A stretch of 39,714 nucleotides of DNA from Parabacteroides sp. (GTDB lineage Bacteria > Bacteroidota > Bacteroidia > Bacteroidales > Tannerellaceae), in NCBI GenBank assembly GCA_017481945.1, contig JAFUOJ010000004.1:1-39714 (forward strand). The letters are read 5' to 3'. The notes beneath the pieces were generated by a model, which made no database searches, was not told where the DNA came from, and saw only the letters and a program-made list of their open reading frames with translations. A program made the position numbers and the translations under genes. This document shows, in pieces, positions 1 through 39,714 of this stretch; position 1 is the first letter of the stretch; each line of letters opens with the position of its first letter.

Positions 1-190
1 AGTAATCGCTGGTGAAGGTAATGTAACAATCAATGGCGCTGCTGGTAAGAAAGTTGTAGTAAGCAACATCTTAGGTCAGGTAGTAGCTAACACAGTTCTT
101 ACATCAGACAACGCAACAATCGCTGCTCCTGCAGGTGTAGTTGTTGTTGCTGTTGAAGGCGAAACTGCTGTTAAAGCAATCGTTAAGTAA
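1..190 (+). CDS. C-terminal end of a secreted protein, DUF6383-like (partial)
   Basis: The frame is open from base 2 to the TAA at 188-190 and gives 62 residues; the gene starts outside the window. The peptide is rich in Val, Ala and Gly and contains the segment KKVVVSNILGQVV, ending AVKAIVK. This resembles the C-terminal domain called DUF6383 that is repeated on many secreted Parabacteroides proteins, itself similar in style to type IX secretion sorting domains. The family name is from memory. A strong terminator follows 44 bases after the stop. The function of the whole protein cannot be told from the tail. Confidence 0.7.
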   Translation, partial: VIAGEGNVTINGAAGKKVVVSNILGQVVANTVLTSDNATIAAPAGVVVVAVEGETAVKAIVK

Positions 191-234
191 GTAAATTAAA
201 AAGTTCTTCTGTTAAGGAAGATTCTTAAGAAGAT

Positions 235-271
235 AAAGCCCCGAAAGTTTTAAGCTTTCGGGGCTTTTTTT
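235..271 (+). terminator. Rho-independent terminator
   Basis: GCCCCGAAAG (238-247) pairs exactly with CTTTCGGGGC (255-264) around a 7-base loop. An AAA/TTT extension and a run of seven T follow. It ends the transcript of the partial gene on its left. Confidence 0.9.
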
Positions 272-286
272 GTTTGGGAAAAACCG

Positions 287-294
287 TATCTTTG
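287..294 (+). promoter_or_regulatory. Bacteroidales -7 box TATCTTTG
   Basis: TATCTTTG matches TAnnTTTG exactly and lies 35 bases before the ATG at 330. No TTTG -33 element is seen at the usual 19-21 base spacing. A GGAGG sequence at 321-325 sits five bases before the ATG, a good Shine-Dalgarno match that is unusual in this phylum. Confidence 0.5.
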
Positions 295-329
295 AAGACA
301 TTGATAGCGAAGAAAAATAAGGAGGTAAT

Positions 330-1241
330 ATGAACAGGCGTGCATTTATGGGATTGACGGCGGCTTCGTTGGTGACGGCGGGGCAGGGACGTGTGGAAGC
401 TACTCTTTTGGGAACGAAAGTAGCGAATGGCTCTTTGGCGAGTGAGGGATTAGCGGTTCGTTTCTTAGGAACGGGAGCTGCGGACTGGAAGGGTAAGGAT
501 GAGAGAGGAGAGTTACGACGTTTGTCCAGTATTTTGGTGGACAGGCGGGTATTAGTTGATTTTACTCCGACAGACGCTGATATGGTTCCGGAGGGCTGTC
601 AGCCAGAGGTTATTTTCTATACCCATTCGCATGGCGATCACTATCATCCGGAGGCGGCTTTGAAATTGGGTGTGAAGCAGGTCTATCTGAGTCATACCTG
701 GTATGACATTGCAAAGGCAGGTTTTGCAAAAGCTGCGAAAAGTTTGAATCTACCTGTTCCTACGATTTCTCCACTTTATGTAGGGCAACCGGTTACTCTT
801 GGCGATTTGATCTTTACACCGTTGCCTGCCAATCATGCAACGGGTCACCTTTTTGAACAAACGTTGATTTATCTGATAGAGAAACAACAGGCACGCGTTC
901 TTTATGCTACGGATACCGGAGGATTACCTGCTGCTGCAACTCGCATGATAGGTATTGACGCTCATGAAAAGGGGAAACCTATTACCGGTTTAATCATGGA
1001 GGCGACTATGGGAATGGAACATGATATAGACTTCCGTATCTTTACGCATACCAGTGTGGGGCAGGTAGCGCGAACCGTTCAGGTTCTTACTCAAACGAAA
1101 CGTTATTTACCACCTGTAGGGCAACCGGTTTATATTACTCATTTGGCACGTACGCTACATGGTACACAGGCGGAGTTAGACGCTCACCTTCCGGAGCCTT
1201 TGCGAGCTGCGTATGATGGCTTGGAGGTAATCTTTCAATAA
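330..1241 (+). CDS. Metallo-beta-lactamase-fold hydrolase with Tat-type signal
   Basis: This 303-aa protein has the MBL-fold zinc motif HxHxDH at residues 99-104 (H99, H101, D103, H104). Later metal-ligand candidates are in the segments PANHATG, YATDTGG and ITHLART. The N-terminus NRRAFMGLTAASLV has paired arginines followed by a hydrophobic stretch, which suggests Tat export with the enzyme folded and metal-loaded in the cytoplasm. The start is supported by GGAGG at 321-325. It is a single gene with its own promoter-like box and a shared terminator with the convergent peptidase. The substrate is unknown; the MBL superfamily includes lactonases, phosphodiesterases and nucleases, and nothing here decides among them. 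Confidence 0.85.
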   Translation: MNRRAFMGLTAASLVTAGQGRVEATLLGTKVANGSLASEGLAVRFLGTGAADWKGKDERGELRRLSSILVDRRVLVDFTPTDADMVPEGCQPEVIFYTHSHGDHYHPEAALKLGVKQVYLSHTWYDIAKAGFAKAAKSLNLPVPTISPLYVGQPVTLGDLIFTPLPANHATGHLFEQTLIYLIEKQQARVLYATDTGGLPAAATRMIGIDAHEKGKPITGLIMEATMGMEHDIDFRIFTHTSVGQVARTVQVLTQTKRYLPPVGQPVYITHLARTLHGTQAELDAHLPEPLRAAYDGLEVIFQ

Positions 1242-1251
1242 TAGACAAAAG

Positions 1252-1310
1252 AAAAAGGGCTGTTGATAAGTCGGTTAATAACCTGTTACTTATCAACAGT
1301 CCTTTCTTTA
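1252..1310. terminator. Bidirectional terminator between convergent genes
   Basis: An 18-base arm at 1254-1271 pairs with 1288-1305, with one G-T wobble. It is flanked by A-rich sequence on the left and T-rich sequence on the right. It separates the stop at 1241 from the minus-strand stop at 1322 and can serve both genes. Confidence 0.8.
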
Positions 1311-1321
1311 TACCCTTTGAT

Positions 1322-3796
1322 TTAGAGCGCTTTCTCCGGATACATGGCTTCCCACCATTCCGGTTGATCTTTTAACCATTTTGCAAACCAAGCGTAGATG
1401 GTTTTGTTCCATTCCGCCCGTTTCTGATAGTCGAATATCTGGTGATTTTGTCCGACTACCTGCACGAATGCGGTCGGTTTCCCTAATAACTTCAAAGCTG
1501 TAAACATTTGAATACTTTCACCGATAGGCACATTCGTGTCGTCTGTCCCGTGAAGGAATAAGATCGGAGTGTTGATCTTGTCGGCATTGAACAGCGGACT
1601 TTGCAATGTGTACATGTCTCGTGCGTTCCAAGGATAACTGTCGGCACTTGCCAATGCGCTATAAGAGTATCCCCAATAACCTTCTCCCCAGTAACTGGTG
1701 ATGTCACTGATTCCGGCATGAGAGATAGCCGTGGCAAAGATATCCGTCTTGGTTTGTAAATATTGACTCATAAAACCTCCGTAAGAAGCTCCGATACAAC
1801 CAATCTTCTTTGCGTCAACAAAGGAGTGGGCAGCACAGAACTTTTTAGTTCCTTCGATAATCTCATCCCCTGTACGTTCACCCCACGCATTGACGTGACG
1901 AGCGGAGAACTCTTGTCCAAAGCCGGTAGCTCCACTGGGCTGTATGATGTAAACGACATATCCCAAAGCAGCGTAGGCGTGTGAAGGGTAACGATTTTCG
2001 AGTGTACGCTCGGTCGGACTGGTCCCTCCATAGTAATTGACAATCAGCGGATACTTCTTATTGGGGTCAAAATGTGGCGGTAGATAGTAACGCCCGTAGA
2101 TAGTGTCACCCGCAGCGGCTTGGAAGTTCCAGTCGTGTACCTCGCCTAATGTTACATCTTTCAGTATGTCGGTAGATAAATCCTTCAGGCAAATGGATTC
2201 TTTTCCCTTCTTCTTGAGATTGATGGTATAGAGACGTTGTGAGTTAGAGGCGCTTTCTCCGTAATAGACCAATTGCGGTGCCTCTTCTGCCACAGTGAAG
2301 TCCGATAGAATATCTTCTTTAAGTGGGACAAGCGTTATCTTTTTTGTTTCCGGATTCAAGACGTAAAGGCGTACGCAATCTTTGTCTTCTCCCTGTAGAT
2401 AGATTTGTCGGTCTCCTTTGTTCCAAACGGCACGTTGAACAGAAGGGTTGAAATCTTTGGTGAGTGCAGTTGCCTGCTTGGTTGCTACATCAAAGAAGAA
2501 CAATTGACCGTCACTCATGTTAGAGGTTTGTCCCGGTGCGATATTCAAACCAATCTTGTCGAATGCTTCTCCGGAAGCAGCTACTAACAGCTGTTTACCA
2601 TCCGGGGAGAACTGTGCGTAGTTTACAAACGGATCTTTTATGAGTAACTCCGTCTCCATTGTTTGTAAATCCATACGATAAAGTAAAGTAGAAGAGAATG
2701 GACGTTTGGTCAGATGAGATTCACTGCTGCTGAACAGTAAATAGCGTCCATCCTCAGAGATGTCATTGATATAGGTTGAACGGTGTCCGTAGGTCAATCG
2801 TTGCAGGAGCCCTGTCGCCAAATCATATTTATAGATGAAAGAGCGATTACGCCATCCCGGTTGCCGATCGTCCGGCTCTATAATCTCCTGTAATTGTTCT
2901 CCTTTCTTGGGACCCTTATCGGTAATTGTGAATAAGAGGAAGTCTTCGGTCGGGGCAAAGCTGAAACGTCCCTCCGGCAGGTTAGCGGAAAGAATTGTTT
3001 CTGCTTTCGTGACCGGATCCACTGTGACTAATTCCGTCCCCTGTATGCCTTTGCGTGTATAATACAATCGGTTGCTACGGGGTAACCAATTGTAATTATG
3101 ACTTTGGCTTTCGAGCAACATCTGACCCGTTGCTAAGTCTGTTACCTGTTGAAAAGCTTCGGTTTCTCCACCGGGGAAGGTGGTTCTATAGTCAGTCAAT
3201 AAGTACTTTCCGTTGGGAGAAAGGCCGACTGAACGGAAACGAATCCCGTCAAAAACTTCCCGGATAGTGTACCGTTTTTCCGGATCAGTAGTGGCGGTAA
3301 CGATGGCTTTACTGTCTGTTTTAAAGGTGGCAGTAAGTGCTTTTTCTGTTTTCTCTGAAGTCGATAGATACTTGATAACTACCTCATAGCGATGCGGTTC
3401 GAGTGTAAGTTTAAGCGAACCGTTTGCGAGCGTTTTTTTCTGCCCATCGATGTAGACTTCGATGCTTTCCGGTCCTTCAACCGATAACGTCCCGTCTGTG
3501 TACCGATCACTATTCAAATAGAAAGAGGCAAGGTGAAGAGAATAGCCTATCGGTTGTTGAGGCAGAGTCCCCGCTTCGATTGTTTGTGAACTTTCCTGTA
3601 CGTTTTGAAAAGGAATAGCTGTTTTTAGTAGTTCCTTTTCTGCATACTTCCGGCTGTTTACGTCAAGACTATCTATTAAAAAAGGCTTTTGAACAGAATA
3701 GGGTCCGGCATATTTAAACTGTTTTACAGGAACCTCTTCTGCAAAAAGAGAGTAACAGCTACAAAGAGCAGATAGGAGTAAAATGTTTCTTTTCAT
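1322..3796 (-). CDS. S9 family peptidase (prolyl oligopeptidase / DPP IV type)
   Basis: An 824-aa exported serine peptidase. Residues 1-20 form a signal peptide ending near LFAEE. The middle (about 175-530) has repeated WD40/TolB-like strands of a beta-propeller, for example SPNGKYLL, SEDGRYLLF and SPDGKQLL. The C-terminal alpha/beta hydrolase domain carries the S9 triad: Ser671 in GASYGG, Asp753 in HGTDDTNVP and His785 in GQNHQ. The family cleaves after proline or related residues in short peptides, and periplasmic members help use dietary or host peptides. It lies 21 bases downstream of the MBL gene at 3818-4657, so the two are probably co-transcribed. The exact specificity (DPP IV, acylaminoacyl peptidase or other) is not determined. 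Confidence 0.9.
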   Translation of the reverse strand: MKRNILLLSALCSCYSLFAEEVPVKQFKYAGPYSVQKPFLIDSLDVNSRKYAEKELLKTAIPFQNVQESSQTIEAGTLPQQPIGYSLHLASFYLNSDRYTDGTLSVEGPESIEVYIDGQKKTLANGSLKLTLEPHRYEVVIKYLSTSEKTEKALTATFKTDSKAIVTATTDPEKRYTIREVFDGIRFRSVGLSPNGKYLLTDYRTTFPGGETEAFQQVTDLATGQMLLESQSHNYNWLPRSNRLYYTRKGIQGTELVTVDPVTKAETILSANLPEGRFSFAPTEDFLLFTITDKGPKKGEQLQEIIEPDDRQPGWRNRSFIYKYDLATGLLQRLTYGHRSTYINDISEDGRYLLFSSSESHLTKRPFSSTLLYRMDLQTMETELLIKDPFVNYAQFSPDGKQLLVAASGEAFDKIGLNIAPGQTSNMSDGQLFFFDVATKQATALTKDFNPSVQRAVWNKGDRQIYLQGEDKDCVRLYVLNPETKKITLVPLKEDILSDFTVAEEAPQLVYYGESASNSQRLYTINLKKKGKESICLKDLSTDILKDVTLGEVHDWNFQAAAGDTIYGRYYLPPHFDPNKKYPLIVNYYGGTSPTERTLENRYPSHAYAALGYVVYIIQPSGATGFGQEFSARHVNAWGERTGDEIIEGTKKFCAAHSFVDAKKIGCIGASYGGFMSQYLQTKTDIFATAISHAGISDITSYWGEGYWGYSYSALASADSYPWNARDMYTLQSPLFNADKINTPILFLHGTDDTNVPIGESIQMFTALKLLGKPTAFVQVVGQNHQIFDYQKRAEWNKTIYAWFAKWLKDQPEWWEAMYPEKAL

Positions 3797-3817
3797 GGAG
3801 AAATATGTATTAAGTTA

Positions 3818-4657
3818 TTATGCGAGTTTCTGATCGACCTTGAAGAAATCGTTTACCTTTTTGATTGTACTGCAACGTGTATAGGCATCGTGACAGTAGA
3901 TGATGGCTTGCTTTTCGCGGGCAGCCTCTTCCAACATCCGGAGTTTCTCCTCATAAGAGAGAACCGGATAGGTATCGTAGGCTGATATCCAAGCCGGTGA
4001 AACACTGGCTGACAAAGGAATTACATCGCCGGCGAAGACATAGGTCCGTTCGGGTGTTGTAATGTAAGGAGCTATTTGTCCCGGTGTGTGTCCGTCAAAC
4101 AGACGTAAGTTGATTCCCGGGCAGAGGGCAGTCTCCTTTTCGATGATACGTAGTTTTCCTGCGTCTGCTACGGCTTGCATATTTTCTAAAAAGTAAGAAT
4201 CTGCTTCAAGAGCGTTCGGATGGAGGAAATTCTCCCATTGGGCTTGACTGACCCAGTGAGTGGCATTGGGAAAGGCCAGTTGGAAGATCTTCTCTCCGCT
4301 GGGAAGAATCTTCTTTTGGGTTGTATATCCACAATGGTCGAAATGCAGATGGGTGAATACGACATCTGTGATAGATTCGCAGGGAAGTTGGTATCGTTGC
4401 AGTAGGAGGTCTCCTAAATCTTTTAGGTCAAAAAAGTTATAGTAACTGAGTTGTTTCAGTTGTTTGTCTCCGGCACCGTTATCTATTAGAACGACCCGAC
4501 CGTCTCCCGTTTGAACCAGTAGGCTACGCATGGCCAAAACACAGCCGTTTTGTTCATTGCTCGGATATCGGCGGCTCCAGGCGGATTTGGGAATGGCACC
4601 GAACATGGCGCCTCCGTCTGCATAGAAAAATCCCGTATCTATAAGTTGAATATCCAT
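3818..4657 (-). CDS. MBL-fold metallohydrolase, lactonase-like
   Basis: This 279-aa protein has no signal peptide and is expected in the cytoplasm. The zinc motif is THLHFDH (H103, H105, D107, H108), preceded by VVLIDNGAGDK, a typical MBL strand with an Asp-Asn-Gly turn. Later ligands are likely His in the segment FDGHTPGQ, Asp in FAGDVIP and His in IIYCHDAY. The layout resembles the AiiA/quorum-quenching-lactonase-like branch of the superfamily, but that group is broad and the substrate is unknown. It is the first gene of a two-gene unit with the S9 peptidase. A -7 box lies about 20 bases upstream. Confidence 0.85.
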   Translation of the reverse strand: MDIQLIDTGFFYADGGAMFGAIPKSAWSRRYPSNEQNGCVLAMRSLLVQTGDGRVVLIDNGAGDKQLKQLSYYNFFDLKDLGDLLLQRYQLPCESITDVVFTHLHFDHCGYTTQKKILPSGEKIFQLAFPNATHWVSQAQWENFLHPNALEADSYFLENMQAVADAGKLRIIEKETALCPGINLRLFDGHTPGQIAPYITTPERTYVFAGDVIPLSASVSPAWISAYDTYPVLSYEEKLRMLEEAAREKQAIIYCHDAYTRCSTIKKVNDFFKVDQKLA

Positions 4658-4675
4658 AATTTATGCATTTGAGGA

Positions 4676-4683
4676 CAAATATA
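4676..4683 (-). promoter_or_regulatory. -7 box TATATTTG for the MBL/S9 unit
   Basis: On the minus strand this reads TATATTTG, an exact TAnnTTTG match, placed 19 bases before the ATG at 4657. No clear -33 element is seen. It is divergent from the box at 4731-4738. Confidence 0.5.
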
Positions 4684-4730
4684 GACAAGTTTTTTCTTTT
4701 GCACTCATGCGACAGGTAAATGAAATTGTT

Positions 4731-4738
4731 TACATTTG
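4731..4738 (+). promoter_or_regulatory. -7 box TACATTTG for the Mur-like operon
   Basis: TACATTTG matches TAnnTTTG. Transcription would begin near 4743-4745, which lies after the upstream ATG at 4720. This favours the ATG at 4756 as the true start of the next gene. Confidence 0.5.
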
Positions 4739-4755
4739 CAGACAAAATCAAAGTA

Positions 4756-5685
4756 ATGCGAAGTGTTCATTTAATCTCTGTCAACGAACCATTGTTGTTT
4801 GATTTGGCTTTAGCTATCCACCAAAAGGGATACGAGGTGAGTGTTTCCGGGGTAGGCTTAACTCTTCCGACTCTTGCAAAGTTAGAGGAGGAGGGATGTA
4901 CATGCTATGGCGAAGGATGGTTTCCGGAGAAGTTAACGAAATATATAGAATTTGTCGTATTAGGGGCAACCGTCCGTCAGGATAACCCTGAGTTAATACG
5001 TGCAAAAGAGCTGGGATTATTAGTGCTTTCAATACCTGAGTTCATCTTTCAGCGGACAAAGGGGAAAATACGTGTGGTTGTTGCCGGAAGTCGAGGGAAA
5101 AATACAATTCTTTCGATGATTGTTTGTGCATTGAAACGACAACGGTTTGCATTCGACTATGCGTTAACCAGTGAAATGCCCTCCTTGTTGCCTAGCCGGA
5201 TTCGTTTGAGCTATGAGGCACGGATTGCAATCATTGAGGGGGATGAACATGTAACCTCTGCTTTGGAGAAACGCTTTCAACTTGAGTTCTATCGTCCGCA
5301 TATCGCTATTCTGACGAATCTGATGTGGACTTCTGCTACGGATCATGCGACACCTGAAGCTTATCATACGACTTTCCGTACGTTTGCCTCTTCCATCGAA
5401 CGTGGGGGAAAATTGATTTATTTTGATGGAGATCCATTGGTGAAACAGTTGGCCGGAGAGATACGTGAGGATATTACAGCAATGCCTTATGACCAGCATG
5501 CAGTGATTGAACGGGAAGGAAAGAGCTATTTGCAGACACGATATGGAGAGTTCCCTATCTACGTACCGGATCGTTACTTCTTGATCAATTTGAATGCAGC
5601 GCGTTTAGCTTGTCGGCAGTTAGGGATAAAAGATACTGATTTTTACCAAGCTTTATCTGAATATAGTGTATCTTTGCAGGTATGA
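4756..5685 (+). CDS. Mur-ligase-like protein lacking the C-terminal domain
   Basis: With the ATG at 4756 the protein has 309 aa and begins MRSVHLISV, like the N-terminal Rossmann fold of MurC/Mpl ligases. An in-frame ATG at 4720 would add 12 residues but lies before the predicted transcription start. A degenerate ATP loop AGSRGKNT is at residues 110-117; true Mur ligases have GTxGKT/S there, so Asn116 is unusual. A central-domain-like segment with EGDEH follows. The protein ends where the Mur C-terminal domain would begin; Mpl is about 450 aa. Activity as an amino-acid or peptide ligase is therefore doubtful. It overlaps the next gene by four bases (ATGA), which indicates translational coupling. 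Confidence 0.75.
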   Translation: MRSVHLISVNEPLLFDLALAIHQKGYEVSVSGVGLTLPTLAKLEEEGCTCYGEGWFPEKLTKYIEFVVLGATVRQDNPELIRAKELGLLVLSIPEFIFQRTKGKIRVVVAGSRGKNTILSMIVCALKRQRFAFDYALTSEMPSLLPSRIRLSYEARIAIIEGDEHVTSALEKRFQLEFYRPHIAILTNLMWTSATDHATPEAYHTTFRTFASSIERGGKLIYFDGDPLVKQLAGEIREDITAMPYDQHAVIEREGKSYLQTRYGEFPIYVPDRYFLINLNAARLACRQLGIKDTDFYQALSEYSVSLQV

Positions 5686-6230
5686 TTATTGCAAGAAAAA
5701 AAAGAAAAGAGAACATCGCAGAATATTTGTTGTACATGTGGCAGGTGGAGGACCTGATACGTGCCAACAATTTTGATATGGATTCTATCCGGCGGACAGT
5801 TGTGAATCAATACAACCAACCGGAGGAGGTAAAAGAGGAGATTGCAAAATGGTATGAGGAACTAATCGAGATGATGCGTTCCGAAGGAGTAAAGGAGAAA
5901 GGACATATTCAGTTGAATAAAAATGTAATTATTACTTTGACTGATTTACATCTCCGTCTGTTAAAGTCTCCAAAGGAAATGATTTATACCGCGTCTTACT
6001 ATAAAACGCTTCCTTATATTGTTCAGCTTCGTGCAAAATCCGGCGGAGAAGATTTGCCGGAATTGGAGACCTGTTTCAATGCAATTTATGGTTTTTTGTT
6101 GTTGAAAATGCAGGGTCGTGAGATTAGTGCAGAAACAATGGAAGGAATAAAGCAGATTAGTTCTTTTTTGGCGCTTCTTGCTGAGAAGTATCGGGAAGAT
6201 ATGAATGGAGAACTGAAATTAGAGGATTAA
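5682..6230 (+). CDS. DUF4924 family protein
   Basis: A 182-aa cytoplasmic protein with no signal or membrane segment, rich in Glu and Lys and predicted to be mainly helical. It begins MIIARKKRKENIAEYLLYMW and matches, from memory, the Bacteroidales family DUF4924, whose function is unknown. The start codon overlaps the stop of the Mur-like gene (ATGA), and rmlD follows after six bases. The gene is thus in a tight operon with cell-envelope and translation functions, but nothing in its residues points to a reaction. Confidence 0.8.
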   Translation: MIIARKKRKENIAEYLLYMWQVEDLIRANNFDMDSIRRTVVNQYNQPEEVKEEIAKWYEELIEMMRSEGVKEKGHIQLNKNVIITLTDLHLRLLKSPKEMIYTASYYKTLPYIVQLRAKSGGEDLPELETCFNAIYGFLLLKMQGREISAETMEGIKQISSFLALLAEKYREDMNGELKLED

Positions 6231-6236
6231 GTTGAA

Positions 6237-7109
6237 ATGAAAACGATTATAGTAACGGGTGCTAATGGGCAACTGGGGAATTCTGTTCGCCAGTGGGCTG
6301 AGAAGTATCCGCAATATATATTTGTGTATACAGATATCGATACATTAGATATTTGTGACGCAACGGCTGTCAAGTCTTTCGTAAAGGAAAAGGGAGCCGA
6401 TTATATTATTAATTGTGCTGCTTATACTGCTGTAGATAAGGCAGAAGACGATGAGACGCTTTGTGCACGTATAAATCAGGAGGCTGTGCAGAATTTGGGA
6501 GAGGCTGCCCAAGAGGTTGGTGCAAAGGTGATTCATGTTTCTACGGATTATGTCTTTGACGGGACGAATCATGTTCCTTATGTGGAAACGGACGCTACCT
6601 GTCCGGCTTCTGTCTATGGACGAACAAAGTTGGCTGGTGAACAGGCATTGCTGAAGGTTTGTCCGGAGAGCTCTGTGATTATCCGTACAGCATGGCTTTA
6701 TTCGGAGTTTGGAAATAACTTTGTAAAGACGATGTTGCGTTTGGGTAGTGAACGAGAACAGCTCTCGGTGGTTTTCGATCAGGTGGGTTCTCCAACGTAT
6801 GCAGGTGATTTGGCTGCCGCAATATTAACCGTATTGGAACAGGCTGAAAAGGGTGGCTTTGTTCCGGGAGTATATCATTTCTCCAATGAGGGAGTCTGTA
6901 GTTGGTATGATTTTGCAGTGAAGATCATGGAGTTAGGCGGGAAGACTTGTCAAGTGGCTCCTATAGAGTCAAAAGAGTATCCGGCGAAGGCCAATCGTCC
7001 ACATTACAGTGTTTTGAATAAAGCCAAGATAAAAACGACTTATCAGGTCGTAGTGCCGCATTGGGAAACCAGTTTACGTAAATGTATAGAAGCAATTAAA
7101 ACGAAATAA
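6237..7109 (+). CDS. rfbD: dTDP-4-dehydrorhamnose reductase
   Basis: RmlD/RfbD makes dTDP-L-rhamnose by NAD(P)H-dependent reduction of dTDP-4-dehydro-L-rhamnose, the last step of the pathway that feeds surface polysaccharides. The 290-aa length is normal. The extended-SDR features are all visible: nucleotide loop GANGQLG (8-14), STDYVFDG (102-109) and the catalytic pair Y127/K131 in YGRTK. The other three rml genes are not in the window. The gene follows DUF4924 by six bases and precedes prfC by twelve, a compact arrangement consistent with one operon. Confidence 0.95.
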   Translation: MKTIIVTGANGQLGNSVRQWAEKYPQYIFVYTDIDTLDICDATAVKSFVKEKGADYIINCAAYTAVDKAEDDETLCARINQEAVQNLGEAAQEVGAKVIHVSTDYVFDGTNHVPYVETDATCPASVYGRTKLAGEQALLKVCPESSVIIRTAWLYSEFGNNFVKTMLRLGSEREQLSVVFDQVGSPTYAGDLAAAILTVLEQAEKGGFVPGVYHFSNEGVCSWYDFAVKIMELGGKTCQVAPIESKEYPAKANRPHYSVLNKAKIKTTYQVVVPHWETSLRKCIEAIKTK

Positions 7110-7121
7110 GAAATAGATACA

Positions 7122-8702
7122 ATGGGTCAATATTCAGAAGAGATTGAAAGAAGAAGAACGTTTGCTATTATTAGTCACCCGGATGCCGGTAAGACAACGT
7201 TGACTGAAAAGTTATTGTTGTTCGGTGGGGCTATCCATGTGGCAGGAGCTGTAAAGTCTAATAAGATTAAGAAAACAGCTACTTCTGACTGGATGGAAAT
7301 TGAAAAGCAGCGTGGTATCTCCGTTGCAACCTCCGTGATGGCTTTCGATTATTCCGGTCATAAGATTAATATTTTGGATACACCCGGTCACCAGGACTTT
7401 GCGGAAGATACGTTCCGTACCTTGACGGCTGTGGATAGTGTAATTATCGTAATCGATACGGCGAAAGGTGTGGAAGCTCAAACACGCAAGCTGATGGAGG
7501 TCTGTCGTATGCGTAAGACACCGGTTATCGTGTTCGTGAATAAGATGGACCGCGACGGTAAGGAACCGTTCGATTTATTGGATGAAATAGAGGAAGAGTT
7601 GCATATCCATGTACGTCCGTTAAGTTGGCCGATTGATATGGGACAACGTTTCCGAGGTGTTTATAATATATATGAACAGAAACTGAATCTGTATACGCCG
7701 AGTAAGCAATATGTGACGGAGAATGTAGAGTTCAAGGATATCAATAGTCCAGAATTGGAAAACTATATCGAACCGGAGCAGGCAGAGAAGTTACGTTCGG
7801 ATATTGAACTGATAGAGGGTGTTTATCCGGAGTTTGACGTAGAAACTTATTTGAAAGGAGATATCGCACCTGTATTCTTTGGCTCTGCTTTGAATAATTT
7901 CGGAGTAAAGGAGTTGTTGGACTGTTTTATTAATATTGCCCCTTCTCCTCGTCCGGTTGCGGCAGTAGAACGTGTGGTAGATCCGGAAGAGAATGCTTTT
8001 ACCGGTTTTGTATTCAAGATTCATGCGAATATGGACCCGAACCATCGAAGTTGTATTGCTTTCGTGAAGATTTGTTCCGGACGTTTTGAGAGAAATGCAA
8101 ACTATAAGCATGTCCGTTTTGGAAAGATGATGCGCTTTAGTAGCCCGACTGCTTTCATGGCTCAAAAGAAAGAGGTCGTAGATGAGGCTTTTGCCGGAGA
8201 TATTATCGGTTTGCCGGATACGGGAAACTTTAAGATTGGTGATACCTTGACGGCAGGTGAAGAGTTGCACTTCAAAGGATTACCAAGTTTCTCTCCAGAA
8301 ATGTTTAAATATATCGAAAACGCAGACCCAATGAAGGCTAAGCAGTTGAATAAGGGTATTGAACAGTTGATGGATGAAGGGGTAGCACAGCTTTTTGTAA
8401 ATCAGTTTAATGGGCGTAAGATCATTGGAACAGTAGGACAATTGCAGTTTGAAGTAATTCAGTATCGTTTGTTGCATGAGTACGGAGCACAGTGTAAGTG
8501 GGAACCGATTAGTTTGTATAAGGCTTGTTGGATTGAAAGCGATAACGCTGCGGCTTTGGAAAACTTTAAGCGCCGTAAAGCGCAGTATATGGCATTAGAT
8601 AAAGAGGGACGAGATGTTTATTTGGCTGATTCAGGATATGTATTATCTATGGCGCAGCAAGATTTTCCGGATATTAAGTTCCATTTCACATCAGAGTTTT
8701 AA
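7122..8702 (+). CDS. prfC: Peptide chain release factor 3
   Basis: RF3 is a GTPase that removes RF1/RF2 from the ribosome after termination. The 526-aa length is standard. GTPase motifs are at SHPDAGKTT (18-26), DTPGH (86-90) and NKMD (140-143), with RGISV of switch I near residue 65. The EF-Tu-like domain 2 and the RF3-specific C-terminal domain follow. It is the last gene of the run that starts at the Mur-like gene; a strong hairpin lies beyond the stop. Confidence 0.97.
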
Positions 8703-8727
8703 GATATTCAGATAAGAATAAAAGATC

Positions 8728-8765
8728 CAGGGGGAAGAATATACATATTAATACTCTTCCCCCTG
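8728..8765. terminator. Bidirectional terminator after prfC
   Basis: CAGGGGGAAGA (8728-8738) pairs exactly with TCTTCCCCCTG (8755-8765), and the pairing extends inward with one wobble. It sits between the stop of prfC and the convergent stop at 8784. The T-tract is short. Confidence 0.75.
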
Positions 8766-8783
8766 AACCTTTATAAGTAGGGA

Positions 8784-9479
8784 TTATAAGATATTTTTTA
8801 TATCTAATAGAGATTTTACGGTATAAGTTGGCTCAAATCCATTTACTGATACCCCCTCAGGATTAAACCAAAGCTGATCTATTTTTGAATGGTAGGCTCC
8901 TACTATGTCTGCGTCCCAGCTATCACCAATCATCAATGTTTCATTACGACGGGAATTGGTGTTTTTCAATGCAAAGTCGAAAATGCCTTTATGTGGCTTT
9001 TGAATACAGGCGTCTTCAGAAAGAATCATCTTTTTAAAATAGGGGGCTAATCCTGAATTACTAAGTTTTTTGAATTGAACTTCCCGAAAACCGTTTGATA
9101 AAATATACATGCGATAGGAGGGGCGTAGATATTCCAGTAGTTCTATCGCTCCGGGGATAAGACGTGTTTTGAGTGTTGTCCGTTGTAAGAAATCATCATT
9201 GACGGCTAATATGGCCTGTGTGTCTACTATCCCCATCGGACGAAGTATATGACCAAACCGTTCAATAATGAGTGTTTGCCGATTGATCTCATTCCTGCGG
9301 TATTGAGCCCATAGAGCCATATTATGTGGCCAATAAATAGCAAAAAAGGCCTCGAAAGAGGTATAGTATCGTCCCCATTGGTGAGCGACATACATTTCTT
9401 CAAGGCATTCTTTGTTATTATGATACGTGTCCCAGAGAGTATCGTCTAAGTCAATAAAAAGGCTTTTGTATTTTATCAT
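8784..9479 (-). CDS. HAD phosphatase, YjjG-type pyrimidine nucleotidase
   Basis: This 231-aa cytoplasmic protein has all four HAD motifs: IDLDDT with D10 and D12, SNGF at 128-131, K161 in QKPHKG, and GDSWDAD at 185-191. The helical cap between residues 18 and 110 is the C1 type found in YjjG/haloacid-dehalogenase-like enzymes. YjjG dephosphorylates noncanonical pyrimidine nucleotides; that specificity is taken from overall family resemblance and is not proved here. The start codon overlaps the stop of the upstream lipoprotein gene by four bases, so the two are translationally coupled. Confidence 0.85.
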   Translation of the reverse strand: MIKYKSLFIDLDDTLWDTYHNNKECLEEMYVAHQWGRYYTSFEAFFAIYWPHNMALWAQYRRNEINRQTLIIERFGHILRPMGIVDTQAILAVNDDFLQRTTLKTRLIPGAIELLEYLRPSYRMYILSNGFREVQFKKLSNSGLAPYFKKMILSEDACIQKPHKGIFDFALKNTNSRRNETLMIGDSWDADIVGAYHSKIDQLWFNPEGVSVNGFEPTYTVKSLLDIKNIL

Positions 9480-10348
9480 CCGACTTCAATTACTAAATAT
9501 TTCCCCAGACTCCAGAAGTTTTTCTCATCTGTAATAATTAATGTAAGATTTCCGTCTTCATCCTTTACAAATTCATAAGAACCTTCCGGATGATTGGATT
9601 TCATTTTTGCTTTACCCGCAAATAAAGGAATCTCTTTTACTTCGCGAATGTCAATGGATATAAAGTAATCTTTATTGAAACCGGTTTGCAATACTTTAGA
9701 TTTGGAGAAGAGCCCACCACCTGAAAGAATTTTCTGGTCTTTTAACTCCTTGCTTGTCCCGAAACAATAATATGCTGTGTTGAGGGCTTTGTCTTGTTTC
9801 TGTATTTTTTCTGACTGCGCAGCAGCGGTTGTAGATAAGTCTTCTACATCTTCATTCAAAGCTGCTACCTGTTCGTCTAACTCTTGAATACGAACATTTT
9901 TCCTTGCTAAATCTTCCTGTAATGCTACAATCATATTCGCCTTTTGATCCAATTCCGAGGAAAGACGGTTGATTGTTTTACGCAACGCAGCTGATTGGAT
10001 ACCACTTTTCTTAAGCTTATTCTCTAATTCGCTGATCTGTTGTTTATTTCTTTTTAATGTCTCACTAATCAGCTGCATATTCTCTTTGATTTGTTCCCGG
10101 CTGCTTTTATTTAAGTCTCCGCTTTGCTGCTGTATGTTAAGATAGTTCTCTGCGTCACGGATGGATTGGATGTCGGCTTCAACTTCGTTGAGAGTTGCCA
10201 AGATTTCATCCATTTCTGCGCTTGTCCGAACATTCTCTATTTTAAGAGAGTCGTTTTCAGCCTTTAATTTTTTATACTCGGCCGAGTTCTGCCCGCAAGA
10301 AGCTAACATTGCAGCACAGATAGTTGTTGAGATAAATATCTTTTTCAT
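9476..10348 (-). CDS. Coiled-coil lipoprotein
   Basis: A 290-aa protein with a lipoprotein signal: the lipobox LASC gives lipidation at C18, followed by Gly-Gln. Residues about 25-185 form a long coiled coil rich in Lys, Glu and Gln. A C-terminal globular part follows, including FGTSKELKDQKIL and a beta-rich end. This layout is common in Bacteroidales lipoproteins of unknown function. Its place between rsmI and the HAD phosphatase, with an 18-base gap upstream and a 4-base overlap downstream, puts it in their operon. It may act as a periplasmic spacer or envelope-tethering protein, which is only a guess from shape. Confidence 0.8.
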   Translation of the reverse strand: MKKIFISTTICAAMLASCGQNSAEYKKLKAENDSLKIENVRTSAEMDEILATLNEVEADIQSIRDAENYLNIQQQSGDLNKSSREQIKENMQLISETLKRNKQQISELENKLKKSGIQSAALRKTINRLSSELDQKANMIVALQEDLARKNVRIQELDEQVAALNEDVEDLSTTAAAQSEKIQKQDKALNTAYYCFGTSKELKDQKILSGGGLFSKSKVLQTGFNKDYFISIDIREVKEIPLFAGKAKMKSNHPEGSYEFVKDEDGNLTLIITDEKNFWSLGKYLVIEVG

Positions 10349-10366
10349 GTCTCTTTCCTTATTATA

Positions 10367-11071
10367 TTAAACTTCTGTTCTTTGCTCTTTTTCTTTTTTC
10401 TCTTTTAATCCAGCCAAGACGATAACAATTTCGCCTTTGGGTTCGTTTACAGTAAAATGATTGATTACCTCTTCCAAAGAACCTCGTACTGTCTCCTCGT
10501 GTATCTTTGATATTTCACGGGATACGGAAACTTGACGCTCACTTCCGAAAAACTCTGCAAATTGAGTGAGTGTTTTGACTAATCGGAAGGGGGATTCGTA
10601 AAAGATGATTGTACGATACTCTGTGGAGAGCTCTTTTAACCGCGTTTGTCTTCCTTTCTTTTGAGGAAGAAAACCTTCAAAGCAAAACTTCTCATTGGGT
10701 AATCCTGAGGCTACCAACGCAGGAACAAAAGCGGTTGCACCTGGTAGACATTCAACTTCTACACCTTGGCGTACACATTCACGTACTAACATAAAACCCG
10801 GATCGGAGATAGCCGGAGTACCGGCATCGGAGACTAAAGCAATATTTTCTCCAGCCTTGATACGATTGGCAATTTGCTCTACAGTCTTATGTTCGTTGAA
10901 TTTATGATGTGATTGCATTTTGTTTTGTATCTCAAAATGCTTTAGGAGAATACCGGTAGTACGAGTATCTTCAGCTAAAATAAGATCAGCCTCTTTTAGA
11001 ACACGGATTGCCCGGAAAGTCATATCTTCCAGATTTCCAACGGGAGTAGGTACTACTGTTAATTTAGCCAT
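10367..11071 (-). CDS. rsmI: 16S rRNA 2'-O-ribose C1402 methyltransferase
   Basis: RsmI methylates the 2'-OH of C1402 in the decoding centre of 16S rRNA using SAM. The 234-aa length is normal for Bacteroidales. Family motifs visible are TPVGNL (9-14), AEDTR (33-37) and the SAM-site segment SDAGTPAISDPG (81-92), followed by PGATAFVPALVASG. It is the second gene of the minus-strand unit that begins at 11806. Confidence 0.95.
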   Translation of the reverse strand: MAKLTVVPTPVGNLEDMTFRAIRVLKEADLILAEDTRTTGILLKHFEIQNKMQSHHKFNEHKTVEQIANRIKAGENIALVSDAGTPAISDPGFMLVRECVRQGVEVECLPGATAFVPALVASGLPNEKFCFEGFLPQKKGRQTRLKELSTEYRTIIFYESPFRLVKTLTQFAEFFGSERQVSVSREISKIHEETVRGSLEEVINHFTVNEPKGEIVIVLAGLKEKKEKEQRTEV

Positions 11072-11104
11072 AAACCTTATTATTAATGTAGGTATAGTAT
11101 GATC

Positions 11105-11806
11105 TTAAAGAAAACGTTTCTCTAATAGTTTAATGAAATCTGCGACAGCTTCGTCTTCCACATTCCATTTTAACTCATTATTTAAGTAGGTGATAGAGTC
11201 CTCATACGATTGAATTTCATTCAACGCATGGATCGCTTTATTCATTCGCTCCTCATCTCCTCCAAATAATTCTCTACGGAATCGAAAACGATCGTTTAAG
11301 CTAAAAGCTTTGCGAAAGTCTGAAAGATGTTTCTTCTCTAATATATCACTTAAGAATAATCCTGTCCGTTCTGGCGTTACAGCCTTATTGACCTCTTCAA
11401 CAGCCTCTAAAATAGGCTCTTTGCTTAATTGGGGAGCATCCTGCTCTTGAAAAAGATTCTCTACCGTTTGTGCTGTCTCTATCTCTTTAATTGTTGAAGT
11501 GCTTTTTTCTTCTTCTAAAACGGGATCAGGTTCTATTGTATAGGTTTCTTGTTTCGTTTGAGGTGAAACGGAAACCGATGAAGGGATGGATTGAAGTAAA
11601 GTTTGATGTTCCTCCATCTGTTTTCGTAACAGTTCTATTTGATTTGTTTCTAATGTGTGCAAATCGGTTAGAATCTTATGAGTAAGATCAAAAGTCTGGC
11701 CAAAGAAAGATACTGGATATATTTCTGCATCTCTCATACTTGCAACCAGCGTTTCCAGCTTCCGAATGTCCAGAAGTAAAAAATCTATTTTTTCTTTATT
11801 TGCCAT
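11105..11806 (-). CDS. Conserved hypothetical protein
   Basis: A 233-aa protein without signal peptide. The first half has a helical start followed by a low-complexity Gln/Glu/Ser/Thr stretch. The C-terminal 75 residues look well folded and contain SLNDRFRFRRELFGGDEERM and a helical end. That C-terminal block is recognisable from many Bacteroidetes genomes, but I know no function for it. It leads the unit with rsmI (33-base gap), the lipoprotein and the HAD phosphatase, and a -7 box lies about 40 bases upstream. Confidence 0.75.
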   Translation of the reverse strand: MANKEKIDFLLLDIRKLETLVASMRDAEIYPVSFFGQTFDLTHKILTDLHTLETNQIELLRKQMEEHQTLLQSIPSSVSVSPQTKQETYTIEPDPVLEEEKSTSTIKEIETAQTVENLFQEQDAPQLSKEPILEAVEEVNKAVTPERTGLFLSDILEKKHLSDFRKAFSLNDRFRFRRELFGGDEERMNKAIHALNEIQSYEDSITYLNNELKWNVEDEAVADFIKLLEKRFL

Positions 11807-11845
11807 TCCTTATATCTATTCTTGATAACTCTTTGTATGTTGGAA

Positions 11846-11853
11846 CAAAAATA
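11846..11853 (-). promoter_or_regulatory. -7 box TATTTTTG
   Basis: Read on the minus strand this is TATTTTTG, an exact TAnnTTTG match 40 bases before the ATG at 11806. It is the likely promoter of the rsmI unit. No -33 match is seen. Confidence 0.4.
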
Positions 11854-11908
11854 GGTATTTCTTGTGTATGTAAATACCTTTAATATCCAAAATATTGTTA
11901 CTCGTTCT

Positions 11909-13324
11909 TTATTCTTCAAACTCTTTGGGGAGGTTGACTAAATAAAGTCGGTGGGTAGCACGAGTGAAAGCTGTGTAAAGCCATCGGTAGAAATCTTCTC
12001 CGAGCATTTCCTCTGTGATGTAACCGAAGTCTAAGAATACATTCTTCCATTGTCCCCCTTGGGCTTTATGACAAGTGATAGCATAAGCGAACTTGACTTG
12101 TAAGACGTTATAATGAGGATCGATTTTCATCTTTTTCATTTTTCCTGCCTTGGTCGGAATATCTTCATAGTCTTCGAGAATCGTATAAAAAAGTTTATCG
12201 TTAAGTTCTTTCGGTAATGATGGACTGTCTGTCTGTAATGTATCGAGTAAAATTTTGACCTCCATTTCTATATCGTAATCTTGAAAACGGACAAGCACAT
12301 TGGCAAAACGGAAACCATAAAGCTCGTATATTTTCCGGACACGTAGGACTTGAATAATTTCCCCGTTGGCGATGAAATCCATCTCTTTGTTTTCTGTTGT
12401 CCAGAAGTAATTGTTTTTGGCAACCAATAGCCTATCTCCGGAAGAAAGTTCTTCTTCTCGATATAAAATACGATTGCGAATGCCATTATTATAAATGGTG
12501 GCTCGCTTATTGGAGCGGGTTATTATCATTGTATCTTCTATACCGTCTCGGCTATAGGCTGAAGATATTTCCTCAATGAGTTCATCTCCATTGATTTTCC
12601 TAAAGTCAGTGAATCCCTTTAGCTTTAGTTTGGGAAATATTTCAACGGTATTATTTCGTAGCGCATTTCGCAGATTAGTCGCATTAAACAGTATGCCGGA
12701 GTCTTGAGTTTGACGAACTACTTGAGTAAGGATAATTTCTTGTACTGCTAAATTATAACCTTGTAATGTCTCAAGATTTAAAGCCGGACTGACTGTTTGC
12801 ATGACTGGGGGTAACTGCGCGGTATCTCCAATTAAAATAAGACGACAGTTTTCTCCGGAGTAAACATATTGAATTAGATCGTCTAACAAGCGTCCGGTTC
12901 CGAAAATAAATGAATCCAATCCCTCATTTGAAATCATAGAGGCTTCGTCGACAATAAATATTGTATCTTTATGCAGGTTTTCAGTAGGAAGAAATCCCGT
13001 AGGTTCATTACTGAAAACTTTTTGACGGTATATCTTTTTATGTATTGTGTAGGCTTTTTGACCTGCGTAGTTCGAAAAAACTTTTGCAGCTCGTCCGGTA
13101 GGGGCTAATAAAAAACTTTTTTGTTTCAATTGAACCATCGTTTTTACTAAGGCTCCTACTAAAGAAGTTTTACCGGTTCCTGCATATCCTTTTAGCAAAA
13201 GCAGAGATTCTTGCTTCTCAGAAAGCAGAAAATCAGAGAGAAGATTTAGGGCTAAAACCTGGTCTTCGGTCGGATTAAATGGAAAATTATGTAAAATTTG
13301 GCTGCTTAAATAATTATTTATCAT
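11909..13324 (-). CDS. ATP-dependent helicase, RecD2/Dda-like
   Basis: This 471-aa SF1B helicase has Walker A GYAGTGKT (46-53), Walker B VDEAS (125-129) and motif III GDTAQLPPV. The C-terminal UvrD-like half has ITCHKAQGGQW (motif V) and YTAFTRATHRLYL (motif VI). It is shorter than full RecD2 (over 700 aa) because it lacks the long N-terminal region, and it is close in size to phage T4 Dda. Such enzymes unwind DNA 5' to 3' in repair or replication restart. The gene is alone on its strand and divergent from the 13418 gene. Confidence 0.9.
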   Translation of the reverse strand: MINNYLSSQILHNFPFNPTEDQVLALNLLSDFLLSEKQESLLLLKGYAGTGKTSLVGALVKTMVQLKQKSFLLAPTGRAAKVFSNYAGQKAYTIHKKIYRQKVFSNEPTGFLPTENLHKDTIFIVDEASMISNEGLDSFIFGTGRLLDDLIQYVYSGENCRLILIGDTAQLPPVMQTVSPALNLETLQGYNLAVQEIILTQVVRQTQDSGILFNATNLRNALRNNTVEIFPKLKLKGFTDFRKINGDELIEEISSAYSRDGIEDTMIITRSNKRATIYNNGIRNRILYREEELSSGDRLLVAKNNYFWTTENKEMDFIANGEIIQVLRVRKIYELYGFRFANVLVRFQDYDIEMEVKILLDTLQTDSPSLPKELNDKLFYTILEDYEDIPTKAGKMKKMKIDPHYNVLQVKFAYAITCHKAQGGQWKNVFLDFGYITEEMLGEDFYRWLYTAFTRATHRLYLVNLPKEFEE

Positions 13325-13375
13325 TTTGATTGCAATAATTTTTGCGATAAAGGTAGTGTATTAAATATTCTTTTT

Positions 13376-13383
13376 TAAATTTG
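13376..13383 (+). promoter_or_regulatory. -7 box TAAATTTG
   Basis: An exact TAnnTTTG match 34 bases before the ATG at 13418. A near match on the other strand (TACCTTTA, 13348-13355) could serve the divergent helicase. Confidence 0.45.
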
Positions 13384-13417
13384 CCGAACGAAATAAATTC
13401 AAAAAACAATACAAACC

Positions 13418-14047
13418 ATGAAAGTTACATTAAAAATTTTGTTGGCTGCAGCAGTGGTACTGCTTACGTACATGTGTTACAGAAGTATTATGGCTCCTAT
13501 TGAGTTTAATAACGAAAAAGAGGCTCGTGAAAATCTGATTAAACAGCGCTTGATCGATATTCGTAAAGCTCAGATAGAGTATAAGAACATTCACAAGGTG
13601 CATGCAGCAAATTTTGATGAACTTAGTAAGTTCTTAAAAGAAGAAAAACTTCCGTTCCTTATTAAGGAAGGTGTTTTGACTGATGAGCAGCTCGAAAAAG
13701 GTATGACTGAGAAGGAAGCTGTAAAAAAAGGCTTGATCAGACGTGATACAGTTTGGGTAACTGCTGTGGACACATTGTTCGGTGGTAATTACAATGTGGA
13801 TGATATGCGTAATGTTCCGGGTGCAAGTGTTCAATTTGCTATGGATACTGCTACTTTGACATCAGGTTCTGGTTATACAGTGAAAGTATTCCAGTGTGGT
13901 GTTTTGTATGATGACTATTTAGGGGACTTGGACAAACAGTTGGTTTACAACTTGAAAGACAAGGCTGAAAAAATGGGTAAATACCAAGGTCTTCGTGTAG
14001 GTTCTTTGGAAGAAATTAATAACAACGCAGGAAACTGGGAAGACTAA
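13418..14047 (+). CDS. Conserved membrane-anchored hypothetical protein
   Basis: A 209-aa protein with one N-terminal hydrophobic segment (about residues 5-20) that acts as an anchor or uncleaved signal, then a mainly helical Lys/Glu-rich domain and a small mixed domain ending NAGNWED. I do not recognise a catalytic motif. The spacing to DUF3822 is nine bases and DUF3822 overlaps rsmD, so the three genes form a transcription unit. This arrangement recurs in Bacteroides-type genomes as far as I remember. The protein would face the periplasm. Confidence 0.75.
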   Translation: MKVTLKILLAAAVVLLTYMCYRSIMAPIEFNNEKEARENLIKQRLIDIRKAQIEYKNIHKVHAANFDELSKFLKEEKLPFLIKEGVLTDEQLEKGMTEKEAVKKGLIRRDTVWVTAVDTLFGGNYNVDDMRNVPGASVQFAMDTATLTSGSGYTVKVFQCGVLYDDYLGDLDKQLVYNLKDKAEKMGKYQGLRVGSLEEINNNAGNWED

Positions 14048-14056
14048 TGCCAACCT

Positions 14057-14881
14057 ATGGCTATCAATATATCTGATAAGTTATTAGCAGATCATGCGGA
14101 AGAATATATAATGTCCATTCGACTTCGGTCGGATGGACTTTCTTTTTCCGTTTATAATCCTTCGGCAAATAGAAGTTTTTTGTATAAAAACTTGGATTTT
14201 GATCGGAGTAAGCCGTATATGTCTTCGTTGAAAGAGTTTTTTTTTGAACATGAGTTCTTGACTTGGTCGTATAAACGTATTCAGGTTGTTTGTTTCTCTT
14301 CTCAGTATACTCTTGTCCCGAAAGAGATATATAAAGAAGACCGGAAGAACGCTTTACTTAATTTTTCTTTCTCTTCTCCCAAATGTTGCTTAAGTAATGC
14401 ATTGAAGGATGAGCCGGTAAATCTTTTATTTGGGGTAGAGGAGGAAGTGTATGAGTTCTGTTCTCGTTCACTGGTTAATCCCTGTTTTATTCATTATATG
14501 ACTCCTGTTTTCTCTTTATTGAAAAAACAGAGTAATAAACGACAACCTCGTCAGTTGTACGTTATATTACATCATAAAAGTGTGGATATTGTTTGCTATG
14601 AGCAGGGAAATTTGCTTTTTGTAAATACATTTGAGTATGAGCAATTGGAGGATATATTGTATTATATATTATATGTATGGAAGCAAACGGGGATGAATCA
14701 GCAAAAAGACCAGTTACGTCTGTTTGGTGATGTAACATTGCGGGGACAAATAATAAATGTATTACGAAACTATTTACAATATATTGATCCGTTGGAAATA
14801 CCTTCTGAAGCCTATTTGATGGGATCAGATGTTTTACAGGCTCCTTTGGATCTTATAGCTTTATCATTATGCGAATTATAA
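14057..14881 (+). CDS. DUF3822 family protein
   Basis: A 274-aa cytoplasmic protein recognised as DUF3822 by its layout and by its place directly before rsmD. It is rich in aromatic residues and has segments such as RLRSDGLSFSVYNP and LYVILHHKSVDIVCYEQGN. These resemble the alternating strands of an actin/RNase H-like fold, although that is an impression and not a test. Function is unknown. The last 13 bases overlap rsmD in another frame, which suggests coupled translation. Confidence 0.8.
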   Translation: MAINISDKLLADHAEEYIMSIRLRSDGLSFSVYNPSANRSFLYKNLDFDRSKPYMSSLKEFFFEHEFLTWSYKRIQVVCFSSQYTLVPKEIYKEDRKNALLNFSFSSPKCCLSNALKDEPVNLLFGVEEEVYEFCSRSLVNPCFIHYMTPVFSLLKKQSNKRQPRQLYVILHHKSVDIVCYEQGNLLFVNTFEYEQLEDILYYILYVWKQTGMNQQKDQLRLFGDVTLRGQIINVLRNYLQYIDPLEIPSEAYLMGSDVLQAPLDLIALSLCEL

Positions 14882-15426
14882 GAGGTATATATGGACGGAG
14901 ACGTTTTGATGTTCCTTCTACATTTAGTGCTCGTCCGACAACAGACTTTGCGAAAGAGAATATTTTTAATGTAGTTTCTAATCTCCTTGATTTGGAAGGA
15001 TTGGATGCACTTGATTTGTTTGCGGGAACTGGGAGTATTTCTTTTGAACTTTTATCTCGCGAATGTAGAAGTGTGACCGCTGTAGAGAAAAATAATGCCC
15101 ATGCTTCTTTCATTGCTAAGGTTGCAAAAGAGTTGAAAACAGATTCTTTACGTTTGATACGTGGAGATGTATTTCGCTATTTGCACACTTTACCGAGTAA
15201 AAGTTTTGATTTTATCTTTGCAGATCCTCCTTATGCCTTAAAAGAGTTAACAGAGGTTCCCCAGCTTGTCTTAGAACGAGATTTATTGCGAGACGGAGGT
15301 GTTTTTGTAATGGAACATCCAAAAACAAATGATTTTTCTAATCTACCCTATTTTTATCAACATCGTGTTTATGGCTCAGTGAATTTCTCTATCTTTATTA
15401 AAGAAGAGGAGAAAATAGACGCATAA
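14869..15426 (+). CDS. rsmD: 16S rRNA m2G966 methyltransferase
   Basis: RsmD methylates N2 of G966 in 16S rRNA with SAM. The 185-aa length is typical. SAM motif I is DLFAGTGS (49-56) and the catalytic amino-methyltransferase motif is DPPY (119-122). The N-terminus MRIIRGIYGRR and the RPTTDFAKENIFN segment are characteristic of the family. Its 3' end overlaps the convergent cardiolipin synthase gene by 29 bases, and no terminator hairpin is visible there. Confidence 0.95.
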   Translation: MRIIRGIYGRRRFDVPSTFSARPTTDFAKENIFNVVSNLLDLEGLDALDLFAGTGSISFELLSRECRSVTAVEKNNAHASFIAKVAKELKTDSLRLIRGDVFRYLHTLPSKSFDFIFADPPYALKELTEVPQLVLERDLLRDGGVFVMEHPKTNDFSNLPYFYQHRVYGSVNFSIFIKEEEKIDA

Positions 15427-16843
15427 ATGATTCGGCAAGACGTTGTTTACGTGGACGTCTTAGCCATTGTGAAGGGATAATCCTTTCACAGTTGTGTAAA
15501 TCATATAAGAAAATCTTCTTCATTTGTAAGGCAAAGGAGGCTTGATATACAAATGCATTGATCTCAAAATTATGTTCAAAGCTACGAAAGTCCATATTGG
15601 CAGAACCGATACAAGTCAAAGAATCGTCTATGACAAGTAGCTTTGAATGTAAAAATCCTGGTTTATAAAAATACACTTTTACTCCGGCCTTAACCATCTC
15701 ATCAATAAAAGAATGAGTCGCCATATTGGCTGTTCGTGTATCTGAACGTTTGGGTAACATCAAACGCACATCTACACCTCCCAAAGCTGCTATTTGTAAA
15801 GCTTGGTTCAATCCTTCTGTTGGAAGGAAATAGGGAGTTTGAATATAAATGTATCTTTTAGCATTGGCAATACTAAATATTGTCGCCTGTAAAAGTGTAC
15901 GCCATTGTCCTACGGGACCACTGGAACATATTTGCATAATATTATCCTCTGAATAGACTGGAACAGATGGATAATAAAGCGGATTATTTAGTAGCTTCTT
16001 GCTGGCTACATGCCAATCAATTAGAAATGCAGCCTGTAAACCATGTACACCTTTCCCCGTTATTTTGAAATGAGTATCTCTCCAGGTTCCCCAATTTGTT
16101 CCTTTTATATATCGGTCTGCGATATTCATTCCACCCATAAAGCCGACTTTCCCGTCTATGACAATAATCTTTCTGTGGTTCCGATAATTTACTTTACTGG
16201 TAAATACAGGAAATGCCACTTTTAGAAATGCATTCACCTCAATACCGGCATCTATCATTTCTTGGAAAAATACCGCTTTTACATTCCAACATCCTACATC
16301 ATCATAAAGAACTCGAACTTGTACTCCCTCTTTGGCTTTTCGTATAAGTAAATTTTTTACCTGATTCCCAATCTCATCATCGCAAAAGATATAATATTGG
16401 ATGTGGATATGATGAGTTGCTTTCTCTATTTCTTTGAATAAATCTCGAAATTTATCGGTCCCATTTGTATAAATGGTTATCTGACTACCATAAAGTAAAG
16501 AGGATTGATTACTATTGGTTAATAGAGTAACCAAAGGTTTATAAGGATCCGGAATGGAACAACTGTCTTGTGGCAGTTTCCCTCTTTGAGAACTTTTCAT
16601 GATACGTTTGTAGGTTCTCCGAGAGATGATCCGCCGTTTTCGGTTGTCTTGCCCAAAAAAGAAATAAAAGACTAAACCGATACCGGGAGCAAATAATAAG
16701 ACAATAACCCAAGGTATTGTTTTTAGCGGATTCCGATTCTCTGCAATGATAACGACAACTAATCCTAAAATGGTAACACAATATAATATAATGAATATTA
16801 TACCTACAATCCACTGTATATATATATGTATAAATGCTAACAT
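15398..16843 (-). CDS. cls: Cardiolipin synthase
   Basis: This membrane enzyme condenses two phosphatidylglycerol molecules into cardiolipin. The 481-aa protein has two N-terminal transmembrane helices (about 8-33 and 42-63), followed by two phospholipase D HKD motifs: H223/K225/D230 and H399/K401/D406. The size and layout match bacterial Cls. An imperfect 19-bp hairpin includes the start codon. The stop lies inside rsmD on the other strand. Confidence 0.95.
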   Translation of the reverse strand: MLAFIHIYIQWIVGIIFIILYCVTILGLVVVIIAENRNPLKTIPWVIVLLFAPGIGLVFYFFFGQDNRKRRIISRRTYKRIMKSSQRGKLPQDSCSIPDPYKPLVTLLTNSNQSSLLYGSQITIYTNGTDKFRDLFKEIEKATHHIHIQYYIFCDDEIGNQVKNLLIRKAKEGVQVRVLYDDVGCWNVKAVFFQEMIDAGIEVNAFLKVAFPVFTSKVNYRNHRKIIVIDGKVGFMGGMNIADRYIKGTNWGTWRDTHFKITGKGVHGLQAAFLIDWHVASKKLLNNPLYYPSVPVYSEDNIMQICSSGPVGQWRTLLQATIFSIANAKRYIYIQTPYFLPTEGLNQALQIAALGGVDVRLMLPKRSDTRTANMATHSFIDEMVKAGVKVYFYKPGFLHSKLLVIDDSLTCIGSANMDFRSFEHNFEINAFVYQASFALQMKKIFLYDLHNCERIIPSQWLRRPRKQRLAESFMRLFSPLL

Positions 16844-16892
16844 TCCATCTTAACTTCCTATTGCTTGTAAAGATAGGAAGCTAAAATGGAAT
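16842..16892 (-). promoter_or_regulatory. Hairpin covering the cls start codon
   Basis: Bases 16842-16860 and 16874-16892 form an imperfect 19-bp inverted repeat. The arms share ATTCCAT/ATGGAAT and CTTCCTA/TAGGAAG. On the minus-strand RNA the ATG of cls lies in the stem. There is no T-tract, so it is not a normal terminator. It may limit translation of cls, which is an inference. Confidence 0.45.
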
Positions 16893-16919
16893 TACAAATT
16901 AAATCTGGGGGAAGTTTTG

Positions 16920-19745
16920 TTAGAATCTGCCTCCCGGAGGTGGTCCCATTGGACCTCCATGTCCTCCTCCCGGTCCTCTTCTACCTCCCGGTCCTCGTAC
17001 ATCATTCATACTTGCGCCTCCTTTGAAGATACTAAAGCGATAGATGAAATGTACCATGAAGTAGCTACCCAGGGTATTATATTCACTATCTTGGGTGTAA
17101 CTTGCTGTTACGCTACGGGAGATGTTACTACGCTGTTTTAGAATATCATAGATCTTAAATCGAAGTGTTGCTTGGTTCCCTTTTAAGAATGATTTGGAAG
17201 CAGAAGCATTCCATAAAACTTCATTTTGTTTAAATCCATCTGAATAACCGGAGTTTGTAGACCAATTGATATCACTTTCGATTTTAAATTCTAAAGGTAA
17301 ATAAATGGTTGTTGTTCCTCCTACACCATAGTTGAACGCATTTAGTTCACTCTGTCCTTGAAGTGAGTTCTGAGTCCCATTGTATCGAATATTACCATTT
17401 AATCCTAAGTCCAAATAGTCTGAACGGAAATCAATACCTGCTCGTTCCATTAATACTAAGTTTTTATTTGTATTCTTCTCGTCATTAATAAAACCATTGG
17501 TATTTGCGAAAGATCCCATAGTCATAGAATTTATGGAGAATCTTTTGTTTTTCAACGGAGTGTTAAATATAAGACGGATGTTACCATTATAGTTCCCGTT
17601 CACATTATCATAAGTAGTCATTTTTTTACCGGTGTTTCCTACATAAACCGATTTATTGACAATAGCGTTGATAATGTAATTAAGGTTTGTTATAACCATA
17701 AATGCAGTCTGTTTTTCAGGAACAAACTTCTGGAAATGAATCATCATGTTATTTGTATAAGTCGGTTTCAAATCCGGGTTACCTGTTGTCGTGTTCAATG
17801 GATTCGATATATCAGCTACCGGTTGTAATTGCGTCATGGTCGGCTGTGTTGTACGGCCTCGATAGTTGATTCGTAAATTTGTACGTTTATTGTATTTGTA
17901 GTTGAATCGAATCATTGGAGATAAGTTAACTACATTTCGAGATAACTTGGAAAGTGTAGTATCTCCGACAAAGTTCTCACTGGTACTATGGGAGGGATCG
18001 ACAGTCAAACCGATTGTATAGTCATACTTTTCCCGAATAGACTTAAACGCAAGACTAACCTGTTGGTTAATAAAGTTATTACGATAACTTTTACTATAAG
18101 CGGTATCTAATACGTTATATTCTTCGCTGTTGCTTCCTCTTGTGTAAGAATTCTTTAAAGATTCTTGCTTGTTCTGTCGGAGACTGTATGTCGCTTGAAT
18201 GAAATTGTTATGTCCTATAGGTTCTACCCATGATAAATAAACTCGATAATTAAAACCTTTGTTGTCATAACGGAAACGCTGGTCTACTAATTCATTCTCT
18301 TGTCCGGCTGCTAATAACATATATTCTGTATTGGAATAATTGATTCCCTTGTTGTAAGAATCGCTTAATCCTCCGGTTAAAGATCCGCTTAATACACGTC
18401 CTTCACTATTTAGTTTCCGACTGAACTCTAAACGAGCGTTGATATTATAACCTTCCCCATCTGAGAGATAGTTTGATTCACCGACGTTGACAGTGTCTTT
18501 TTCTTCATTTAAAGTGTTGAAGAAACTACCTTCTCGACTATGACTGTTACTGTAACTGAAGCTTGGTCGGAAAATGATTTGCGTTAATGAATCGGGTTTC
18601 CATTCCATACGAATGTCCGCAGCAACATTATCACTTTTGGTGTTACTATTATTATTTTCATTGTAGTAGGAAGTACTGTCTCCCGGTAAAATGTTTTGCC
18701 GATTACTTTTACTGATAGCTTCATTATCAGAATGAGAATAACGGACATTTCCTCCAACTGTCATTTTAGGGTTAAACTCTTTACTGAAATTTAAACCTAA
18801 GTTCCCAGAAGTAGTAATTCCGTTTCCTGCTCCGCCCCCTCTGCTTCGTGGACCTCCCATACCTTGGAACATAGTGGAAGCAAGATCGGAAAATCCCATG
18901 TTGTTGGTATTGTTAATACCTCCCATCAATGTCAATTGATTATTATTGATGAATCGGTTGACCATAAAATTCCCTTCGTATCGGTCTTCGCTACCATATC
19001 CGGCAAAAGCATTTCCAAACCACCCCTGTTTCATCCCAGGTTTGACTGTTAAGTTGATGACTGTCTCTTCTTCTCCATCGTCAAAACCGGTCATCTTGGC
19101 CATATCACTAAGTTTATCCAAAACTTGAACTTTGTCGATCATCTTTGAAGGTAAGTTTTTTGAAGCAACCTTAGGGTCATCTGAGAAGAATTCTTTCCCA
19201 TCGACTAAGATTTTCTTAATCTCTTTTCCGTTAACGGTTATTTTTCCCTCGCTATCAACTTCTACACCGGGCATCTTTTTTAATAAATCTTCTAACATTG
19301 ATCCCTCTGTTACTTTGTAAGAGTCTGCATTATAGATAATCGTGTCGTTATTTATGGATACCTCTGGCGCTTTCCCGATGACAACGGCTTCTCCTAACTG
19401 AATAGCACCGTCGGTTAATGCCAATTTACCTAATTTAATGGGATCTGTTTTTCCAGTGATACGGAGAGGTTGGAATAAGGGTTCAAATCCTACGTAAGAA
19501 ATATGTAATAGGTAATTCCCTCTTTTTATGTTTTTTAGGGTAAAGCGACCATTTCGCGCAGTCGCTACTCCACCAATCATTGCACTGTCTTTCTCTCCTA
19601 ATAAGCGAACTGTCGCTTGTTCAATGGGTTCGTTTGTCTCCTTCTCGATCACTGTTCCAGTGATGTCTACACCGCGTTGCTGGGCTAAAGTCGGTATAGT
19701 CAACATGATTAAAAAAAGAATTAAAAGATGTCTTTTTGATTTCAT
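16920..19745 (-). CDS. TonB-receptor-like outer-membrane beta-barrel protein
   Basis: This 941-aa outer-membrane protein has a signal peptide (1-21, ending LAQQ). A carboxypeptidase-regulatory-like beta-sandwich (about 25-110) and a plug-like domain (about 115-215) with KILVDGKEFFSDDPK follow, and then a large barrel of the OMP_b-brl_3 type to the end. It is not a SusC protein: there is no SusD partner and no long TonB box is seen. The last 35 residues are an unusual Gly/Pro-rich tail with GPGGRRGPGGGHGG, ending in Phe. The substrate is unknown. It lies 76 bases upstream of cls and is divergent from the heparinase-like gene. Confidence 0.85.
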   Translation of the reverse strand: MKSKRHLLILFLIMLTIPTLAQQRGVDITGTVIEKETNEPIEQATVRLLGEKDSAMIGGVATARNGRFTLKNIKRGNYLLHISYVGFEPLFQPLRITGKTDPIKLGKLALTDGAIQLGEAVVIGKAPEVSINNDTIIYNADSYKVTEGSMLEDLLKKMPGVEVDSEGKITVNGKEIKKILVDGKEFFSDDPKVASKNLPSKMIDKVQVLDKLSDMAKMTGFDDGEEETVINLTVKPGMKQGWFGNAFAGYGSEDRYEGNFMVNRFINNNQLTLMGGINNTNNMGFSDLASTMFQGMGGPRSRGGGAGNGITTSGNLGLNFSKEFNPKMTVGGNVRYSHSDNEAISKSNRQNILPGDSTSYYNENNNSNTKSDNVAADIRMEWKPDSLTQIIFRPSFSYSNSHSREGSFFNTLNEEKDTVNVGESNYLSDGEGYNINARLEFSRKLNSEGRVLSGSLTGGLSDSYNKGINYSNTEYMLLAAGQENELVDQRFRYDNKGFNYRVYLSWVEPIGHNNFIQATYSLRQNKQESLKNSYTRGSNSEEYNVLDTAYSKSYRNNFINQQVSLAFKSIREKYDYTIGLTVDPSHSTSENFVGDTTLSKLSRNVVNLSPMIRFNYKYNKRTNLRINYRGRTTQPTMTQLQPVADISNPLNTTTGNPDLKPTYTNNMMIHFQKFVPEKQTAFMVITNLNYIINAIVNKSVYVGNTGKKMTTYDNVNGNYNGNIRLIFNTPLKNKRFSINSMTMGSFANTNGFINDEKNTNKNLVLMERAGIDFRSDYLDLGLNGNIRYNGTQNSLQGQSELNAFNYGVGGTTTIYLPLEFKIESDINWSTNSGYSDGFKQNEVLWNASASKSFLKGNQATLRFKIYDILKQRSNISRSVTASYTQDSEYNTLGSYFMVHFIYRFSIFKGGASMNDVRGPGGRRGPGGGHGGPMGPPPGGRF

Positions 19746-19817
19746 AACTTTTATCTTATTTCGATAATGAATTTGAAAGGATAGACTTGAAAAGTTAGAA
19801 AAAGTTTAATAGAAGAG

Positions 19818-19847
19818 GTTGATTTTGCTATTATTTAAATAGCTTTG
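19818..19847 (+). promoter_or_regulatory. Promoter of the heparinase-like gene
   Basis: TAGCTTTG (19840-19847) is an exact -7 box, and GTTG at 19818-19821 is a partial -33 element with an 18-base spacer, slightly shorter than usual. The ATG at 19878 follows 30 bases later. Confidence 0.5.
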
Positions 19848-19877
19848 TGAGAAAATAAATTTAAAAATAGGAAAAGC

Positions 19878-21734
19878 ATGAAAACACGTATTATTTTTAT
19901 TCTATGGATTCTTTGTTGTTTTTATAGTTCTTCTTTTGCTCAAAAAGATTATTTAAACACTTTAACTCCTCCGGAACATCCTCGTATATTATTACAAAAA
20001 GGAGAAGAAAAAGCATTAAAGAAGAAGATACAGAAAGATGCTGTATGGAAAGATTTACATTTATCGCTTTTAAAGGAAGCGGAAGAAATGATAAAGTTGC
20101 CTGTGAATGAACGGATAAAAACAGGCATGCGTCTGTTAGGGGTTTCTCGGGAAAATTTACGTCGTATTTTTATATTGAGTTATGCCTATCGTATGAGTGG
20201 CAGGACCGATTTCTTAAAACGGGCAGAGGCTGAAATGTTGAAAGCGGCCTCTTTCTCTGATTGGAACCCTTCTCATTTTTTAGATGTCGGTGAAATGACT
20301 ATGGCATTAGCAATTGGATATGATTGGCTGTATGAAAAATTACCGAAGCAAACAAAGGAGATTGTAGAAAAAGCAATTATAGAAAAAGGACTACTTCCTT
20401 CTTATGATAAACGTTACAATTGGTTTTTACGTGCGGTCCATAACTGGAATCAGGTTTGTAATGCTGGTATGACATTTGGAGCTTTAGCGATATGGGATAA
20501 AGAGACTGATTTAGCTCGGAAGACAATCAATAGAGCAATAGAAACAATAAAAATTCCAATGGAACATTATGCCCCTGAGGGAGCGTATCCCGAAGGTATT
20601 AGTTATTGGGATTACGGTACCTCTTTTAATGCGTTATTTCTAAGTGCTGTTGAAAAAGCGTTTGGAACAGATTTTGAGTTAGGGCAAATGCCAGGCTTCT
20701 TAAAAACGGGTGAATATGTATTGCACATGGTATCTCCCAGTTTAAGAAACTTTGCTTATTCCGATAATAGCCAAAAAGCGGCGATGTCTCCAGCGATATT
20801 TTGGTTCTATGATAAAACGAAAGATGCTTCTATCTTATATAATCAGGCTCGTCTGTATCAGAGAGATGGAAAGGAACGTATTTTGAAAGATCGCTTAGCA
20901 CCTGCGATGTTGATATGGGGAGCGTCAGCCTCTTTATCTAAAATACAAGAACCGGATCAATTGGTTTGGAAAGCGCAAGGGGATAACCCGGTCTGCCTTA
21001 TGCGTTCTTCCTGGAGCGATACATCGGGTGTTTATGTAGGAGTAAAGTTAGGTTCTCCTTCTGTGAATCATGGACACATGGATATTGGTAGTTTTGTTTT
21101 TGAGGCGAATGGTGTTTTATGGGGAATGGATATGGGCGGTGAGAATTATAACCAGTTGGAAACAAAAGGGGTTGATTTATGGAATCGGAAGTCTGGTTCT
21201 CAACGTTGGGATGTGTATCGTTATAATAATAGAACTCATAATACACTATCTTTTAATCGAAAATATCAATATGTAGATGGTAAAGCTCAGATTGATAAAT
21301 ATTCGGAACTGGCTGAACACATGTATGTCGTATCCGATTTAACTTCGGTGTATGAAGGGCAAGTGAAGAATGTAAAACGAGCTGTTTCTTTAGTGGATAA
21401 AAAGTATGTGGTAGTGGAGGATCTTATTGAAACAAATGAACATTTTACAATGATGACATGGACAATGGTTACTTCTGCAACAGCTAAAATACTATCGGAA
21501 AATGTTATGTTGCTGGAACAGGACGGGAAAAAACTTTATATACGGGTGGAAGGTCCTGAAAATATTCGATGGCGTATAGTACCGGCTGAACCTGATTTTT
21601 CATATAATTCTCCTAATCCGGGTGTCTCTCTCATTGGTTTTGATGTTGATTTAGAGCTATCCCGTAAGCAAAAAGTAAAGGTGTATTTATTGCCGGAGGA
21701 AAATAGAGAGATTCAATATACCTCTTTGCTATAG
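19878..21734 (+). CDS. Heparinase II/III family polysaccharide lyase-like protein
   Basis: This 618-aa exported protein has a signal peptide (1-21, ending SFAQK). The N-terminal (alpha/alpha) toroid spans about 40-340 and includes HNWNQ (188-192) and EGISYWDYGTSF. The C-terminal beta-sandwich carries NHGHMDIGSFVFEANG (from 397), whose Asn/His positions match the family's substrate-binding face. Members cleave uronic-acid glycans such as heparin, alginate or related polymers by beta-elimination. The particular substrate cannot be read here, and no SusCD transporter accompanies it. It is followed after 148 bases by a DUF4890 gene. Confidence 0.85.
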   Translation: MKTRIIFILWILCCFYSSSFAQKDYLNTLTPPEHPRILLQKGEEKALKKKIQKDAVWKDLHLSLLKEAEEMIKLPVNERIKTGMRLLGVSRENLRRIFILSYAYRMSGRTDFLKRAEAEMLKAASFSDWNPSHFLDVGEMTMALAIGYDWLYEKLPKQTKEIVEKAIIEKGLLPSYDKRYNWFLRAVHNWNQVCNAGMTFGALAIWDKETDLARKTINRAIETIKIPMEHYAPEGAYPEGISYWDYGTSFNALFLSAVEKAFGTDFELGQMPGFLKTGEYVLHMVSPSLRNFAYSDNSQKAAMSPAIFWFYDKTKDASILYNQARLYQRDGKERILKDRLAPAMLIWGASASLSKIQEPDQLVWKAQGDNPVCLMRSSWSDTSGVYVGVKLGSPSVNHGHMDIGSFVFEANGVLWGMDMGGENYNQLETKGVDLWNRKSGSQRWDVYRYNNRTHNTLSFNRKYQYVDGKAQIDKYSELAEHMYVVSDLTSVYEGQVKNVKRAVSLVDKKYVVVEDLIETNEHFTMMTWTMVTSATAKILSENVMLLEQDGKKLYIRVEGPENIRWRIVPAEPDFSYNSPNPGVSLIGFDVDLELSRKQKVKVYLLPEENREIQYTSLL

Positions 21735-21882
21735 GACTATAAAAGAGTTTTATACTTTGTGTTTGGATGTTAAATAGGAGGTTAATTTGAAAGTTGAATT
21801 AAACTTTAAGGCTACTCTCTTGTCTCTAACTCAGAAGCGCTTCAATACAATTAAGGTTTAATTAAAAGTAAGTATTTAGTTT

Positions 21883-22254
21883 ATGAAGAAGGTAATTGGA
21901 TTGTGTTTGGTTGTTTTGATGAGTTCGGTATCTGTTTTTGCTCAAGAGGGTAAACGTGGTGACAAGAAAGGGGGCGATCCGACGCAACGAATGGAGAAAA
22001 TGATTAAGGATCTGGATCTGAACGAGCAACAGGCTGCAGATTTTCGAAAAATAGAGGCGGAATACAGAGAAAAGATGAAAGCTGAACGAGAACAGGCAAA
22101 GTCAGATCGAGAAAATATGCGTGAGAAAATGCAAACGATGAAGGAAAATCGAAATGCTGAAATAAAGAAAATATTAACGGAAGAACAGTATACGAAATTC
22201 CTTGAAAAGCAAAATTCTCAGTCACCTCGTAAAGGAGATAACCGAAGAAAATAA
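21883..22254 (+). CDS. DUF4890 / Spy-CpxP-like periplasmic protein
   Basis: A 123-aa periplasmic protein with a signal peptide (1-20, ending VFAQ). The rest is a highly charged helix rich in Glu, Lys, Arg and Met, with two LTxxQ-like motifs: LDLNEQQAADF and LTEEQYTKF. The layout matches DUF4890 and the Spy/CpxP group of periplasmic chaperone or stress proteins. The role in this organism is unknown. It ends with a strong terminator. Confidence 0.8.
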   Translation: MKKVIGLCLVVLMSSVSVFAQEGKRGDKKGGDPTQRMEKMIKDLDLNEQQAADFRKIEAEYREKMKAEREQAKSDRENMREKMQTMKENRNAEIKKILTEEQYTKFLEKQNSQSPRKGDNRRK

Positions 22255-22260
22255 GTTGAA

Positions 22261-22307
22261 TAACTCCCGTTTCCTACAAAATGAATGGAAACGGGAGTTA
22301 TTTTTTG
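22261..22307 (+). terminator. Rho-independent terminator
   Basis: TAACTCCCGTTTCC (22261-22274) pairs exactly with GGAAACGGGAGTTA (22287-22300), followed by six T. It lies directly after the DUF4890 stop. Confidence 0.92.
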
Positions 22308-22338
22308 TCTGGAAAACAATTTTAAAAGGGAGAGTTCT

Positions 22339-22346
22339 TATATTTG
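22339..22346 (+). promoter_or_regulatory. -7 box TATATTTG
   Basis: An exact TAnnTTTG match 32 bases before the GH43 ATG at 22379. It lies just after the terminator of the preceding gene, so GH43 is probably its own unit. Confidence 0.5.
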
Positions 22347-22378
22347 CTATGGAATGAATCACAATAAAAGAAAAAGCT

Positions 22379-23938
22379 ATGATAAGAAAATCAATACTGT
22401 CGTTTGTTTGCCTATTAATTGGCATGCAGCTTTGGGCACAAAATCCGATATTACCACCTACTGCATTTATTCCTGATGGCGAACCTCATATTTTTGAGTT
22501 GAATGGAGAGAAACGGCTCTTCCTATATGGATCGAGAGATCAGTTTGTTACTTCATATTGCGGAGAGGGACATGATGTTTGGTCTGCCCCTTTAGATGAT
22601 TTGACCAATTGGACTTGTCACGGAGAAATATTCCATATCAGACAAGTACAAGCCATTGGTTATGGAAAAGTGAAAGGGCAACATTTTGGAGCACCGGATT
22701 GTGTGTATAACCCCGTTACTCGTAAATATTATCTATATACTTTTTTAGGAGCTTCCTATAAAATGGATGGAACGGAGGGCCCTTTATTGGGGACTTCAGG
22801 AGCCGTCTCTGGATATGGAGAGAATGGACCGAAATGTGTTATGGCTGTTAGTGATTCTCCGATAGGCCCTTTTAAGGATCTGGTGATGTGTGATTGGCCT
22901 CCGATCAATGATAAAGGAACATTCGATCCATCTGTATTAGTCTATAACCAACCCGATGGTTCGGTAAGGGTATATGCCTATTGGGGGATGGTGAAAGGAG
23001 ATTCATGGGCTGAGTTGGATCCGGAAGATATGCATACCATCATTGATGGCAAGACTCGGAAGCCGGATCGTAGAGCCTGCTATCGGACATTAAATAATCC
23101 GGTCCTAAATAATCATTCGGCTCTGTTTGAAGCCTCTTCCATAAAACAGGTGGCTGAGGACAAATTTGTTTTTATCTATTCTGCACTTGAACGTATCAGT
23201 GCGTTGAGCTATTGTTATAGTAATAGTCCGGAAGGACCTTGGACTTATGGAGGTGTTATAATCAATAATGGAGATGGCTGGAAAGGGGGAAATAATCATG
23301 GAAGCATTGTACAAGTGAACGGACAATGGTATGTTTGTTACCATCGTAAGACAACGAATGATTATAATCGTCAAGCCATGATGGAACCGATTGATTTGAA
23401 AATAGAAGGGGATAAGGTTATCATTCCACAGGTGGAAATGACGTCACAAGGGGTATGCACAAATGGATTAAATGCGTTTGATAAAATCAATATGTATAGG
23501 GCCTGTTATACAAATGGTTCTTACATTGATGGAGCACAACGAAATGAAGACGGATTAAATCCGATGGTAAATTTGAAGAATGGAAATGTTGTCGGTTTTA
23601 AATATCTGAATTTTGGGGATGAGGCTAAAATAAAAAAAATAAAACTACGCTTGAATATAGAAGTATTACAGGATGTGGAAGTAACGGTACAAGTAGCATT
23701 ACCTCAGGAAGCCAATCTGATGGAAAAGAGAGTTGATGTAGCTTCTTTTCAGTTAAAAGCGAATCAGAATAAGAAAGGAAAGTATCAGGAAGTATTAATT
23801 CCAATAAAGAACTTGTCGAAGAATAAATCACTGAATGCAATAGGAGGATTAGTCGGTAAAAAAGCTCTCTTTTTTACATTTAAAGGGAAAATAGGAGAGG
23901 AGCTGTGTCGAATAAAAGAATATACCTTAGAAAAGTAA
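22379..23938 (+). CDS. GH43 family glycoside hydrolase
   Basis: A 519-aa exported enzyme with a signal peptide (1-20, ending LWAQ). The five-bladed propeller has the three GH43 acidic residues in the usual order: D33 in IPDGEPHIF (general base), D183 in FDPSVLV (pKa modulator) and E251 in SALFEASS (general acid). The C-terminal part from about residue 370, with NGSYIDGAQRN and a set of beta strands, resembles a CBM6-like sugar-binding module. GH43 enzymes remove arabinose or xylose, or cut arabinan and galactan; the substrate here is not determined. The gene ends before a bidirectional terminator. Confidence 0.9.
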   Translation: MIRKSILSFVCLLIGMQLWAQNPILPPTAFIPDGEPHIFELNGEKRLFLYGSRDQFVTSYCGEGHDVWSAPLDDLTNWTCHGEIFHIRQVQAIGYGKVKGQHFGAPDCVYNPVTRKYYLYTFLGASYKMDGTEGPLLGTSGAVSGYGENGPKCVMAVSDSPIGPFKDLVMCDWPPINDKGTFDPSVLVYNQPDGSVRVYAYWGMVKGDSWAELDPEDMHTIIDGKTRKPDRRACYRTLNNPVLNNHSALFEASSIKQVAEDKFVFIYSALERISALSYCYSNSPEGPWTYGGVIINNGDGWKGGNNHGSIVQVNGQWYVCYHRKTTNDYNRQAMMEPIDLKIEGDKVIIPQVEMTSQGVCTNGLNAFDKINMYRACYTNGSYIDGAQRNEDGLNPMVNLKNGNVVGFKYLNFGDEAKIKKIKLRLNIEVLQDVEVTVQVALPQEANLMEKRVDVASFQLKANQNKKGKYQEVLIPIKNLSKNKSLNAIGGLVGKKALFFTFKGKIGEELCRIKEYTLEK

Positions 23939-23953
23939 AATATATTTTCAAAA

Positions 23954-23997
23954 ACCAAGGGTAATCCCACCCATTGCGAGTAAGGATTGCCCTTGGT
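23954..23997. terminator. Bidirectional terminator between GH43 and the HU-like gene
   Basis: CCAAGGGTAATCC (23955-23967) pairs with GGATTGCCCTTGG (23984-23996), with one wobble. On the minus strand the stem is followed by TTTTTG, so it best terminates the HU-like gene. Confidence 0.8.
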
Positions 23998-24038
23998 AAT
24001 GAAACAGTGACTTGCTTCGTCCCTCTTCTTTTTAGAGT

Positions 24039-24488
24039 TTAAAGTTCTTCGGGTTCCTCATTTTCATCAGAAGAATCGACATCTGTCGAACTGTTGTTTA
24101 CGGTGAAACGTTCGAAATTCGTATTCCCTTTCATCGCACGTAACGCCTTTCCCGGATGGAATCGAACACGGGGTTCTCGAATCAAATCCGTACTGAAATC
24201 TTCCACTGTGGCAACTCCGGTAGAACCCATATTTAACCGGAAGTTACCCAGCTCGCCCACTTGGACTCGACGGCCGTTGCGTAAGTGACGTACCAATACC
24301 ACATTGAAACGATCCAATATGGCCTTTACTCCGGCACTACCGGCGACAGTACTGTCTGCCACCTCTTCTACAAACTCATCGAACGTCACTAAGTCTCCGC
24401 TGACCATCTGTGCATAGATCTTTGTCGGAATCTGTTCCTGATCACTACCTAAGTTCCTTTTCTGAACTAATTTGTACTTAATTGACAT
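24039..24488 (-). CDS. HU-like DNA-binding protein
   Basis: A 149-aa Bacteroidales HU-related protein. The fold is visible as an N-terminal helical part, then the beta arm region with LRNGRRVQVGELGNFRL and a FHPGKALRAM segment, the usual place of the DNA-binding arm. The acidic C-terminal tail after about 125 is rich in Asp, Glu and Ser. It begins MSIKYKLVQKRN, as in many family members. Such proteins coat and bend DNA, but individual roles are unknown. A -7 box lies 47 bases upstream and a terminator follows. Confidence 0.88.
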   Translation of the reverse strand: MSIKYKLVQKRNLGSDQEQIPTKIYAQMVSGDLVTFDEFVEEVADSTVAGSAGVKAILDRFNVVLVRHLRNGRRVQVGELGNFRLNMGSTGVATVEDFSTDLIREPRVRFHPGKALRAMKGNTNFERFTVNNSSTDVDSSDENEEPEEL

Positions 24489-24534
24489 AACTTCTAAAGT
24501 TTAAGTTGTAATACATTATTTATTAATCACGGAA

Positions 24535-24542
24535 CAAAAGTA
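24535..24542 (-). promoter_or_regulatory. -7 box TACTTTTG of the HU-like gene
   Basis: An exact TAnnTTTG match on the minus strand. A TTTG at 24563-24560 on the same strand lies 17 bases upstream, near the preferred -33 spacing. Confidence 0.5.
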
Positions 24543-24631
24543 GAACAGTCCCCAATCTTCAAAAAGCACTCAAAGGGGGGAGTATTACCTATATAAATTC
24601 TCATCCTGTTGATAATCAATGTAGAATCAAT

Positions 24632-25102
24632 TTAATCCAGCACCATATCACTCCTTTTCTCTAATAGCTCGGCAAAATCGAAAGAATCCATTCGGGCATA
24701 CCTGATTTTGTCTGCTAAATACCTGACACGCAGATTTATATTACAAATCAATAACAGAGAAAAAGAAAGTTCCGTATAAGAAGTTTTAGGATTTTTACAG
24801 GGAGCCATCCATAAATTAAGAACTTTCAGTAACAATTCCGGGTCATCCGGTTCTAACAGGAGTTCACCTAATACCGTCTCCTGACGTACATAGTCCACAA
24901 ACAGTTGCCGTTCACTCTTAATCAAGCGAATCAAAAATAACCGATAGGCGGTTGTCAATCCGGACCAGTCAGAGAAAGCCACTCCAAACGTCCGGTTACG
25001 AAAAATGCCCCTTTCTGCAAGAGGCATTTCCTTTAAGTACAAATTAAACTTGCAAACGGACGGTTTTGCACCCTTAAAGAGTGCGATTAATTGATTTTTC
25101 AT
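24632..25102 (-). CDS. Hypothetical protein
   Basis: A 156-aa protein of mixed hydrophobic and charged helices with no signal peptide; it is probably cytoplasmic. I recognise no domain. The N-terminus reads MKNQLIALFKGAKPS, and Cys residues occur at scattered positions without a CxxC pair. It sits between the exporter adaptor at the right and the HU-like gene at the left, 79 bases after the adaptor, so it could be the last gene of the peptide locus or belong to neither. A hairpin covers the leader just before its start. Confidence 0.6.
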   Translation of the reverse strand: MKNQLIALFKGAKPSVCKFNLYLKEMPLAERGIFRNRTFGVAFSDWSGLTTAYRLFLIRLIKSERQLFVDYVRQETVLGELLLEPDDPELLLKVLNLWMAPCKNPKTSYTELSFSLLLICNINLRVRYLADKIRYARMDSFDFAELLEKRSDMVLD

Positions 25103-25106
25103 TTAC

Positions 25107-25146
25107 CTTTTCGGAGGGGGAAAGTTGATCCCTCACGCCCGAAAAG
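25107..25146 (-). promoter_or_regulatory. Leader hairpin before the 156-aa gene
   Basis: CTTTTCGG (25107-25114) pairs exactly with CCGAAAAG (25139-25146), with further AGGG/CCCT pairing inside. The stem ends only four bases before the ATG at 25102 on the minus strand. There is no T-tract; a role in translation control or mRNA end formation is a guess. Confidence 0.35.
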
Positions 25147-25181
25147 CCACTGTTTAGACCAGGAATCTCTGTGTTGCGCTG

Positions 25182-26129
25182 TTAAAATCCTTCTCCCAGT
25201 ATCTTTCTCAGTGGTTGGAAGAGACGCTCTATCAAACGCAATTCTTCAGTTACGATTTCAGCCGTAGCCTTCATTTCCTGCATAGCCGGAAGACAGATTC
25301 CGTAATTGGTGGTCAGTCCGTTCGGGAAGACAATCTCCACCAAATAATTGCCTTCCAATGGAACTAACGAAACTGACGATACCCGTCCCTCGATAATTCC
25401 AAATTCCTGATCCGGATAATTACTAAACCGAACGATTACCCGTTGTCCTTTTCTTACTTTTCCTGAACGGGCTACCGGTAGCTGAGCGCGACCTATCCAT
25501 TCCCCCGGCTCTTCCGGTACGATTCGGGCAAATAATTCACCGGCTGTTACATATAAATTCGGATACCCCTGGCGCAGCAACTGTACCCGTCCGGCTACCG
25601 GGGCTTCCACACAATAACTCATTTCCCATTCCCTGACTGCGGCCAACAGCTGTCCGACTGCAGCCCGATAATCTCGCTCTGCCGGATCTTTGGTTGCCAA
25701 TGCCGTATAAGCCGATTGAATATGACCCAGTCGCCACACATCTTGTAGTAAATAAAAAGGTAATTGCTCCGGCTCTTTCTCCAGTCGAATTAATAATTTC
25801 TTTAAACGAAACACATCTTCCGTCTCTGCTGCATTCTCTATTACGGCCAACGGACCTCTTTCACCGACCTGTTGTCCGTCAGTAACAAACAAATGACTTA
25901 TTCGTCCGGAGGAACGTGCTACCACCTCTACCACCGGATTCCGACTGCTAAGCGTCATCTCAGCCTCTATTGCGTCCGGAAACCGAAAAAAATAGCTGCC
26001 GATAAATAATGTGAATACGATGAGAAACAGAATCGTAATTCCCCAGCGTACAATCCATGAAGGCACAGCTCCCATGATCTCCTGTACCTCTTCGCTTCTG
26101 AGTTCTATTTCTTTCTCCTTTTTCGCCAT
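25182..26129 (-). CDS. HlyD-type secretion adaptor
   Basis: This 315-aa inner-membrane adaptor links an ABC exporter to the outer membrane. The single transmembrane helix is at about 29-48, preceded by a charged cytoplasmic stretch. The biotinyl-lipoyl-like halves are recognisable as VEVVARSSGRISHLFVTDGQ and EAPVAGRVQLL. Between them is a short helical hairpin; the beta-barrel part follows, to about residue 275. The protein is shorter than classical HlyD because the hairpin is short. It starts six bases after the stop of the C39 exporter gene, so the two form one machine. The local base composition is near 50% GC (60 of 120 bases counted at 25441-25560). Confidence 0.9.
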   Translation of the reverse strand: MAKKEKEIELRSEEVQEIMGAVPSWIVRWGITILFLIVFTLFIGSYFFRFPDAIEAEMTLSSRNPVVEVVARSSGRISHLFVTDGQQVGERGPLAVIENAAETEDVFRLKKLLIRLEKEPEQLPFYLLQDVWRLGHIQSAYTALATKDPAERDYRAAVGQLLAAVREWEMSYCVEAPVAGRVQLLRQGYPNLYVTAGELFARIVPEEPGEWIGRAQLPVARSGKVRKGQRVIVRFSNYPDQEFGIIEGRVSSVSLVPLEGNYLVEIVFPNGLTTNYGICLPAMQEMKATAEIVTEELRLIERLFQPLRKILGEGF

Positions 26130-26135
26130 CTCTTT

Positions 26136-28328
26136 TTAATTCCCCAACTCCAATTGGTTCTTGACTAACTGATAATATTTCCCTTTTCGAGCCGTCAGCT
26201 CCTCATGAGTACCCTCTTCTGCGATTCGTCCTTTGTCCAATACGACAATATGGTCGGCATCTCGTACCGTACTCAACCGGTGAGCTACAACTACTACGGT
26301 ACGTCCCTCGTAAAATTGGTGTAGATGTTCCATAATCGCCTTTTCGTTGTTGGCATCCAAGGCATTGGTCGCTTCGTCCAAGAAGATAAATGCCGGATTC
26401 TTGTAGACAGCCCGTGCAATCAGGATCCGTTGTCGTTGCCCCTGGCTCACTCCGTTTCCCTCCATACCGATTTTGGTATTGTATCCTAACGGTAACGAGT
26501 CGATAAACTCTCGGATGTTTGCAACCTCTACCGCATGACCTAACAGTTCTTTGTCTATGGTCTCTGCACCCACTGCGATATTCCGGGCAATTGTATCAGA
26601 GAAGATAAATCCATCCTGCATCACACAACCTGTATGTGCCCTCCATACATGCGGATTTAAATCCTGCAACCGGATCTTTCCAACCCGAATTGTCCCCTTA
26701 TTAGGAGTATAGAAACCTAAAAGCAACTTGATCAGTGTTGTTTTCCCGCTTCCGCTTGCCCCGACGATTGCTGTTACCTTCTTTTCCGGAATGGTCAGAT
26801 TCACCTGTTCCAAAACATAATTCCGGTCAGCTCCGTCATAGCTGAAACAAATATCTTCGATGTATAAGGTTCGATCTTCCGGTATCTTATTTGTTTTCAG
26901 TGCCAATGTCTCCTCTTCATCCTCTTTGCCATGAATCTCTCCTAATCGTTCCAAACTAATTTTTGCGTCCTGAAACGAACGGGCAAAACCGATAAACTGC
27001 TCCACTGGAGCCGTCAGTTGCCCGACAATGTAGGTTAATGACATCATCATCCCCAGCGTCATCTCTCCGGATACCACAGCCCGAGCGGCCAAGAAAGAGA
27101 TCAGAATATTGGTTGTCTGGTTAAAAAAAACAGAACCTAACTGTTGGTACTGTTGTAAAGCCAATCCCTTAATACTGATTTTAAACAGTTTTACCTGAAT
27201 CCGTTCCCATTCCCAACGTTTCTCCGTCTCACAATTATTCAGTTTGATTTCCTGCATACCTGTGACCAATTGAAACAGATTACTCTGTTCTCCGGCTGCC
27301 TGTTGAAACCGTTTGATATCCAACTCACGCCGATAGCGCATAAAAGCTAAGATCCAAGTGACATACAGACCGTTCCCGACTAAAAATAACCCCAATATAG
27401 TCAAATCATAATAGGCAAGAACCACCCCGAAAACTAAAAAGTTGACAAAAGAAAACAAAGTAGAGATCGAAGAACCCGTCATAAACGACTCGATTCGATT
27501 ATGATCTCCGATACGCTGCATGATGTCGCCCACCATTTTGGTATCAAAGAACTGCAAGGGCAATCGCATAAGTTTTGCTAAAAAGTCAGATATTAGAGCG
27601 ATATTGATTCGCGTATTGACGTGCAACAAGATCCAACTACGAATAAAATCAACCGACAATTTCGCGATGAAAATTACCAATTGAGCAATCAAGATCAACG
27701 TAATAAAACTCAAGTTTCCGTCCCGAATCCCCGTATCGACTAAACTTTGAGTCAAAAAAGGAAGGATCAATTGCAAAAGGCTGGCAGTCAACATGCCCAA
27801 TGCCAATTGAAACAACTCCTTTCGATACGGTGTCAGATAACGGAAAAAGAAAGACAGTTTTCCCCCCTTTCGTTCCTTTTCTCCCTCGTAATCGTAGAAG
27901 TCAGGTCCCGGTTCCAAAAGCAGTGCCGTCCCCGTATCTTTACCCTCGACCCGGGTACTGCACCAACACCGTTCCAATTCCCGTTCTGTATATGCTACCT
28001 TTTTGGTCGCCGGGTCTGCAATGTAGTATTTCCCGTTTTTTACTTTGTACAATACCACAAAATGCCTTTGGTTCCAATGTAGAATACAAGGGAGTGGAAC
28101 CTCTTTACGTAGTTGCTCCAAAGAGATTTTCACTCCCATTGTACGAAATCCGATCTGTTCTGCTGCGTCACTGATTCCCAGCATGGACACCCCTTCGCGT
28201 GTGATAAATGCTCGTTCTCGCAAATATTGGATCGAATAATTTCGACCGTAATATTTAGCAATCATCCGGAGACAGGTTGGACCACAGTCGGCTGACTCTA
28301 ATTGGTGATAGTGAGGGAAAAAAAGCAT
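26136..28328 (-). CDS. C39-peptidase ABC exporter (PCAT)
   Basis: This 730-aa transporter cuts GG-type leader peptides and exports the mature peptide using ATP. The N-terminal C39 peptidase has the triad C15 (in SADCGPTC), H89 and D105, with Gln9 as oxyanion residue. The membrane domain spans about 160-460 with six hydrophobic segments. The nucleotide-binding domain has Walker A GASGSGKT (523-530), signature SQGQ (628-631), Walker B FLDEA (649-653) and H-loop H683. All catalytic positions are present, so it should be active. The matching substrate is the GG-leader precursor at 30950-31159. It starts six bases after a propeller lipoprotein gene. Confidence 0.95.
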   Translation of the reverse strand: MLFFPHYHQLESADCGPTCLRMIAKYYGRNYSIQYLRERAFITREGVSMLGISDAAEQIGFRTMGVKISLEQLRKEVPLPCILHWNQRHFVVLYKVKNGKYYIADPATKKVAYTERELERCWCSTRVEGKDTGTALLLEPGPDFYDYEGEKERKGGKLSFFFRYLTPYRKELFQLALGMLTASLLQLILPFLTQSLVDTGIRDGNLSFITLILIAQLVIFIAKLSVDFIRSWILLHVNTRINIALISDFLAKLMRLPLQFFDTKMVGDIMQRIGDHNRIESFMTGSSISTLFSFVNFLVFGVVLAYYDLTILGLFLVGNGLYVTWILAFMRYRRELDIKRFQQAAGEQSNLFQLVTGMQEIKLNNCETEKRWEWERIQVKLFKISIKGLALQQYQQLGSVFFNQTTNILISFLAARAVVSGEMTLGMMMSLTYIVGQLTAPVEQFIGFARSFQDAKISLERLGEIHGKEDEEETLALKTNKIPEDRTLYIEDICFSYDGADRNYVLEQVNLTIPEKKVTAIVGASGSGKTTLIKLLLGFYTPNKGTIRVGKIRLQDLNPHVWRAHTGCVMQDGFIFSDTIARNIAVGAETIDKELLGHAVEVANIREFIDSLPLGYNTKIGMEGNGVSQGQRQRILIARAVYKNPAFIFLDEATNALDANNEKAIMEHLHQFYEGRTVVVVAHRLSTVRDADHIVVLDKGRIAEEGTHEELTARKGKYYQLVKNQLELGN

Positions 28329-28334
28329 ATGATC

Positions 28335-29510
28335 TTAATTCAATGAGAAAAACATCACCCAATCGTTTGCTTCTTCATCTATTGTTTGATAATCAATTCC
28401 TTTCAAAAAAGGATAGTTCTCTTGATAATTAGGATCGTCTTGTTCCAATTCAGTTATAGCCTCTTTTAGAGCCGCTGTATTAACCAATTTATAAAATTCC
28501 TCAGAAGAAAAATTAAAACCGTCCGGAACGTCATATCCTCCTAAAAGAACATTGTAAATACCTTCAAATGCTTTATTTGTGATACAAATATCATTTTTAC
28601 GATCATAGTAAACACCTATTTTAGGCTCTCTTAATGGAGGGCAAAATGTAATCCAGTCTTTTGTGATAATTAAGTCAGATAATTCAAATATAAATTTGTC
28701 ATTAGATTGATCTTTTTCCCAATTTTTACTAATCTCATTAATGGTACCCGATAAATAATCGGCAGGTATAGACTTCTCTTTGAAATCAAGTGTAGCAAAA
28801 ACACGAACCGTATCTTCCAAAAGGTAGATATGCGAATCGAAATAGTTTGTAAAGTAATATCCTTTTCCTGTTTCGGACTTTCTCAATGTATAATGATTAG
28901 ATCGAGAGTATTTGAATTGTTTCAATTTCTCTAAAGAGGGTGCACCTTCATAAATTTTATTCCCATTTTCATCATAAACAGTCACCTGATAAGGATTTTT
29001 ATAGTTGCTCAGTGCTACAATAGCCCCATCTTCACGAACCGCTATATCTCCATTTGCTACAATAGGGATTGTACGTACGTACTTACCTTCAAAATCATAT
29101 ACTTGTAATTTTGCTTTATCTCTTACATAAAGTAAATCATTAGCGAAAGCAATATTCCCTAAATAAATATATTCTTCAGGTCCCTGTCCCAATCTGTTTA
29201 TTTTGTTTATCAATTTCCCTGAATGATCATAGCGGAATATGATATTTTGTCCACCGTCTGCTACAAATAATTCATTTTTATAAACATATAAATGAGAGTT
29301 TTTACCATTGAACAACAGATCATCTCCGGTTTCCAATGGCATTAACCGAATTTTCATCCGGTTTAAAAAATCATTTACGACTTTCTTATCCGGATCAGCC
29401 ATTAAATCAACGACCAATAATTGGGGTTTGTTTTCTTTTGTCGTTTCCTTTCCACAAGAGATCAGCAGAAGAGCCAACAGGAAAATGTTGTAAAATTTAA
29501 AAGTTTTCAT
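28335..29510 (-). CDS. 6-bladed beta-propeller lipoprotein (second copy)
   Basis: A 391-aa surface or periplasmic lipoprotein. The lipobox LISC gives C19. Repeated strand groups such as DYDHSGKLI-like turns (FRYDHSGKLINKINRLGQGP) and VYDENGNKIYEG mark an NHL-like propeller of the Bacteroidales 6-bladed beta-propeller family. These are frequent beside peptide-export genes in the order, with no proven role; immunity, binding of the product or export assistance are possibilities. The gap to the C39 exporter is six bases, so they are co-transcribed. Composition is AT-rich compared with the exporter. Confidence 0.8.
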   Translation of the reverse strand: MKTFKFYNIFLLALLLISCGKETTKENKPQLLVVDLMADPDKKVVNDFLNRMKIRLMPLETGDDLLFNGKNSHLYVYKNELFVADGGQNIIFRYDHSGKLINKINRLGQGPEEYIYLGNIAFANDLLYVRDKAKLQVYDFEGKYVRTIPIVANGDIAVREDGAIVALSNYKNPYQVTVYDENGNKIYEGAPSLEKLKQFKYSRSNHYTLRKSETGKGYYFTNYFDSHIYLLEDTVRVFATLDFKEKSIPADYLSGTINEISKNWEKDQSNDKFIFELSDLIITKDWITFCPPLREPKIGVYYDRKNDICITNKAFEGIYNVLLGGYDVPDGFNFSSEEFYKLVNTAALKEAITELEQDDPNYQENYPFLKGIDYQTIDEEANDWVMFFSLN

Positions 29511-29614
29511 GTTTTATCAATTTATATTGGACATAGCCAAAAAAATATAATTCAAATTAATTTTTCTATTTAAAAATTATCATTTTTCTTCGTTAGTTCC
29601 AATGAAGAAATGAA

Positions 29615-30868
29615 TTATTGGAAAAATACAATAATAGGATTATCCTCAGGAGAAACATGTTGTAACGAATTTAGATTACCCTTTGAAGATTCAATCTTTT
29701 GTTTATCTCTATTTTCTAAAAAATTATTAACAGATAAACATGAGTAAAATTCGTTATTTGCGGTAGTCCCCCAAATCTGAAATTTATCAATAGAATTATC
29801 TATGTCATTTATTAACCCATTATTCTCTGAGATTATAGTTTTCCCATCTTTTCTAAAATATACCATTATATATTCCTTTCTGACATCTCTCATTCCATAT
29901 AAACCGGAAGTTAGATGAGCAAATAATATGTTGTTATTTCCATAGATATAATCTACAGATAAGCGATTTTCAGAACAGTTTTTCGTATAGCGTTCTTCAT
30001 ATGGCCAAGCCCAATTTCCGAAATTTATATATTTATGGGGTATTGTTTGACTTCCTGAAACACTATATATGGTATCAACAAAGGCTTCTTTAAAATATAA
30101 ATGGTCGTTTATTCTCCAAAAAGAAGATGCATCAGGGGTAAACATATAAATTCTGTCTTTCCCATAAATATATCTGTGCATATTTCCCCCGTAACCAATC
30201 TGATTCCCATATAAGTAGTTTGTATCTGTGATTTCACCATAAGAAGGGAGCAAACCTTTCTTAGATTCTTCTTTTCCGAATAATTCCCCGGTTTTACCTG
30301 AAAAACAAATTAATTTAGGATATTTTTTATCTGCAATACATTTATTGTATACCCAAATTGTATCGTGATAAATATATACGTTACTTGAATATAGATTACT
30401 TCCATTGGGTAAGCTCACTTTTCCTATAAAAGTCCCATCCACATGAAATTTCAATAGATTTCTACTGTCATTTGACAAAAAATAAATAATATTTGATTGA
30501 CTATCAACCCAATAATATAAATTCCCAAATCCATCGTCTGTGTACCCTAAAGGATCATCCCCTCTATGTCCTACTGTGTTTAAATATTTTCCTGTTTTTT
30601 TATCAAAGACAAAAAGAGGTTGTTTATGAGAAGAAACTAAAATATGATCAAAAGTTACGAATATACGAGGGTATCTTCCGATTAAAACACTATCTGAAGT
30701 TTCTAAAGGAATATAAGAAATTCTATCAAAAACTTCTGATACTTTGATATCTTTAATATCTGCCATTCCTTTTTCAATGTCAATTACATCTTTTTCTCCC
30801 GAATTACCTGAAAGACTACAGGAAATTATAAATAGCGGGTATAATAAGTATATTAAATTATTTTTCAT
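29615..30868 (-). CDS. 6-bladed beta-propeller lipoprotein (first copy)
   Basis: A 417-aa lipoprotein with lipobox IISC (C17), then propeller strands such as VFDKKTGKYLNTVGHRGDDP and FHVDGTFIGKVSLPNG. It is the paralogue of the adjacent 391-aa lipoprotein: both start with a similar DIEKG/VVDLM region followed by ISYIPLETSD or MRLMPLETGD, where the segment PLET is shared. It lies between the precursor and the second copy, 81 bases after the precursor stop. One of the two may give self-protection against the peptide; the sequence does not say which. A counted 60-base sample (30301-30360) is 20% GC. Confidence 0.8.
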   Translation of the reverse strand: MKNNLIYLLYPLFIISCSLSGNSGEKDVIDIEKGMADIKDIKVSEVFDRISYIPLETSDSVLIGRYPRIFVTFDHILVSSHKQPLFVFDKKTGKYLNTVGHRGDDPLGYTDDGFGNLYYWVDSQSNIIYFLSNDSRNLLKFHVDGTFIGKVSLPNGSNLYSSNVYIYHDTIWVYNKCIADKKYPKLICFSGKTGELFGKEESKKGLLPSYGEITDTNYLYGNQIGYGGNMHRYIYGKDRIYMFTPDASSFWRINDHLYFKEAFVDTIYSVSGSQTIPHKYINFGNWAWPYEERYTKNCSENRLSVDYIYGNNNILFAHLTSGLYGMRDVRKEYIMVYFRKDGKTIISENNGLINDIDNSIDKFQIWGTTANNEFYSCLSVNNFLENRDKQKIESSKGNLNSLQHVSPEDNPIIVFFQ

Positions 30869-30894
30869 ATATTTAAATTAGTTAACTTTTGTGT

Positions 30895-30938
30895 CTTAAA
30901 AAACAAGTAAGAGAAGGGTAATAAATACCCCTCTCTTA
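30895..30938 (-). terminator. Terminator after the precursor gene
   Basis: Minus-strand arms of 13 bases (30938-30926 and 30920-30908) pair with one G-T wobble around a 5-base loop. CTTG and six T follow. It lies 12 bases after the precursor stop, so the precursor may be made from a short separate mRNA with partial read-through. Confidence 0.65.
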
Positions 30939-30949
30939 AAAGTGAGAAT

Positions 30950-31159
30950 TTAATATGCACCTGCACATGTACAACGTTGTCCTCCTGAACTATCAGGATC
31001 TTTTGTCCAGCCACAAGTACCTGGTAAACCATCAGAGAATGTACATCCCCCTGAACATGAAGAATTACAATTGTTTTCACCTCCAATGATTAACTGCATT
31101 TCTTTCTCACTCATCGGTCGAGCGACTTCGTTTAGTCGCATAATTGATAATTTACGCAT
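30950..31159 (-). CDS. GG-leader RiPP-like precursor with six-cysteine core
   Basis: A 69-aa peptide. Leader residues 1-27 begin MRKLSIMRLNEVARPMSEKE and end in Gly26-Gly27, the signal for the C39 exporter. This matches, from memory, the natural-product precursor family called GG-Bacteroidales (TIGR04149). The predicted core, residues 28-69, holds six cysteines at 31, 35, 39, 49, 63 and 65, and many Ser, Thr and Gly. The spacing is C-x3-C-x3-C-x9-C-x13-C-x-C and it ends Ala-Gly-Ala-Tyr. It is not a known class II bacteriocin shape. The gene lies between the VKOR/thioredoxin fusion and two propeller lipoproteins, and has hairpins on both sides. Activity is unknown. Confidence 0.85.
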   Translation of the reverse strand: MRKLSIMRLNEVARPMSEKEMQLIIGGENNCNSSCSGGCTFSDGLPGTCGWTKDPDSSGGQRCTCAGAY

Positions 31160-31172
31160 AATGTTTAAATTT

Positions 31173-31180
31173 TAAAGTTA
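31173..31180 (-). promoter_or_regulatory. Near-match -7 box TAACTTTA before the precursor
   Basis: TAACTTTA differs from TAnnTTTG only at the last base and lies 13 bases before the precursor ATG. There is no -33 match. Weak evidence for a separate precursor promoter. Confidence 0.2.
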
Positions 31181-31182
31181 AT

Positions 31183-31208
31183 AAAAAAGCTATAAATGGC
31201 CATTTATA
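31183..31208 (-). terminator. Weak terminator-like palindrome before the precursor
   Basis: TATAAATGGCCATTTATA (31191-31208) is a perfect 18-base palindrome followed on the minus strand by GC and six T. The stem is AT-only with a GGCC loop, so it should be weak. The stop codon of the VKOR fusion lies inside it. Confidence 0.35.
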
Positions 31209-32754
31209 AATAATTTAAATCAATCATATCATATAGATAAGGAAATACGTATCCATTTATTAATAAAAGTGGTGTTGTTGATATATTTAATTCTTTTGAA
31301 ATCATTTTATGATTTGCTAGTTCTTTTTCTACTTCACTTGAATATATATCTAATTGATATTTCTTAATAAAAGAATCTTTGTTGTATTTCCCTTCAAGAA
31401 ACCAATCACGATAAATAGATAAGGTTTTTTCTTTATTGTGTTGATAATAAGCTGCAATTAAACATCGACCTCCATCATCCCATTTATCTCCGAATGATAG
31501 AAATATAAACTTTATTGTACAATGTTTCTTTGTGTTGAGAATAGAATCTATTTCATTGTGCTTTTTTGCACAAGGTTCACAATACGGATTAGTAAAATAA
31601 TAAATAGTATTATTATTGTTAGATCCATGGAATACAATGTTTGACTTATAATTCTTTACTGGATAAAAATTCTCTCTTTCTAATACGATGTTAAATATGT
31701 CTTTAATTCCTTTTAAACTTTTAAATTTTTGTTCGGATATTATGAGCTTTCTATGTTGTTCTATAAAGTGTGATATTTGATTTATGATAAATAATAAAAA
31801 AGTATAAATTAATCCTACTGATAAAAAGCCGAAATAATTAGTATTATACCAATATATTTTATCAGATATACAATTAATAAAGAAGATAATCCATAGTATT
31901 ATTTGTACTAATAGGCATAATGAACACCATTGTTTTATAACATATTTCTGACACCATATACTCCAAATCGTAAAAGGTAATGCGACAATATTAAAAATAC
32001 AAACAAAAATAAATATATTATTAAATAATATTAAAATTAAAATATTAGAAATGAAATAAGAAAAACCTACTTCTGCCCAGCTGAACAGATTAAAGAATTT
32101 TGAATGACTTGAATCAATTACATTTCCGCATTCACTCTTTTTTAGTAATGAATTACAAATAGTGTCTATGTATTTAGATATATTTAATTGCTTGAGTAAA
32201 AGTAGATATGAAATTATTGCTCCTCCTGTATTTGTGATGAACATTAATAAATTATATGTGTTTTTATATAATTTGTCTCCTATTCCAATAGAGGTTAATA
32301 GCGCTATTATACATATAATTAGTATAACATTTGTTGTATTTGAAAATAGATTTTTATAAAAATGTTTTTTATACTCTGGTTCTATTGAATTCTCATTTGG
32401 ATAAAGATATAAAACTACTCCAGACCAGTGCTCTAAAAAAATATCTACTGGTTGTTTTATAATTGATCCATTCCAATAATAATAAATAAAATTATTTTCA
32501 TTTTTTATGAAAATTATAAAGTTACCACCCCAGTAAATTACACAAGAATATTCTAAAAATGAAATACCTTTATTCTTGTCTTTTATATGATAGGCTTCGT
32601 TAGGAATATTGTAATCTGATAACATTTTTGATAATCCCCATAAGGTATTATTTAAGGGGTATTGATTGTAAAATAATTCCGAAAATTTCTTTGTGTGTGA
32701 AACTTTTAACAGTTTTAATACAGAAATGAAAATATTATTAAAATTCTTTTTCAT
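31204..32754 (-). CDS. C39-like / VKOR / thioredoxin fusion protein
   Basis: A 516-aa membrane oxidoreductase of three parts. Residues 20-125 resemble a C39 peptidase domain but have no Cys at the active-site position, ending in the typical segment FLEHWSGVVLYLYP. Residues 140-330 are the VKOR bundle of about five helices, with loop cysteines C200 and C209 and the active CxxC C277/C280 in WCSLC. Residues 375-516 are a thioredoxin fold with C392/C395 in YCEPC and a cis-Pro at P495 (STTP). VKOR fusions make protein disulfides by passing electrons to quinone. The six-Cys peptide next door is the obvious substrate. It overlaps the LanC-like/GT gene by four bases, and a counted 120-base sample inside it is 21% GC. 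Confidence 0.88.
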   Translation of the reverse strand: MKKNFNNIFISVLKLLKVSHTKKFSELFYNQYPLNNTLWGLSKMLSDYNIPNEAYHIKDKNKGISFLEYSCVIYWGGNFIIFIKNENNFIYYYWNGSIIKQPVDIFLEHWSGVVLYLYPNENSIEPEYKKHFYKNLFSNTTNVILIICIIALLTSIGIGDKLYKNTYNLLMFITNTGGAIISYLLLLKQLNISKYIDTICNSLLKKSECGNVIDSSHSKFFNLFSWAEVGFSYFISNILILILFNNIFIFVCIFNIVALPFTIWSIWCQKYVIKQWCSLCLLVQIILWIIFFINCISDKIYWYNTNYFGFLSVGLIYTFLLFIINQISHFIEQHRKLIISEQKFKSLKGIKDIFNIVLERENFYPVKNYKSNIVFHGSNNNNTIYYFTNPYCEPCAKKHNEIDSILNTKKHCTIKFIFLSFGDKWDDGGRCLIAAYYQHNKEKTLSIYRDWFLEGKYNKDSFIKKYQLDIYSSEVEKELANHKMISKELNISTTPLLLINGYVFPYLYDMIDLNYL

Positions 32755-34685
32755 AATAGAGTGATATATTTATTGGGATTTGACATCTTTTTATTTATGC
32801 AATAATGTTCAATAAATTCTTTCCGAGCATTTTTTGCAAGTTTATATCTTACGGAAGGAGATTGTAATAAATATTCTATTGTATTTGCTAATTCATTTCT
32901 AACAGTAGAAACTAATAATCCTGTTTCCTCATGAACAACAAGTTCTGATAAGCCCGTTGTTTTACCTACGATTAAAGGTAATCCCATCATCATCATTTCT
33001 AATGCTACATATCCAAACTCTTCGTGTAAAGAAGGAAGTACTCCTATATCACAAATTGAAAATAAATCATATAAAACTTTTTTTTCTATGAAGCCTGTAA
33101 ATGTAATCCGAGACCAGTAAGGGGTTGCTAGAGATAAGAGTTCATTAAAATTACCTTCTCCAGCAATGATTAAATGTAATGATGGATTTAGGGATATTAA
33201 TGAAACAAAAGCTTTAATAAGTAGTTCAATACCTTTTACTGTATCTAATCGTCCCGCAAAAAGAATTAATTGCTCTTTTTCTTGAAAACCATATTTTGCC
33301 CTTAGGTCAATTTTTTCATCACCTGTTAAATTTCTAAAACAGTCTTTTATACCATGTGAAATCAATGTTATCTTATTAGAAGGGATTTGGTAGAGCTCTA
33401 CTAAATCTTTATATGAATGTTGAGATATTGCAATAATTTTATCACATGAATGTAATAATTTTTTTTCTTTTTCAAAAGTATTTATTATTGATTTATATTC
33501 ATCTTCTTCAGGATTAATTAGAATCTGATGAAATTTACTTTTATTACCTAACAATTGAAAACTCCAATTTGTATAGTGAACAGTTAATATAACTTTTGAT
33601 AACGGAAATCTTTTTTTTAGTATTTGAGCTAATTCCCCTTCATGCATATGATTTAAATGGAAGAAAAGATCTTTATACATTATAAAGTAAGGATATAAAA
33701 GATAAAATATACTTTTATAGTAATATGTGTTTCCCTTTTCGATATCACTATTAAAATCCATATTTTTAATGGGAGCAATATAAATGTATTTTATTCCATC
33801 TTGTTCTTCTATTAAAAAAGAATCTGTTTTATTTGATCGTAGTTGTATTATTATAGGATTTAGGTGATTTGTTTGTATTGTTTTTACTAATTGGTCAATA
33901 TAAGTACCTATCCCATAGTTTATAGCGCGAGTTTTTTCTTCAAAAATAAAAATTCCTTTCTCTATGAAAGAATGATTTATTCCCCCTTTTGTACAAATAG
34001 TAATATTTAATAACTGTCCCCATAGGAAACCTGCAATCCCTTTGTCTAATCCAAATGAAGATATTTCTTTATCTAATTGAATATTAGAGTGTTTTAAAAT
34101 AGGAGGTAAATCTATTTTGGGGTGTTTCTCTCCCTGTAAAACCTCTATAAACAAATTCTTTAATCCAATTGGATTTTCGGGATCCTCTGAAAGATTGGCT
34201 TGGGATAAAGCTGTTTTCAAAGATTGTAGATAATTCCAGTCAAAAGGAATCTTTTCGGTTTCTCGAACTGCTAATAAACGAGCTATGACGTAAAAAGTAA
34301 GCCCTCCTAATCCTCTACGAAAACTAAGGTCTGATATTCTTAACGGATTATATTCCATAATTCGCTGGTCTACTTCCCATAGTATTTCATCTGTATCCCC
34401 CTGCATTAATCCCTGCTGTACCAAATATTCAATTCCCCAGCCAATGCCACATAGTCCATCTTCCAAATTAAAATGAAGCTCTTTATTTAGATCTTCATAT
34501 ATTGTATCCAATAACTCACTTGCAAAATTTTCATACATCTCATTTTGAGTATGACGAGCATAAACTGCTAAAAAAAGCACACACCCCATACGCCCATGAA
34601 ATAAACCAATATTTGGAATAAAACAAGCATTTAAAATTAGTCGGGATAGAGCTTGTTGAAAATTTGTAATTTTATGGATATTCAT
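32751..34685 (-). CDS. LanC-like / GT4 glycosyltransferase fusion
   Basis: A 644-aa fusion. Residues 20-230 have LanC-type helical-repeat motifs GLFHGRMGCVLFL (27-39), DGLCGIGWG (76-84), RRGLGGLTFYVIA (123-135) and GLDKGIAGFLWG (212-223). The late LanC zinc ligands (Cys and Cys-His) are absent, so a normal cyclase is unlikely. Residues 245-640 are a GT4 glycosyltransferase. It starts NYGIGTYIDQLVKT and has FAGRLDTVKG (476-485) and the EEFGYVALE motif (555-563), and resembles, from memory, the TIGR04157 family linked to GG-Bacteroidales precursors. The LanC-like part may bind the precursor leader while the GT adds sugar. It starts 36 bases after the LicD gene. Confidence 0.85.
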   Translation of the reverse strand: MNIHKITNFQQALSRLILNACFIPNIGLFHGRMGCVLFLAVYARHTQNEMYENFASELLDTIYEDLNKELHFNLEDGLCGIGWGIEYLVQQGLMQGDTDEILWEVDQRIMEYNPLRISDLSFRRGLGGLTFYVIARLLAVRETEKIPFDWNYLQSLKTALSQANLSEDPENPIGLKNLFIEVLQGEKHPKIDLPPILKHSNIQLDKEISSFGLDKGIAGFLWGQLLNITICTKGGINHSFIEKGIFIFEEKTRAINYGIGTYIDQLVKTIQTNHLNPIIIQLRSNKTDSFLIEEQDGIKYIYIAPIKNMDFNSDIEKGNTYYYKSIFYLLYPYFIMYKDLFFHLNHMHEGELAQILKKRFPLSKVILTVHYTNWSFQLLGNKSKFHQILINPEEDEYKSIINTFEKEKKLLHSCDKIIAISQHSYKDLVELYQIPSNKITLISHGIKDCFRNLTGDEKIDLRAKYGFQEKEQLILFAGRLDTVKGIELLIKAFVSLISLNPSLHLIIAGEGNFNELLSLATPYWSRITFTGFIEKKVLYDLFSICDIGVLPSLHEEFGYVALEMMMMGLPLIVGKTTGLSELVVHEETGLLVSTVRNELANTIEYLLQSPSVRYKLAKNARKEFIEHYCINKKMSNPNKYITLL

Positions 34686-34721
34686 ATATTTGGTATTCTA
34701 TGTAAATTAATCAAAAAGGAT

Positions 34722-35981
34722 CTACATTTGATCTAAAATAGTAATAGGATAATCATATTTAGGATTTTTTTTCTTCTCTAATCGATGACAATAAGGATAT
34801 ACTCGAATTTTAGTTTGCCAATCTACATATCTGGAATTTAGTACTTCTTCTGTATTTCCGGGTTGTTGAAAAACAAATCCTTCAAAATGAATATTTTCTA
34901 ATGGATATAATGCAGAATTGGGGCAAACAATCTTATTCCAAAAGACAAAATCATTTCCAACTACATTATATACCCATAAATCGATAAATGGGAAGGTATA
35001 ATCATATCCGTCTATCGTTTCTCCCTCCTCTGACCAGATTTTGTAATAATAGGTACGGGAAGAGAGTTCTAAAATCTTTCTCCATTTCAGACTGTTACAT
35101 TGGTTTAACAAGGCTAAAAATGTAGACAGATGTTTCTCTTCGATACCTAAATCGACATCATCATCCCAAGGAAGGATACCTCCCATTCGTACATACCCTA
35201 AATGGGTTCCGGCTTGTAAAATCAATGGTATACCGGAGGATTGACTTAATTCACTGAGGGTTCGCAATAACAGACGGACTTTACGTTTTCGTTCTTCTGT
35301 CCAAGAACAGTGAGATAATACGAACTGTGCCATGTTTTGTATCCGTTCAGGCCATTCCGTAAAATCAATGTCTAATTCTTTTTTTAACCAACTTACTTGT
35401 GTACAATAAACTTCTAATTGGTCTTGAGCTGTTTTACAAATGATATGATTGTCTAAACGATCTTCTATTACTTTACTTTGTAGAAGATTTATAGCTCCTT
35501 TTTGCGTTAAAAAATAAATAGAATTTCCCCATTTGTAACCTAAGAAAAAGGGTTCTCTTTTTCGTCTTTCTGCTCTATTCGGATTTTGTAAATGTATACC
35601 ACTTTCTTTTTTATGTCTTTCGTATGGGAAAAATAGATCTAAATTCTCTTCAGTAGAAAATTTTTCTGCAATATCCGTTAATTCTTTTGCTGAAATTTGT
35701 AGCTGGACGTTACTCTCTATGACCCAACAACCCGGTTCTCCGGTTTGTAGAAAATCCTCCCAAACCTGGCGATGAGCTAAATAATCTCGAATTTCCGAGT
35801 TGGACAATCGGAAGCCATACCGATTTTCATGATAGGAATAATCAATCGGTAAATCGGTCTTTATGTCTGTCGGAAAATGAATCTCTACCACTTGTGTTTC
35901 AGAATCATCCTGAGAAATCTCGATATGAAACGGCTGTGGTTGATAGACAGTTTCCGGTAATAGTATTCGATATATGTTCAT
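34722..35981 (-). CDS. GT25-like / LicD fusion protein
   Basis: This 419-aa protein joins two parts. Residues 55-180 resemble a GT25 (LPS beta-glycosyltransferase) domain: LSNSEIRDYLAHRQVW, a degenerate WVIESNVQL where the family usually has an Asp-Asp pair, and GYKWGNSIYFLTQKGAINLL (148-167). Residues 225-400 are LicD, with LGYVRMGGILPWDDDVDLGI, where W272 and D273-D277 are the metal and nucleotide site. LicD enzymes transfer phosphocholine or similar phospho-alcohols onto sugars. No in-frame ATG lies downstream until residue 217, so the start at 35981 is kept even though it overlaps the NTP-transferase gene by 77 bases. The GT25 half may be inactive. Confidence 0.82.
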   Translation of the reverse strand: MNIYRILLPETVYQPQPFHIEISQDDSETQVVEIHFPTDIKTDLPIDYSYHENRYGFRLSNSEIRDYLAHRQVWEDFLQTGEPGCWVIESNVQLQISAKELTDIAEKFSTEENLDLFFPYERHKKESGIHLQNPNRAERRKREPFFLGYKWGNSIYFLTQKGAINLLQSKVIEDRLDNHIICKTAQDQLEVYCTQVSWLKKELDIDFTEWPERIQNMAQFVLSHCSWTEERKRKVRLLLRTLSELSQSSGIPLILQAGTHLGYVRMGGILPWDDDVDLGIEEKHLSTFLALLNQCNSLKWRKILELSSRTYYYKIWSEEGETIDGYDYTFPFIDLWVYNVVGNDFVFWNKIVCPNSALYPLENIHFEGFVFQQPGNTEEVLNSRYVDWQTKIRVYPYCHRLEKKKNPKYDYPITILDQM

Positions 35982-36660
35982 TTTTTAACCATTTAATAGC
36001 TGTTGCTAACTGTTCTTTTGTATTCACGGAATACCAAGGATAGGGGTATAATTCCGAGCAATAGAGCTGCCGAATTTTTACTAAGGCTTGACAAACCTCC
36101 GGTAAATCGGCATGAGGTTCTAATAGTTGATTTAAGCGGGCGGGATTCAGGATCGACAGACCGGAACAGTAATATATGCCTCCTGCTCGCGAAAAACGAG
36201 TGACTCGTCCCTCTTCCTCTTCCATAAAATCTCCTTCAAATCCTTCCGGATGAGCTACCGGAATTTGTAAAAAAGCCGGAGCTTGAAGTTGTTGATAGAC
36301 CTTGAATAGCCATTTACAATCCAGCGGAGTTAACAAATCACAGGGTAACACCAATATCGGTTCGTCTAATTCTCGAAAAGCTGTATGAAAAATCCACCAG
36401 GCGTTTCCTTCGCCGGTCGTATCTAAGAAAGATACCTTTTGATCTTTTAATGCTTCTCGTAATAGATCGCCTTTATAACCTATGGTAACTGTGATTTGAG
36501 GGATCTGTTTTTGTAATTGTAAAAGCGAATAGTTAATCAGCGGCATTCCGCAGACATCCACCAACGCTTTGGGGATACGGCTAGTCATATAAATCAGGCG
36601 AATTCCTCTACCGGCTGCTAAAATGACCGCATGATTAAACATATTCGCTTTTTTTAACAA
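35905..36660 (-). CDS. NTP-transferase (LicC/MurU-like nucleotidyltransferase)
   Basis: A 251-aa soluble enzyme. It has the activation loop LAAGRGIR (14-21), PK at 30-31 and the metal Asp D108 in PCDLL. These define the sugar-phosphate nucleotidyltransferase fold, which includes LicC (CTP:phosphocholine), MurU and RmlA. Its place directly before a LicD gene suggests it activates the donor, for example CDP-choline or a nucleotide sugar, but the substrate is not fixed by the motifs. A second ATG at 36642 would remove six residues and is equally plausible. It begins six bases after DUF3244, and its last 77 bases overlap the LicD gene. Confidence 0.82.
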   Translation of the reverse strand: MLKKANMFNHAVILAAGRGIRLIYMTSRIPKALVDVCGMPLINYSLLQLQKQIPQITVTIGYKGDLLREALKDQKVSFLDTTGEGNAWWIFHTAFRELDEPILVLPCDLLTPLDCKWLFKVYQQLQAPAFLQIPVAHPEGFEGDFMEEEEGRVTRFSRAGGIYYCSGLSILNPARLNQLLEPHADLPEVCQALVKIRQLYCSELYPYPWYSVNTKEQLATAIKWLKNEHISNTITGNCLSTTAVSYRDFSG

Positions 36661-36666
36661 GGATTC

Positions 36667-37041
36667 CTATTCTTCACACGTAAACTCACCTGAAAAGAGA
36701 AGATCTCCATAACAGATGGTAATCGTATAGGGTGCTGTCGCTGAAGCAATCGGAATACAAACGGTGGTTGGTGAAACATACGTCTCAACTTGTTGTTCAC
36801 CGCTATTCAGATTCGCGATCGTGACAGTTGCTACACTCGGTACGTCTGCAAAGGTTACATAAACCTTCTGATTCTCTACCCAAGCACGCACGGGTAAAAG
36901 ACTGCGTTGGTCTTCCGAACCTCTTTTTTCTGCTTCTAACTCAATATCTTTTGTATCTGTAATCTTTGCAGATAGAGAAAAAGAAAATGAGCACAGATTC
37001 CATAATAGGAATACCATTAACAATAAATGATTTGCTCTCAT
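36667..37041 (-). CDS. DUF3244 family protein
   Basis: A 124-aa exported protein: a signal peptide (about 1-25) and then a small beta-sandwich rich in Val and Thr, with SEDQRSLLPVRAWVENQKVY, typical of DUF3244. Function unknown. In Bacteroidales this family often lies next to TPR proteins such as the one upstream. It is the first gene after the -7 box at 37070-37077 and is six bases before the NTP-transferase gene, so it should lead the peptide operon. Confidence 0.8.
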   Translation of the reverse strand: MRANHLLLMVFLLWNLCSFSFSLSAKITDTKDIELEAEKRGSEDQRSLLPVRAWVENQKVYVTFADVPSVATVTIANLNSGEQQVETYVSPTTVCIPIASATAPYTITICYGDLLFSGEFTCEE

Positions 37042-37069
37042 AACGATATTAGTATTAAAAATTTGAAAG

Positions 37070-37077
37070 CAAAGGTA
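37070..37077 (-). promoter_or_regulatory. -7 box TACCTTTG of the peptide operon
   Basis: An exact TAnnTTTG match on the minus strand, 28 bases before the ATG of DUF3244. No -33 element is seen. The palindrome cluster lies about 75-140 bases further upstream, suitable for regulator binding. Confidence 0.5.
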
Positions 37078-37150
37078 GGGCGGGTAATGGGTAGAAAGAA
37101 CGTAATAAATCCGGTAACTTAAATTATTTTATATGGTTTTGATTGTTAGC

Positions 37151-37188
37151 TGTTTACATGTAAACATTTCCCCTTTATAAAGGGGAAA
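37151..37188. repeat. Two adjacent perfect palindromes (candidate operators)
   Basis: TGTTTACATGTAAACA (37151-37166) is a perfect 16-base palindrome. Next to it, 37167-37188 is a perfect 22-base palindrome: TTTCCCCTTTA followed directly by its reverse complement. With no loop they are more like protein-binding sites than RNA hairpins. They lie between the TPR/HTH protein gene and the operon promoter. Confidence 0.6.
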
Positions 37189-37218
37189 TTACGGTTTTTG
37201 GTCCCCAAAAACCGTAAT
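37188..37218 (-). terminator. Hairpin after the TPR gene
   Basis: ATTACGGTTTTTGG (37188-37201) pairs exactly with CCAAAAACCGTAAT (37205-37218) around three bases, starting three bases after the TPR stop. The T-tract is poor, so it may be a weak terminator or a third element of the palindrome cluster. Confidence 0.5.
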
Positions 37219-37220
37219 GG

Positions 37221-39329
37221 CTAATACCACTTCTTCAGGATTACGTCTAAATAATTTCCTTTTTCGGTAGGAAAACAGCGTTTTCGGATGTCTGCTTTAA
37301 TCTTTGTAGTCATGTCTGCTCCTAATCCCAACAGATAGGAAACTTTGGTGGTTTTTACCCCTAATCGGGTCAGACAACAGACGTGAATTTCACGTTCAGT
37401 CAGAGAGGTCAAGTCGGACAACTGTTCTACAAACCCCGGAAACACCAGTCTGAAATTGTTCATAAATTCCTCCCACTCTTTTTCAGTCCAAGCTCTGGAA
37501 GAGACAATTGTTTGTGCTTTACGTAAGCTGGGAATGTTTTGAATCAGATTCTCTTGCCATTGTTCGTATTTACGACATTGGTTCCGAGATTCCTCCAACC
37601 GTTGTTGCATCTCTCGGTTTATCATTTCTTTTTTCTCGCTTAATTGTTTCAAAGAGGTCGCTAAGGCATCTTTCTCCAAAGACAACTCTTCCATCTGTTT
37701 TTGAAGTCGTTCTGTCTCTGCCAATTTCTCTTCGTTGCTTTTCAGTTTATTCAGTTGTTTCTTTTGTTCTTCCATTAATTGTTCGTTTTGGTCCATTATC
37801 TGCTTTTTCTCCGACATTAGTTGATCATTTTCTGAACAAAGTTGTCTCTTCTCTTCAATCAATAGGTCTCGTTGTTTTTCTATGGTATGAATTTGTGTCG
37901 AATAAAGATTTTGTAAACTCTGATTCTCATCCTCCAATTGGGAAATGGTAATCTGTTGTTGTATTTTTAACTCCTCCAATTTCATTTGGATATTTACCAA
38001 TTTCTCCTGAATCTGAGAGATAGTTTTATCTTTCTCTTGAATTTTTTGTTGATTATTCTCTATGGTGATTTGAGAGTCTTTTATCAGTTGTTGAGCTTCT
38101 TCATTTTTTAGCTCTTGTTGTACCAATCGTTTGTGTAGCCAGAGATAGACAAAAAGGGCAATAATTAAACAAACTAAGCCCCAAACAGCCCAGCTGTAAT
38201 TACGAACTTTTATTGCATGTAATTGCTTGGTATGGTAATTTTCTAAACGAGCTTTATTGTATAGTGCCTCTACTTTGGCCAATTTTTGTGGATTATACAC
38301 CTGTTCGATCGAATCACGTAGCATGACAAACTGTTCATTATAAGTGACAACCTGGTCAAGATCTCGCTTGGCTTGATAAATTTTATATAATAGACGGTTT
38401 ACGCTACATTTAATATAAAGATCTTCATTAGACAACGCTTTCTTTGCATAATACAAAGCAGAATCTAATCGATGTAATTTTTCATATAAACTACCGATGG
38501 AATAATAACGAGAGGCTAAGAAGAGTTCCCTATTTGAGAAAGCCAAAGACTCTTTATGTAGAGCCAAAGATTTCTCGTATTCCCCTTTCTCTCCATATAA
38601 AGTAGCTAAAGAGGACAAAACATAAGGCTTTTGCCAGTCCACTTTTCCCAACTCTGCTAAATCTAAGGCCGGTTTCAAATAAAAGAGTGCGCTATCTGAA
38701 TTCTCTAATCGTAACCATGCGTCTCCTATATTATGCAAAACATTTACTAATCCAACGGTATCTTTGCTTTGTTGGTACGCTTGGTAGGCCTCTTTATAAC
38801 TTTCTAAACTTTTTAATTTATCAAAGTGTTTCCGATACAAGGTTCCTAAATGGTTACAAATACGGGCTTGCAAGCCATAATCGGAGGTCTCTTTTGCCGC
38901 CTCTTTGGCTTGTAAATAGGCATTCAATGCCTCTTCGAAAATATCTAAATCCGAAAGAACACGGCCTTTGCAATAGTAGGCTTGGGCTTTCCGGTGGGGA
39001 TCTTTCCGTTTAGCAAAATATCGAACGGCAATATCAATTATTGAATCAGAAGTATGTTCTACATAGTTTTTATCCCGAGCTTGGGTGACGAATAGGCACC
39101 AGGTGGCATATTCTTTTTTCGTTAACTGTTCCGGGTGCTTTACGGATTCCAGTAACTTTAATGAACTATCTGCACAACAGGTCATCATTGTTTCAGCCTC
39201 GTTTAGTAACGGTGCGATTGATTCTCGTTGACATCCTATCAATAATAGGAGAAGGAGAGAGATAAATTGAAGTTTAAAGTATCTGTTTATATATGCCATA
39301 ATACATTTGTGTCTATGTTTAATTTTCAA
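37221..39329 (-). CDS. TPR / transmembrane / coiled-coil protein with HTH-like C-terminus
   Basis: This 702-aa protein (692 aa if the ATG at 39299 is used, which gives a normal signal) has a lipobox-like LIGC at residue 33. TPR repeats span about 65-345, for example EEALNAYLQAKEAA and EYEKSLALHKESL. One transmembrane helix is at 379-398, a long Glu/Lys/Gln coiled coil at 400-605, and a C-terminal segment (640-690) with LTEREIHVCCLTRLGV resembles a LuxR-type HTH. The periplasmic TPR part could sense a ligand and the cytoplasmic end could bind DNA, as in membrane one-component regulators; that function is inferred. It lies upstream of the peptide operon, beside DUF3244 and the palindromes. Confidence 0.75.
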   Translation of the reverse strand: MKIKHRHKCIMAYINRYFKLQFISLLLLLLIGCQRESIAPLLNEAETMMTCCADSSLKLLESVKHPEQLTKKEYATWCLFVTQARDKNYVEHTSDSIIDIAVRYFAKRKDPHRKAQAYYCKGRVLSDLDIFEEALNAYLQAKEAAKETSDYGLQARICNHLGTLYRKHFDKLKSLESYKEAYQAYQQSKDTVGLVNVLHNIGDAWLRLENSDSALFYLKPALDLAELGKVDWQKPYVLSSLATLYGEKGEYEKSLALHKESLAFSNRELFLASRYYSIGSLYEKLHRLDSALYYAKKALSNEDLYIKCSVNRLLYKIYQAKRDLDQVVTYNEQFVMLRDSIEQVYNPQKLAKVEALYNKARLENYHTKQLHAIKVRNYSWAVWGLVCLIIALFVYLWLHKRLVQQELKNEEAQQLIKDSQITIENNQQKIQEKDKTISQIQEKLVNIQMKLEELKIQQQITISQLEDENQSLQNLYSTQIHTIEKQRDLLIEEKRQLCSENDQLMSEKKQIMDQNEQLMEEQKKQLNKLKSNEEKLAETERLQKQMEELSLEKDALATSLKQLSEKKEMINREMQQRLEESRNQCRKYEQWQENLIQNIPSLRKAQTIVSSRAWTEKEWEEFMNNFRLVFPGFVEQLSDLTSLTEREIHVCCLTRLGVKTTKVSYLLGLGADMTTKIKADIRKRCFPTEKGNYLDVILKKWY

Positions 39330-39564
39330 TGGTTCTATAGCTATTTTCTGATTTTGAATACAAAAATGAGAAAATAAGTTTAAGAAACAAAATTCTCTCT
39401 TGAAAAACAGGGGCTATATTGTGTTTCTGTCAAAATGACAGCCAGATTAAAAGCTTTATTTTCTATTTTGCAGTAAAACCGGATCAAAATGAAAGTATCT
39501 TTTTGTATAGTGATAAGGCTGTATAGCTAACTTTGGAATGAAAGGCTTGCGTAATTTGTGGTAA
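39330..39564. other. AT-rich non-coding stretch
   Basis: I see no gene here. It contains CTGTCA-AAA-TGACAG (39427-39441), a 6-bp inverted repeat with a 3-base spacer that could bind a regulator. A short open frame from 39488 encodes only about 13 codons and is not supported. Confidence 0.5.
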
Positions 39565-39714
39565 ACACCTTGCTTTTTGTTAGAGCTATTCCATAAATGG
39601 CTGCAAAGAGGAAAACCTGAAGTCCCGGAGAATCGTTTATTTGAAAGAATCTGCCCCGATGTTTGTAAATATCTCTGTTATTTGAAGGCAGATTTTAGCG
39701 GTTGGGAACCTCCG
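39565..39714 (+). CDS. Possible edge ORF without ATG (partial)
   Basis: After a TAA at 39562-39564 the frame stays open for 50 codons to the end of the window. It encodes a protein-like peptide with HKWLQRGKPEVPENR and FSGWEPP. There is no ATG, and the first plausible start is a TTG at 39577. It may be the start of a gene, a remnant, or chance. I do not recognise it. Confidence 0.2.

Follow-up and report, generated by a model that had tools for sequence, protein, structure and literature searches.

The window, by which we mean the whole 39,714-nucleotide stretch of Parabacteroides sp. DNA that was analysed (contig JAFUOJ010000004.1), appears to contain a locus by which a Bacteroidales host makes and exports a disulfide-rich peptide that is glycosylated and further decorated by a LicD-type enzyme, a reading to which we give a probability of about 0.55. 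Its parts differ in strength: the product is very probably an exported disulfide peptide, it is probably glycosylated, and the odds that it carries a phospho-alcohol are about even. The product chemistry as a whole is what we infer from these genes. The ORF list and family scans confirmed all components named in the first-pass annotation (precursor, C39 exporter, HlyD protein, VKOR/thioredoxin protein, two fusions and NTP transferase) on a single strand (-) at 25182-37041 (Table 1). The short gaps that it described measure -77, 36, -4, 44, 81, 104, 6 and 6 nt, running from the NTP transferase to HlyD.

Table 1. Features of the predicted peptide locus and its flanks, listed from the upstream end
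Feature	Position	Strand	Evidence
TPR protein, probable regulator	37221..39329	-	TPR_12; lipobox-like N-terminus by eye; cluster's upstream end
DUF3244 small protein	36667..37041	-	DUF3244 3.5e-6; signal-like N-terminus
NTP transferase	35905..36660	-	NTP_transf_3 / NTP_transferase; 77-nt overlap with LicD gene
GT25-like/LicD fusion	34722..35981	-	GT25-like 0.00015, just under cut-off; LicD 3.2e-18
LanC-like/GT4 fusion	32751..34685	-	LanC-like 0.00058, under Pfam cut-off; GT4 3.4e-36
Membrane thiol oxidase: degenerate C39-like + VKOR + thioredoxin	31204..32754	-	VKOR 2.1e-12
GG-leader precursor, 69 aa	30950..31159	-	27-aa leader + 42-aa six-Cys core
Six-bladed beta-propeller lipoprotein	29615..30868	-	DUF4934/DUF5128
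Six-bladed beta-propeller lipoprotein	28335..29510	-	DUF5128/DUF4934
C39 peptidase-containing ABC exporter (PCAT)	26136..28328	-	Peptidase_C39 2.8e-36
HlyD-type membrane fusion protein, short form, 315 aa	25182..26129	-	family scan
156-aa flank protein	24632..25102	-	no Pfam family; 48% identical protein, same place in L100

For comparison, we used 39 loci. Because they were selected on the presence of a VKOR or LicD relative, finding VKOR in them carries no weight in itself; several of these stretches end at contig ends. The gene grouping seems to be more than chance, since the order is parallel in L141, from another genus of the same family (regulator, GT2, LanC, GT4, VKOR, precursor, thioredoxin-like, exporter, HlyD), and six-Cys GG-leader precursors recur next to VKOR.

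The precursor consists of the leader MRKLSIMRLNEVARPMSEKEMQLIIGG and a core of 42 residues with six Cys, spaced by 3, 3, 9, 13 and 1. It scores 16.3 bits against bacteriocin_sig (cut-off 15.7, E 0.011) and 18.6 bits against TIGR04149, under the cut-off of 25. A rule-based search returned 48 same-strand GG-leader ORFs near VKOR in 28 loci, including some with 0, 1 or 3 Cys that are in part probably spurious; 44 had at least two Cys. This rule missed the precursors of L100 and L142 (the latter with GRG and six Cys), both of which lie outside the parity counts, and L103, L105, L156 and L158 yielded no convincing precursor. Cys numbers are even in 42 of the 44 cores, compared with 6 of 12 cores beside radical SAM proteins (Fisher p 0.0006). 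Six of 44 non-redundant cores end in C-x9-C-x(5-16)-C-x-C, where shuffles predict 0.93; the L100 precursor, which is not one of these cores, has this ending too. Together with the VKOR partner, the even Cys counts favour the disulfide-bonded peptide that had been proposed from the first inspection.

The VKOR domain of the partner protein scores 47.8 bits against PF07884 (cut-off 27.5) and has both the loop Cys pair and the CXXC motif. In 20 of 20 aligned proteins, our own selection from the 37 VKOR loci, Cys 200, 209, 277, 280, 392 and 395 are invariant, and no Cys is conserved within the C39-like domain, which matches the PCAT1 peptidase (~7e-8). The window protein has six hydrophobic segments. 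Averaged over the 20 proteins, K+R counts are 3.45 in the N-flank, 4.85 in the Cys-loop, 2.45 in the CXXC-loop and 3.55 in the C-flank; the three loops on the opposite side, which are shorter, average 0.80, 0.05 and 0.50. A solved bacterial VKOR/thioredoxin protein (4nv2/4nv6), whose active site we take to face the periplasm, has K, R and R in the loop that is nearly devoid of K+R here. Because of this charge distribution, and because the C39-like domain and the segment that follows match PCAT1 (cytosolic by homology), we propose a cytosol-facing oxidase; since hydropathy counts vary from 4 to 7 segments across the 20 proteins, this topology stays a proposal. Extended to the whole pathway, it would give a Bacteroidales peptide whose disulfides come from a leader-guided, cytosol-facing VKOR oxidase acting ahead of leader removal and export, and whose peptide-linked sugar bears a phospho-alcohol through a teichoic-acid-like or dystroglycan-like phosphodiester, a combination that we consider rather unlikely. 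Structure prediction of the VKOR protein from its single sequence was too poor for use (mean pLDDT 40.1), and a scan of viral contigs with the VKOR alignment gave seven pattern matches and no relatives.

The GT4 half of the LanC-like fusion scores 385.1 bits against TIGR04157, with positions 2-397 of 406 aligned, making it a close relative just under the cut-off of 400, and it has the E-x7-E motif. Glycocins are generally glycosylated by GT2 enzymes of the SunS type; none was found among the locus proteins scanned, whose only glycosyltransferase domains are the GT4 and the GT25-like one. The LanC-like half, of ~240 aa, lacks the conserved zinc ligands (C..CH). An alignment of 17 LanC-like domains shows invariance only at G29, L56, G75, L76, G78 and Y130, numbered as in L100. 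With no conserved Cys or His, this half is unlikely to be a cyclase. A lanthipeptide made by the LanC-like domain, as its sub-threshold Pfam similarity might suggest, was dropped as next to negligible in probability: besides the missing ligands, a loss also reported in the available text of PMC10352776 for other Bacteroidales LanC-like proteins, no LanB or LanM was seen among the 12 window proteins scanned by profile, nor, by eye, a LanM among the remaining window ORFs. For the window, this agrees with the absence of LanM claimed by the first-pass annotation.

Its companion claim, that a radical SAM maturase is missing, agrees with the lack of a CxxxCxxC motif in window frames of at least 150 codons and of TIGR04148 in the source genome (83% complete). 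The lack of a usual maturase is not peculiar to this locus, because VKOR-type clusters recur: radical SAM proteins were detected near 2 of 37 VKOR loci, and the relatives form a recurrent Bacteroidales sub-type in which VKOR apparently takes the place of radical SAM. A strict division was discarded, since VKOR and radical SAM occur together in L143, a radical SAM protein lies ~6 kb away in L150, and L099, whose VKOR gene is represented by its thioredoxin end alone, shows CxxxCxxC in a GT4 fusion (by eye). The neighbourhoods of LanC-like/GT homologues, to which the earlier annotation had pointed, are of both kinds. VKOR, LanC and GT4 without a detected radical SAM protein are found in the window, L100, L141, L142 (a short contig, with the exporter outside the stretch) and L147, whereas the closest LanC-GT4 fusion, in L092 (43% over residues 11-597), has a radical SAM/SPASM protein beside it. 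The LanC-GT4 pair is common to both cluster types. On the GT4 tree, where 'no group' means that BLAST found no radical SAM protein in the fetched stretch and L099 counts as VKOR, VKOR and radical SAM labels each require five changes, compared with a mean of 4.9 after shuffling and a minimum of three imposed by the starred branches, so glycosylation is a module common to both. The sugar that had been predicted on the peptide is supported by a GT4 near TIGR04157 that lies beside GG precursors in many loci.

The L092 neighbour also bears on the possibility that the product is a radical-SAM peptide of the GG-Bacteroidales type, matured in trans or by an enzyme encoded past the contig end. The window takes up its entire contig, the genome is incomplete and encodes one SPASM-domain protein elsewhere (contig C2), the leader resembles TIGR04149 and the GT4 resembles TIGR04157. 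We nevertheless set this aside as very improbable: the TIGR04148 and CxxxCxxC searches were negative, the core is of the even-Cys type, and the stretches retrieved around L100 and L141, two related clusters, showed no radical SAM protein.

The LicD half of the second fusion scores 67.1 bits against PF04991 (cut-off 22.6), with an intact PWDDDVD motif whose Asp positions are identical in 4 of 4 aligned fusions, and its best PDB match is Fukutin-related protein (4.6e-6). The GT25-like half reaches 22.1 bits against PF01755 (cut-off 24) and matches procollagen galactosyltransferase 1 weakly (0.02 with the single sequence, 0.0004 with a profile); its L117 counterpart, at 36.5 bits, is over the cut-off. 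The E-D-D motif of procollagen galactosyltransferase 1 is replaced by E-S-N in the window, L034 and L046, and by E-N-D in L117. Because of this degenerate motif, we dropped a working GT25 half; it is probably not a functional glycosyltransferase here. Structure prediction of the fusion from a two-row alignment was too poor for use (mean pLDDT 39.7).

This fusion is rare. It has three relatives (L034, L046, L117), and a scan of genome contigs with LicD retrieved only L046, whose fusion lacks approximately its first 86 residues, has an in-frame stop inside the match, and is accompanied by VKOR and GT4 frames that look broken; BLAST found no relative of the window NTP transferase there. The neighbouring gene in L034 encodes an SDR/CTP_transf_like fusion (PF01467, 2.5e-19; 83.6 bits against the glycerol-3-phosphate cytidylyltransferase model, cut-off 165.4), and that in L117 a cytidylyltransferase of the IspD family, which at 272.5 bits passes the IspD cut-off of 253 and could be the housekeeping copy. 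These cytidylyltransferase-family neighbours favour a phospho-alcohol. The NTP transferase of the window is listed from a TTG start, an ATG at codon 7 (36642) being more likely. Its best PDB match is MurU (1.1e-11, residues 10-224), whereas LicC matches only the first third (4.9e-6, residues 10-94), so the enzyme might make a nucleotide sugar. A choline kinase (PF01633) was not found in the 83%-complete source genome, which argues against phosphocholine, not against other alcohols. The phospho-alcohol of the first-pass annotation is thus more weakly supported than the sugar: the LicD motif and the neighbours in two relatives speak for it, the MurU-like enzyme against it.

Taken further, the MurU match would fit a peptide with disulfides and a sugar and no phospho-alcohol, for which the NTP transferase supplies NDP-sugar to the GT4 while the GT25-like/LicD protein is idle or performs another transfer. 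The nearest sequences are MurU and sugar-1-phosphate transferases, and L141 has a GT2 protein in the place of the NTP transferase and LicD. We regard this as unlikely, though the most serious competitor, given the identical LicD Asp positions, the overlap of the two genes and the neighbours in L034 and L117. Somewhat less likely still is a plain bacteroidetocin-like disulfide peptide, with GT4, LicD and NTP transferase serving a cell-envelope glycan as mere neighbours. In other settings, LicD proteins modify polymers of the cell envelope. Bacteroidetocins, according to the available text of PMC6671954, need only the peptide, a TM protein, an oxidoreductase and an exporter. However, L100, L141 and L147 likewise have LanC and GT4 between the regulator and the exporter, and a GG-leader gene is within 5 kb of the LicD fusion in all three relatives, directly adjoining it in L117; BLAST found no GT4 or LanC relative in L117, most of whose other ORFs were outside the Pfam scan.

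For the decorated peptide that we prefer, we propose the following pathway. The precursor is made with its GG leader, as its sequence indicates. In the cytosol, the LanC-like/GT4 protein would add a sugar to the core, its LanC-like half serving as a non-catalytic binding module. The NTP transferase may activate the phosphate of a small alcohol or polyol, most probably to a CDP derivative. From this, the LicD domain, aided by the degenerate GT25-like half, would transfer the phospho-alcohol to the sugar or the peptide. The VKOR-thioredoxin protein, in line with its motifs and with the Cys parity, would form three disulfides, while the leader may be held by the degenerate C39-like domain. Judging from its family, the PCAT would then cleave after GG and export the product together with HlyD and an outer-membrane channel that the locus does not encode. 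A likely role, as for bacteroidetocins, would be antagonism between bacteria, the least certain step.

The closest known systems are the bacteroidetocins and the TIGR04149/04157 clusters, with glycocins by analogy. Bacteroidetocins (class IIf) have a GG leader, a 42-aa core, four Cys and a thiol oxidoreductase (Coyne et al. 2019, PMC6671954, available text). The window shares this leader type, core length, multiple Cys, dedicated oxidoreductase, PCAT and Bacteroidota host, and its 27-aa leader, 42-aa core and six Cys accord with their definition (GG leader, ~42-aa core, at least two Cys). It differs in having six Cys, HlyD, sugar/LicD enzymes, a longer leader (15 aa in A and B) and one fused C39-like/VKOR/thioredoxin protein in place of separate genes for a five-TM protein and an oxidoreductase; 'glycosyl' does not occur in the available text of that paper. 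The GG-Bacteroidales radical SAM clusters combine a TIGR04149 precursor, TIGR04148 maturase and TIGR04157 glycosyltransferase, with LanC in BGC3-5 (PMC10352776, available text). Leader type, TIGR04157-like GT4, LanC-like protein without zinc-ligand motifs and, in most, PCAT are shared with the window, which has a VKOR oxidase, LicD and an NTP transferase, and in which no radical SAM or pseudo-radical SAM protein was found; the available main text mentions no VKOR, LicD, disulfide or thioredoxin. The glycocins Thg and Org carry three disulfides plus a sugar and, like the window, involve PCAT leader removal, a glycosyltransferase and thioredoxin-like enzymes, but they are cut after GK, not GG, and the GT4, VKOR membrane oxidase, HlyD and LicD of the window make this an analogy, not kinship (PMC12457901, available text). 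The LicD half shares the G..L..R.G.I.PWD.DvDlgi motif with LicD and Fukutin-related phospho-alcohol transferases, differing in its fusion to a degenerate GT25-like domain and its place inside a peptide cluster.

The component parts are known; their combination, which word searches of open-licence literature did not find in print among the matches listed, is new as far as those matches show. The locus points to a Bacteroidales peptide maturation route by oxidation and glycosylation in place of radical SAM chemistry. It also suggests that peptides may be among the targets of phospho-alcohol transfer of the LicD/Fukutin type. Leaders of the VKOR-type relatives L094 (33.0 bits) and L141 (33.7 bits) pass TIGR04149 in loci with no detected radical SAM protein, which indicates that the NCBI label 'rSAM-modified RiPP' for this shared leader is too narrow.

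A plasmid search gave no match. BLAST relatives of the TPR protein form the upstream cluster end in L100, L141 and L147, a DUF3244 protein adjoins the regulator in L100 too, and the C39 exporter is 79-82% identical in L036, L100, L101 and L147. The span also holds two beta-propeller lipoproteins (28335-30868) and the DUF3244 protein, all three absent from the first-pass list.

Comparison with related loci supports, in outline, the product that the first-pass annotation had proposed for this cluster, namely a disulfide-bonded secreted peptide that would carry a sugar and perhaps a phospho-alcohol. The genes it had named were confirmed, all of them encoded on the minus strand within 25182-37041 and separated by short gaps; the window is the whole of contig C45 (39,714 bases), part of a 2.79 Mb genome of 45 contigs, rated 83% complete. 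The component pieces are already known from bacteroidetocins and from TIGR04149/TIGR04157 clusters. Their combination, and especially the presence of the LicD protein in it, did not turn up in word searches of open-licence papers.

Coordinates of features in the cluster (window, minus strand) and in related loci (L numbers)
Locus	Positions	Feature
Window	25182-28328	exporter genes (higher G+C)
Window	26136-28328	C39 exporter (PCAT)
Window	28335-30868	two beta-propeller lipoproteins
Window	30950-31159	GG-leader precursor
Window	31204-32754	C39-like/VKOR/thioredoxin oxidase
Window	31204-34685	oxidase and LanC-GT4 genes (marked G+C fall)
Window	32751-34685	LanC-like/GT4 fusion (LanC-GT4)
Window	34722-35981	GT25-like/LicD fusion
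Window	35905-36660	NTP transferase
L037	8529-10187	LanC-like domain with GT2-like N-terminal part
L038	6290-7840	LanC-like domain with GT2-like N-terminal part
L046	3496-11071	VKOR in two frames, GT4 pieces, truncated LicD
L094	5043-5225	VKOR-adjacent precursor
L099	4494-6518	GT4 protein with CxxxCxxC motif
L107	5700-13333	GG-leader peptide array beside VKOR
L108	10669-13191	GG-leader peptide array beside VKOR
L141	8401-8637	VKOR-adjacent precursor

The precursor has 69 residues, a 27-residue GG leader followed by a 42-residue core that contains six cysteines spaced [3,3,9,13,1]. Against TIGR04149, the GG-Bacteroidales leader model labelled 'rSAM-modified RiPP', it scores 18.6 bits, under the cut-off of 25. 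The VKOR-adjacent precursors of L094 and L141 exceed this cut-off (33.0 and 33.7 bits), and despite the label, no radical SAM maturase (rSAM) was detected in either stretch. Among 39 loci chosen for VKOR or LicD relatives, several of them on stretches that end at contig ends, 37 (all except L099 and L165) hold a VKOR ORF by the set criterion, and an rSAM relative was detected within 9 kb in two of these 37 (L143 and L150). A rule-based search near VKOR gave 48 same-strand GG-leader ORFs at 28 loci, containing 0 (3 ORFs), 1 (1), 3 (1), 4 (12), 5 (1), 6 (29) or 8 (1) cysteines, so that the number is even in 42 of the 44 ORFs with two or more. The identical rule on the rSAM side (26 loci given, rSAM detected in 12) gave 12 ORFs with 3 (3), 4 (6) or 5 (3) cysteines, even in 6/12. 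Fisher's test on this difference gives p 0.0006, or 0.0003 when both-enzyme loci and one identical copy are left out, both values being too small owing to relatedness. The two VKOR-side exceptions are an ORF in L095 that looks spurious and a core in L143 that adjoins an rSAM. Several peptides of the L107 and L108 arrays are spaced like C-x4/5-C-x4/5-CC-x4-C-x(2-13)-C, an inhibitor-knot-like pattern; a Pfam scan of two gave no match.

The oxidase consists of C39-like, VKOR and thioredoxin parts. For the first, of about 135 residues, a profile built from 20 aligned proteins, among them the one from the window, hits the peptidase domain of PCAT1 (about 7e-8); no cysteine of this part is conserved across the 20. 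Cys 200, 209, 277, 280, 392 and 395 of the VKOR and thioredoxin parts are invariant in 20/20. The accessible text of a 2015 phylogeny (PMC4555120) describes additional N-terminal domains on Bacteroidetes VKORs, unnamed there. A bolder proposal, drawn from charge and homology, is that the VKOR would be leader-guided and face the cytosol.

The GT4 domain fused to LanC scores 385.1 bits against the TIGR04157 glycosyltransferase model (cut-off 400) and has the E-x7-E motif. The fusion protein was matched at 1e-24, either half counting, in 29 of the 123 family genomes, a set to which its own genome belongs. In a tree of 24 GT4 domains (6 labelled VKOR, 9 rSAM, 9 neither), maturase types do not cluster (5 changes per label versus a shuffled mean of 4.9), and the smallest starred set holding the window's GT4 pairs it with that of L092, which adjoins an rSAM/SPASM protein but itself sits on a long branch; this pattern suggests a glycosylation module that passes from one maturase type to another. 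The features common to 17 aligned LanC-like domains are mainly glycine motifs, in agreement with an earlier account of Bacteroidales LanC-like proteins (PMC10352776). Two other LanC-like proteins have a GT2-like N-terminal part, in L037 by Pfam and in L038 by the N-terminal letters only. In L099, on a stretch that also holds the end of a VKOR-type gene, a GT4 protein shows, by eye, a CxxxCxxC motif in its C-terminal part, and is possibly a GT4/radical SAM fusion.

Relatives of the LicD fusion are rare. A search of 393 order genomes gave G337, one of 123 family genomes gave G421, and one of 395 phylum genomes gave G720; these sets partly overlap, and each contains the source genome. Two more matches in the family set, at 36 bits, extend over just 64 and 67 LicD residues. 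A GG-leader gene lies within 5 kb of the fusion in all three relatives. In L034 (G337), the next gene after LicD, 21 nt further on, encodes a fusion of a short-chain dehydrogenase with a cytidylyltransferase-like domain; in the opposite direction run relatives of LanC and GT4, a protein judged GT2-like from its N-terminal letters only, and a GG-leader gene of 207 aa. L117 (G720) encodes a GG-leader DUF6973 protein, the LicD fusion, an IspD-family cytidylyltransferase, PCAT and HlyD; BLAST found no GT4 or LanC relatives there, the Pfam scan covering few of the remaining ORFs. L046 (G421) retains the precursor and exporter beside a VKOR split across two frames, GT4 pieces of 41 and 89 aa, and a LicD fusion missing its first ~86 residues; from its sequence, it is a decaying relative. 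CDP-activated donors are favoured by the nucleotidyltransferases that adjoin related LicD proteins, since two of the three families represented are cytidylyltransferases. Against this, the window's NTP transferase is nearest to MurU, L046 shows no nucleotidyltransferase, and the IspD-family protein of L117 may be a housekeeping copy.

The window's genes run regulator, DUF3244, NTP transferase, LicD, LanC-GT4, VKOR, precursor, two beta-propellers, exporter and HlyD. L141, from another genus of the same family, has the order regulator, GT2, LanC, GT4, VKOR, precursor, TlpA-like thioredoxin, exporter and HlyD. In L100 and L147, by contrast, LanC and GT4 lie on the opposite side of VKOR and precursor (regulator, VKOR, precursor, LanC, GT4), ahead of exporters 82% identical to the window's. 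Overall G+C is 0.380. The exporter (0.442) and HlyD (0.473) lie above this value, and VKOR (0.235), LanC-GT4 (0.293) and one propeller gene (0.295) below it. Because of these gene orders and the G+C contrast, we read the cluster as one in which regulator and exporter were probably retained and the tailoring cassette swapped. Relatives of the two beta-propeller lipoproteins recur across many of these clusters, with a possible, putative role in immunity or at the surface.
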